Source: Microvirga sp. (GTDB lineage Bacteria; Pseudomonadota; Alphaproteobacteria; Rhizobiales; Beijerinckiaceae). Taken from it: a stretch of DNA of 64,000 bases. The notes beneath the pieces were generated by a model. It had not been told where the DNA came from. It searched no databases and saw only the letters and a program-made list of their open reading frames with translations. The DNA lies in contig JAPSLB010000006.1 of assembly GCA_031181145.1 (NCBI GenBank), positions 1-64,000 on the forward strand, given 5' to 3'. Numbering within the stretch: position 1 is the first letter of the stretch; every line of letters starts with the position of its first letter. The translations under genes were made by a program, and so were the position numbers. This document shows, piece after piece, positions 1-64,000 of the stretch.

Positions 1-469
1 GGCCAAGCCCTGGCTCGGCGATTCATCCACCGCGCTCGGGGCGCTCATTCTCGCCAACGCCTGGCACTTCGTGGGCTTCCCGACGCTCGTCTATCTCGCA
101 GGGATGCAGCGCATCCCGTCCGAGATCATCGAGGCCGCGCGGCTCGACGGCACCACCGAGTGGCAGCTGCTCAAGAGTGTCGTCTGGCCACTGGTGGCCC
201 CCAGCACGACCATTCTCTTCACGCTGCTCTTCATCGGCGCGTTCAACTGGTTCGAGATTCCTTACGTGATGGTGGGGCTCGACGGTTCACCCTTCGGCTC
301 GACAGATGTGCTGGGCCTCGTCTTCTATCGCACCGCCTTCGGCAACCAGAGCGCCAGCATCCAGAATTTCGGATTGGGATCGGCGCTCGCCACCCTCATT
401 TTCCTCTTCATCGTCGTCTTCGCGTCCATGCTGACCTTATGGCTGCGCCGCCGGGAGATCCAATTTTGA
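1..469 (+). CDS. Sugar ABC transporter permease (MalF/UgpA-type), 5' truncated by window edge
   Basis: Open frame continues upstream of the ORF-track ATG to the window start (AKPWLGDSSTALGALILANAWHFVGF...); EAARLDGTTEWQLLKSVVWPLVAPST resembles the permease EAA loop. Confidence 0.85.
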   Translation, partial: AKPWLGDSSTALGALILANAWHFVGFPTLVYLAGMQRIPSEIIEAARLDGTTEWQLLKSVVWPLVAPSTTILFTLLFIGAFNWFEIPYVMVGLDGSPFGSTDVLGLVFYRTAFGNQSASIQNFGLGSALATLIFLFIVVFASMLTLWLRRREIQF

Positions 470-1317
470 CCGCCCTGGCCAACTCACCTTCGTCGCGACA
501 GCCGATCACCTTCGCCTTTCTGGCGCAGGTGATCCTGATCGCGAACTCGTTCATCATGCTCTATCCGGTCGTGGTCATGGTGCTCTCCGCCTTCAAGACC
601 ACGGGCGAGATCTTCGAGCATCCCTTCGCGCTGCCCGATTTCACGCAGGTGGGGAACTTCGCCAAGGTCCTCGGCGAAACCTCGATGCCGACCTACTTCG
701 TCAACTCGATCATAGTGACTGGCATCTCGATCATCCTGATCCTCGTGCTCGGTACCATGGCGGGCTATGCGGTTGCGCGCTACGAGTCGCGCACCAACAC
801 CTTCATACTGCTGTTCTTCCTGGCGGGGCTGATGCTGCCGCTGAAACTCGCGGTCATTCCGCTCTTCATCTTGCTGCGCGATCTTAACCTGCTCGACAGC
901 CGCTGGAGCCTCATCGTCACCTACACGGCCATCGGCCTACCATCGGCTGTGTTCATCATGGCAGGCTTCCTGCGTTCGCTGCCGGCGGAGTTGGAGGACG
1001 CAGCCCGTATCGACGGCGCATCGGAGCCCCGCATCATGTGGTCGGTCATGCTGCCGCTGGCGCGCCCCCCCATGGCCATCGCCGCCATTCAGAACGCAGT
1101 GCCGATCTGGAACGACTTCTTCTTCCCGCTCGTGTTTATCCAGACCGACGCCTATAAGACGCTGCCGCAGGGCCTCACCACCTTCATGGGGGAGTACACG
1201 ACCGACTGGGGCATGCTGTTCGCGGGCCTCACCATAGCGGCCGCGCCCATCACGCTCCTCTACATCGCCCTGTCGCGCCAGTTCATCCAGGGCATGACCG
1301 CCGGCGCGGTGAAGTAG
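439..1317 (+). CDS. Sugar ABC transporter permease (MalG/UgpE-type)
   Basis: Multi-TM protein with EAA motif (ELEDAARIDGASEPRIMWSVMLPLARPPM); start at ATG 439 or TTG 466 uncertain. Confidence 0.85.
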   Translation: MAAPPGDPILTALANSPSSRQPITFAFLAQVILIANSFIMLYPVVVMVLSAFKTTGEIFEHPFALPDFTQVGNFAKVLGETSMPTYFVNSIIVTGISIILILVLGTMAGYAVARYESRTNTFILLFFLAGLMLPLKLAVIPLFILLRDLNLLDSRWSLIVTYTAIGLPSAVFIMAGFLRSLPAELEDAARIDGASEPRIMWSVMLPLARPPMAIAAIQNAVPIWNDFFFPLVFIQTDAYKTLPQGLTTFMGEYTTDWGMLFAGLTIAAAPITLLYIALSRQFIQGMTAGAVK

Positions 1318-1326
1318 GAGCCTGCC

Positions 1327-2007
1327 ATGCTGATCCCCAAAGGAACCCTCGTCGTCTCCTGTCAGGCTCGCGCGGATAATCCGCTGCACGGGCCCGTCCA
1401 CATGGCCGCCATGGCGCTCGCGGCGGAGGCGGGCGGCGCGAGCGGCATCCGCGCCAACGGTGTCGAGGATATCGCGGCGGTCCATGCTGTTACGTCGCTT
1501 CCCATCATTGGCATCTCGAAAGTGTGGGACGATCGCTTCCCGGTCTACATCACGCCCGGCTTCGACGATGCCGCGCGGATCGCCGGCGCCGGCGCCGACA
1601 TCATCGGCCTTGACGCTACGGCACGCCCGCGTAACGGCGAGCCCGTGGAGCGCCTGATCGCCCGCATCCGCACGGAGCTCGGCAGGGAGGTTTTCGCGGA
1701 TGTCGCGACGCTCGAGGAGGGCCGGGCGGCTTACGTCCACGGCGCCACTTACGTGGCCTCGACGCTCTCCGGCTACACGGAGGAGACCGCCGCGCGCAAA
1801 GGAGAGGGACCGGATCTCGAGCTGCTGGAGGCTCTCGTCGCGGCGCTCCCGGTGCCCGTCGTCGCCGAAGGCCGTTTCGACACTCCCGAGCTTGTGGCGG
1901 AGGCCCTCAATCGCGGCGCCCATGCGGTGGTGGTTGGAACGGCAATCACCAATCCCCGTGAAATCACCAAGAAGTTCGTCCGGGCCACGCAAGCCCGTAC
2001 CGCCTGA
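1327..2007 (+). CDS. nanE: N-acetylmannosamine-6-phosphate 2-epimerase (NanE-like)
   Basis: [62 protein letters not shown] are typical NanE segments. Confidence 0.85.
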
Positions 2008-2018
2008 GGGAGAAGAGA

Positions 2019-3089
<1,071 letters not shown>

Positions 3090-3169
3090 GGCTCCACACG
3101 GAAACGTGAGACCACCGACTGCGTTCTCGGGTGTACCCCTATTGCATGGACCCTGAACGAGGTTTCGCC

Positions 3170-4114
3170 GTGTTGATCCGCCGTCCCTCAGCTATTCTTC
3201 CCTCCGAGATCACCCCTCGGGAGATCTATCTCAGCCGACGGCAATGGATGGCTGGGGCTGCGGGGCTTTCTCTGACGGCGGCCCTGACGAAGGGGCTTGA
3301 GGCCGCCCCACTGTCCGCCGCGAAGAGCCCGTTCTCGACGGATGAAAAGCTCACGAGCCGCGAGGACGTGACGAGTTACAACAATTATTACGAATTCGGC
3401 GTCGACAAGGCGGATCCGGCGAAATACGCGGGCTCCCTCAAGACGTCCCCCTGGACGGTAACGATCGACGGGCTGGTGGGAAAGCCCCAGGAGATCGACC
3501 TCGAGGACCTGATCAGGTCCTCAACTCTCGAGGAGCGCATCTATCGGATGCGCTGCGTCGAGGGCTGGTCCATGGTGATCCCGTGGGTCGGGTTTCCGCT
3601 GGCGGATCTCGTCAAGCGGGTGGAGCCGCTCGGCAGCGCCAAATACGTGGCCTTCGAGACCGTCAATCGTCCGAGTGAAATGCCGGGCCTGCGCTCGGTC
3701 TTTCCCGTGCTCGACTGGCCTTACCGGGAGGGCCTGCGGCTGGATGAGGCCGTGCATCCGCTCACGATCCTCGCGGTCGGCCTCTATGGTGAGACCTTGC
3801 CGAACCAGAATGGCGCGCCGATCCGCCTCGTCGTGCCGTGGAAATACGGATTCAAGGGCATCAAGTCGATCACCCGCATCAGCTTTGTGGAGAAGCAGCC
3901 GGAGACCGCCTGGAACAAGCAGGCACCGAACGAATACGGCTTCTATGCCAACGTGAACCCCAATGTGGATCATCCCCGTTGGAGCCAGGCCACCGAACGG
4001 CGGATCGGCGAGGGCGGGCTGTTCGTGAAGAGACGTCCTACCCTCATGTTCAACGGCTATGCGGAGCAGGTGGCGGGCCTCTATTCCGGCATGGACCTGC
4101 GGAAGTTCTACTGA
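3170..4114 (+). CDS. msrP: Protein-methionine-sulfoxide reductase catalytic subunit MsrP (molybdoenzyme)
   Basis: [15 protein letters not shown]...[11 protein letters not shown] and [23 protein letters not shown] (YedY family); GTG 3170 preferred over the ORF-track start for its fit to the usual N-terminus. Confidence 0.9.
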
Positions 4115-4758
4115 TGGCGGGGCGTGCCGCCGTTCCGGGCACGAAGAAAGGTTTCTCGCTGCCCCAGGTGCCGAAGATCCTCGTCTATGTCGTCGGCTTC
4201 GTTCCGGCGGTCTGGCTGTTTTATCAGGGCGTCAATGATCGGCTGGGCGCCGATCCGATGCGCTATCTGGAGCAGGCCCTGGGTCTGTGGGCTTTGCGTT
4301 TCCTCATCGCGACGCTGGCGATCACGCCGTTGCGCCAGCTCTTCTCCGTCAATCTGCTGCGCTATCGCCGCGCCCTCGGGTTGCTCGCCTTCTATTATGC
4401 GCTTCTGCACCTTCTGACCTATATGGTGCTCGACCAGGGACTCGATTGGGCCGCCATTGGGGCCGATATCGTCAAGCGACCCTACATCACCATCGGCATG
4501 GCGACTTTCGTCATTCTCGTGCCGCTGGCCCTCACCTCCAACAACGGCGCGATCCGGCGCATGGGCGGGCAGGCCTGGGCGCGGCTGCACCGGCTCGTCT
4601 ATGTGGCGGCCATCGGGGCTGCCCTTCACTTCATCCTCGTGGTCAAGTCCTGGCCGCCGGAGCCCCTCGTCTATGCCACCATCGTGGCCGCGCTGCTCGG
4701 CTATCGGCTCGTCCGCTCCCTGGGGAGGAGGGCCGAACCTAGGCGCCGCCCTGCTTGA
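4114..4758 (+). CDS. msrQ: Protein-methionine-sulfoxide reductase heme-binding subunit MsrQ
   Basis: Start overlaps msrP stop (TGATG); multi-TM ferric-reductase-like protein with WARLHRLVYVAAIGAALHFI. Confidence 0.9.
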   Translation: MAGRAAVPGTKKGFSLPQVPKILVYVVGFVPAVWLFYQGVNDRLGADPMRYLEQALGLWALRFLIATLAITPLRQLFSVNLLRYRRALGLLAFYYALLHLLTYMVLDQGLDWAAIGADIVKRPYITIGMATFVILVPLALTSNNGAIRRMGGQAWARLHRLVYVAAIGAALHFILVVKSWPPEPLVYATIVAALLGYRLVRSLGRRAEPRRRPA

Positions 4759-4815
4759 AGCCCCATCCGGGTTCGCTAGGATGTGCCATGGGCCGGCGGG
4801 CCTGAGGAGCATGTC

Positions 4816-5616
4816 ATGCGCACAGCACGAACCAGCAGGAGCACATGGAAGGCACTGATTTTCGGACTTGCTCTTGCCTGCTCCGGCACGTCCGCACAGG
4901 CCAGGGATGTGGTGGTCTTTGCCGCTGCGAGCCTCAAGAACGCTCTCGACGATGCGGCGGCGGCGTGGAGCCGGGAAACCGGTAGGAAAGCCGTGATCTC
5001 CTATGCCGGGAGCAACGCTCTCGCCATGCAGATCGAAGCCGGAGCGCCCGCGGACATCTTCTTCTCCGCCGATCTCGACTGGATGGATCATCTGGCCTCG
5101 AAGGATCTGATCCGGCCCGAGACGCGCATCGATCTCCTCGGCAATGACCTCGTGCTGATCGCGCCGAGAGGCGCGGCCGTGCAGGTTTCGCTTCAGCTCG
5201 GCCTCGATCTCGCGTCCGTTCTCGCAGGCGGCCGTCTGGCGATGGGGCACGTGGATGCGGTGCCTGCCGGCAAATATGGCAAGGTCGCCCTCGAGAAGCT
5301 CGGTGCATGGGACGGCGTCAAGGACATGATCGCGCAAACCGAGAACGTGCGCGCGGCCCTTCTTCTCGTGTCGCGCGGAGAGGCGCCTCTCGGCATCGTC
5401 TACAAGACCGACGCGGTCTCCGAGCCGAATGTCAGGATCGTCGGAACTTTTCAGGAAGGCACGCATCCGCCCATCGTTTATCCCGTCGCCATGACGAGGG
5501 ACTCCGCCCATCCGAATGCTGCGCCCTTTCTGGAGTTCCTGCGCTCGGCCAGGGCGAAGTCCCTCTTCGAGAAGCAAGGCTTCACGGTCCTGAACACGGA
5601 GGGTTCCGGCTCGTGA
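4816..5616 (+). CDS. modA: Molybdate ABC transporter substrate-binding protein
   Basis: Signal peptide then VVVFAAASLKNALDDAAAAW...SYAGSNALAMQIEAGAPADIFFSAD; next to modBC. Confidence 0.92.
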   Translation: MRTARTSRSTWKALIFGLALACSGTSAQARDVVVFAAASLKNALDDAAAAWSRETGRKAVISYAGSNALAMQIEAGAPADIFFSADLDWMDHLASKDLIRPETRIDLLGNDLVLIAPRGAAVQVSLQLGLDLASVLAGGRLAMGHVDAVPAGKYGKVALEKLGAWDGVKDMIAQTENVRAALLLVSRGEAPLGIVYKTDAVSEPNVRIVGTFQEGTHPPIVYPVAMTRDSAHPNAAPFLEFLRSARAKSLFEKQGFTVLNTEGSGS

Positions 5617-6308
5617 CCGGCTGGCTCTCTCCCGAGGAATGGACGGCGGTTCGCCTTAGCCTCAAGGTCGCGCTTGTCGCTACGAGCGCGAGCCTTCTGC
5701 CCGGCATTGCGATGGCCTACGCGTTGGAGCGCGGGCGCTTCTGGGGACGCCAAGCCCTCGATGTGCTGGTTCATCTGCCGCTGGTTCTTCCTCCCGTCGT
5801 TGTGGGGTATGCGCTTCTTCTCGGCTTCGGGCGGCGCGGGCCGATCGGTTCCTTCCTGGCCGAGCAATTCGGCATTGTCCTGTCCTTTCGCTGGACAGGC
5901 GCGGCGCTCGCCTGCGCGATCATGGGTTTTCCCTTGCTCGTGCGCGCTATCCGCCTGTCCCTCGAGACCGTGGACCGCAAGCTCGAAGATGCTGCGGGCA
6001 CGTTAGGTGCCCACCCTGTCTGGGTGTTCTTCGTGGTGACGCTGCCGCTGATTCTGCCGGGCATCATCGCCGGCATGGTTCTGTCCTTTGCGAAGGCGAT
6101 GGGCGAGTTCGGCGCCACCATCACCTTCGTCTCCAACATTCCCGGCGAGACGCAGACCATTCCGTCCGCGATCTACACCTTCACGCAGGTGCCGGGCGGC
6201 GAGGGCGGCGCGTTGCGGCTGACGCTCGTGTCGGTTGCGATCTCCATCGCCGCGCTCTGGATTTCCGAATGGATGGCGCGGCGCGTCAGGCGGAGGTTTC
6301 TCGCCTGA
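5613..6308 (+). CDS. modB: Molybdate ABC transporter permease
   Basis: LPLVLPPVVVGYALLLGFGRRGPIG and AKAMGEFGATITFVSNIPGETQTIPSAIYT; GTG start overlaps modA end. Confidence 0.93.
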   Translation: MTGWLSPEEWTAVRLSLKVALVATSASLLPGIAMAYALERGRFWGRQALDVLVHLPLVLPPVVVGYALLLGFGRRGPIGSFLAEQFGIVLSFRWTGAALACAIMGFPLLVRAIRLSLETVDRKLEDAAGTLGAHPVWVFFVVTLPLILPGIIAGMVLSFAKAMGEFGATITFVSNIPGETQTIPSAIYTFTQVPGGEGGALRLTLVSVAISIAALWISEWMARRVRRRFLA

Positions 6309-7414
6309 TGATCCTCGATGTCGATCTTCGTCACCGGCAGGGCGCTTTCACGCTCGACGCTCGCTTCCAGTCGCAGGGGCGGCTGACCGCTCTGTTCGGC
6401 CCTTCCGGATCGGGCAAGACGACGCTCGTCAACGCTATCGGCGGGCTCATTCACCCGACGGAAGGGCGGATCTGCGTCAAGGAGCGCGTTCTCGTCGATA
6501 CACGGCAAGGCCTCTTCGTCCCGAAGCACAAGCGCAGGATCGGCTATGTCTTCCAGGAGGCGCGCCTCTTTCCGCATCTGACCGTGCGGCAGAACCTGCA
6601 TTTCGGCCGATGGTTCACTCCGAAGCGCGATCGCGTCGCGGATTTTCATGCGGTGACGGAACTCCTCGGCATCGCGCACCTGCTGGACCGCTGGCCTTCG
6701 ACGCTCTCGGGGGGTGAAAAACAGCGTGTCGCCATCGGGCGCGCGCTTCTCACAGATCCGCAGCTGCTGCTGATGGACGAGCCGCTGGCCTCTCTCGACG
6801 AGGAAAGAAAAGCCGAGATCTATCCCTATATCGACCGGCTGCGGGACGAGGGCAATGTGCCGATGGTTCTCGTCAGTCATTCCGTACCGGAAATCGCGCG
6901 CCTTGCGACTTCCATCGTGGTTCTCAAAGACGGACGCGTCACCGCGTCGGGTCCGGCCTCCGATATTCTGCGCCATCCCAAGTTCTTTCCGCATGCAGGT
7001 CTCGTCGAGGCGGGCGCGCTGGTGGAGACCCGTGTGCTTCGGCACGAGGAGCCCTATGGCCTGAGCGTTCTGCAGGCTGCGGCGGGAACTCTCACGGTTT
7101 CGCTGCTCGATCTGCCCGTCGGGACGCCCGTGAGGGTGCGCCTGCGCGCCCGGGACATCATCCTGTCCCTCAAGCCGCCGGAGGGGATCAGCGCTCTCAA
7201 CGTGCTGCCCGGCATAGTCGCAGCCATCGAGGAGGCGGAAGGCTCCGGTGTCGATGTGACACTCGTTTGCGGCGGCGACAGCATCGTGGCGAGCGTGACG
7301 CGAAAATCCGTGGAGCGGCTTGGGATCAGGGTAGGCTTGCCGGTTCAGGTGATCGTCAAGAGCGTCGCTTTCGACCGGGAGGCCCTTGGCACGGTGCGTG
7401 CAGGGAATATGTGA
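6308..7414 (+). CDS. modC: Molybdate ABC transporter ATP-binding protein
   Basis: GPSGSGKTTLVNAIGG, LSGGEKQRVAIGRALL, C-terminal mop-like domain; ATG overlaps modB stop. Confidence 0.93.
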   Translation: MILDVDLRHRQGAFTLDARFQSQGRLTALFGPSGSGKTTLVNAIGGLIHPTEGRICVKERVLVDTRQGLFVPKHKRRIGYVFQEARLFPHLTVRQNLHFGRWFTPKRDRVADFHAVTELLGIAHLLDRWPSTLSGGEKQRVAIGRALLTDPQLLLMDEPLASLDEERKAEIYPYIDRLRDEGNVPMVLVSHSVPEIARLATSIVVLKDGRVTASGPASDILRHPKFFPHAGLVEAGALVETRVLRHEEPYGLSVLQAAAGTLTVSLLDLPVGTPVRVRLRARDIILSLKPPEGISALNVLPGIVAAIEEAEGSGVDVTLVCGGDSIVASVTRKSVERLGIRVGLPVQVIVKSVAFDREALGTVRAGNM

Positions 7415-7491
7415 GTGTGAAATCTGGAGTTTGCGCCTGCTCTCGAGCCGTGTAGCCTCCGCCCACCCCTTGTCCTTCGGGAGATGACATC

Positions 7492-8754
7492 ATGAACGAG
7501 CAATTCCGTGAGCCCATCGAGGCCGCGTCCCACGCCCAGCTCCTCGACCGCCTGGCCGAGGTGGCCGTGCGGGTGGGGTTGGGGCTCAAGCCGGGCCAGG
7601 AGCTCGTCATGACCGCCCCGCTCGACGCGGTGCCCCTGGTGCGCCGCATTACGGAACACGCCTACAAGGCCGGCGCGTCCCTGGTCACCACCCTCTTCTC
7701 GGACGAGGAGGCGACCCTCATGCGCTACCGTAGCGGTCGCGACGAGGGCTTCGACACGGCGGCGGCCTGGCTCTACGAGGGCATGGCGGCCGCCTTCAGG
7801 AACGGCGCGGCGCGTCTGGCCGTCGTCGGCGAGGATCCGTCGCTGCTCGCTAAGGAGGATCCGGAGAAGGTCTCCCGCGCCAACCGCGCCCGCTCCAAGG
7901 CGTATATGCCGGCGCTCAACATGATCGCGGGCTTCGACATCAACTGGACCATCGTATCCGCCGCCACCCCCGCCTGGGCGAGGACCGTGTTCCCGGACGA
8001 TCCCGAGGATGTGGCGGTGTCCAAGCTGTGGCAGGCGATCTTCGCCGCCTCACGCGTCGATACGCCCGATCCGATCGTCGCCTGGGAGGAGCACAATGCC
8101 AGCCTTCAGGCGCGCACCCGCATGCTGAACGAGAAAAACTATGCCGCGCTTCACTTCCGCGGCCCCGGCACGGATCTGCGGGTCGGCCTTGCCGATGGGC
8201 ACGAATGGAACGGCGGCTCGGCCAAGGCAAAGAACGGAATCGTCTGTAACGCGAACATCCCGACCGAAGAGGTCTTCACCACGCCGCACAAGGATCGCGT
8301 GGACGGATACGTGACCAGCACCAAGCCGCTCTCCTACAACGGCACCCTGATCCAGGACATCCGGGTGAGATTCGAGGGCGGGCGCATCGTGGATGCCAAG
8401 GCACGCACCGGCGAGGCCGTCCTGAACAAGGTGCTCGACACGGATGAAGGGGCGCGTCATCTCGGCGAGGTGGCGCTCGTGCCGTTCTCGTCCCCGATCT
8501 CTCAGAGCGGGCTGCTCTTCTTCAACACGCTCTTCGACGAGAACGCCTCAAGCCACATCGCACTGGGACAAGCCTACAGCAAATGCATCCGCGACGGCGG
8601 CGGCATGAGCGAGGAAGAGCTGGCCTCGCGCGGCGCCAACAAGAGCCTTATCCACATCGACTGGATGATCGGCTCCGACAAGGTCGACGTGGACGGCATC
8701 ACCCAGGACGGGATGTCCGAGCCGTTGATGCGCGGCGGCGAGTGGGTCGCCTGA
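7492..8754 (+). CDS. Aminopeptidase, M29 family
   Basis: Conserved M29 segments: LKPGQELVMTAPLDAVPLVRRITEHAYKAGA, NIPTEEVFTTPHKDRVDGYV, IHIDWMIGSDKVDVDGI. Confidence 0.9.
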   Translation: MNEQFREPIEAASHAQLLDRLAEVAVRVGLGLKPGQELVMTAPLDAVPLVRRITEHAYKAGASLVTTLFSDEEATLMRYRSGRDEGFDTAAAWLYEGMAAAFRNGAARLAVVGEDPSLLAKEDPEKVSRANRARSKAYMPALNMIAGFDINWTIVSAATPAWARTVFPDDPEDVAVSKLWQAIFAASRVDTPDPIVAWEEHNASLQARTRMLNEKNYAALHFRGPGTDLRVGLADGHEWNGGSAKAKNGIVCNANIPTEEVFTTPHKDRVDGYVTSTKPLSYNGTLIQDIRVRFEGGRIVDAKARTGEAVLNKVLDTDEGARHLGEVALVPFSSPISQSGLLFFNTLFDENASSHIALGQAYSKCIRDGGGMSEEELASRGANKSLIHIDWMIGSDKVDVDGITQDGMSEPLMRGGEWVA

Positions 8755-8813
8755 CAAAAAGCAGGTTCAGTGACGGTCCGCAAAAGGCCATCGCTTGTTT
8801 CGAGAGTGCATGC

Positions 8814-10691
<1,878 letters not shown>

Positions 10692-10703
10692 GCGGATGAT
10701 GCG

Positions 10704-12503
10704 ATGACGATCCTTCTCGATCGGCGATATGAACGCGCGCTCGACCGCCTCGTGCGCGAGTGGGGGAGCGGCGAGTATCGCGGAAGCATAATCGAGGCGT
10801 GGCTCTTCGAGGACGAGGAGCCACGTCGCAGAGCCGAAGCGCTGCTGGCGGAAGCCGGCGTCACGGCGCGCATCCGCAGCGCCTACAAGCCGCTCGTGCA
10901 CGCTTTCCTCGAAGACATCGACGCGGCCGGTCTGGAGCGCGTTGCCATTCGATACCCGGTCCACGAGAGTGCCGATCCGATCCGCTTTCTCTCAGAGACC
11001 TATCCTCTTCCGGCCTTGCTGGAGGGGGTGGATGTGGCGTTCGAGACAGGCGGGGCGGATCTGCACTATCGCGTCCGGTGCGAATATCGCGACGGGCGCG
11101 TGGCCGATCATGCGGTTTTCGCGCCCAACCGCCTGCGCGCGAACCACATCGGCCAATCAGACCTCGCCTGCGCGGGCTGGATCAAGGCAACGAACCTGCC
11201 CGATGGAGCCCCGGACTGGGACGAGCCGTTCGAAACGGAGATCGAGCAGGTTTTCCAGGCAGTCATGCATGCCCTCATGACCCATGACTGGCCGCAGCAG
11301 GAGCCCTATGCGGAGAAGATCGCCATCGATGTGACGATCGCGGGCATCGAGCGGTCCCTGGGTTACGGCGACGAGGTGATGAGCACCCGGGAGGCTCTGC
11401 ACGAGGATATCTATTTCTCCGCTCTCGAGTGGTTTCACCACCGAGCAGGACGAGCGCTCGACGACCGCACCCTGATGCCAGGGCGGATCGTGCCGGACAT
11501 CCGCGCGGGCAACGGCGAGGCCTGGATTCATGTGGCCCTGCGGGCCTTTGCATCACCCCGGGATTCTGCGAAGCCTGTTCAGGATCTGGAGCGGGCGGAT
11601 TCGTCTCCGGGGCTGTCCCAGATCGAGCAGGAGCTCGCCGCTCTGCCTGGCGAAGGTTTCCAGTCAATCTCGTGCGAGGGGAGGTTCGTGCGCGGCATCT
11701 ATCGGAGCGGCTCACGCGCCGCCGTTCTCGTCACGAGCGGACAGCACGCCAACGAAACCTCCGGGCCTGTCGGGGCGTTCAGGGCCGTGCGCCGCCTGCT
11801 TGCCAACCCCGATGCGAACATCGCCTTCATTCCGGTCGAGAACCCGGACGGCTATGCCCTTCACGAGAGGCTTTGCGAGATCAATCCCCGCCATCTGCAC
11901 CATGCGGCACGCTATACCTCTCTCGGCAGCGACCTGGAGTACGGGCCCGAGGAGCCGGTTCACGAAATCGGTGCGAGGCGGAAGGCGCTGGAACTGTCCA
12001 ATGCACGGTTGCATGTCAATCTGCACGGCTATCCGGCCCATGAATGGACGCGTCCGTTCACGGGCTACCTCCCGCGCGGCTTCGAGCAATGGGCGCTTCC
12101 GCAGGGCTTCTTTCTGATCCTGCGATATCACCCGTCTTGGTCGGAGACAGCGCGGACCTTCATCGAGGCCGTCACGCGGGGGCTTTCGGCGGTGCCCGGA
12201 CTAGCCGACTTCACCCGTCGTCAGCTTGAGCTTTGTTCCGCTCATTCGGGCGGTGCTCCCCATGAGATGATCAACGATGTGCCGTGCTTGCTGGCGGCGC
12301 AGGAGCGCCACCCGACGCCGTTGACGCTGATCACCGAGTTCCCCGACGAGACGATCTATGGCGATGCTTACCGCTTCGCTCACACGGTGCAGATGGCAAC
12401 CGTCATCGCTGCGGAGGAGGCTTTCGCGACGATCATGGAGGCCGGAGCGTCGGATGCATTGACGGAATCCGCCATCGCAAACGATCCGATGCGCCGCTTC
12501 TGA
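10704..12503 (+). CDS. M14-family zinc carboxypeptidase-like protein
   Basis: TSGQHANETSGPVGAFRAVRRLL (HxxE zinc site), ENPDGYALHERLCEINPRHLHHAARYTS, HVNLHGYPAHEW. Confidence 0.82.
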   Translation: MTILLDRRYERALDRLVREWGSGEYRGSIIEAWLFEDEEPRRRAEALLAEAGVTARIRSAYKPLVHAFLEDIDAAGLERVAIRYPVHESADPIRFLSETYPLPALLEGVDVAFETGGADLHYRVRCEYRDGRVADHAVFAPNRLRANHIGQSDLACAGWIKATNLPDGAPDWDEPFETEIEQVFQAVMHALMTHDWPQQEPYAEKIAIDVTIAGIERSLGYGDEVMSTREALHEDIYFSALEWFHHRAGRALDDRTLMPGRIVPDIRAGNGEAWIHVALRAFASPRDSAKPVQDLERADSSPGLSQIEQELAALPGEGFQSISCEGRFVRGIYRSGSRAAVLVTSGQHANETSGPVGAFRAVRRLLANPDANIAFIPVENPDGYALHERLCEINPRHLHHAARYTSLGSDLEYGPEEPVHEIGARRKALELSNARLHVNLHGYPAHEWTRPFTGYLPRGFEQWALPQGFFLILRYHPSWSETARTFIEAVTRGLSAVPGLADFTRRQLELCSAHSGGAPHEMINDVPCLLAAQERHPTPLTLITEFPDETIYGDAYRFAHTVQMATVIAAEEAFATIMEAGASDALTESAIANDPMRRF

Positions 12504-12560
12504 ACGGCGTCTCGTTCATACGCGCCTTCGGTTCCGCACGAGCAAGGCCTGATCGTCGCC

Positions 12561-12585
12561 GGAACAGGACACCCAAGCCGCCGTT
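12561..12585 (+). promoter_or_regulatory. Predicted EcfG (general stress sigma factor) promoter
   Basis: ggaac-aggacacccaagccgc(16)-cgtt, exact match to GGAAC-N16/17-CGTT, 36 bp before ATG 12621. Confidence 0.65.
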
Positions 12586-12620
12586 AGAGGAGAAACATTC
12601 TCTCCGCTCGAGGTGCGACG

Positions 12621-13964
12621 ATGGCGCGTTTTTCCTGGAAGCAGAATGAGAACGAAGCCTCGATCGAAGAGGCGATCGGCGTCGTGCGCGAGCATGGAGA
12701 GCCTCTGCCTCCGATCGAGGACGAGGAAGGGTTCGGCGCCATGTTCGACCGTTTCGCGGATGCCAAAGTGGTGCTTCTCGGCGAGGCGACCCACGGCACC
12801 TCCGAGTTCTACCGGGCCCGCGCGGCCATCACGCGGCGCCTCATCGAGCGCCATGGATTCAACATCGTGGCTGTCGAGGCCGACTGGCCCGATGCGGCGC
12901 GCATCGATGCCTATGTGCGACACCGCCACCTTCCTGAAGGGGATGAGGTCGCCTTCGAGCGCTTTCCCACCTGGATGTGGCGCAACGAGGAGGTTTACGA
13001 TTTCGTCAACTGGATGCGCGCCTACAACAAGGAACGCCCCGAGGACGGCCGTGCCGAGTTTCGCGGGCTCGACGTCTACAGCCTCAATTCGTCCATTCGC
13101 TCGGTGCTCGATTACCTCGACAAGGTCGATCCAGTAGCCGCGAAAGAGGCGAGGGGACGCTATGGCTGCCTGAGTCCCTGGCAGTCGGATCCGGCGCGTT
13201 ACGGTCGGGCGGTCGTCTCCGGGCAGAAGAAGCCCTGCGACGAGAAATTGCTGCGTCAGCTCCAGGAGATTCTCGACAAGCGCATTGACTATCTCGAGGT
13301 CGGTGGCGGCGAGCAGTTCTTCGATGCGGTGCAGAATGCCAAGATCGTCCATGCGGCTGAACATTATTACCGGATCATGTACGAGGGAGCGACGGAATCG
13401 TGGAACCTGCGCGACCGTCACATGTTCGATACCCTCCAAAGCCTACTGGCGCGCCGCGAGAACGCCAAGGCGGTGGTCTGGGCGCATAATTCCCACATCG
13501 GCAATGCCTCCGCCACTGCCATGGGCTGGCAGGGCGAGTTCAACATCGGCGAGCTGTGCCGTAAGGCCTATAGAGAGGAGGCGGTTCTCATTGGCTTCGG
13601 CACTGACCGGGGCACCGTGGCCGCCGCCGACGACTGGGACGAGCCTATGCAGATCAAGACCGTGCTGCCGGCCAGGCCCGACAGTCATGAGCGGATCTTC
13701 CGCGAAGCGGGCCTCAGGTCTTTCCTGACCGACTGGCGGGAGAACCTCCAGGAGGACTTGAAGGGGGCTCTGTCGCGTCCGCGCCTGGAGCGGGCCATCG
13801 GCGTGGTCTACCGGCCGGAAACGGAGCTCTACAGTCATTACTTCGAGGCCATCCTAGCCGAGCAGTTCGACGCCTTCGTCTGGTTCGAGGAGACCAGGGC
13901 GGTAACGCCGCTGACCCATGCCCATGGGGAGGGGATGCCGGAAACCTATCCCTTCGGCCTTTGA
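12621..13964 (+). CDS. Erythromycin esterase family protein
   Basis: VVLLGEATHGTSEFYRARAAITRRLIERHGFNIVAVEADWPDAARIDAYVR and AVVWAHNSHIGNA. Confidence 0.9.
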   Translation: MARFSWKQNENEASIEEAIGVVREHGEPLPPIEDEEGFGAMFDRFADAKVVLLGEATHGTSEFYRARAAITRRLIERHGFNIVAVEADWPDAARIDAYVRHRHLPEGDEVAFERFPTWMWRNEEVYDFVNWMRAYNKERPEDGRAEFRGLDVYSLNSSIRSVLDYLDKVDPVAAKEARGRYGCLSPWQSDPARYGRAVVSGQKKPCDEKLLRQLQEILDKRIDYLEVGGGEQFFDAVQNAKIVHAAEHYYRIMYEGATESWNLRDRHMFDTLQSLLARRENAKAVVWAHNSHIGNASATAMGWQGEFNIGELCRKAYREEAVLIGFGTDRGTVAAADDWDEPMQIKTVLPARPDSHERIFREAGLRSFLTDWRENLQEDLKGALSRPRLERAIGVVYRPETELYSHYFEAILAEQFDAFVWFEETRAVTPLTHAHGEGMPETYPFGL

Positions 13965-14210
13965 GGGCAGGGCGCCCTATCTTTCCGGCAGGTGCAGCTC
14001 TCCCGACTCTTCCTCGCCATCCCCGCCGGAGGCCCCCATGCTCCGCCGTCATCCTATTCCCTCCTTCGTCATGGCCTCCGCGACCCTGACCATGGTGGGT
14101 GAGGGGCGGGCTGCGCCCTGCGGCGACACTCCCCCGCCTTGCCCCGGCAGGCGGCCCCTGCTAACTGACGACCAACCCCTTTCAACCGACCATTAAGCAG
14201 GGCTTTTCCC

Positions 14211-15863
14211 GTGTCCCGTCAGTTCATCTACCACATGCGTGGCCTCTCCAAGACCTATTCGGGCGGCAAGAAGGTCTTGGACAACATCCACCTGTCCTTC
14301 TATCCCGATGCCAAGATCGGCGTGCTCGGCGTCAACGGCGCCGGTAAGTCTACCCTGCTGCGCATCATGGCCGGCATCGATACCGACTGGACCGGCGAGG
14401 CCTGGGTGGCGGAAGGAGCCCGCGTGGGCTACCTGCCGCAGGAGCCTCAGCTCGATCCGTCGAAGAACGTCCGCGAGAACGTCATGGAGGGCGTCGCCGC
14501 CAAGAAGGCGCTGCTCGACCGCTACAACGAGATCGCCATGAACTACTCGGAGGAGACGGCGGACGAGATGACCCGTCTCCAGGACGAGATCGAGGCCAAA
14601 GGCCTGTGGGATCTCGATTCCCAGGTGGATCAGGCCATGGACGCCCTGCGCTGCCCGCCGGACGACTGGCCGGTGGATAAGCTCTCGGGCGGCGAGCGCC
14701 GCCGCGTGGCGCTCTGCAAGCTGCTCCTCGAGCAGCCGGAGCTGCTGCTCCTCGACGAGCCGACCAACCATCTCGACGCCGAGACCACCGCCTGGCTCGA
14801 AGGGCACCTGCGCAATTACCCGGGCGCGATCCTCATCGTCACCCACGACCGCTACTTCCTGGACAACGTGACGGGCTGGATTCTCGAGCTCGACCGCGGC
14901 CGTGGCATCCCCTACGAGGGCAACTACTCGTCGTGGCTCGAACAGAAGCAGAAGCGCCTCCAGCAGGAGGGCCGTGAGGAAGAGGCCCGCCAGCGCACCA
15001 TCGAGCGTGAGCGCGAATGGGTGTCGGCCTCGCCCAAGGCCCGTCAGGCCAAGTCGAAGGCCCGTATCCAGCGCTATGAGGATCTCGTGGCCAAGGCCAA
15101 CGAGAAGGGCCCGACGACGGCTCAGATCATCATTCCCATCGCGGAGCGCCTGGGCAACAACGTCATCGAGTTCGACAATCTCAAGAAGGCTTTCGACGAC
15201 AAGCTCCTCATCGACGGCCTGTCCTTCAAGCTGCCGCCAGGCGGCATCGTCGGCGTGATCGGCCCGAACGGCGCCGGCAAGACCACCCTGTTCCGCATGA
15301 TCACGGGGCAGGAGCAGCCGGACGAGGGCAGCATTACCATCGGCGAGAGCGTGAAGCTCGGCTATGTGGACCAGAGTCGCGATTCCCTCGATGCGAACAA
15401 GACGCTCTACGAGGAGATTTCGGGCGGCAACGAGGTGCTCTATCTCGGCAAGCGCGAGATCAATGCGCGTGCCTATTGCTCGGCCTTCAACTTCAAGGGT
15501 TCCGACCAGCAGAAGAAGGTCGGCGTGCTCTCGGGCGGCGAGCGCAACCGCGTGCATCTCGCCAAGATCCTGAAATCGGGCTCCAACGTCCTGCTCCTCG
15601 ACGAGCCGACCAATGACCTCGACGTGGATACGCTGCGGGCGCTTGAAGAGGCGCTGGAGGATTACGCGGGCTGCGCCGTGATCATCAGCCACGACCGCTG
15701 GTTCCTCGACCGTATCGCCACCCACATCCTCGCCTTCGAGGGCGACAGTCATGTGGAGTGGTTCGAGGGCAACTTCGCGGATTACGAGGAGGACAAGAAG
15801 CGCCGCCTCGGCACGGACTCCACGATCCCGCACCGGATCAAGTACAAGAAGTTCACGCGGTAA
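14211..15863 (+). CDS. ettA: Energy-dependent translational throttle protein EttA (ABC-F)
   Basis: Two ABC domains, [51 protein letters not shown] linker; GTG start. Confidence 0.93.
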
Positions 15864-15874
15864 GGTTCACCTTG

Positions 15875-16558
15875 GGGACTTACCTCATCACAGGCGTAGG
15901 ACGCGGGATCGGGCAGGAGCTCGCCCGCGCCCTTCTCTTGCGCGGCGAGCGGGTGATCGGTACGCTACGCGATACCGTGCAAGCTCCAGAGGCTTTGAAC
16001 GAGTTTATCGAAGGCAGACAGCTCAGGCTGTCCACGCTCGATGTTCGTGACGACACATCGATTGCAGAAGCTGTGCGGCAGATCGATGAGCCGGTGGATG
16101 TACTGGTCAACAATGCGGGCATCATCGGCCCGCAGCGACAATCGACGCTCGACATGGATTTTGCCGGGTTTCTCGAAACCCTGCAGGTCAACACACTTGG
16201 TCCGCTGCGGATTGCACAGGCATTTCTTCCTCACTTGAGGCGAGCGACGAATTCTAAGATCATGACGATCAGCAGCCGCATGGGCTCGCTCTCCTACGCA
16301 AAATCGGACCGGATCGCCTATCGGGCTTCGAAAGCCGCCGTTAACAAGGTGATGCAAGGCCTCGCTACGGATCTTCAGCCTGAGGGGATCATCGTGGTTG
16401 CCGTGCATCCCGGTTGGGTGCGGACGGACATGGGCGGTTCAGGCGGCGACATCTCCGTCGAGGAGAGCGCAGCAGGGCTCATCCGGCTCATGGATCGGCT
16501 TGCCCCTGAAGAATCAGGTGGCTTCTTCAATTGGCAAGGCGAGCGCATCCCGTTCTGA
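15875..16558 (+). CDS. SDR-family oxidoreductase
   Basis: YLITGVGRGIGQELARALLLRGERV, DVLVNNAGIIGP, YRASKAAVN; start (TTG) uncertain. Confidence 0.8.
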   Translation, partial: GTYLITGVGRGIGQELARALLLRGERVIGTLRDTVQAPEALNEFIEGRQLRLSTLDVRDDTSIAEAVRQIDEPVDVLVNNAGIIGPQRQSTLDMDFAGFLETLQVNTLGPLRIAQAFLPHLRRATNSKIMTISSRMGSLSYAKSDRIAYRASKAAVNKVMQGLATDLQPEGIIVVAVHPGWVRTDMGGSGGDISVEESAAGLIRLMDRLAPEESGGFFNWQGERIPF

Positions 16559-16636
16559 CATCCTCGGGACGGGATGGTCCGGGGTGAGCAGGATCGTAGA
16601 GGCGGTGCCCTACGGCTGCTTGCGCAGCCTCGGCCT

Positions 16637-16879
16637 TCAGATCTTCAAGATATCTTTTGCTTGGTCGAGAAGCCTTTCGGACTCGTCATGATTGCCCGCC
16701 TTGTGGGCGGCCTCGCCCCGTCGCCGAAGGTCCATCACCCTTTCCCGGTCGGAAGCCGAGAGCTGAGCTGTCTGCAGAGCTCTGTCGATAGCCGTCATCT
16801 CCTGCGGGCATCGGTTGGCGGAAGCGGGCCCGGCAGCCGCGAAGCTCAATGTCAAAACGAGAGCGATCATGCGATTCAT
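16637..16879 (-). CDS. Small secreted/periplasmic hypothetical protein (80 aa)
   Basis: MNRMIALVLTLSFAAAGPASA signal peptide, Cys, helical DRERVMDLRRRGEAAHKAGNHDESERLLDQAKDILKI; SD-like ggagg upstream. Confidence 0.7.
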   Translation of the reverse strand: MNRMIALVLTLSFAAAGPASANRCPQEMTAIDRALQTAQLSASDRERVMDLRRRGEAAHKAGNHDESERLLDQAKDILKI

Positions 16880-17012
16880 GGGTTCCTCCCATGCGCCCCC
16901 GCTTCTATTCTTATTCCAGCGAGGCCAAGGGGGGAAGAGGAACTTCGAGGGAGGCGGACGGCAGCGAGGCGGGATCAATTTGCTCTCTCTCGGTTTATAT
17001 GCCTGACTACAT

Positions 17013-17094
17013 CCCAACAAGAGTGTTGGGTTCGTTGCCTCAAACGTGTATGACCCTTGAGGCACGAGACATAAGGCGAGACTTATCCCGTGCC
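17013..17094 (+). promoter_or_regulatory. Structured leader of amn with two mutually exclusive hairpins
   Basis: cccaaca/tgttggg (17013-17030); tgcctcaa(17036-43)/ttgaggca(17057-64); ggcacg(17061-66)/cgtgcc(17089-94) with inner ataag/cttat. The last two share 17061-17064. Confidence 0.5.
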
Positions 17095-18565
17095 AGCCGA
17101 TCCGATCACTTTTCAATCTGTAGAAACGCCCGAGGAAGCCGTCGAGCGGCTAATCGAGCTTCATGACAGCGCCGTCGAGGCGCAACGTCACGCTCTCGAG
17201 CATTTCTTCGCCAAGGGCACGCCTCCCACTCCACAGGAGAGGTCCCGCTTCCGCTATCCCGAGCTTCGGGTGGACTACCGGGCCAATTCCGTTCCGCCGG
17301 TCAAGCAGCGGGCCTATGCCAAGTTCCAGGGGGCCGGGGTCTATGCGACCACGATCACGCAGCCCGCCTTCTTCAGGAGCTATCTTCTGGAGCAATTGAA
17401 CCATCTCGTGCGGGACTACGGCGCCACGCTCGAGGTGGGCATCAGCGATCAGGAAATTCCCTATCCCTACATTTTCGAGCGCGGAGACGAGCTTGGGCGC
17501 GGTGCGCATTCGGCCTCCGAGCTTGCGCAGCATTTCCCGACGCCGCTGCTCGCCAAGGTCGGTGACGAAATCGCGGACGGTACCTGGATCTTCCACGAGA
17601 ACGAGCCGCGTCCGCTCTCGCTCTTCGACGCCGCGCGTGTCGATTACTCCCTGCGCCGCCTCGTGCATTACACGGGTAGCGACTGGCGCTCGATGCAGCC
17701 CTGGATCCTGCTCACCAACTACCACCGCTATGTGGATCAGTTCGTCCGCTGGGCCGTGAAGGAACTGGCGAACGAGGAGGGGCCTTACAGCAGGCTCGTG
17801 ATGCCGGGCGGCATCACGATCGATCGCGGTCTCGACGAGGCCGCCGTCGAGGACCTGATCGGCTCATCGCCGTGGCACCGCTTCCAAATGCCCGCCTATC
17901 ACCTGATGCGCAAGGACGGGCAGGGCGTATCGCTGGTCAACATCGGCGTCGGTCCCTCGAACGCGAAGAACATCACGGACCATCTGGCCGTGCTCCGCCC
18001 GCATTGCTGGCTCATGGTGGGGCATTGCGGCGGTTTGCGGCAGTCGCAAGCGATCGGCGATTATGTGCTGGCACATGGCTATCTGCGGCGCGACCGCATT
18101 CTCGACGGCGCCGTGCCGCCGGAAATTCCGGTGCCGGCGCTCGCAGAAATCCAGGTGGCGCTGCAGGAGGCGGCCGTGCAGGTCACGGGCGAGCGCGGTG
18201 AGGCCTTGAAGCGCCGCCTGCGCACCGGAACCGTCGTGACCTATGACGATCGCAACTGGGAGCTCCGCTGGAGCCAGGAACGGCGGCAGATCAATCTTTC
18301 GCGCGCCATCGCGGTGGATATGGAGAGCGGCACCATCGCCGCGCAGGGCTATCGCCTGCGTGTTCCCTACGGCACACTGCTCTGCGTCTCCGACAAGCCC
18401 CTGCACGGCGAGATCAAGCTGCCCGGCGCGGCCAGTGCCTTCTACGAGCGCGCGGTGAGCGAGCACCTCATGATCGGTTTGGCGGCCGTCGATATCCTGC
18501 GGGGGCAGAGGGCTTCCGTGCATTCGCGGAAACTGCGCAGTTTCGACGAGCCTCCCTTCCGCTAA
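17090..18565 (+). CDS. amn: AMP nucleosidase
   Basis: VNIGVGPSNAKNITDHLAVLRPHCWLMVGHCGGLRQSQAIGDYVLAHGYLRRDRILDGAVPPEIPVPALAEIQ; GTG is the first start after in-frame TAA 17072. Confidence 0.93.
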   Translation: MPADPITFQSVETPEEAVERLIELHDSAVEAQRHALEHFFAKGTPPTPQERSRFRYPELRVDYRANSVPPVKQRAYAKFQGAGVYATTITQPAFFRSYLLEQLNHLVRDYGATLEVGISDQEIPYPYIFERGDELGRGAHSASELAQHFPTPLLAKVGDEIADGTWIFHENEPRPLSLFDAARVDYSLRRLVHYTGSDWRSMQPWILLTNYHRYVDQFVRWAVKELANEEGPYSRLVMPGGITIDRGLDEAAVEDLIGSSPWHRFQMPAYHLMRKDGQGVSLVNIGVGPSNAKNITDHLAVLRPHCWLMVGHCGGLRQSQAIGDYVLAHGYLRRDRILDGAVPPEIPVPALAEIQVALQEAAVQVTGERGEALKRRLRTGTVVTYDDRNWELRWSQERRQINLSRAIAVDMESGTIAAQGYRLRVPYGTLLCVSDKPLHGEIKLPGAASAFYERAVSEHLMIGLAAVDILRGQRASVHSRKLRSFDEPPFR

Positions 18566-18879
18566 GATTCTTTCGTGACGCTCCGGCGTGTCGTGCTGAG
18601 CCGAAGCTCCGCTTCAAGCGCCGCGCTCCAAAGAAGAAGCGACCGGATCGATTCCGAGAGCGGTGTCTGCTGTCTGGATCAATGGCTTCGGCTTGTTTCC
18701 GGATCCTTCGGAACAGGCATTCTGCCGATATGCTTCCCTCCACGCTTATCGTCCTTGAACATTGAGCCTCTTTTCGCGGCCATCGCGGGGCTGCTGCGGC
18801 TGCGGGGTTCTGACCCTGCGGCCCTGGTCCAGCCGCGCAGGTGACATCCTACGTCCGGCTTGCCCTCGATTCAAAATAG

Positions 18880-18899
18880 ATATAAATATATCTTTATAT
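18880..18899. promoter_or_regulatory. Putative operator for the downstream ArsR-family regulator
   Basis: ATATAAA-tatatc-TTTATAT, perfect 7-bp inverted repeat in a GC-rich genome, 20 bp before ATG 18919. Confidence 0.55.
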
Positions 18900-18918
18900 G
18901 TAAGAGCGAGTTTGGCGC

Positions 18919-19932
18919 ATGGCTGACAAGAAGGCTCCATCTCTGGATCTGACGCTGGACGTCCTGCGGGCCGCCGCAGAGGAAACGCGCCTGCGCATCC
19001 TGGCCCTGCTGGCCGAGGGCGAGCTCTCGGTGTCCGATCTCACCGACATTCTCGGGCAGTCCCAACCGCGAATCTCACGCCATTTGAAGCTGCTCGTGGA
19101 AGCCGGTCTCGTGGAGCGGCATCGGGAAGGGGCCTGGGCCTTCTTCCGGCTGACCGACCGGGGCACCGCCTTCCGGATCATCCGTCCGACCCTCGAGAGC
19201 CTCGATCGGTCCGACCCGCAACTGCTGGAAGACCGAACCCGTTTGGAGGCGGTCCGGGCGCAGCGCTCCCAGGCCGCTCAGGCGTATTTTTCCAGGCTTG
19301 CCCCGGAATGGGACCGCCTGCGCTCCCTCCATGCGCCTGAGGCCGTAGTCGAGGCGGCCGTGCTCGAGGCGCTGGGGCCGAAGCCGATCCGCGATCTCGT
19401 CGATCTCGGGACGGGCACGGGCCGCATGCTGCAGCTCCTCGCGCCGCGCGCCGGCCGCACCGTCGGTCTCGATGCGAGCCATGCCATGCTCTCGGTGGCC
19501 CGCGCCAATCTCGAGAAGGCAGGACTGCGCGGCATCGAACTGCGGCAGGGCGATATCTACGCGCCGCCGTTCCCGAGGGACACGTTCGATCTGGTGATCA
19601 TTCATCAGGTCCTGCATTACCTGGACGATCCCGCCCGCGCGATCCGCGAGGCCGCTCGTCTCGTTGCTCCGGGCGGGCGCATTCTCGTGGTGGATTTCGC
19701 GCCGCATAAGCTCGAATTCCTGCGGGAGAGACAGGCCCATCGCCGGCTCGGCTTCGCGCCCTCGCAGGTCGCCGGCTGGCTCGACGAGGCAGGCCTCGAT
19801 TGCACGCTGACCAAAGAAATCGCGCCGCCTCGGAAGGGCGATGACCAATTGACCGTGTCCCTTTGGCTCGGACAGGACCGCCGCGTAGTTACGGACTGGC
19901 CCTTGACCCAGCCCGACAGAGAGGTTGCCTGA
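18919..19932 (+). CDS. ArsR-family transcriptional regulator fused to SAM-dependent methyltransferase domain
   Basis: N-terminal winged HTH (ETRLRILALLAEGELSVSDLTDILGQSQPRISRHLKLLVEAGLV), then DLGTGTGRMLQLLAPRAGRTVGLDAS methyltransferase fold; overlaps metF start. Confidence 0.9.
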   Translation: MADKKAPSLDLTLDVLRAAAEETRLRILALLAEGELSVSDLTDILGQSQPRISRHLKLLVEAGLVERHREGAWAFFRLTDRGTAFRIIRPTLESLDRSDPQLLEDRTRLEAVRAQRSQAAQAYFSRLAPEWDRLRSLHAPEAVVEAAVLEALGPKPIRDLVDLGTGTGRMLQLLAPRAGRTVGLDASHAMLSVARANLEKAGLRGIELRQGDIYAPPFPRDTFDLVIIHQVLHYLDDPARAIREAARLVAPGGRILVVDFAPHKLEFLRERQAHRRLGFAPSQVAGWLDEAGLDCTLTKEIAPPRKGDDQLTVSLWLGQDRRVVTDWPLTQPDREVA

Positions 19933-20837
19933 TGTCGCCCCTGACCCTTCGCCCCAGCAGGCAGATCTCCTGTCCCATCAAGGTGTCCTTCGAGTTCTTC
20001 CCGCCGAAGACGCCAGAGATGGAAACGACGCTCTGGAGCTCCATTCAGCGGCTTGCGCCGCTCCATCCGCAATTCGTATCCGTGACCTACGGCGCCGGCG
20101 GCTCCACCCGCGAGCGCACCCATGCCACGGTTTCTCGCATCGTGAAGGAAACGCATCTGAAGCCCGCCGCGCATCTGACCTGCGTGGCCGCGACGACGGA
20201 GGAGGTCGACGACGTCGTCCGCTCCTACTGGGACGCGGGCGTGCGCCACATCGTGGCCCTGCGGGGCGATCCGGTCGCAGGCATCGGAGCTGCCTACGAG
20301 CCCCACCCAGGCGGCTACCGGCAGACCTGCGATCTCGTGGCAGGAATCAAGGCCATCGGCGATTTCGAGGTGTCCGTCTCCGCCTATCCGGAGAAGCATC
20401 CGGAGGCCGCCTCCCTCGACGCCGATATCGACGTGCTGCAAGCGAAGGTCGATTGCGGCGCTGACCGCGCCATCACCCAGTTCTTTTTCGATAACGACCA
20501 CTACTTCCGCTATCTCGACCGCGTGCGCGCACGCGGTATCGACATTCCGATCGTGCCGGGCATCGTGCCCGTGCAGAACTTCAAGCAGACGGCGAACTTC
20601 GCGGCGAAGACCGGCGCGAGCGTTCCGGATTGGCTGGCAGCCCGTTTCGAGGGACTCGACAGCGATGTGGAGACGCGCAAGCTCGTTGCCGCCGCCGTGG
20701 CAGCTGAACAGGTGATCGATCTCGTCGACCGCGGCGTGAACGAATTCCACTTCTACACCATGAACCGCGCCGACTTGGTCTATGCCATCTGCCATCTGCT
20801 CGGGCTGCGCGATCAGAGCGTGAAGGTGGCTGCTTGA
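19932..20837 (+). CDS. metF: Methylenetetrahydrofolate reductase [NAD(P)H]
   Basis: KVSFEFFPPKTPEMETTLWSSIQRL, SVTYGAGGSTRERTH, ALRGDP, ITQFFFDNDHYFRYLDR. Confidence 0.94.
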   Translation: MSPLTLRPSRQISCPIKVSFEFFPPKTPEMETTLWSSIQRLAPLHPQFVSVTYGAGGSTRERTHATVSRIVKETHLKPAAHLTCVAATTEEVDDVVRSYWDAGVRHIVALRGDPVAGIGAAYEPHPGGYRQTCDLVAGIKAIGDFEVSVSAYPEKHPEAASLDADIDVLQAKVDCGADRAITQFFFDNDHYFRYLDRVRARGIDIPIVPGIVPVQNFKQTANFAAKTGASVPDWLAARFEGLDSDVETRKLVAAAVAAEQVIDLVDRGVNEFHFYTMNRADLVYAICHLLGLRDQSVKVAA

Positions 20838-20930
20838 GATGCCGGTGCCTGGCGACAGTCCAGGCATTCCTGTTTGCCACGCGATGCATGGAGGGCCGGG
20901 CAGGAGCCCGCCCGACCGAAAGAGACTGTG

Positions 20931-24686
<3,756 letters not shown>

Positions 24687-24696
24687 ATCGCCAGCA

Positions 24697-24722
24697 GCAC
24701 CCCGGAATGACGAAGAGGGTGC
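24697..24722. repeat. REP-like hairpin, possibly a convergent terminator
   Basis: gcaccc-cggaatgacgaaga-gggtgc between convergent metH and the amidase gene. Confidence 0.35.
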
Positions 24723-24725
24723 AAT

Positions 24726-25499
24726 TCATGCCATTTCCGCAGACGGCCGCTTGGCAATCAGATCGCGCAGGGTGGTGATGGTGGAGGCGTCCGCCACGCC
24801 GTCGACGCGTTCGGGCCGGAAGTGGCGCTGAAAAGCGGCGACCACCTTTTCCGTATCCTCGTCGAACACGCCGTTGATCCTCAGGCTATAGCCGTACATG
24901 GCCAGCATGGCCTGAAGGGCCTCGATGGGCATGCCTTGATCCCCGCGCGAGAAGAAGCGTCCGTCGCTCAAAGTGGCGGGCGGCACCCAATGCCCGATGC
25001 CGGCCTCGTGCAGACGCTTCCAGGGAAAGTTCTCGCCGGGATCAATCTTGCGGCCCGGTGCGACGTCCGAGTGGCCGAGCACACGGGCGGCCGGGATGCG
25101 CCAGCGGGCCACGATATCTTTCGCGAGCGCGATCACGCTTTCGATCTGTGCATCGGGGTAGATCGGCAGACCGCCCGGATGGCCGGGATTGGCGATCTCG
25201 ATGCCGATGGAGCTCGAGTTGATGTCCGTCTCGCCGTTCCAGGACGAGATGCCCGCGTGCCAGGCGCGCCGCGCTTCGGGCACCAGTTGCAGAACACGTC
25301 CGTCCCCGAACACGAAATAGTGAGCCGATACCTGCGACACGGGATTGCAAAGCCATTGCAGCGCCTCGCCTTCGTCCGGCATGCCCGTATAGTGCAGGAT
25401 CAGCATGTTCGGGCGTCGTCCGTCCTTCCGCTCCCCGTGATTGGGTGAAGGAAACACCTTCGCGGCAATGGGGCTTTCGGGGGAAAGGGGCGGGCTCAT
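24726..25499 (-). CDS. N-acetylmuramoyl-L-alanine amidase (amidase_2 plus peptidoglycan-binding domain)
   Basis: MLILHYTGMPDEGEALQWLCNPVSQVSAHYFVFGDGRVLQLVPEARRAWHAGISSWNG, GHSDVAPGRKIDPGENFPWKRL, C-terminal PG-binding repeat. Confidence 0.9.
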   Translation of the reverse strand: MSPPLSPESPIAAKVFPSPNHGERKDGRRPNMLILHYTGMPDEGEALQWLCNPVSQVSAHYFVFGDGRVLQLVPEARRAWHAGISSWNGETDINSSSIGIEIANPGHPGGLPIYPDAQIESVIALAKDIVARWRIPAARVLGHSDVAPGRKIDPGENFPWKRLHEAGIGHWVPPATLSDGRFFSRGDQGMPIEALQAMLAMYGYSLRINGVFDEDTEKVVAAFQRHFRPERVDGVADASTITTLRDLIAKRPSAEMA

Positions 25500-25503
25500 A
25501 CAT

Positions 25504-26229
25504 TCACCTGAGGTTCCGCTCGGCAGCAACACGCTCCCAAGCGGCATTGATGGCAGCCAATCGCTCCGTCGCAATCTTGACTGCCTCCGGCGGCAGGCCA
25601 CGGGCGATCTCCCGGTCGGGATGGTTCTCGGCGACCAGCTTGCGGTAGTGGCGCTTCAGCTCGTCGTCGTTCATGGCCCGGTCAGCCTTGAGAATGAGAT
25701 AAGGATCGTCCGACTGCTTCACGTGGCGGGCGGCGATGCGTTCGAATTCCATCTCCGAGAACGCGAAGATCGTGGCGACGTTCTTGAGGTAGACGTATTC
25801 GGCCTCATGCACCGCCTCGTCCGCCTTGGCAATATGGAACAGGCCGTCGAGCACGTCTTCCAGGAGGGCGGGTTCATCCTTGAACTCCGTGCCGATTTGC
25901 CGGGCGTAGGATTCGAAGCCCTCGGACGTCTGCATGGCGAGCTCGAACAGGCGTTGGACGCGGGGGTGCTCGCTCTCCGGGACCTCGACGATCTGCTCGA
26001 AGGCCTTCACCTCCACGTCCACCACAACACCATCGGCCTTCGCCATCTTGGCCGCGAGAGCGACGAGGCCCATGGTGAACAGAACGTCGCGCGGCGGCTT
26101 CCCGAAAGGCGCGCCTTCGCGATCGACGAGAACGTGCCCGGCAACGCCGCCCAGGAGAGCGCCAATCGGACCTCCGAGCGCCATGCCGATGCCGGCACCG
26201 CCCAACTTACCCCAAATCGACTGAATCAT
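25504..26229 (-). CDS. DjlA-like protein (TerB-like domain plus C-terminal J-domain)
   Basis: GKLGGAGIGMALGGPIGALLGG N-terminus; C-terminal DDELKRHYRKLVAENHPDREIARGLPPEAVKIATERLAAINAAWERV with HPD motif. Confidence 0.88.
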   Translation of the reverse strand: MIQSIWGKLGGAGIGMALGGPIGALLGGVAGHVLVDREGAPFGKPPRDVLFTMGLVALAAKMAKADGVVVDVEVKAFEQIVEVPESEHPRVQRLFELAMQTSEGFESYARQIGTEFKDEPALLEDVLDGLFHIAKADEAVHEAEYVYLKNVATIFAFSEMEFERIAARHVKQSDDPYLILKADRAMNDDELKRHYRKLVAENHPDREIARGLPPEAVKIATERLAAINAAWERVAAERNLR

Positions 26230-26267
26230 CTTGGAAACAGTGGTCGCTCAACTTCAGGCAAAAGAAA

Positions 26268-26292
26268 AGGGGCCGAGAAGTTCTCGGCCCCT
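26268..26292 (-). terminator. Rho-independent terminator for the minus-strand lipoprotein gene
   Basis: aggggccgaga-agt-tctcggcccct; on the minus strand it is followed by ttttctttt. Confidence 0.75.
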
Positions 26293-26315
26293 CAAATCCG
26301 CTTTTCGGGATCGTC

Positions 26316-26594
26316 TTAGCGGCAGTAGATGTTGCCGTACATGTCCTGATACGTGCCGTAGGGGCAGGCCGGACCACGCGGAGTCGTTGCTGCGCCCACG
26401 ACCGCACCGCCGGCCGCGCCGATGGCTGCGCCGGCAAGAGCGCCGCTGGCGCGACCCGTAGCGGCGCCGCCAATGGCAGCACCGGCGAGGCCGCCAACAG
26501 CGGCGCCGCCGACGGCTCGCTCGCCGGGAGTGTTGCAGGCTGCCATCGAGAGGGTGAGGGCACCGGCGGCAATCGCGGTAATGATCTTCTTCAT
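26316..26594 (-). CDS. Small glycine-zipper lipoprotein
   Basis: MKKIITAIAAGALTLSMAACNTPG (lipobox) then AVGGAAVGGLAGAAIGGAATGRASGALAGAAIGAAGGAVVGA. Confidence 0.85.
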   Translation of the reverse strand: MKKIITAIAAGALTLSMAACNTPGERAVGGAAVGGLAGAAIGGAATGRASGALAGAAIGAAGGAVVGAATTPRGPACPYGTYQDMYGNIYCR

Positions 26595-26664
26595 GGAGGC
26601 TTCCCTGTATCTAGCGGGCTATAAGGCTGCCCAACTCTACTTAGCTTGACCTTACGCTGACGCC

Positions 26665-26690
26665 AACTCCCGACACGGGGAAGAAGTTCC
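26665..26690 (-). promoter_or_regulatory. EcfG-like promoter (one mismatch) for the glycine-zipper lipoprotein
   Basis: Minus strand: ggaac-ttcttccccgtgtcggg(17)-agtt. Confidence 0.4.
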
Positions 26691-26889
26691 TTGTCGGTCA
26701 AATGGGCTGTAGAAAAATTTTTGTTAAGACCCTCAGGCTATTTCACAGCCTTTCTGCGCTTCGGTCAGGCATGTGACCGTCTAGCATGAGCATAAATTGA
26801 ACATGGCTGCGGATCGGCAAGTCACAACTTTGCCTTATTTCCTCCTCACCCAGCGCTTTTCCGCGACCTGTGCCATTTGGAGTTTCGTC

Positions 26890-27612
26890 ATGACTTGGCA
26901 GTATTTATCGAAAACCATGGCGCTCGCGATCGTAAGCTCGGCCATATCTGTTCTCGCACCTCAGGCTCGAGCAGAAGGCAATGTCATTCCTCCCGACGAA
27001 GCCGCCGCTCTCGCGCGTGCTCACGCCGAAGAGGTGCGGGCAGCCGCTGCCGCGCTCGCCGGTCCGGAGGGCGCCGAAACCGCTGACGCGGACCAAACGG
27101 CAAAGCCCGGAAAGGCCTCCGGGATCTCCAGCGCCGGGAAGAGGGGCGCCTTGGATGATGAGGGTGTCGAGGCGACTGCTTCCCTTCCCATAGAGCTGCC
27201 GGCCCGTTCCCGCGCGGCGGGGACCGACGCGGCCAAGGCGGCCGCTCTCAAGCCTCTGATCGTCCGTTACGCGTCGGAGAACGGCTTGCCCTATGAACTC
27301 GCCGATGCGGTGGTGCGCCTCGAGAGTCGTTACAATCCGGGCGCCCGCAACGGCGCCCATATCGGCCTGACACAGATCAACCTGCGCACGGCCCAGTCGC
27401 TGGGTTACGAGGGCGGCGTTGCCGGACTGCTTGATGTGGAGACCAACCTTCGCTACGGGCTCAAATATCTCGCTCAAGCCTACAAGCTCGCTGGCGGCGA
27501 CACCTGCGGCACGATCCTGCGCTACCAGTTCGGCCACCGCACGACGGCCATGACAAAGGCCTCCCTGGCCTATTGCGCGAAGGTGAAGATGATCACGGCC
27601 GCCGCCGATTGA
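26890..27612 (+). CDS. Lytic transglycosylase (SLT domain)
   Basis: Signal peptide; ASENGLPYELADAVVRLESRYNPGARNGAHIGLTQINLRTAQSLGYEG, LRYGLKYLAQAYKLAGGD. Confidence 0.85.
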   Translation: MTWQYLSKTMALAIVSSAISVLAPQARAEGNVIPPDEAAALARAHAEEVRAAAAALAGPEGAETADADQTAKPGKASGISSAGKRGALDDEGVEATASLPIELPARSRAAGTDAAKAAALKPLIVRYASENGLPYELADAVVRLESRYNPGARNGAHIGLTQINLRTAQSLGYEGGVAGLLDVETNLRYGLKYLAQAYKLAGGDTCGTILRYQFGHRTTAMTKASLAYCAKVKMITAAAD

Positions 27613-27659
27613 TCGTCCGGCCTTGACGCGGGCCCCCGTTTCGCACCACATCCCAATCG

Positions 27660-28034
<375 letters not shown>

Positions 28035-28063
28035 CCCTTTTCCACAGGCTCAAAACTGCGACA

Positions 28064-28089
28064 AAGCGGACCAAATCCTTGGTCCGCTT
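28064..28089. other. Perfect 11-bp inverted repeat between rnpB and mraZ (possible rnpB terminator without U-tract)
   Basis: aagcggaccaa-atcc-ttggtccgctt. Confidence 0.5.
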
Positions 28090-28166
28090 ACGATTCATTA
28101 ACCCTAAACGCGTCTGATGGAGCGTGCCTGTCTCCAGGCTTGCGCTCCATTCCCGTTCCGTTGACG

Positions 28167-28200
28167 CCCATATAGTCCCATGTTATCCCAAGTTATCCCG
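28167..28200. promoter_or_regulatory. Putative MraZ operator: 10-bp-phased repeats
   Basis: CCCA at 28167, 28177, 28187 and CCCG at 28197; minus strand reads CGGG-N6-TGGG-N6-TGGG-N6-TGGG. Confidence 0.7.
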
Positions 28201-28345
28201 TCGACGGTGTCTTCCGAAGGGGACGTCAAACGCACAAGGGGCGCTGACATCCTGTTCCGGAAAGTGGCGTTAGCGCCGAGAACGGGTGGCAGGCCGTCGA
28301 GGTCTGCCGGGGGGCTGACAATCGGGAGCTTGCGAGCTGCGGCCA

Positions 28346-28843
28346 ATGAACCGCTTCGTGTCCAATTTCACCAACAAGTTGGATTCGAAGGGTCGCGTCT
28401 CGATCCCCGCATCCTTCCGGGCCGTCTTGGCCAGGGACGGGTTCGAGGGTCTCTACGTTCATCCCGCGCTCGATGCGCAGGCGTTGGACGCAGGTGGCAA
28501 TACGCTCCTGAACGAGATCGATGCGTTCTTGTCGACGCTGTCGCCCTATTCGGACGAACGGGATCAGCTGTCGACCGCATTGTTCGGGACCAGCGAAATT
28601 CTCAAAGTCGATCCGGAGGGGCGTGTCATCCTGACGGACACAGTAAAAGTACATGCCGGGATCGGCGACACGGTGACGTTCGTCGGACTTGGTCACAAGT
28701 TCCAGATTTGGGAGCCCGAGCGTTTCCGTGCGCACTTGGAGGAGGCGCGCACGAAGGTCAGAGACCTGAAGAAGGTGCTGGGAGCCCGGATCATGGAGCC
28801 ACGTATGGTACAGAACACCTCACCAGGAGTGCGGGAGCAATGA
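28346..28843 (+). CDS. mraZ: Transcriptional regulator MraZ
   Basis: [40 protein letters not shown]; start of the dcw cluster. Confidence 0.95.
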
Positions 28844-29889
28844 TGGGACGCGGCGACGGCCCAGGAGCCGGAGCCGCTGGCGGACCGACCCGTCACGTTC
28901 CTGTGCTCCTGGCGGAGGTGTGTGACGCGCTCGATGTGAAGCGCGGCGGCGTTTTCATCGACGGCACGTTCGGTGCGGGCGGATACACGCGCGCCATCCT
29001 CGATGCACATCCTCAGAACAAGGTCATTGCCATCGACCGCGATCCCGACGCGATTACGGGCGGTGCGCCGCTGGCCACACGCTTCAAGAAGCGATTGATG
29101 CTCGTCCCGGGGCGCTTCGGCGATCTGGACGAGGTTGCGCGCGGGCAGGGTTTCGAGGGCGTCGATGGGGTCGTTCTCGATATCGGTGTGTCCTCCATGC
29201 AGCTCGATCAGGCCGAGCGCGGTTTCTCGTTCCGCAACGACGGTCCGCTCGATATGCGCATGGAGCGGGAGGGACCGAGTGCCGCCGATATCGTCAACGA
29301 ATCCTCCGAGGCCGAACTCGCGGATATCTTCTATCACTACGGCGAGGAGCGCCGTGCCCGGGCCGTTGCTCGCGCGATAATCGAGGCACGCCGCAGGGAG
29401 CCGTTTCAGACGACACGTCAGCTTGCGGATCTCGTTGCGTCATTGATCCGTCAGGAGCCGGGTGGCATTCATCCGGCGACGCGGGTGTTCCAGGGGCTTC
29501 GCATCGCGGTCAACGACGAGTTGGGTGAATTGGTGCGCGCCTTGCATGCGGCCGAATGCATTCTGAGACCTAGCGGCCGGCTCGTTGTCGTCACCTTCCA
29601 CTCGCTCGAAGACCGGATCGTGAAGCAGTTCTTCGCGGCTCGTACCGGGCGCACGCCGAGCGGATCGCGTCACATGCCGACAATCGCTGCCGCGGAGCCG
29701 ACATTCCAGGCCGTCACGAAGGGCCCGGTCGGTCCCGGCGAGCAGGAAATGGCGCGCAATCCCCGCGCGCGGTCGGCGAAGCTCAGAGCCGGCGCCCGTA
29801 CTGGCGAGCCGCCGCAGGAACCGTTGAGTGCCATCACCATGTTGGCCGAGCTGCCGCAGACGGCGGAGAAAAGAGGAGGGCGGCGATGA
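28840..29889 (+). CDS. rsmH: 16S rRNA (cytosine1402-N4)-methyltransferase
   Basis: [71 protein letters not shown] 28840 overlaps mraZ stop. Confidence 0.95.
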
Positions 29890-30281
29890 CCAAGCTGCTC
29901 CATATCATCGCGATCACGGCCCTGATTCTGTCGGCGGGTTATGCCTATTCGATCAAATACGATACGCTCTATTATGCCGAGCAGGTAGCGAAGCTGAAAT
30001 CGAAGGTGCAGCGCGAGCGCGATGCCATCGCCGTCCTGCAGGCGGAGTGGCAGTATCTCGACCGGCCGGATCGCCTGCAGGCGGCTGCCGACCAGCACCT
30101 CGATCTGCAGCCCTTGAAGATACAGCAGCTGGCGCGCTTGTCCGATCTGCCGGATCGTCCGGAACGCGGGGATGAGATCGGCCGCAAGCTCGAAGCGCTC
30201 GGTCTGCTTGGGCCGACGGCGACGCCGAAGGACACAAGCAACGTAGCCCGAACCCTGACGACGCAAACTCCGAGGCGGTAA
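29886..30281 (+). CDS. ftsL: Cell division protein FtsL-like
   Basis: Single TM followed by coiled coil, position between rsmH and fts[16 protein letters not shown]. Confidence 0.8.
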
Positions 30282-30286
30282 CTCCC

Positions 30287-32050
30287 GTGTTGCACGAGCC
30301 CCAACCCGAACTGAAAGCGAAGAGCCCTCCGCCCAGGAGGGGCATCTACTCCTATGCCAGCGAGCTGTTCCGGTTGCGCCTCGACAAAAGCACGTCGCGC
30401 GTGAGCCTGGCAGCTCTCTGCTTCGCCGGGCTCTTCATGGTCATCGGCGGGCGGCTCGTGCAGCTCGCCGTCACGAGCGAAAGCACCAGCGGGATGCGCC
30501 GCGCGGCTTCCTCCGAAATATCCGCAGCCCGTCCCGACATCGTGGACCGCAATGGCGAAATTCTTGCCACAGACGTGAAGATGGTGTCCGTCTTCGCGGA
30601 GCCGCGCAACATCGTCGACAAGGACGAAGCGGTGGAGCTCCTCACCGCCGTTCTGCCCGATCTCGACGCCACCGAGCTTCGCAATAAGCTCAATACCAAG
30701 AGGGGGTTCGTCTGGGTCAAGCGCGAGATCACGCCGCGCCAGCAGGCGGAGGTGCATCGGCTCGGCATCCCGGGCGTGGGCTTCCTGCCCGAGAACAAGC
30801 GTGTTTACCCTAACGCTGAGGCTGCGGCGCATGTGCTGGGCTTCGCCAATGTGGATAACGTAGGCATCGCCGGCATCGAGAAGTACATCGACAGCATGGG
30901 CCTGCAGGACCTCAACGGTGCAGGCTTCAACATCTCTGCCGCGGATCTGAAGCCCGTGGAGCTCTCCATCGATCTGCGCGTGCAGCACGCCCTGCGCGAC
31001 GAGCTGATGAAGGGCATGACGAAGTTCAAGGCGAAGGCAACCGCCGGCGCGATCATGGACGTGAACACCGGCGAGGTGATCGCTCTCGTCTCGCTTCCCG
31101 ATTTCGATCCCAACAATCCCATCGACGCTCTCGAAAAGGATCGCATCAACCGTATCAATGTCGGCGTGTTCGAGATGGGGTCGACCTTCAAGGCGTTGAC
31201 CGTCGCGATGGCGCTCGATTCCGGCAAGTACAACATCAATTCGACCTTCGACGCTCGATCCGGGCTGCGCTATGGCCGGTTCACGATTGGCGATTATCAC
31301 CCAACGCGCCGCATTCTCTCCACGCCGGAGGTATTCATCCATTCCTCCAACATCGGTACGGCGCGCATGGCGCTCGGAATTGGTGTCGAAGGCCACAAGG
31401 CGTTCCTGCGGAAGATGGGGCAGCTCACGCGTCTCGAGACCGAGCTGCCGGAAAGCGCCCTGCCGATCGTTCCGCCGCGTTGGGGTGAGCTCAACACCAT
31501 GACCATCGCTTTCGGGCATGGTCTCGCCGTTGCTCCCCTTCAGGCGCTCATGGCGGTCGGCGCGCTCGTGAACGGCGGCGTGCTCATCAAGCCGACATTC
31601 CTCAAACGCGACGAGGAGGAGGCCCGCAAGGGCGCCCTGCAGGTGCTTAAGCCCGAAACCAGCGAGGCTATGCGCTACGTAATGCGCCTCAACGCCTCCA
31701 ACCCGGCAGGATCCGCCTCATCGGCTGCCATTGCCGGCTTCTATGTGGGTGGTAAGACGGGCACTGCGGAAAAGGTCGTCAATGGCCGCTATTCCAAGAA
31801 CAAGAACCTCACCACGTTCACGGCCGTCGTCCCCGCCGACAAGCCGAAATACGTGTTTCTGACCATCCTGGACGAGCCGCAGGCGGTCGAGGGCACCTAC
31901 GGCTTCTCGACGGCGGGCTGGAATGCGGGGCCCGTGACAGGCAACGTCATCGAGCGGGTGGCGCCTCTGCTCGGTATTCCGCCTCGCTTCGAGCCTCCCG
32001 CGCAACCCTTCCCACTCATGTCGCGCCTCAACGCATGGGGCATCCGATAA
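30287..32050 (+). CDS. ftsI: Peptidoglycan D,D-transpeptidase FtsI (PBP3)
   Basis: RPDIVDRNGEILATDV, GSTFKALTVAMAL (SxxK), KTGTAEKV; GTG start. Confidence 0.94.
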   Translation: MLHEPQPELKAKSPPPRRGIYSYASELFRLRLDKSTSRVSLAALCFAGLFMVIGGRLVQLAVTSESTSGMRRAASSEISAARPDIVDRNGEILATDVKMVSVFAEPRNIVDKDEAVELLTAVLPDLDATELRNKLNTKRGFVWVKREITPRQQAEVHRLGIPGVGFLPENKRVYPNAEAAAHVLGFANVDNVGIAGIEKYIDSMGLQDLNGAGFNISAADLKPVELSIDLRVQHALRDELMKGMTKFKAKATAGAIMDVNTGEVIALVSLPDFDPNNPIDALEKDRINRINVGVFEMGSTFKALTVAMALDSGKYNINSTFDARSGLRYGRFTIGDYHPTRRILSTPEVFIHSSNIGTARMALGIGVEGHKAFLRKMGQLTRLETELPESALPIVPPRWGELNTMTIAFGHGLAVAPLQALMAVGALVNGGVLIKPTFLKRDEEEARKGALQVLKPETSEAMRYVMRLNASNPAGSASSAAIAGFYVGGKTGTAEKVVNGRYSKNKNLTTFTAVVPADKPKYVFLTILDEPQAVEGTYGFSTAGWNAGPVTGNVIERVAPLLGIPPRFEPPAQPFPLMSRLNAWGIR

Positions 32051-33516
32051 TGACAAGCACAATCGAATTGAGCGATCTGCTTCCGGAGGCCGAAGGGCTT
32101 CCGGAAGCATCCTTGTCGGTGACCGGAATTGCCTCCGACAGCCGGCAGGTAGGGCAGGGCAGCGTGTTCTTCGCGGTGCCGGGCACAAAGGTGGACGGCA
32201 TGAGCTTCGTGCCCCAGGCCGTCGCCGCCGGGGCGGCCGTGATCGCCGGAGAGGCGGAGCGCCCTTCCGAACTGCCTGGAAACGTCGGCTATGTCAGGGT
32301 GCGGGATGTGCGACAGGCTCTCGCTCTCGCGGCGTCGCGCGTCTACCCGCGGCAGCCGGAGAAGGTCATTGCCGTCACGGGCACGAGCGGCAAGAGCTCC
32401 GTAGCCGACTTCGCTCGCCAGCTCTTCGCCTCGCTCGGCTATAAATCCGCGAGCCTCGGTACGCTCGGCGTGATCACCTCGGACGGCGCAGCCTATGGTT
32501 CGCTCACAACTCCCGATCCGATCTCGCTGCATCGGACGCTCAACACGCTCGCGAAGGACGGCGTCATGCGCCTGGCCATGGAGGCCTCCTCCCACGGCAT
32601 CGATCAGCGGCGGCTCGACGGAGTTCGCCTGAGCGCCGCTGGCTTCACAAATCTCGGCCGCGATCATCTGGACTATCACAGCACCACCGAGGCCTATGCG
32701 GCGGCGAAGTTGCGCCTGTTCGATACTCTCTTGCCCGCCGATGCACCCGCTGTCATCAATGCCGATGGCCCGTTTTCGGATGTGTTTCAGCAGGGCGTCC
32801 GCAACCGCGGCCTGACGATGCTCACCACCGGCAGCAGGGGCGAGACGCTTCGTCTCGCAGAGGCCCGCCCCGAGGGCTTCGGGCAGGCTCTGACCATCGA
32901 GGCGTTCGGCAGGACGTACGTAACGACCCTGCCGCTCCTTGGGGGGTTTCAGGTCGAGAACGCTCTCCTAGCGGCCGGGCTCGTCCTGTCCGTCGAAGGA
33001 GAAGGCAGGGCAGCCGAAATATTCGAAGGCTTCAGGACGCTCAAGGGCGTCTCCGGCCGTCTGGAGCAGGTGGGCGAGGTCGACGGGGCCATCTGTATCG
33101 TCGACTATGCACACAAGCCCGATGCGCTGGCCCATGTGCTCGATGCGTTGCGTCCTTTCACGAAGGGGCGTCTCGTCTGCATCGTCGGCTGCGGTGGAGA
33201 CCGTGATCGCGGCAAGCGCCCGCTCATGGGGCAAATCGCCACCGAAAAGGCGGATCTCGTCATTGTGACGGACGACAATCCTCGCTCGGAAGACCCCGCG
33301 GCCATCCGGGCCGAGGTGCTCAAGGGCGCTCCGGGTGCCCGTGAGATCGGGGATCGGGCGCTTGCCATCCGAACGGCCGTGAAAGAGCTCCAAAGGGGTG
33401 ACATTCTCGTCGTCGCCGGCAAAGGTCATGAAACGGGCCAAATCATCGGCGACCGGACCCTGCCGTTCTCGGATCACGACGAGGTCCGGGCGGCTATTGC
33501 GGAGAGGCAGGGATGA
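32050..33516 (+). CDS. murE: UDP-N-acetylmuramoyl-L-alanyl-D-glutamate--2,6-diaminopimelate ligase
   Basis: VTGTSGKSSVADF, TTPDPISLH, EASSHGIDQRRLDG, DNPRSEDPAAI (DNPR typical of DAP-specific MurE); start overlaps ftsI stop (TAATG). Confidence 0.95.
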   Translation: MTSTIELSDLLPEAEGLPEASLSVTGIASDSRQVGQGSVFFAVPGTKVDGMSFVPQAVAAGAAVIAGEAERPSELPGNVGYVRVRDVRQALALAASRVYPRQPEKVIAVTGTSGKSSVADFARQLFASLGYKSASLGTLGVITSDGAAYGSLTTPDPISLHRTLNTLAKDGVMRLAMEASSHGIDQRRLDGVRLSAAGFTNLGRDHLDYHSTTEAYAAAKLRLFDTLLPADAPAVINADGPFSDVFQQGVRNRGLTMLTTGSRGETLRLAEARPEGFGQALTIEAFGRTYVTTLPLLGGFQVENALLAAGLVLSVEGEGRAAEIFEGFRTLKGVSGRLEQVGEVDGAICIVDYAHKPDALAHVLDALRPFTKGRLVCIVGCGGDRDRGKRPLMGQIATEKADLVIVTDDNPRSEDPAAIRAEVLKGAPGAREIGDRALAIRTAVKELQRGDILVVAGKGHETGQIIGDRTLPFSDHDEVRAAIAERQG

Positions 33517-34943
33517 ATTCGCCCTTGTGGACCTTGGACGAGATCGTGGCCGCCACCGGCGCCCGCGTCGGCAGCGCCTTTCGCCAGGCGACGGGCGCCT
33601 CCATCGACACGCGCACGCTGGGGCCGGGCGATCTCTACTTCGCCATCAAGGGCGATGTGCATGACGGCCACGATTTCGTGCCCGCCGCTCTCGATAAGGG
33701 CGCGTCGGGCGCCGTCGTCTCCGAGGAAAAGGCTCCTGCCTTCGCCTCGGACAGACTCATCGTGGTGCCCGATGTGCTCGAGGCCATGCGCCAATTGGGC
33801 CGTACGGCACGCAAGCGCACGGACGCCCAAATCGTGGCAATTACGGGTTCGGTCGGCAAGACCGGAACGAAGGAGGCCATGCGCCTTGCGCTTTCCCGGC
33901 TGGGGAGCACCCACGCTTCTGTGGCGTCCTACAACAATCATTGGGGTGTGCCGCTCACGCTGTCGCGCATGCCGCGCGAGACGGAATTCGGCATCTTCGA
34001 GATCGGGATGAATCATGCCCACGAGATCCTGCCGCTCACCGCGATGGTTCGCCCGCACGTGGCCGTGATCACCACCATCGAGCCGGTGCATATCGAGTTC
34101 TTCCCCTCCCTCTGGGGCATCGCCGATGCGAAGGGCGAGATCTTTTCGGGGCTCGAGCCCGGCGGCACGGCGGTCATCAACCGCGACAGCCCCTATTTCG
34201 ACCGCCTGAAGGCCCATGCACTGGCCTCGTCAGCCGGTCGCGTCGTCTCCTTCGGCGAGCACGAGGCCGCCGATATCCGCGCCGAGCGGATTCTCGTGAA
34301 GCCCGATCAATCGGTTGTCGAAGCCCGCGTCTTCGGACAGCTCGTCACCTATCGGATCGGCACGGCGGGCCGGCATATCGCGCTCAACTCCTTGAGCGTG
34401 CTCGCCGCCTCCCATGCCCTCGGCGCGGACCTCGCGCAGGTGGCTCTCTCGTTTCCCGACCTGAAGCCTCCCGTGGGCCGCGGCGAGCGGACCATGTTGT
34501 TCATCGGCGACGGACAGGCGCTCCTCATCGACGAAAGCTACAACGCGAATCCGGCTTCCATGCGGGCAGCGCTCGCCAATCTGGGCGCCGTGGAATTGGG
34601 CCGTCAGGCGCGACGGATTGCGGTTCTCGGCGACATGAAGGAACTCGGCGAGCGGGGCCCGATCCTTCATGAAGAGCTTGCGGAGGCTGTCACGGCCAAC
34701 GAGATCGACCTCGTCTTCGCGGCGGGGCCTTTGATGAGGAACCTCGTGGATCGTCTTCCGAAGGCGAAGGTGGCGCTGCACGTCGAGACCTCGGCGGAGC
34801 TCGTCGAGGCGGCCTGCTCCGCGATCCGTCCCGGCGATGCCGTGACCGTCAAGGGATCGCTCAGCATGAAGATGGCCCTGGTTGTCAAAGCTCTGAAAGA
34901 ACGTTACGGCGCGAGCCCGTCGGCACACGCGCTGAAAGGATAA
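33513..34943 (+). CDS. murF: UDP-N-acetylmuramoyl-tripeptide--D-alanyl-D-alanine ligase
   Basis: [46 protein letters not shown]. Confidence 0.95.
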
Positions 34944-34950
34944 GCACTCC

Positions 34951-36036
34951 ATGTTGACCTGGTTGGCTGAGCTCAGCCCCTATTTCAGCCCCCTCAATAT
35001 CTTCCGCTACATCACGTTCCGAACCGGGGGCGCGACGGCGACCGCCATGCTCTTCGTGTTCCTGTTCGGGCCGGCGATCATCTCGCTGCTGCGCGTGCGC
35101 CAGGGCAAGGGCCAGCCGATCCGCGAGGACGGGCCGCAATCGCACCTGCTGACGAAGCGCGGAACGCCGACCATGGGCGGCCTCATGATCATGGCGGGCG
35201 TGCTGGTTTCGACGCTGCTGTGGGCCAATCTCGAAAACCCGTATGTCTGGATCGTGCTCTTCGTCACGGTGGGCTTCGGCGCCATCGGCTTCTACGACGA
35301 TTATCTGAAGGTCACGAAGCAGTCGCACAAGGGCTTCTCGGGCAAGTCGCGCCTCGCGATCGAGGCGATCATCGCGGCTGCTGCCTGCATCGCCATCTCC
35401 TACGTGGAGGCTCCGGGCCTCTCCCATAAGCTGGCGCTGCCCTTCTCGAAGGACCTGATCTTCAATCTCGGCTGGTTCTACATCATCTTCGCAGGGTTCG
35501 TGATCGTCGGCGCAGGCAACGCGGTGAACATCACGGATGGGCTCGACGGTTTGGCCATCGTGCCGGTGATGATCGCGGCGGGCACCTTCGGCTTCATCGC
35601 CTATCTCGCCGGCAACGCGGTGTTCGCCAACTACCTGCAGATCCACTTCGTGCCCGGCACCGGCGAGCTCGCCGTCATCTGCGGCGCGCTGATCGGCGCA
35701 GGCATCGGCTTTCTCTGGTTCAACGCGCCGCCCGCACAGATCTTCATGGGGGACACGGGATCGCTCGCTCTCGGCGGTCTTCTCGGCACCATCGCGGTGG
35801 CCACCAAGCACGAGATCGTCCTCGCCATCGTGGGTGGCCTCTTCGTGCTGGAGATCATGTCCGTGATCATTCAGGTCGTCTCGTTCAAGCTGACGGGAAA
35901 GCGCGTCTTCAAGATGGCGCCGATCCACCATCATTTCGAGCAGTTGGGCTGGACGGAGCCGCAGGTCGTGATCCGGTTCTGGATCATCGCCGTGGTGCTC
36001 GCGCTCGTCGGCCTTTCGACCCTCAAGCTGCGGTAG
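34951..36036 (+). CDS. mraY: Phospho-N-acetylmuramoyl-pentapeptide-transferase
   Basis: [68 protein letters not shown]. Confidence 0.97.
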
Positions 36037-36040
36037 ACGA

Positions 36041-37432
36041 ATGACGCCCGTCACAACCTTCTCCGGCAAAACTCTTGCCCTTTTCGGCCTCGGCGGATCG
36101 GGGCTCGTGACGGCGCTTGCCTTGAAAGCGGGAGGCGCGCGCGTCATCGCCTGGGACGACAATTCCGCTAAAGTGGCGGAGGCCGCCTCCAAGGACATCG
36201 AGACAGGTGACCTGCGTGAGCTCGACTGGTCGACGGTGTCGGCTCTCGTCCTCTCGCCGGGCGTGCCGCTCACGCATCCGGAGCCGCATTGGTCGGCGAC
36301 GCTCGCGACAGCAGCCGGCGTCGAGATCATCGGTGACATTGAGCTCTTCTGCCGCGAGAGGGCGAAGATCGCGCCTAACGCGCCTTTCGTCGCGATCACC
36401 GGCACCAATGGCAAGTCCACGACGACGGCGCTCGTCGCGCATATTCTGCGCGAGGCGGGCCGCGACGTGCAGATGGGCGGAAATATCGGCACGGCGATCC
36501 TCTCTCTCGAGGCGCCGTCCGACAGCCGCATTCATGTGATCGAGTGCTCGTCGTTCCAGATCGATCTCGCGCCGTCGCTCGCGCCGACCATCGGCGTCCA
36601 TCTCAATCTCTCGCCCGATCATATCGACCGGCATGGGACGATGGAGGGCTATGCGGCGATCAAGGAGCGGCTGGTGGCGAAGGCGGGCCTCGCGGTCATC
36701 GGCGTCGACGACCCGATGAGCCGGGCGATCGCCCGGCGCTGCCAGGAGAACGGTCTGAACGTCGCCTTCGTGTCGATCGAGCCGATCGACGGCAAAGGCG
36801 TTTTCGCCGATGGCGAAACGCTCGTCGGTGTGAACGGACCCGATGCCGCTCCTGTGGCCGATCTGTCCGACATCGGCTCGTTGCGCGGCGCGCACAATGC
36901 GCAGAATGCCGCCGCGGCGGTCGCGGTCGCCTTGGCCCTGAATGTGTCTCCGGAGCAGATCCGCACGGGGCTGCGCACTTTCCCCGGCCTTCCTCATCGG
37001 ATGGAGGAGGTCGGCCGCATCGGGCGCACGCTCTTCATCAACGATTCGAAGGCCACCAATGCCGATTCCACGGAGAAGGCGCTCAAGTCCTTCGATGACA
37101 TCCTCTGGATCCTTGGCGGCAAAGCGAAGGAAGGCGGCATCGAGCCATTGCGGGAATACTTCCCCAAGATCCGTAAGGCCTACCTGATCGGCGCGGCGGC
37201 GGAAGACTTTGCACGGACGCTCGGCAGAGACGTTCCCCATGTCAGCAGCGGGACGCTAGACCGAGCCGTCGAGGAGGCCGCGCGCGATGCCGCCGCGATG
37301 GACGGCTCTGTGGTGGTTCTTCTCTCGCCCGCCTGCGCGTCCTACGATCAATTTGCGAATTATGAAGTGCGCGGAGATCAATTCCGCGAGCTGGTCCGGG
37401 CCTTGCCGGGCCTTGAAGCCAGGGGAGCCTGA
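36041..37432 (+). CDS. murD: UDP-N-acetylmuramoylalanine--D-glutamate ligase
   Basis: [48 protein letters not shown]. Confidence 0.95.
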
Positions 37433-37434
37433 CG

Positions 37435-38577
37435 ATGGTATCGCGCGCGGAACGCTCGGCTTTCAGCGATTGGTGGTGGACTGTCGACCGGCTGCTGCTG
37501 GCGGCGCTTGCCGTTCTCATGCTGGCGGGGCTCGTCTTTCTCATGGCGGGAGGCCCGCCCGTGGCGGAGCGTCTGGGGCTTTCGACCTTCCACTTCGTGA
37601 ACCGCCAGGTGATGTTCCTGGTCCCGGCGCTTCTCATCATGCTGCCGGTGTCGTTCCTCTCCCTTCGCCACATCCGCCGGCTTGCCCTGCTGGTCTATGT
37701 CGGCGGCATGGTGCTGGTCATGCTGGCTTTCCAGTTCGGGCCGGAGATCAAGGGCGCGCATCGTTGGATCATGATCGGGCCGCTCGGCGTTCAGCCGTCC
37801 GAATTCGTGAAGCCCGCCTTTGTGGTTCTCGCCGCCTGGGCCTTCTCCGAAGGGGCGCGGCGTAAGGACATGCCGGGCGCACTTCTTGCGCTGATGATCC
37901 TGCCGGCCACAATCATCCCGCTCATCCTTCAGCCCGATTTCGGCCAGACCATGCTCGTCACCATCGTGTGGTGCGGCCTCTTCTTCGTGGCCGGCCTGCA
38001 CTGGTTCTGGGTGATGGGACTGGGCGGCGCGGGCTTCGTGGGCATCGTCGCTGCCTATGAATTCCTGCCCCACGTGCGCGCCCGTATCGAGCGCTTCCTC
38101 GACAAGGATTCCGGCGATACCTTCCAGGTGGACATGGCCATGGAATCCTTCTCGCGCGGTGGCTGGCTTGGGCGCGGCCCGGGCGAGGGAACGGTCAAAC
38201 GCATCCTGCCCGACGCGCATACCGACTTCATCTTCGCGGTGACGGCGGAGGAGTTCGGCGTCGTCGTATGCCTCGCACTGCTGCTCCTCTTCGCCTTCAT
38301 CGTGCTGCGCGGCCTCATGCTCGCGCGCCGCAGCGAGGACACGTTCAGCCGCCTCGCGGCGACGGGCCTCATTCTCATGTTCGGCCTGCAGGCCGCCATC
38401 AACATGATGGTGAACGTGCATCTCATGCCCGCCAAGGGCATGACGCTGCCCTTCATCTCCTACGGCGGCTCCTCGCTTCTGTCGCTGGCGCTCGGCATGG
38501 GCTTCCTCATCGCGCTCACCCGCCGCCGTCCGCGCGCGGAGATGATGGAGAACTTCAACCAGGATTGGCAGCGTTGA
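37435..38577 (+). CDS. ftsW: Peptidoglycan glycosyltransferase FtsW
   Basis: Multi-TM SEDS protein, KGAHRWIMIGPLGVQPSEFVKPAFV, LPFISYGGSSLLSLALGMGFLIALTRRRP. Confidence 0.95.
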   Translation: MVSRAERSAFSDWWWTVDRLLLAALAVLMLAGLVFLMAGGPPVAERLGLSTFHFVNRQVMFLVPALLIMLPVSFLSLRHIRRLALLVYVGGMVLVMLAFQFGPEIKGAHRWIMIGPLGVQPSEFVKPAFVVLAAWAFSEGARRKDMPGALLALMILPATIIPLILQPDFGQTMLVTIVWCGLFFVAGLHWFWVMGLGGAGFVGIVAAYEFLPHVRARIERFLDKDSGDTFQVDMAMESFSRGGWLGRGPGEGTVKRILPDAHTDFIFAVTAEEFGVVVCLALLLLFAFIVLRGLMLARRSEDTFSRLAATGLILMFGLQAAINMMVNVHLMPAKGMTLPFISYGGSSLLSLALGMGFLIALTRRRPRAEMMENFNQDWQR

Positions 38578-39695
38578 TGAAAGCGCCTCTCATCCTTCTC
38601 GCCGCCGGTGGCACCGGCGGCCATCTCTTCCCGGCCGAGGCGCTGGCCAATGGACTGAAAGCTTCCGGCTGCCGCGTGGTCCTGGCCACAGACAAGCGTG
38701 CCAACGCCTATGCAGGCTCCTTCCCGGCGGATGAGATCATCGAAATCCCCTCCGCGACGCCTTCCGGCCGCTCGGTGCCGAAGATGGCGAAGGCGGCGCT
38801 GCTCCTCGCTCAGGGCACGTTCAAGGCCATGGCGGTCATTCGCCGGCTGAAGCCGGATGCGGTCGTGGGGTTTGGGGGGTATCCCACGGTGCCGCCCATC
38901 CTTGCCGCGTCGCTCCTCAAGGTGCCGACGGCGATCCATGAGGCCAACGGCGTGATGGGCCGAGCCAACCGACTGCTCGCGCGCCGTGCGTCGCTGATCG
39001 CGACAGGCTTTTCCAACATCAAGGGCATTCCGGCGAACGTGCCGGGCCGGGTGATCCAGACCGGAAATCCGATCCGTCCGGCGGTGATGGAGGCGGCCAG
39101 GCAGGCCTATGCGCCTCTCGAGCCGAACGGGAAGATGCGCCTCCTCGTCGTGGGGGGCAGCCAGGGGGCGCGGGTGATGAGCGATGTGGTGCCCCCCGCC
39201 GTCGAGCGTCTGCCGCAGGACCTGCGGGATCGCCTCGTCATCACCCAGCAGGCGAGGGGAGAGGATCTGGAGCGGGTCCGCACCCATTATCGCCGTCTTG
39301 GCGTGGCGTTCGAGGCGGAACCGTTCTTCACGGACCTGCCCAAGCGGCTGGGCGACGCTCATCTCGTGATCTCGCGCTCAGGCGCCTCGACGGTCGCGGA
39401 GCTTGCGGTGATCGGCCGCCCGTCGATCCTGGTGCCCCTGCCGGGCTCCCTCGATCAGGACCAGGCCGCCAATGCTAAAACCCTTGGAGACCTTGGGGCT
39501 GCCATCGTTTGCCCACAAACGGAATTCACCCCTGAGCGCCTCGCGAGCGAGATTCGTTCCTATTTTCAAGATCCTGAACGCTTGACCAAATCCGCCGCCG
39601 CCGCACATAGCGCCAGCATGACGGATGCCGCCGAGCGTCTCGCTCACGCCGTCCTCAACCTGATACATCCTAACAAGAACGGAATGCCTTCATGA
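38577..39695 (+). CDS. murG: UDP-N-acetylglucosamine--N-acetylmuramyl-(pentapeptide) pyrophosphoryl-undecaprenol GlcNAc transferase
   Basis: [72 protein letters not shown]. Confidence 0.95.
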
Positions 39696-41107
39696 AACTG
39701 CCGCCGAAGCTAGGTCCCATTCACTTCATCGGTATCGGCGGCATCGGCATGTCGGGCATCGCCGAGGTCATGCACAATCTGGGCTACACGGTTCAGGGGT
39801 CTGATGCGGCCGACAACTACAACGTCCGGCGCCTGGCCGATAAAGGCATTAAAACCTTCATCGGTCATAAGGCCGAGAACGTGGAGGAAGCCGAGATTGT
39901 CGTGGTCTCCACCGCGATCAAGCGCGACAACCCGGAACTGGCCGTCGCCCGCGAGAAGCGCCTGCCGGTCGTACGCCGCGCCGAGATGCTCGCCGAACTC
40001 ATGCGCTTCAAGTCCTGCGTCGCGGTGGCCGGCACCCATGGCAAGACGACGACGACCTCCCTCGTCGCGACGCTCCTCGACGCTGGCGGCCTGGATCCGA
40101 CCGTCATCAACGGCGGCATCATCAATGCCTATGGCACCAATGCCCGCATGGGCGACGGCCAGTGGATGGTGGTGGAGGCGGACGAGTCCGACGGTACTTT
40201 CCTCAAGCTGCCGGCCGATGTCGCCATCGTGACCAACATCGACGCCGAGCATCTCGATCACTTCGGCACCTACGACGCGATCAAGGAAGCGTTCCGCTCC
40301 TTCATCGATTCGATCCCGTTCTACGGCTTCGCCGTGATGTGCATCGATCACCCGACGGTGCAGGATCTCGTCGGTCGCATCGAAGACAGACGAATCATCA
40401 CCTATGGCGAAAACCCCCAGGCCGATGTGCGCCTGATGGACGTGGATTCGCGCGGCGGTCAGAACCACTTCCGCGTCATGATCCGCGACCGGCGCCCCGG
40501 TTTCCGGCTCGAACTAGAAGACCTCGTTCTGCCCATGCCCGGCGCGCACAACGCCCTCAACGCGACGGCGGCAATCGCCGTCGCGCATGAACTCGGCGTT
40601 TCGCCCGACGCGATCCGCAAGGCGCTTGCGGGCTTCGGCGGCGTGAAGCGCCGCTTCACCCGCACGGGCGAGTGGAACGGCGTCACGGTCTTCGACGATT
40701 ACGGCCACCATCCCATCGAGATCGCGGCCGTCCTGAAGGCCGCGCGCGCCTCGACGGACGGCCAGGTGATCGCCGTCGTACAGCCGCACCGCTATTCGCG
40801 CCTGTCGTCGCTGTTCGACCAGTTCTGCACCTGCTTCAATGATGCGGATTCCGTCATCGTCGCCCCGGTCTATGCGGCAGGCGAGCAGCCCATCCCCGGC
40901 GCCGACCGCGACGCGCTCGTCTCGGGTCTGAAGGCGCGCGGCCACCGCAACGTGATGGCGCTTGAGAAGTCCGAGGATCTCGCGGGCCTCATCAAGGGAG
41001 TCGCGAAGCCGGGAGATTACGTGATCTGCCTTGGTGCCGGGAACATCACGCAATGGGCCTACGCTCTGCCGGGCGAGCTCGATGCGCTGGGTGAGAAGGC
41101 GGCTTGA
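39692..41107 (+). CDS. murC: UDP-N-acetylmuramate--L-alanine ligase
   Basis: [62 protein letters not shown]. Confidence 0.96.
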
Positions 41108-42027
41108 TGTTCGCGGACATCACTCCCGACCTGAAGGCCGCGATGCCGGAACTACGCGGCAAGCTGGAGGCCAATGCGCCGACGGCGCCGCTCTCCTGGT
41201 TCCGGACGGGCGGTCCCGCACAGGTGCTGTTCACGCCCGCCGACATGCCGGATCTCGCCTATTTCCTGCCGCGTCTCGACCCGCAGGTGCCTGTGCTCGT
41301 CGTGGGCTTGGGCTCCAACCTGCTCATCCGCGACGGCGGTTGGAAAGGAGTCGTGATCCGCTTGGGCAAAGGCTTTGCCGAAGTCGCCGTTGAACCGGGC
41401 CTGCGTGTCCGCGCCGGTGCCGGCGCGCCCGACGTGAAGGTGGCGCGCGCAGCGGCGGAGGCGGGTATTGCGGGCCTCTCGTTCCTGCGCGGCATTCCCG
41501 GCGCCATCGGCGGGGCGCTGCGCATGAACGGCGGTGCCTATGGGGGCGAGACGAAGGACGTGCTCGTCGAGGCCAGGGGGGTGACCCGCAATGGTGAGCT
41601 GGTGTCTTTCACCAATGCGCAGATGGGCTTCACCTATCGCCATTCGAGCGTGCCGGACGACGTGATTTTCACCGAGGCGTTGTTCGAGGGCCGCGCCGGC
41701 AATCCGGACGAGATCCTGGCCGAGATGAACGCCATCACGGAGGCGCGCTCCTCCACGCAGCCGGTCAACACCCGTACGGGCGGTTCGACCTTCAAGAACC
41801 CCCCGGGCCGAAAGGCCTGGGAGCTGATCGACGCCGCCGGCTGCCGCGGCTTGAGGATCGGGGATGCGCAGGTCTCCGAGATGCACTGCAACTTCCTGAT
41901 CAACCACGGCTCCGCCACGGCCGCCGATATCGAGAAACTCGGCGAGGAAGTGCGCCGCCGGGTTCTCGAGATGTCGGGCGTGGAGCTCGAATGGGAGATC
42001 AGGCGGGTCGGTCTTTCTCGGGAATAG
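41107..42027 (+). CDS. murB: UDP-N-acetylenolpyruvoylglucosamine reductase
   Basis: [77 protein letters not shown]. Confidence 0.95.
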
Positions 42028-42092
42028 TCCCGAATCACTTTGTTAACGTCCGGCTGTTTCACTGGGGCCGGCTGCAGTTCGAGGAGCATGTC

Positions 42093-43016
42093 ATGGCCAA
42101 GCACGTTGCCGTTCTCTATGGCGGCTGGTCCGCTGAGCGCGAGGTTAGCCTGGCCACCGGGCGGGCCTGCTGCAAGGCTCTCGAAGAGCAGGGGTACAAA
42201 GTCACCCCCATCGACGTGCAGCCCGACATCGCCACCGTGCTCCAGGCCGTCGCTCCCGATGTGGTGTTCAATGCCCTTCACGGCCGTGTCGGCGAGGACG
42301 GCACGATCCAGGGACTTCTGGAGATTCTCCAGATCCCCTACACCCATTCGGGCGTACTCGCCTCGGCTCTGGCCATGCAGAAGGACAAGGCCAAGGTCGT
42401 CATGGCGGCTGCCGGGGTGCCCGTGCCGAAGGGAATGGTCGTTAACAGACTGGAGGCGGCCAAAAGCCACGTTCTGCCGGCTCCCTATGTGATTAAGCCG
42501 GTGAGCGAGGGCTCCTCCGTGGGCGTCATCATCGTTCGCGAGGACCGTTCCCACCCGCCTCAGGAGCTTCTCAGGGAAGACTGGGCCTTCGGCGAGCAAG
42601 TCCTTGTGGAGTCTTATGTTGCTGGCCGGGAGCTGACCTGCGCGGTCATGGGCGACAAGGCGCTCGGGGTCATCGATATCCGTCCGGCGACCGGCGTCTT
42701 CTACGACTATGACGCAAAGTATGTGAAGGGCGGCTCCATTCACGTGCTGCCGGCAGAAATTAAACCGAATATTTACCAAAAGGTCCAAGAGTTGGCGTTA
42801 ACGGCGCATCAAGCGCTCGGCTGCAGGGGAATCAGCCGCGCCGACTTGCGGTACGACGACACGCCCGGAGGATCCGGGGAGCTCGTCGTCCTGGAGGTCA
42901 ACACGCAACCCGGCATGACCGAGACGAGCTTGGTGCCAGAAATCGCAGCCCATGCGGGCTACAGTTTTGGCGAGCTTGTGCAATGGATGGTGGAGGACGC
43001 TACCTGCAATCGATGA
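42093..43016 (+). CDS. ddl: D-alanine--D-alanine ligase
   Basis: VAVLYGGWSAEREVSLATGRACCKALEEQGYKV, VFNALHGRVGEDGTIQGLLEI, VLEVNTQPGMTETSLVPE. Confidence 0.95.
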   Translation: MAKHVAVLYGGWSAEREVSLATGRACCKALEEQGYKVTPIDVQPDIATVLQAVAPDVVFNALHGRVGEDGTIQGLLEILQIPYTHSGVLASALAMQKDKAKVVMAAAGVPVPKGMVVNRLEAAKSHVLPAPYVIKPVSEGSSVGVIIVREDRSHPPQELLREDWAFGEQVLVESYVAGRELTCAVMGDKALGVIDIRPATGVFYDYDAKYVKGGSIHVLPAEIKPNIYQKVQELALTAHQALGCRGISRADLRYDDTPGGSGELVVLEVNTQPGMTETSLVPEIAAHAGYSFGELVQWMVEDATCNR

Positions 43017-43945
43017 CGGCCTATCCGGCCGCCGTTGTTGCGACGCGCGCTGCCTCCGACAGGCAGCCCCCCCGAATCAGAAAGTTCTTCGGCTCCTCGC
43101 GGAGCGTCCGGCGTCGTTCCTCGGGCATTTCTCTCGAGAAGCGCATCCCCCGCTACCTTGGCACCTGGCTCACCCTGGGTTTCCTCTCGGGCGTCGTGAG
43201 CCTCGGCCTCTGGCAGGGAGGCCATCTCGATAGCTTCATCCGCGAGCACGGTCAGCCGCATCACGCCCTGGCCCGTGCGCTCGGGCTCGGGCTGGAGAGC
43301 ATCACGATTTCCGGAATCGCCGAGATGCGCGAGACCGAGGTCCTGGCGGCTGGCGGGCTCGATTCCAAGCTGTCTCTGCCCTTTCTCGACGTGAATGAGC
43401 TTCGCGAGCGTCTCGAGCGCGTTCCGATGATTGAAAGCGCCACCGTGCGCAAGCTCTATCCCAACGAGCTCGTGATCACGCTCGCCGAGCGCCGGCCCTA
43501 TGCCATCTGGCAGAACAACGGTGAACTCTTCGTCATCGCCTCGGACGGCACCGTGGTCGACCTGATGCAGGACGAGCGCTACATCAATCTCCCCTTCGTG
43601 GTGGGCGAGCATGCCAATGTCCGGAGCAAGGAGTATTTCGCGCTGCTCGACGCCGCCGGTCCGCTCAGGGAGCGTATTCGCGCCGGCACTCTCGTGGCCG
43701 GTCGCCGCTGGACGCTCAAGATGGACAACGGCATGGACGTGCGCCTCCCGGAGAAGGGGGCCGCCGATGCGCTGGCCCGTCTTGTGAAGCTCGAAAACGA
43801 ACAGAAGATTTTGGAAAAGGACGTGCTCGCGATCGATCTGCGCATGGCTGATCGCATCGTGGTGCGTCTCACGGAGGAGGCGGCTCTGGCCCGCGCCGAG
43901 TCGCTCAAGAAGAAACCGATGCGCGGCAAGGGGGTCGATACATGA
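43013..43945 (+). CDS. ftsQ: Cell division protein FtsQ
   Basis: N-terminal TM, POTRA-like ITISGIAEMRETEVLAA...ERVPMIESATVRKLYPNELVITLAERRPYAIWQ; ATGA overlap with ddl. Confidence 0.93.
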   Translation: MTAYPAAVVATRAASDRQPPRIRKFFGSSRSVRRRSSGISLEKRIPRYLGTWLTLGFLSGVVSLGLWQGGHLDSFIREHGQPHHALARALGLGLESITISGIAEMRETEVLAAGGLDSKLSLPFLDVNELRERLERVPMIESATVRKLYPNELVITLAERRPYAIWQNNGELFVIASDGTVVDLMQDERYINLPFVVGEHANVRSKEYFALLDAAGPLRERIRAGTLVAGRRWTLKMDNGMDVRLPEKGAADALARLVKLENEQKILEKDVLAIDLRMADRIVVRLTEEAALARAESLKKKPMRGKGVDT

Positions 43946-45264
43946 GTCTCTCGGGTCACGGGCTAACGCCGCGTCTCAAGCCTTTGTCCGCGCGCAAGAG
44001 CGCCATTCTCTCGGTTCTCGATATCGGAACGAGCAAGGTGGTCTGCGTCGTGGCGGAGCTGAAGCCGTCCGATGAAGTCGAATCGCTGCGCAGCCGCACC
44101 CACGTGGCGCGCATCCTCGGCATCGGCCATCAGCGCTCCGCGGGCTTGAAGGGCGGCGTCGTCGTTGATTTGGAAGCGGCTGAAACCTCTATCCGCCAGG
44201 CCGTTCACGCGGCCGAGCGGATGGCGAAGGTAGAAATCCAGTCGGTGATTGTGAACCTCACCGGCGGCCGTCTCGCCTCCGAGCATTTCGAGGCACATGT
44301 TCCGGTGCGCGGCGCCGTCAACGACGGCGACGTTCATCGTGTGCTCGATGCGGCTTCGTCTTACGATCTGCGCCGGGGCAGGGCGGTTCTTCATGCGCTT
44401 CCGACGGGTTTCTCGCTCGATGCGCAGAACCACATCGTCGATCCCGCCGGCATGATCGGCGAGCAGCTCGGCGTCGATCTGCATGTGGTCACCACGGAGA
44501 CCGCCGCAGCACGCAATCTCATGTTGGCGGTCGAGCGCTGCCATCTCGGCGTCGAGGCGGTGATCGCATCTCCCTATGCCTCGGGCCTATCGGCTCTCGT
44601 GGACGATGAGGCGGACATGGGCTGCGCCGTCGTCGACATGGGCGCGGGCACCACGAGCGTAGGTATCTTCTCCAACGGGCATCTCGTGCACACGGATGCC
44701 ATTGCCGTCGGCGGTCATCACGTGACCATGGATATCGCGCGCGGTCTCACGACCCGCGTCTCCGCCGCCGAACGGCTCAAGACCCTCTACGGCTCCGCGA
44801 TCACGTCGAGCGCGGATGACCGGGACATGATCGCGGTGCCCCAGGTCGATGAGGATGAACGTGACGTTCCGAACCATCTGCCGAAGTCTCACCTCGTTCG
44901 CATCATCAAGCCGCGGGTCGAGGAAATCCTCGAACTCGTGCGCGATCGCCTGAAGGGCGCGGGCTTCGCGGCCCAAGCCGGACGGCGCGTCGTGCTGACG
45001 GGTGGCGCAAGCCAGCTCGTCGGGCTGCCGGAAACGGCACGCCGCATCCTGCAGGGCCAAGTTCGTGTCGGGCGTCCGCTCGGCATCAAGGGCCTGCCTG
45101 AGGCGGCGAAGGGTCCCGCCTTTTCGGCGGTGGTCGGCCTCCTGGTTTATCCCCAGGTGGCGCACATCGAGTATTTCGAGCCGCGCTCGGGCGGCTTGTT
45201 CCAGAGTACGGGAACCGACGGCTACCTCTCGCGGGTGAGCCGGTGGATTCGCGATAGTTTTTAA
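43942..45264 (+). CDS. ftsA: Cell division protein FtsA
   Basis: ILSVLDIGTSKVVCVVAEL, LGIGHQRSAGLKGGVVVDLEAAETSIRQAV, VVDMGAGTTSVGIF, VVLTGGASQLVGL. Confidence 0.95.
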   Translation: MSLSGHGLTPRLKPLSARKSAILSVLDIGTSKVVCVVAELKPSDEVESLRSRTHVARILGIGHQRSAGLKGGVVVDLEAAETSIRQAVHAAERMAKVEIQSVIVNLTGGRLASEHFEAHVPVRGAVNDGDVHRVLDAASSYDLRRGRAVLHALPTGFSLDAQNHIVDPAGMIGEQLGVDLHVVTTETAAARNLMLAVERCHLGVEAVIASPYASGLSALVDDEADMGCAVVDMGAGTTSVGIFSNGHLVHTDAIAVGGHHVTMDIARGLTTRVSAAERLKTLYGSAITSSADDRDMIAVPQVDEDERDVPNHLPKSHLVRIIKPRVEEILELVRDRLKGAGFAAQAGRRVVLTGGASQLVGLPETARRILQGQVRVGRPLGIKGLPEAAKGPAFSAVVGLLVYPQVAHIEYFEPRSGGLFQSTGTDGYLSRVSRWIRDSF

Positions 45265-45367
45265 AGCGTAACGTGATGGCGCGGCGGGTCATCGCGGGAG
45301 TTCAAAGTCAACAAGGGTAAGCGTCGGCCAAACGCTGTCAGTCTAAAAGGCCAAAGAGGCACAGGTC

Positions 45368-47047
45368 ATGGCAATCAATCAGCAAGCTCCGGACATCCGG
45401 GAACTCAAGCCGCACATCACTGTCTTCGGTGTCGGCGGCGCCGGCGGGAACGCCGTGAACAACATGATCGAGTCCGGTCTGGAGGGCGTCGAGTTCGTGG
45501 TGTCGAACACCGACGCGCAGGCGCTGGCCTCCTCCAAGGCCCCGCGCGTGATCCAAATGGGCATCCAGGTCACCGAAGGCCTCGGCGCGGGTTCTCAGCC
45601 GGAAGTCGGCCGCGCAGCCGCTGAAGAGGTGATCGACGAGATCCGCGATCAGCTCGCCGGTTCTCACATGGTGTTCATCACCGCCGGCATGGGCGGCGGC
45701 ACCGGCACGGGCGCAGCTCCCGTCGTGGCCCGCGCCGCCCGCGAGCTCGGCATCCTCACGGTCGGCGTCGTCACGAAGCCGTTCCAGTTCGAGGGCGTGC
45801 GCCGCATGCGTCTCGCGGAGGCCGGCATCGCCGAGCTGCAGCAGGCCGTCGATACCCTGATCGTCATCCCGAACCAGAACCTCTTCCGTGTCGCTACCGA
45901 GAAGACCACCTTCGCCGACGCCTTCGCGATGGCCGACCAAGTGCTCTATTCGGGCGTGGCCTGCATCACCGACCTGATGGTGAAGGAAGGTCTCATCAAC
46001 CTCGACTTCGCCGACGTGCGCTCGGTCATGCGCGGCATGGGCAAGGCCATGATGGGCACGGGCGAGGCTTCCGGCGAGAAGCGCGCGATCCGCGCCGCCG
46101 AGGCCGCCATCGCCAACCCGCTCCTCGACGACGTGTCCATGAAGGGTGCCCGCGGCCTGCTGATCTCGATCACGGGCGGCAACGACCTCACCCTCTACGA
46201 ACTCGACGAGGCCGCCACCCGCATCCGCGAGGAAGTGGACCAGGACGCCAATATCATTCTCGGCGCCACCTTTGACGAGAGCCTGGAGGGCATCATCCGC
46301 GTCTCCGTCGTTGCGACCGGCATCGATCACGCCCTGACGGAGAATTCCGGCGATCTCTCCGCCACCGAGCAGCGGATCTCCGAGGTCGCCGAGCGCCTGC
46401 GGGCCGAGGCCCGAGCCCGCGCTACGCAGAGCCAGGCCACTCCCACCTCTCGCGCCACCGCCCAGGCCGAACCGGCGAAGACGGCTCAGGTTCTGGCCGA
46501 GGCGCACCCGGTCCTGACCTCAGCTTCCGCCGCTGTTCCCCAGGCCGTGGAGCCGGCTCCGCAACCCGTGGTCCGCGACGACGTGATCCTGACCCCGGCC
46601 CAGCCCAAGCCTGCCATGGCCTATGAGGCTCCGGCTCCCCAGCAGCCCGTCTATGACGAGCCCGTCGCGGACGAGAGCTTCATCCCGCCGCAGGCGGAGC
46701 GCGCTATGCGCCCGGCGCGGATGCCCCGGATCGACGAGCTGCCGATCCCGGCTCAGAACCAGATCCGCGCCAGCCGTGGCGAGATCGACCCGGTTCAGGA
46801 GCACAAGCCATCTCTGATTCAGCGCCTGGCCACCATAGGCTTCGGCCGCCGCGAGGAGCCCCAGCACGCCCCAGTGGAACCGGCTCCACGTCAGGAGGCT
46901 CCGCGCCAGCAGATGTCCCCGGTACATGCCGAGTACGCCCGCCGTCCGGCGCCTCAGGCGCAGCGTCCCGCTCACGCTCCGTCCCAGCGGGGCACGGAGG
47001 ACGACCAGCTGGAGATTCCCGCCTTCCTCCGCCGCCAGGCCAACTAA
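45368..47047 (+). CDS. ftsZ: Cell division protein FtsZ
   Basis: [33 protein letters not shown] tubulin signature, long P/A/Q-rich linker, C-terminal [12 protein letters not shown]. Confidence 0.97.
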
Positions 47048-47071
47048 GCCAGTTTGAACTATTACAAAGTA

Positions 47072-47105
47072 AGACCCCGGCCGCGCCTGCGGCCGGGGTC
47101 TTTTT
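47072..47105 (+). terminator. Rho-independent terminator after ftsZ
   Basis: agaccccggccg-cgcctg-cggccggggtctttttac: GC-rich stem with T5 tail. Confidence 0.9.
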
Positions 47106-47120
47106 ACGTAAAGTCATTTG

Positions 47121-47135
47121 TTAACAAGAACTTAA
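47121..47135. promoter_or_regulatory. CtrA-like binding box (TTAA-N7-TTAA)
   Basis: ttaa-caagaac-ttaa in an AT-rich island between the ftsZ terminator and lpxC. Confidence 0.5.
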
Positions 47136-47315
47136 AAATTGCCGAGTTTGTAACAGATCGTAAAAAAGCGTGATTTGGCCTAGCTGGGGAGGGCGACTAT
47201 GTTCCCCTTGTCGAAAGGGCGAGGTCCACTTCGATCCCGCCGGTCAAAACAGTTACAGCGAACGCATCGCGCAGCGGTTCTCAAAAGCGGCGATCAGGTT
47301 CGAGGTCCAAAGATA

Positions 47316-48260
47316 ATGAAGCAAAGCCATCAAACCACGCTCCGCGCCGCCGTCACGCTCGTAGGCATCGGCGTCCATTCCGGGGACGAGGTGAAGATGA
47401 TCCTCCACCCGGCTGAGGTGAATCATGGTATTGCTTTCCTCCGCACCGGCCTGCCGGGCGGCCTGGACCGCCTGATCGACGCCCGCCACCTCGCGGTGAC
47501 CGCGACCGAACTCTGCACCGTGATCGGCGACCGCGACAGCGGGGCCGTCGCGACCATCGAGCACCTCATGGCCGCCCTCACGGGTCTTGGTGTCGACAAC
47601 GTGCTCGTCGAGATCGACGGGCCGGAGGTGCCGATCCTCGACGGTAGTTCGGCTCCCTTCATCGATGCCGTCGACCAGGTCGGCATCGTGACCCAGGGCG
47701 CGACCCGCCGCTATCTCAAGGTCCTCAAGCCGGTCCGTGTGGCGCAGGGCAAGGCTTTCGCCGAGCTCCTCCCGAATGAGCGCGCCTTCCGCCTCGATGT
47801 GGAAATCGACTTCCCCACCCCTGTGATCGGCCGGCAGCGCAAGGCCGTCGATCTCAGTCCCTCCGTGTTCCGCCGCGAGATCTCCCGGGCCCGCACCTTC
47901 GGCTTCATGCGGGACGTAGAGAAGCTCTGGACCGCCGGCTTCGCCCTCGGCGCCTCGCTCGAGAACACGGTCGCCATCGGGGACGACGGCATCATGAATC
48001 CCGAGGGCCTGCGCTACAGTGACGAGTTCGTGCGCCACAAGCTGCTCGACGCGGTGGGCGACCTTTCCCTGGCCGGCCTGCCGCTGCTCGGCACCTATCG
48101 CTCCTACTGCGGCGGCCACCGTCTGAACTTCTCCGTGCTGGAGGCCCTGTTCTCGAGCCGCTCGAACTACACCATCGTGGATGCGGTTCCTCGCCGCGAG
48201 ACGGCCTATGCGGACGTGAGCAACGCGGCCATGACGGCCTTCGTATCCGAGGTCCACTGA
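47316..48260 (+). CDS. lpxC: UDP-3-O-acyl-N-acetylglucosamine deacetylase
   Basis: QTTLRAAVTLVGIGVHSGDEVKMILHPAEVNHGIAFLRT, TIEHLMAALTGLGVDNVLVEIDGPEVPILDGSSAPF, RHKLLDAVGDLSLAGLPLLG. Confidence 0.95.
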   Translation: MKQSHQTTLRAAVTLVGIGVHSGDEVKMILHPAEVNHGIAFLRTGLPGGLDRLIDARHLAVTATELCTVIGDRDSGAVATIEHLMAALTGLGVDNVLVEIDGPEVPILDGSSAPFIDAVDQVGIVTQGATRRYLKVLKPVRVAQGKAFAELLPNERAFRLDVEIDFPTPVIGRQRKAVDLSPSVFRREISRARTFGFMRDVEKLWTAGFALGASLENTVAIGDDGIMNPEGLRYSDEFVRHKLLDAVGDLSLAGLPLLGTYRSYCGGHRLNFSVLEALFSSRSNYTIVDAVPRRETAYADVSNAAMTAFVSEVH

Positions 48261-48439
48261 GGCCTTCCTGTCCAGAAGACGCACCAAGCGCCCTTTGGCC
48301 GCATGATTTCAGGCGCCTTTGCTCCATCCATGTGGGTAAAGCCCTTCGGATGGGGTTGGCTCTTGCCCCCCGCATAGGTTAAAGAACCTCGGTGCATCGT
48401 CAAAAATCACCAGGCACGGATTTTGGAGGACCGCGAAGC

Positions 48440-49336
48440 ATGTCGTTCGCGAAGGTTTACTTGAGCCTGAGAGCCGCTGCTGGGCGCGCGCTGCTGGTTG
48501 GCGCCTGCGGCCTGGCGGTTGCGGGCTGCGATACGCTGTCGTCGATCAATCCCTTCGACAAGAGCGATGCCTACAAGCCGGAGGTCGTCGCCGAGGTTCC
48601 GGCCCAAGAGATCTACAACGACGGTCTCGCGCGGATCCAGAAGAAGGATTTCGAAGGCGCCGCCAAGAAGTTCAACAGCCTCGACCGCCAGTACCCGTAT
48701 TCGGAATGGGCGCGCAAAGGGCTGATTATGGAGGCCTATGCCAATTACGAGGGCGGCCTGTACGAGGAGGCGATCACCGCTTCCAGGCGCTATCTGCAGC
48801 AGCACCCGAACACGCCCGATGCGGCCTATGCGCAGTACCTGATGGCCTCGTCCTACTATGATCAGATTCCGGACATCACCCGCGATCAGGCGGCGTCCGA
48901 GCGCGCCATCGCCGCGCTGCAGGATCTGATCCAGCGTTATCCGCAATCCGAGTACGTGGCCGACGCGAAGAAGAAGATCCAGGTGGCCAGCGATCAGCTC
49001 GCCGGCAAGGAGATGGAGGTCGGCCGCTTCTATCTTCAGAAGCGCAATTATTCCGGCGCTATCAACCGGTTCCGCACCGTGGTTTCGCGCTATCAGACGA
49101 CCCGTCACACGGAAGAGGCGCTCCAGCGTCTCACCGAGGCCTACATGGCCATGGGCATCGTCAGCGAGGCGCAGACCGCCGCCGCCGTTCTCGGCCATAA
49201 CTTCCCTGACAGTCCTTGGTACAAGGACGCCTATGCCCTGCTGACCAAGGGCGGCGTGGAGCCGCGGGAGAATTCCCAGTCCTGGATCAGCAAGGCTTTC
49301 CGTGGCGTCCCCCAGGTCGGTCAGCGGGCGGGGTAA
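48440..49336 (+). CDS. bamD: Outer membrane assembly lipoprotein BamD
   Basis: Lipobox LAVAGCDTLS; TPR-like YNDGLARIQKKDFEGAAKKFNSLDRQYPYSEWARKGLIMEAYANYEGGLYEEAITASRRYLQQHPNTPDAAYAQYL. Confidence 0.94.
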   Translation: MSFAKVYLSLRAAAGRALLVGACGLAVAGCDTLSSINPFDKSDAYKPEVVAEVPAQEIYNDGLARIQKKDFEGAAKKFNSLDRQYPYSEWARKGLIMEAYANYEGGLYEEAITASRRYLQQHPNTPDAAYAQYLMASSYYDQIPDITRDQAASERAIAALQDLIQRYPQSEYVADAKKKIQVASDQLAGKEMEVGRFYLQKRNYSGAINRFRTVVSRYQTTRHTEEALQRLTEAYMAMGIVSEAQTAAAVLGHNFPDSPWYKDAYALLTKGGVEPRENSQSWISKAFRGVPQVGQRAG

Positions 49337-49348
49337 GCCTCACATTCC

Positions 49349-51025
49349 ATGCTGATCCAGCTGGCGATACGCGACATCGTCCTCATCGACAGGCTCGAGC
49401 TTCATTTTCACGAGGGGCTCTCCGTCCTGACGGGTGAAACGGGCGCGGGCAAATCCATTCTGCTCGATGCCTTTGCTCTGGCCCTTGGCGGGCGCGGCGA
49501 TGGAAGCCTCGTCCGCCACGGGGAGTCTCAGGGACAGGTCACGGCCGTCTTCGACTGTCCGATGGATCACCCAGCCCGCCGCATAGCCCACGAGGCGGAT
49601 ATCGACGTGGATGGAGACCTGATTCTGCGCCGCGTCCAGTTGGCGGACGGGCGCACCCGTGCCTTCGTCAACGATCAGCCGGTGAGCGTCCAGGTGCTCA
49701 AGGCCATCGGCGGAACCCTGGTCGAGATCCATGGACAGCACGACGACCGCGCGCTCGTCGATCCCGTCAGCCACCGGGCCATCCTCGATGCCTTCGGCGG
49801 GATGTCCGGCGAGGTTCAGGCCGTCGCGGAGGCCGCCCGCCGCGTGCGGGACGCCCGCGCGGCCCTCCAGGAGCATCGCAGCCGGGTCGAGAAAGCCCGC
49901 AAGGAGGCCGATTTCTTGCGCCATGCGGTGGAGGAGCTGACCGTGCTCAACCCGCAGGCGGGAGAGGAGGAGGCCCTGGCCGGGCGTCGGGTCGTCATGA
50001 TGCAGTCCGAGAAGGTCGCCCAGGATCTCAACGAGGCATTTGAGGCCGTTGCAGGCACCGCATCGCCCATTCCGGAGCTCTCGGCCGCCGTGCGCAAGCT
50101 CGAACGCCGCAGCGCCCAGGCGCCGGCTCTCGTGGAACCCAGCGTCAAGGCTCTCGATGCCGCGCTCGTCGCGATCGACGAAGCCCGCGCCGCTCTGGAG
50201 GAGGCGATCCGCGCCACCGAATACGATCCCCGCGAGCTGGAACAGACCGAGGAGCGCCTCTTCGCGCTCCGTGCCGCCGCCCGCAAATACGACGTGCCCG
50301 CCGACGAACTCGCGGCTTTGCGCCAGCGCTTCGAGGGGGATGTCGCCGCGATCGACGCCGGCGAGGAACATCTGGCCGGGCTGGAGAAGGCTCTCAAGGA
50401 GGCCGATCAGGCCTATCTGGCGGTTGCCCGGACGCTTTCGGAAGGCCGCCGGAAGGCCGCCCAGGCGCTCGACGCTGCCGTTCAGGCCGAGCTTCCGCCC
50501 CTGAAGCTGGAGCGCGCCCGTTTCATCACGGAAATCCAGACCGACGAGAGCAGCCGCGACCCGGCGGGCTTCGAGCGCGTGGAGTTCTGGGCGCAGACCA
50601 ACCCGGGCACGCGTCCGGGCCCGCTCCTGAAGGTGGCATCGGGTGGCGAGCTCTCGCGCTTCATGCTGGCCCTGAAAGTCGTGCTGGCGGACAAGGGCTC
50701 GGCCCCCACTCTCGTCTTCGACGAAATCGACACCGGAGTCGGCGGCGCGGTGGCGGACGCCATTGGACAGCGCCTCGCGCGCCTGGCGAAGCGGGTTCAG
50801 GTCATGGCCGTGACCCATGCCCCCCAGGTCGCCGCCCGTGCCGAGAGCCACTTCCTCATCGCCAAGGAAGGCGTCAACGGCGCCGAGGATCGCGTTGCGA
50901 CCCGGGTGGTGCCTCTGGAGGCGGCTCCCCGCCGGGAAGAGATCGCCCGCATGCTCGCCGGGGCGACGATCACCGAGGAAGCCCGCGCCGCCGCCGCGCG
51001 CCTGCTGGAGGCGGCTGCGCATTAG
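49349..51025 (+). CDS. recN: DNA repair protein RecN
   Basis: MLIQLAIRDIVLIDRLELHFHEGLSVLTGETGAGKSILLDAFALALGGR, VFDEIDTGVGGAVADAIGQRL, MAVTHAPQVAARA. Confidence 0.96.
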   Translation: MLIQLAIRDIVLIDRLELHFHEGLSVLTGETGAGKSILLDAFALALGGRGDGSLVRHGESQGQVTAVFDCPMDHPARRIAHEADIDVDGDLILRRVQLADGRTRAFVNDQPVSVQVLKAIGGTLVEIHGQHDDRALVDPVSHRAILDAFGGMSGEVQAVAEAARRVRDARAALQEHRSRVEKARKEADFLRHAVEELTVLNPQAGEEEALAGRRVVMMQSEKVAQDLNEAFEAVAGTASPIPELSAAVRKLERRSAQAPALVEPSVKALDAALVAIDEARAALEEAIRATEYDPRELEQTEERLFALRAAARKYDVPADELAALRQRFEGDVAAIDAGEEHLAGLEKALKEADQAYLAVARTLSEGRRKAAQALDAAVQAELPPLKLERARFITEIQTDESSRDPAGFERVEFWAQTNPGTRPGPLLKVASGGELSRFMLALKVVLADKGSAPTLVFDEIDTGVGGAVADAIGQRLARLAKRVQVMAVTHAPQVAARAESHFLIAKEGVNGAEDRVATRVVPLEAAPRREEIARMLAGATITEEARAAAARLLEAAAH

Positions 51026-51141
51026 CGCCTCGTCGTGAAGGGGCGGAGTTTCGCAGGCGCGCCCTCACAGGTTCCGAGCGCATCGGCGTTCCGGCCCTCG
51101 CCCCCATTGACCCTCGCCCCTTCTCGCGTGTTATCTCGTCA

Positions 51142-51357
51142 CCGGAGCCGGACGCATCCGGCTTCGGGGCGTGAGAACCCCTCCAACAGCGGCCGGCATC
51201 GGCCGTGACGATGCCTTCCCAGCCTATGGCCGGGGAGGCGATGGCGTATGTCCAGGGCGAAAGCCTAAAGGTCATCGCGGTCGTCTGTTGGCGGCTTCTC
51301 AACTCCCCGACCACCAGGGCTCCTGGTGGTCGCTTACCTTAGGGGAGGTTTTTAGCG
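51142..51357 (+). ncRNA. Candidate structured RNA / riboregulatory leader upstream of the 107-aa protein
   Basis: At least six helices read directly, including long-range tgagaa/ttctca and ccaacag/ctgttgg, GAAA-tetraloop hairpin, 11-bp ccaccagg hairpin, and anti-SD ctcccc / SD ggggag. Confidence 0.5.
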
Positions 51358-53998
<2,641 letters not shown>

Positions 53999-54046
53999 GA
54001 CTTCCGTCCAAGACAGGGGCCCCTTGCATATGGCATGCTTCCTTCC

Positions 54047-54913
54047 ATGACGGTGCTCACACCCGATGTTTCGCTCGAGCCCGACCTGAGGGCTGCGGGC
54101 GACAGGACGCATTTCTGGCGGGTGCCGCGCTATCGTGGCCTCGATTGCCTGCGCGCGACCTTCCGCCGGTATTCCTATGCCCGTCACACCCACGAGACCT
54201 ATGCGCTTGCCGCCATCGTGGACGGTTGCGAGACCTTCTTCCATCGCGGGGAGCAGCATTATGCAGGTCCCGGCAGCGTCGCGATCGTCTGCCCCGACGA
54301 GGTTCACGACGGTGCGCCCTATGGCGGCGGCTTCGAGTACCGGACCTTCTATCCCTCGGTCGAGCTGATGCGGGAGATCGCCGAGGACGTGGCAGGGCGC
54401 CCGCTCAGCCGCGCGCCCTGGTTCCCGCACTCGGTGGTGGACGATCCGGAACTCGCTCTCGCCCATGCAGAGCTCCATGCCTGCCTGTCCCGCGACGGGC
54501 AGTGGATTTCGGAGATGGAGCAGGACAGCCGCCTGATCGATTATCTCAGCCGCCTCATCGCCCGCTGGGCGGATCTCGATGCGGTTCCGGACCTGCGCTA
54601 CGGCACGCAGGGCATCGCTAGGGCGCGCGACTACCTGGACACGCATCTGGGACAGGAGGTCGATTTGGCCGATCTTGCCCGTCTCGCGGGCCTGTCCCGC
54701 AGCCATTTCATCCGGGCCTTCGCCAAGGAAACCGGGTTCACGCCGCACGCCTATCTGGTGGACAGGCGCTTTAGGGCCGCATCGCGGCTTCTGAGCCGAG
54801 GCGAGGCTCCCGGCGATGTGGCCGCCGCCTGCGGGTTCTTCGACCAGAGCCACCTCAACCGGGTGTTCAAAGCGCGCATGGGCGTGACGCCGGGGACCTA
54901 TCGTGCGGCGTGA
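54047..54913 (+). CDS. AraC-family transcriptional regulator
   Basis: Cupin N-terminus (YARHTHETYALAAIVDG) and C-terminal double HTH (VDLADLARLAGLSRSHFIRAFAKETGFTPHAYLVDRRFRAASRLL, FFDQSHLNRVFKARMGVTPGTYR). Confidence 0.9.
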   Translation: MTVLTPDVSLEPDLRAAGDRTHFWRVPRYRGLDCLRATFRRYSYARHTHETYALAAIVDGCETFFHRGEQHYAGPGSVAIVCPDEVHDGAPYGGGFEYRTFYPSVELMREIAEDVAGRPLSRAPWFPHSVVDDPELALAHAELHACLSRDGQWISEMEQDSRLIDYLSRLIARWADLDAVPDLRYGTQGIARARDYLDTHLGQEVDLADLARLAGLSRSHFIRAFAKETGFTPHAYLVDRRFRAASRLLSRGEAPGDVAAACGFFDQSHLNRVFKARMGVTPGTYRAA

Positions 54914-54970
54914 ACCGCAATTTTGTCCAAGACGCATTCTCGTCTCCGTCTCATAAGGGAGGGAGCGAGG

Positions 54971-55687
54971 ATGACCATGGACCAATCCACACCTTATTTC
55001 CCCACGTATCGGCGCGAAATCCGCGCGGGCTTGCGCGATATCGCCCCCGTGGCCGTGGCGGCGGTGCCCATCGGCCTTCTTTTCGGCGCGGTCGCCGCCG
55101 CCAAGGGGCTGTCGACGCTGGAAGTCGCGATGATGTCCGCCTCCGTCTTTGCGGGCGGCGCGCAGTTCGCGGTCATCGAGGCCTGGACTTACCCCGTGCC
55201 CATCGCGGCACTCACCTTCGCGACGTTGCTCATCAATGCGCGTCACGTGCTGATGGGAGCATCGCTCGGGCCGAAGATGAAAGTCACCGGCATCCAGCGC
55301 CTCATCGCGTTCTTCTTTCTGACGGACGAGGCCTGGGCGCTGTCGGAGCGCCGCGCCCTGGAGCGGCCCGTCACGGGCGCCTATTGGGCCGCGATGGCAC
55401 TCGTTCTGTGGGCCAACTGGACGCTGTCGACGATGCTCGGAGCCGTGCTCGGCTCCTTCATGGGGGATCCGGCGCGTATCGGTGCGGACTTCGCCTTCAC
55501 GGCGCTCTTCATCGGTCTCGTCGCAGGATTCGGGCGCAGCCGCGTGACCCTCGTCACGGTGGGGGTCAGCGCGGCCGTTGCGGCGCTCGTGCACCACTTC
55601 ATCGGTGCGCCCTGGCACGTGGCGTCCGGCGCGCTCGCAGGCATCGCCGCGGCTTATCTCGCCGCTCCCGGAGGCGCGCGTCCATGA
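54971..55687 (+). CDS. azlC: AzlC family branched-chain amino acid exporter subunit
   Basis: VAVAAVPIGLLFGAVAAAKGLSTLEVAMMSASVFAGGAQFAVIEAW. Confidence 0.9.
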   Translation: MTMDQSTPYFPTYRREIRAGLRDIAPVAVAAVPIGLLFGAVAAAKGLSTLEVAMMSASVFAGGAQFAVIEAWTYPVPIAALTFATLLINARHVLMGASLGPKMKVTGIQRLIAFFFLTDEAWALSERRALERPVTGAYWAAMALVLWANWTLSTMLGAVLGSFMGDPARIGADFAFTALFIGLVAGFGRSRVTLVTVGVSAAVAALVHHFIGAPWHVASGALAGIAAAYLAAPGGARP

Positions 55688-55983
55688 GCCTCGACACGCC
55701 GACCCTTCTCGCCATCGTGGCCATGGCGGTGGTCACCTACCTCACGCGCATCGCGGGACTTCTCGTCGCCGACCGCCTCGTGCTCACGGGACGCGCCAAG
55801 GCGGCCTTCGACGCGATCCCGCCTGCAGTGCTGGTCTCCGTGATCGCGCCGACGGCGCTCACGACCGGGTGGGCGGAGGCGATTGCCGCCGCCGTCACCG
55901 CCGTCGTCGCATTCCGGTTGCCGCTTCTCGCAACGATCGCCGTCGGGGTCGTGTCGGTCGTGGTGCTGCGAAACGTGATCTAG
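55684..55983 (+). CDS. azlD: AzlD family protein
   Basis: Small multi-TM, VVTYLTRIAGLLVADRLVLTGRAKAAFDAIPPAVLVSVIAPTAL; overlaps azlC end. Confidence 0.88.
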   Translation: MSLDTPTLLAIVAMAVVTYLTRIAGLLVADRLVLTGRAKAAFDAIPPAVLVSVIAPTALTTGWAEAIAAAVTAVVAFRLPLLATIAVGVVSVVVLRNVI

Positions 55984-57800
55984 CCGATGGGGCGGGTGGC
56001 GTCCTCGAGCCAGCTTCGCGTCTCGGCATCGAGATGCGGACCGATCTTCTCACGCACCTTGGCGTGGTAATCGTTGAGCCAGGCGATCTCGTCCGCATTC
56101 ATGATCGCAGGCTCGACGAGACGCAGATCGATAGGCGTGAAGGTCAGCGTCTCGAAACCCAGCATCTCGCGGTCGCCGCCAGGGATCGTGCGCGGCTCCA
56201 CGAGGATCAGGTTCTCGGTTCGGATGCCGTAGGCGCCCGGCTTGTAGAAGCCAGGTTCGTTGGAGAGCAGCATGCCGGGCTCGAGCGGTGTCGTACCGGT
56301 CTTGGCGATGCGCTGCGGGCCCTCGTGCACGGAGAGATAGCTTCCGATGCCATGGCCGGTGCCATGGTCGAAATCGAGCCCAGCATCCCATAGGGGCTTG
56401 CGTGCGAAGGCATCGATCTGCGCACCCGTGGTGCCCTTTGGAAACACGACGCGGGCAATGGCGATGTGCCCCTGGAGCACGCGCGTGAAGCGATCCTTCA
56501 TCTCGGCCGTGGGCTCTCCCACGATGATCGTGCGCGTGATGTCCGTGGTGCCATCCTCGTATTGAGCACCGGAATCGATGAGGAAGATCTGGCCGTTCTC
56601 GATCTTGCGGTTGCTCGAAGCGGTTACGCGGTAATGGGGCAGGGCGGCATTGGGGCCCGCGCCCGAAATGCTGGGGAACGAGATGTTCTTCAGAGCGCCT
56701 GTCTCGATACGAAACGTCTCCAGCGCCTCGACGGCATCGATCTCGGTGAGCTGCCCTTTGGGAGCCTCGCGGTCCAGCCAGGCGAGGAAGCGGGCCATCG
56801 CGATGCCGTCGCGCAGATGGGCGGCGTGCGATCCCGCGATCTCGGCCTTGTTCTTCACGGCCTTCATGAGGGTGATAGGGTCCGCGCCCACATCAACGGT
56901 GCCGCCGGCGGCTTCGACGCGGCGGATCAGGGCAACGGCGCCGGTCGCCGAATCGATACGCACCTTGCCGCCTTTCTGGCCCAGGGCGTCGAGGGCGCTC
57001 TGAAAGCCACTGATGGGAGCAAACTCTGCGAGTTCTCCGACCGCCGCGCCCGCTTCGTTGGTGATCTTCGCCGGGTCGAAGAACAGGGTCGCACGTCCGT
57101 GCCGCGGCAGCACCGCGTAGCCAAGCGGGAGGGGCGTGTGGCCGACATCGCCGCCCCGCAGGTTGAAGGCCCAGGCGAGGTTGTGCGGGTCGGAAATCAC
57201 CAGCGCGTCGAGCTTGGCCTCGGCCATCTTGCTGCGGATACGTTCGAGCTTCTCCTCGGCCGTTTCCCCCGCGTAGTCGAGCGAGTGGGGACGCACCGGA
57301 GCCTGAGGCGGGGCAGGGCGGTCGATCCAGATCACGTCGACCAGATTGATGTCCACGGGAGCGAGAGAGCCTCCGGCGCGTGCGACCGCCTGTTCCAGGC
57401 GCTTGAGGCTGTCGCTCGTGTGAAGCCAGGGATCGTAGGCGAGAATGCCGCCTTCCGGCAGGTTCTCGGCGATCCATTCCTCCGCCGACATGTCGGTGAG
57501 CTGCACGGGGGTGATCACGGAGGTGTCCACCTGCTCGGCCGCCTGGACCGTGTAGCGCCCGTCGACCACGAGGGCCGCCTTGTCGGTCAGGATCACGGCC
57601 GTTCCTGCCGAGCCTGTAAAGCCCGTGAGCCATGCCAGGCGCTCGGCGCTCTTCGGCACGTATTCTCCCTGGTGCTCGTCGGCTCGTGGCACGATGAAGC
57701 CGTCGAAGCCGCGGCGATTCAGCTCCGCCCGCAGCTTGGCGATATGGCTGGGGCCTTGAGTGGGAGAGGTCGTATCGTCGAAGAATTGGAAGTGAGCCAT
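55980..57800 (-). CDS. pepP: Xaa-Pro aminopeptidase (M24B)
   Basis: GFDGFIVPRADEHQGEYVPKSAERLAWLTGFTGSAGTAVIL, FLIDSGAQYEDGTTDITRTI, FDHGTGHGIGSYLSVHEGPQ. Confidence 0.93.
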   Translation of the reverse strand: MAHFQFFDDTTSPTQGPSHIAKLRAELNRRGFDGFIVPRADEHQGEYVPKSAERLAWLTGFTGSAGTAVILTDKAALVVDGRYTVQAAEQVDTSVITPVQLTDMSAEEWIAENLPEGGILAYDPWLHTSDSLKRLEQAVARAGGSLAPVDINLVDVIWIDRPAPPQAPVRPHSLDYAGETAEEKLERIRSKMAEAKLDALVISDPHNLAWAFNLRGGDVGHTPLPLGYAVLPRHGRATLFFDPAKITNEAGAAVGELAEFAPISGFQSALDALGQKGGKVRIDSATGAVALIRRVEAAGGTVDVGADPITLMKAVKNKAEIAGSHAAHLRDGIAMARFLAWLDREAPKGQLTEIDAVEALETFRIETGALKNISFPSISGAGPNAALPHYRVTASSNRKIENGQIFLIDSGAQYEDGTTDITRTIIVGEPTAEMKDRFTRVLQGHIAIARVVFPKGTTGAQIDAFARKPLWDAGLDFDHGTGHGIGSYLSVHEGPQRIAKTGTTPLEPGMLLSNEPGFYKPGAYGIRTENLILVEPRTIPGGDREMLGFETLTFTPIDLRLVEPAIMNADEIAWLNDYHAKVREKIGPHLDAETRSWLEDATRPIG

Positions 57801-58093
57801 CCGAACAGCACCGGAAATGGGAATGAGGATGGCAGCACGCTATGCCGGAGGCGGAAGGCCTGCAACAGCGATGCTGCACGACGATCTGCATATGCGGCAG
57901 GCATCGCGCCCGTCCAGCATGCATTCTATGCCTGAAGTTTAACTCTCTGGGTTCGTGCACTGCGATAGGAACATGGCTCGCATGCAAATGGCCCGTCTAC
58001 AACTAAAGTCGGGTACGGCTTAAATGTAGCGTAACAAGAACAGAGGAACGCTGATCTGAAGGGTCTCAACACCAATCCATTGGAGATGAGCCC

Positions 58094-58318
58094 ATGAACA
58101 CAGCTGCTTCGCCGTCCATCTATGCAAGTCAGATACGGACCCCGTCCAGGTTTTCGCTAATCCTCAAGAGGGTCCTGAACGCCCTTGCCGAAAGCCGCGC
58201 CAGGAGCGCCGCGCGCCAGTTGCGCCGCTACGAGGCTCTCATTGGGAACCTGAGCCGCCGGCAGGACCACTCCGCGGACTTCTTGATGCAGAGCGACGAT
58301 CTGCCTTTCAAGGTCTGA
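58094..58318 (+). CDS. Small hypothetical protein (74 aa), basic helix
   Basis: SD ggag upstream; RFSLILKRVLNALAESRARSAARQLRRYEALIGNL resembles small helical DUF1127-like alphaproteobacterial proteins. Confidence 0.65.
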   Translation: MNTAASPSIYASQIRTPSRFSLILKRVLNALAESRARSAARQLRRYEALIGNLSRRQDHSADFLMQSDDLPFKV

Positions 58319-58353
58319 GATAGGAATTTCACTCTAGAAAGAAGAGACAAGCC

Positions 58354-58458
58354 ATGTTGATCGTCGTTACTCTGAAGACCATCCGCGAGATCATCGCCGA
58401 AACCTTCAAGCTCCGCCGTGAACTGCTCAAGCGTTACCCCGGTGTTCTCGCCGAGTAA
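58354..58458 (+). CDS. Very small protein (34 aa), not in the ORF track
   Basis: MLIVVTLKTIREIIAETFKLRRELLKRYPGVLAE*; SD-like gaagaga upstream. Confidence 0.6.
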   Translation: MLIVVTLKTIREIIAETFKLRRELLKRYPGVLAE

Positions 58459-58472
58459 GTTCCCGATTTCTA

Positions 58473-59390
58473 CTAGCGGGGTTGCGGGCGCGCGCTGCCC
58501 CGCTTCAGCACGAGGGCTGCCCAGCCTTCGAGATCGTACCGGCGCTGAAGGTACCAGCCCTGATGCGCGTATGCGGACAGAACGCCCGGAACGTCGTGGG
58601 CAAGCAGCCCTGACAGGATCAGCGTTCCGTCATTGCTCGCCACCCGCGCCAGCGAAGGGGCGAGCATCCGCAGGGGCTTTGCCAGGATATTGGCGAAGAC
58701 CAGATCGAAATGGCCTGGTCGGTCTGCTTCTGCGCTACGCGTGCCGGGGCCGACATAGAGCTTCATCCACGGCCCGATGCCGTTGAGGCGCGCATTCTCC
58801 TTGGCCACCCGCACCGCTTCCGGATCAATATCGCCCGCAACAACGGTGCGCTTCAGAACCTTGGCCGCCGCGAAGGCGAGGATACCCGTGCCGGTGCCGA
58901 CATCGAGCACGTGACGCGGCGTGCGGATCTTCAACTCGTCGACGAAAGCCTTGAGGCATCCCAGCGTGGTGCCGTGATGGCCGGTGCCGAAGGCAAGGCC
59001 CGCCTCGATCTCGATGGCGATGTCGCTGCTGCGGCGTTGAAACCGGTCATGGGAACCATGGACCAAAATGCGGCCAGCGCGTACCGGCTTCAGGCCTTCG
59101 AGAGATGCCTTGACCCAGTCCTTCTGCTCGAGGGGCAGGAACACGCCCTTGTCCGCCTCGGCGCCCACGATGGGGCGCACGAGGTCGCGGATGGCGGCCT
59201 CGTTGGGCTGATGCGAAAAATAGGCCTCGAGCAGCCAGGGACCGTCCTCCTCCGTCTCGAAGGCGGCGACTGCCGTCTCGGCCGGATCGAAAATTTCTCC
59301 GATTAGGTCCGTCATGACGCGTGCGGAGCGCTCGTCCGTGGTGATGCGGAAGACGTGGGTAGGGCGATTGGGGTGCAGACCTTCAAGCAT
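58473..59390 (-). CDS. prmA: Ribosomal protein L11 methyltransferase
   Basis: IEAGLAFGTGHHGTTLGCLKAFVDEL, VLDVGTGTGILAFAAAKVLKRTVVAGDIDPEAVRVAKENARLNG, VFANILAKPLRMLAP. Confidence 0.93.
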   Translation of the reverse strand: MLEGLHPNRPTHVFRITTDERSARVMTDLIGEIFDPAETAVAAFETEEDGPWLLEAYFSHQPNEAAIRDLVRPIVGAEADKGVFLPLEQKDWVKASLEGLKPVRAGRILVHGSHDRFQRRSSDIAIEIEAGLAFGTGHHGTTLGCLKAFVDELKIRTPRHVLDVGTGTGILAFAAAKVLKRTVVAGDIDPEAVRVAKENARLNGIGPWMKLYVGPGTRSAEADRPGHFDLVFANILAKPLRMLAPSLARVASNDGTLILSGLLAHDVPGVLSAYAHQGWYLQRRYDLEGWAALVLKRGSARPQPR

Positions 59391-59448
59391 GAGGCTGCTC
59401 TACCACCCCCAGTGATCTGCCTCAAGCGACCATGAGGGCACACGAGCC

Positions 59449-59473
59449 GGAACCGCCCGGATGCCTGCCCGTT
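59449..59473 (+). promoter_or_regulatory. Predicted EcfG (general stress sigma factor) promoter
   Basis: ggaac-cgcccggatgcctgcc(16)-cgtt, exact consensus, 74 bp before ATG 59547. Confidence 0.65.
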
Positions 59474-59546
59474 CTGCAAGCACGAAATTCCTCATGTGCT
59501 CGTTCCCCACGCGCTTGCAACGGCGGGTATACCCCAGGAGATCCTC

Positions 59547-60422
59547 ATGTCCGGACGTCTTTTCGATAAGGTTGCCATTGTCACCGGTGCCGGTACCGGC
59601 ATCGGCGAAGCCATTGCCCTCAAGTTCGCGCGCGAGGGTGCACGCCTTCTTCTCGTCGGCCTGCCCGACGATCCGGTAGAGGACGTGGCGCGACTCATCA
59701 ACGGAGCAGGAGGCTTCGCCGAAGTCTATCTCGGCGATATCGCCGAGGAGCATCACGCTCAAGCTGCCGTCGAGGCCTGCGTGAGCGCCTATGGGCGCAT
59801 CGACGTGCTCGTCAACAATGCAGGTGTGTTCCTGGCGGTCGCGGAAACTCAGGATTATCCCATCGACAAGTTCGACGAGACCTTCCGCTCCAATGTGCGC
59901 TCGGTCTTTCTGATGACGAAATTCGCTCTGCCTTACCTGCAGGAGACCCACGGCAACATCATCGCCACCGGTTCCGAAGCAGGTATGATCGGGCATCCGA
60001 AGAACACGCCGTATGGCGGGACGAAAGCGTTCATTCATTCCTTCATTCGCGGCATCGCTGCGGAGCAGGTGCCGTATGGCGTACGCGCGAACTGTGTCTG
60101 TCCCGGTCCCATCGACACGGCCTGGACACACAAGTCCACAGGTCCGATGGATACGGAACTGGCCACCATGATCACGCAGGCGACGCCCATGGGCCGGCGT
60201 GGTACCCCGGAGGAGGTGGCCAATGTGTTCTGCTTCCTTGCATCCGATGAGGCGAGCTTCGTCACCGGCGCGCTTTACACGGTTGATGGCGGCATCACCA
60301 TCTCGAAGGGACCCGTCGGCATGAAGGCATCCTCGCATTTCAAGAAACAGCCGAAGAACACACTGCCGACGCGCCATTCCCATGACGGATTGAAGAATAA
60401 GGACTACGAGACCCTGACCTGA
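59547..60422 (+). CDS. SDR-family oxidoreductase
   Basis: KVAIVTGAGTGIGEAIALKFAREGARLLLVG, DVLVNNAGVF, YGGTKAF variant of YxxxK, TGALYTVDGGITISKGP. Confidence 0.88.
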   Translation: MSGRLFDKVAIVTGAGTGIGEAIALKFAREGARLLLVGLPDDPVEDVARLINGAGGFAEVYLGDIAEEHHAQAAVEACVSAYGRIDVLVNNAGVFLAVAETQDYPIDKFDETFRSNVRSVFLMTKFALPYLQETHGNIIATGSEAGMIGHPKNTPYGGTKAFIHSFIRGIAAEQVPYGVRANCVCPGPIDTAWTHKSTGPMDTELATMITQATPMGRRGTPEEVANVFCFLASDEASFVTGALYTVDGGITISKGPVGMKASSHFKKQPKNTLPTRHSHDGLKNKDYETLT

Positions 60423-60454
60423 AGCAAGGCCGTGTCGGAAGCCGACGCCGGAGA

Positions 60455-61732
60455 TTAGGCCGGCGTCAGTCCCTTGGCCGCATCGAGCACCTTGAGGCGT
60501 TCCTTTTCCTTCGCCATGTACGCGCGCTGCGTGTCCGTGATGTAATCGCGCACGATGGGGGCGGCATCCCGCTTGCGGGCGAGTTGCATGTGGAAGACGA
60601 GCTGACTGCCGGTGGTGAACATCGTTTCGGCGCTGATGAGATAGAACTCAAACATCCGGCAGAAGCGCTCGTCATACATGGAGGCGATCTTCTCGCGGTT
60701 GGCTTCAAAACGCTTGTGCCAGTGATTGAGAGTCTTCGCATAATGCAGGCGCAGAAATTCAAGATCCGTCACCCATAAATTGTTCTGCTCCACCACAGGA
60801 AACACTTCCGATAGCGCCGGGGAATACGCGCCCGGGAAGATGTATTTCCGCAACCATGGGCTTGCTGTCCCAGGCGGGCTCATCTTGCCGATGGAATGCA
60901 GCACCATCAGGCCGTCGTCGTCGAGCAGCGCATTGATCTTGGCGAAGAACTCGCCGTAGTGGTGCACGCCCACGTGCTCGAACATACCGACCGAAACGAT
61001 ACGGTCGAAGCGCCTGTCCATCTTTCGATAGTCAAGCAGTTCGAAGCGTACGCGGTCGGACAGGCCGGCACGCCGTGCCTTTTCATTCGAGAGTTCGAAC
61101 TGCTCCTTGGAAAGCGTTACTCCGGTGACGTCCACATCCTCCATCGCCGCAAGATAAAGGGCGAGATCGCCCCAGCCGCTGCCGATGTCGAGGATCCTGA
61201 GCCCTGGCTTCAGCTGTAGTTTGGATGCGATCAGACGCAGCTTGTTCTGCTGAGCCTCTTCCAGAGTGTCGTCATCGTTGATGAAATAGGCGCAGGAGTA
61301 CTGCATGCCTTTGTCGAGGAAGAGCTTATAGAAGTCGTTTCCGAGATCGTAGTGATGCGCGACGTTCTGCTGCGCCTTGCCGACGGGGTTGGCTTGCTGA
61401 AACCGCTTAACCGTGCGGGAGATGCGCTTCAGCACGCTTTGCAGCGGATAGTTGGCCAAGGTCGAGCGGTTCTGGGAGAAGAGATTCAGGAAATCCCGCA
61501 AGGTGGACCCCTCCTCGAAGCTCATGCGGCCGTCCATGTAGGCCTCGCCCGCATGCAGTTCCGGATTGAGGAAGAGCTTGTGGTAGAGCGAGCGGTCCGT
61601 GAGCCGCATGGTGACGTTCAGGCCTGGCTGCGTGCCGCCGAAAATATGCACGCCGCCATCTGCATCGATCACCTTCAGGGTTCCCGTACGTACGAAGGAC
61701 TTCAGCATGTGGGACAAGGGGAACATGAGCAC
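60455..61732 (-). CDS. cfa: Cyclopropane-fatty-acyl-phospholipid synthase family protein
   Basis: NVAHHYDLGNDFYKLFLDKGMQYSCAYF, LDIGSGWGDLALYLA, VGMFEHVGVHHYGEFFAKI, YIFPGAYSPALSE. Confidence 0.92.
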   Translation of the reverse strand: MLMFPLSHMLKSFVRTGTLKVIDADGGVHIFGGTQPGLNVTMRLTDRSLYHKLFLNPELHAGEAYMDGRMSFEEGSTLRDFLNLFSQNRSTLANYPLQSVLKRISRTVKRFQQANPVGKAQQNVAHHYDLGNDFYKLFLDKGMQYSCAYFINDDDTLEEAQQNKLRLIASKLQLKPGLRILDIGSGWGDLALYLAAMEDVDVTGVTLSKEQFELSNEKARRAGLSDRVRFELLDYRKMDRRFDRIVSVGMFEHVGVHHYGEFFAKINALLDDDGLMVLHSIGKMSPPGTASPWLRKYIFPGAYSPALSEVFPVVEQNNLWVTDLEFLRLHYAKTLNHWHKRFEANREKIASMYDERFCRMFEFYLISAETMFTTGSQLVFHMQLARKRDAAPIVRDYITDTQRAYMAKEKERLKVLDAAKGLTPA

Positions 61733-61845
61733 CTCTATCGACCGTTTCTGTGCGACGCGAATGGTTCCATAGTTACTTGCCCGAGGCCAGAGGAGAAATG
61801 CAGATCGGAACTAGTCTAAAGTAAGGGTTACAAGACTTGAAATCG

Positions 61846-61870
61846 GGAACATCCGTGAATTGCTCTTGTT
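61846..61870 (+). promoter_or_regulatory. EcfG-like promoter (one mismatch) upstream of manganese catalase
   Basis: ggaac-atccgtgaattgctct(16)-tgtt, 63 bp before ATG 61934. Confidence 0.45.
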
Positions 61871-61933
61871 GGAAGGCTGACTCCTATGGGGGCTAGGAGA
61901 GCTGTCACACCCGATTCACACAGGAGCAAGCCT

Positions 61934-62815
61934 ATGTTCTTCCGTCAGCGGCAATTGGCCTATCAAGCCAAGCCCGAAAGGCCCGATCCTCTCTTCGCCA
62001 AGATGCTGCAGGAGCCCCTAGGCGGCCAGTGGGGCGAAATCAGCGTCATGATGACGTATCTCTTCCAAGGCTGGAATTGCCGCGGTCCGCAGAAGTACAA
62101 GGATATGATCATGGACATCGGGACCGAGGAAATCGGTCATGTGGAAATGCTCGCCACCATGATCGCACGCCTGCTCGAAACCTCACCCGTCGAGCAGCAG
62201 GAAGACATGGCGAAGAACTCCATCGTGGGAGCCGTAATGGGGGGCGCACGGGTGGAGGATGCCATCGTGGCAGGCATGAATCCGCAGCACATGATCGTTT
62301 CAGGCCTTGGTTCGCGGGCCGCCGACAGCATCGGAAATCCCTGGACGGCGAATTACATGATCGCAAGCGGAAACCTGCTCGCGGACTTCCGCTTCAATGT
62401 GACGGCGGAAAGCCAGGGCAGGCTCCAGGTGAGCCGCCTTTACAACATGACGAACGACACGGGTGTGCGCGACATGCTCTCCTACCTCATCGCGCGCGAC
62501 ACCATGCACCAGAATCAGTGGCTCGCAGCCATCAAGGAGCTGGAAGAAGACGGACTCGAGACGACCCCGGTGCCCTCGAGCTTCCCGCAGAGTCTCGAGA
62601 AGAGCGAAGTGGCCTATCAGTTCCTCAATCATTCTGAAGGCATGGAAAGTCAGGATGGACGCTGGGCGAGGGGGCCATCACCCGATGGAAAGGGCGAGTT
62701 CACCTATGTGGATCGTCCTCCGGCCTTTACCGAGGACGAAGGGCAGCTCAGCCAGGTCGATCCGCGCGTCTACGGCACGCCCGCCATGCCGGTCCCGCCG
62801 GCCGCTGCGGAGTAG
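61934..62815 (+). CDS. Manganese catalase
   Basis: MLQEPLGGQWGEISVMMTYLFQGWNCRGPQKYKDMIMDIGTEEIGHVEMLATMIARLL, YLIARDTMHQNQWLAAIKEL. Confidence 0.94.
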   Translation: MFFRQRQLAYQAKPERPDPLFAKMLQEPLGGQWGEISVMMTYLFQGWNCRGPQKYKDMIMDIGTEEIGHVEMLATMIARLLETSPVEQQEDMAKNSIVGAVMGGARVEDAIVAGMNPQHMIVSGLGSRAADSIGNPWTANYMIASGNLLADFRFNVTAESQGRLQVSRLYNMTNDTGVRDMLSYLIARDTMHQNQWLAAIKELEEDGLETTPVPSSFPQSLEKSEVAYQFLNHSEGMESQDGRWARGPSPDGKGEFTYVDRPPAFTEDEGQLSQVDPRVYGTPAMPVPPAAAE

Positions 62816-62850
62816 CCGGTCGTACCGGGGACATATTGTCTTCTCCCGTC

Positions 62851-62873
62851 ATGCCCGGGCTTGTCCCGGGCAT
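62851..62873. repeat. REP-like palindromic intergenic element
   Basis: ATGCCCGGG-cttgt-CCCGGGCAT inside cgtcatgcccgggcttgtcccgggcatccacg. Confidence 0.65.
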
Positions 62874-62953
62874 CCACGCCTTTGCACCGTCGCGGTTCTC
62901 ATGACAGGGGGCGCCGCAACAGGTGCGCCATGACGAGGTGCTTGGTCCAGACG

Positions 62954-64000
62954 CTATCTCAGAGCTTCCACGAAGCTGTCGAGCACCATCTTGCGCCCCG
63001 CCTTATCAAATTCGACGGTGAGCTTGTTTCCGTCCACGGCTTCAACGGTGCCTGGGCCGAATTTCGAATGAAGCACGCGCCCGCCCACTGCAAAGCCTGA
63101 ACTCCCGGTCGACTTCGCCACCAGTTCTCCCTCGATCATCAGCGGTCCGCGTCTGTCGCCTGAGCGGCGCGCGGAGTAGCCGCCATCGTCAGTGCCTGCG
63201 CGATGTGCCTGCGCGCGCTGCCAGCCGGGGGTCTGGTAGGACGAGCCGCTGAAAGGCTGCATCCGGTCGAAGCGCGAGCCGCCGCCATATCCGCCATAGG
63301 AGAAGTTAGCGGGCGCCTCCACGATCTCCACGTTCGCCTCCGGCAGGTCGTCGATGAAGCGGCTCGGCACGGTCGAGTTCCACAGACCGTGGATGCGCCG
63401 GTTCGAGGCGAAGTAGATCTTCGCACGCCGTCGCGCCCGGGTGAGGCCGACATGGGCCAAGCGACGCTCTTCCTCCAGGCCTGCGCGGCCGCTCTCGTCG
63501 AGCGCACGCTGATTTGGGAAGAGGCCTTCCTCCCAGCCCGGTAGAAAGACCGTGTCGAATTCGAGGCCCTTTGCTGCATGGAGCGTCATCAGGCTCACGC
63601 GCTCGGAGGTGTCACTCTCGTTCGCCTCCATCACGAGGGAGACATGTTCCAGGAAGCTCTGGAGGTCTGGGAACTCCTCCATGGAGCGCACCAGTTCCTT
63701 CAGGTTTTCAAGACGCCCTGCGGCATCGGCGGATTTCTCCTTCTGCCACATGTCGGTGTAGCCGGACTCCTCCAGTACCGTCTGCGCAACCTCCGACTGC
63801 GACAGGGTTTCGGAGAGCTTCGACCATCGCGAGAAGGAGATGAGAAGGTCGCGCAGGGTCGCGCGCGGCTTCGGCTTCAGCTCGTCGGTCTCAACGAGAA
63901 ATCGCGCAGCTTCCATGAGCGGCACGCGCGCGGCGCGCGCGTGGTTGTGCAGCACCTGGATCGTCGCGTCGCCCAGGCCACGCTTCGGAACATTGACGAT
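62954..64000 (-). CDS. UvrD/PcrA-type ATP-dependent DNA helicase, C-terminal part (truncated by window edge)
   Basis: Minus strand from window end reads IVNVPKRGLGDATIQVLHNHARA; then VSLMTLHAAKGLEFDTVFLPGWEEGLFPNQRAL, EEERRLAHVGLTRARRRAKIYFA. Confidence 0.94.
   Translation of the reverse strand: MVNVPKRGLGDATIQVLHNHARAARVPLMEAARFLVETDELKPKPRATLRDLLISFSRWSKLSETLSQSEVAQTVLEESGYTDMWQKEKSADAAGRLENLKELVRSMEEFPDLQSFLEHVSLVMEANESDTSERVSLMTLHAAKGLEFDTVFLPGWEEGLFPNQRALDESGRAGLEEERRLAHVGLTRARRRAKIYFASNRRIHGLWNSTVPSRFIDDLPEANVEIVEAPANFSYGGYGGGSRFDRMQPFSGSSYQTPGWQRAQAHRAGTDDGGYSARRSGDRRGPLMIEGELVAKSTGSSGFAVGGRVLHSKFGPGTVEAVDGNKLTVEFDKAGRKMVLDSFVEALR

Follow-up and report, generated by a model that had tools for sequence, protein, structure and literature searches.

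The gene recN ends at position 51025 of the window, i.e. the complete 64,000-nt stretch of Microvirga sp. DNA that was analysed, and a leader of 332 nt followed by a 107-aa ORF lies between it and ligA. What does this leader do? A first-pass annotation had listed eight complementarities in it (helices a to h) and proposed an undescribed, riboswitch-like RNA. The leader is a real, uncatalogued structured RNA, and Rfam holds no family for it. By analogy with the c4 RNA of phage P1, it appears to silence the downstream small membrane-protein gene at the level of translation, through antisense pairing. Positions 51103–51681 probably form a single cassette, consisting of a promoter, a c4-type antisense RNA and the gene (Table 1).

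Table 1. Features of the leader and the downstream gene, in window positions
Feature	Position	Strand	Basis
Promoter-like TTGACC (51107–51112), 18-nt spacer, TTATCT (51131–51136)	51107–51136	+	Copy alignment; putative function
5′ hairpin (helix a), at the expected transcript start	51142–51167	+	
a1-like decoy strand, 5′ strand of helix b; partner 51293–51301	51172–51180	+	Covariation, copy-specific pairing
b1-like decoy strand, 5′ strand of helix c; partner 51285–51291	51183–51189	+	Two-sided changes at 7/7 pairs
Hairpin GCGGYC/GRCCGC with loop GGCATC, a possible further partner of GATGCC as an alternative or a pseudoknot (helix d)	51190–51215	+	
Precursor hairpin CTTCCC..GGGGAGG, competitor of P1	51214–51238	+	
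P1 5′ strand GGYCGGGGAG	51228–51237	+	P1 covariation across genera
P2: stem 51238–51244/51272–51278 (helix e), inner GNRA hairpin 51255–51266 (helix f)	51238–51278	+	
P3 hairpin, loop displaying the b′ antisense segment (51285–51291)	51280–51295	+	Pairing and covariation
a′ antisense segment	51296–51302	+	Covariation, copy-specific pairing
P1 3′ strand CUCCCCGACC, doubling as anti-SD	51303–51312	+	
ACCA after P1	51313–51316	+	Invariant in aligned full-length Microvirga copies; putative role
Hairpin g, CGACCACCAGG-GCT-CCTGGTGGTCG	51308–51332	+	
Shine-Dalgarno (SD) GGGGAG, predicted target of the antisense arm together with the start region	51342–51347	+	
107-aa ORF, uncharacterised family	51358–51681	+	

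All of the listed complementarities are present in the sequence. RNAfold assigned the leader a minimum free energy (MFE) of −134.3 kcal/mol, compared with −100.95 ± 5.34 kcal/mol for 200 dinucleotide shuffles (z = −6.25, 0/200). The MFE structure includes helices a, b, c, e, f, g and h, the last of which is the pairing of CUCCCC with the SD GGGGAG, so that the proposed sequestration of the SD has a real structural counterpart. Helix d fared less uniformly: RNAfold prefers a GGCC/GGCC pairing in its place, whereas GGCATC/GATGCC, like the alternative GCGGYC/GRCCGC, can pair in most copies.

The structure is also backed by compensatory change. In an alignment of 37 distinct homologous copies, 95.0% of the cells were paired, compared with 84.9% for column shuffles and 32–43% for slid partners, and 24 of the 46 pairs showed two-sided changes (0/500 shuffles). 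Compensatory changes were found at 5/8 pairs of helix b, at 7/7 pairs of helix c and at 6/7 pairs of helix e, lengthened by the pair 51244–51272. P3 was paired in 94.9% of cases, with two-sided changes at 4/4 pairs. Hairpin g occurs in every Microvirga copy, and its pairs covary in other genera. A further helix, P1, which the first-pass annotation had missed, covaries across genera as well. It crosses helices b and c, implying either a pseudoknot or successive states, and its 5′ strand contains a second GGGGAG (51232–51237) that competes with the SD for CUCCCC. A second alignment of 53 model matches, which was fitted to our covariance model R1 (see below) and is thus biased toward the proposed structure, gave 95.8% paired cells, 499 compensatory cells versus 126 in shuffles, and two-sided changes at 37 of 42 pairs. 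The stem formed with the SD had also been read as a possible intrinsic terminator. This candidate was rejected, as the T-run 3′ of the SD is not kept among the other copies and a terminator scan returned none.

Homology between copies starts at the promoter-like TTGACC (about 51103) and mostly extends through the ORF; a simple scan for the sigma-70 consensus did not flag these boxes. BLAST found a second copy within the same genome and as many as nine matches in a single genome among relatives; one of these relatives, the source of copy L086, is Microvirga vignae. R1, which was built from the 37 copies, detected homologues in 22 of 48 Microvirga genomes, with 1–8 copies each. It was positive in 41 of the 298 genomes sampled in the order (28 of 123 genera) and in 20 of 299 genomes of a phylum-wide sample. 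The copies that were examined sit between ordinary chromosomal genes, whose names we read off the sequences. The unit is a dispersed cassette and not a feature of the recN–ligA interval, and it is missing between these genes in the two closest relatives. The interval itself (window positions 51034–51735) is not conserved; it comprises about 390 nt of mostly unrelated sequence in these two genomes, and no clean empty site with a target duplication was found there.

Such a distribution raises the question of whether the unit is a mobile repeat of the MITE or REP type, with a structure that serves transposition and an incidental ORF. Its dispersed and patchy occurrence would be compatible with this, as would a copy on a Shinella plasmid beside Tn3, ISL3 and IS110 genes. 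We consider it highly improbable: a search of the unit edges revealed neither terminal inverted repeats nor target duplications, the −35 box marks the limit of homology, the ORF family is retained along with its ribosome-binding site (RBS), and compensatory changes preserve the pairings across many sequence changes. The plasmid search yielded five records, in Shinella and Paracoccus. The Shinella copy (plasmid pShin-06, NZ_CP015742.1) lies within a transposase gene cluster (Tn3, ISL3, IS110 and IS3), and the family is thus carried by plasmid and transposon. Two unit copies occur within 3.5 kb at one locus (L059, contig C260 of genome G003), one of them preceding an N run in the assembly. In one Microvirga genome (G002), at least three copies of the RNA have an insertion sequence at an identical position in the antisense arm, CTTCTCAACT^CTCCCC, as though the RNA gene served as its target. 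The loci concerned are L016, L032, L064, L077, L078 and L079, at the ends of contigs C12, C13, C15 and C16; the contigs break there, and we read the translated end as the C-terminus of an IS110-like transposase. A phage or plasmid origin by direct similarity was likewise rejected: the 107-aa protein had no match in 50,697 phage records, the RNA had none in phage records either, and the plasmid search gave the five records mentioned above.

The suggested linkage to the gene family of the 107-aa protein is borne out by the copies, which are usually followed by a member of this family, recognisable by an N-terminal PYSxWADWLSKFHT motif. Elsewhere, the gene behind the RNA belongs to an unrelated 82-aa family (MVFRRKPKPPL) or encodes an XRE regulator. 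Overall, the regulated genes share no common pathway and comprise membrane protein families, XRE regulators, RovC-like proteins and unknowns. The 107-aa protein has a predicted long helix (residues 20–49), which is likely to be transmembrane, and a small C-terminal beta part. Its AlphaFold model is of low confidence (mean pLDDT 72.1, pTM 0.37), and Foldseek returned no PDB match at E ≤ 0.001. No useful match was obtained in Pfam, NCBIfam, PHROGs or PADLOC.

We compared the pairing of the variable segment X with its own partner and with partners swapped among copies, using 2000 swaps; as the copies are kin, such tests overstate independence. The values for the upstream strand were −22.68 (own) versus −14.42 (swapped; s.d. 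0.51, 0/2000) in Microvirga and −23.94 versus −13.32 (0/2000) in other Hyphomicrobiales. In one recombinant copy (L036), the upstream strand and the antisense segment are mismatched. For the antisense arm and the RBS, copy specificity was modest, i.e. −18.56 versus −17.82 (16/2000) in Microvirga and −16.70 versus −15.60 (35/2000) in other Hyphomicrobiales. The Microvirga RBS target consists of the SD and early codons, whose pairing partners are a′ and the 3′ strand of P1; examples are GGGAGUUG with CAACUCCC and AUGGAGCCG with CGGCUUC. It contains no full second copy of a1/b1.

These results bear on the riboswitch-like reading. In that case, the near-invariant motif in P2, GYAUGUCCARGG..CYUAAAGG, would bind a metabolite and the exchange between P1 and the SD, which both compete for CUCCCC, would be the expression platform; the strong fold fits as well. 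However, the regulated genes are unrelated, no Rfam riboswitch matched, and the related sRNA-Xcc1 loci described below have a different motif at this place. The most variable segments are nevertheless complementary, which is expected of an antisense RNA and not of an aptamer. The order of segments, the duplicated partner strand, the RBS target, the ACCA and the gene contexts all fit a c4-type antisense RNA. The riboswitch reading was set aside as unsupported, and we regard it as very unlikely.

The c4 RNA of phage P1 is a 77-nt RNA processed by RNase P, with a′ and b′ in loops and b′ acting at an RBS (PMC5320573). By analogy, the Microvirga antisense RNA would work as follows. The transcript core, 51228–51316, would fold into P1, P2 and P3; its antisense arm would comprise b′, displayed in the P3 loop, together with a′ and the 3′ strand of P1. 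Before processing, b′ and a′ (51285–51302) would be held by the upstream decoy strand (51172–51189) through helices b and c. Removal of the leader by a cut at the base of P1, for which RNase P is the likeliest enzyme as in the phage case, would free the arm and place the predicted 5′ end of the processed RNA at the P1 5′ strand. The freed arm would then pair with the SD and start codons of the next gene and block its translation, and the processed RNA might also act in trans. The expected net effect is repression of the small protein; such proteins may be harmful or only conditionally needed, which would be the reason for repressing them. Indirect support for RNase P here consists of the ACCA after P1 and a conserved UAYGGYC at the predicted site. 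ACCA resembles the 3′ end of RNase P substrates.

A variant of this scheme is a c4-type leader acting only in cis, unprocessed and without a trans RNA, that switches between two folds, ON when bound to the decoy and OFF when bound to the SD, e.g. with temperature or RNase action. The antisense arm and its target are on the same transcript and show own-pair specificity, and hairpin g and the CTTCCC/GGGGAGG hairpin provide alternative folds. In contrast, the related sRNA-Xcc1 is a discrete RNA of about 88 nt on Northern blots (PMC2996969), C4 and the c4-like RNAs of Acinetobacter are processed (PMC5320573), and the ACCA after P1 is conserved. An exclusively cis-acting leader thus seems unlikely, and we favour the processed antisense RNA.

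To which known RNA is it related? At curated thresholds, the sole Rfam match in the whole window was RNase P RNA, a class A gene at 27660–28037 (RF00010, 322 bits) that would supply the RNA of the proposed processing enzyme. When 20 of the R1 loci from the order were scanned with Rfam, none of the cassette RNAs was matched. When a 401-nt segment was scanned with all Rfam families at E ≤ 10, the best match of the leader was sRNA-Xcc1 (RF02221), with 23.2 bits (E = 0.096), below the gathering cut-off of 53 bits. Conversely, R1, whose training set contained no RF02221 locus, hit 14 of the 30 RF02221 loci with E < 0.01 (best 6e-7); these hits had the correct position and orientation and extended over the upstream strand. 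Judged from these sequence matches, the Microvirga RNA and sRNA-Xcc1 are detectably homologous. For C4 (RF01695), neither the window, searched at E ≤ 10, nor the genome yielded a match; c4-a1b1 (RF03163) gave none in the window. R1 found nothing convincing among C4 loci and P1 c4, the best hit (E = 0.036) lying off the C4 site in L217. These searches lend no support to common descent with C4 itself, and membership in Rfam C4 or sRNA-Xcc1 is not claimed because the leader stayed below the model thresholds.

In Rfam, sRNA-Xcc1 is filed outside the C4 clan, and it has been described as a trans-acting virulence sRNA. Its counterpart of 51285–51302 is complementary, copy by copy, both to a strand that lies 60–120 nt upstream and to the region around the RBS of the gene that follows. 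For 30 loci, the values were −24.28 (own) versus −17.20 (swapped, 0/2000) upstream and −18.88 versus −14.37 (0/2000) at the RBS; the upstream coupling of the Microvirga copies equals this in strength, whereas their RBS complementarity is weaker. The identified genes behind sRNA-Xcc1 include genes of the antirepressor type (KilA-N, Bro-N, Rha, P22_AR_N) and SymE, and a survey placed it upstream of symE in Xanthomonas integrons (PMC12444791). Because of these complementarities and contexts, sRNA-Xcc1 also looks c4-type. Loci L087–L116 carry c4-type a1/b1 and a2/b2 targets ahead of antirepressor-type genes and symE. One genome (G233, locus L104) has two copies 1.3 kb apart, and the copy ahead of symE is flanked by the near-direct repeats TTAAACACACCCTATCAG and TTTAAACAACCCTATCAG, i.e. 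the upstream decoy and the RBS target.

The leader is best classed as an uncatalogued sRNA-Xcc1 relative with a c4-like action, and the best reading of the family is an uncatalogued alphaproteobacterial branch of c4-type RNAs, dispersed in the form of stand-alone cassettes that control genes for small membrane proteins, for XRE regulators and for other products. It would add an RNA family with a testable mechanism, link RNAs that Rfam files apart (C4/c4-a1b1 and sRNA-Xcc1), account for the position of sRNA-Xcc1 upstream of symE and antirepressor genes, and offer a source of naturally orthogonal antisense/target pairs. More tentatively, it is possible that a third c4-type branch with an alphaproteobacterial motif left phages and spread as chromosomal cassettes, each self-contained and with an orthogonal antisense/decoy pair of its own that governs small membrane proteins of a new family (similar to type I toxin-antitoxin systems or phage exclusion); sRNA-Xcc1 would belong to the same superfamily and would itself mainly regulate the gene behind it.

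With sRNA-Xcc1, the Microvirga RNA shares the layout CCGUCU-X-CGGUUU, with X complementary to the upstream strand as well as to the RBS downstream, the multicopy state, and integron, island and plasmid contexts. Unlike it, sRNA-Xcc1 has its own P2 motif, AAUACAAGACCCGNAAGGGRAAU, and its identified downstream genes are phage-type or symE. With C4 of P1/P7 (RF01695 and RF03163, clan CL00128), the Microvirga RNA shares the order of promoter, a1/b1 complementary to a′/b′, and core, in which P1 encloses P2 and P3, the P3 loop holds b′, and a′ is single-stranded ahead of the P1 3′ strand. The tRNA-like ACC(A) end, an RBS target ahead of a small protein gene (icd in P1; predicted in Microvirga) and a precursor hairpin covering the P1 5′ strand (ACGCCC/GGGCGT in the phage, CTTCCC/GGGGAGG in Microvirga) are also common to both; the phage P1 record is annotated in the order promoter, a1, b1, c4, a2, b2, icd, ant. 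In contrast to C4, the Microvirga RNA has a shorter P1 and a larger P2 with another conserved motif, its target is formed with the P1 3′ strand, and its units are stand-alone chromosomal cassettes amid housekeeping genes without an antirepressor. The Group 1 C4-like sRNAs of Acinetobacter baumannii (PMC5320573) likewise have many chromosomal copies with a c4 fold and variable a′/b′, but they match the Rfam C4 motif and were reported as sRNAs, whereas the Microvirga copies stand just ahead of a conserved ORF family.
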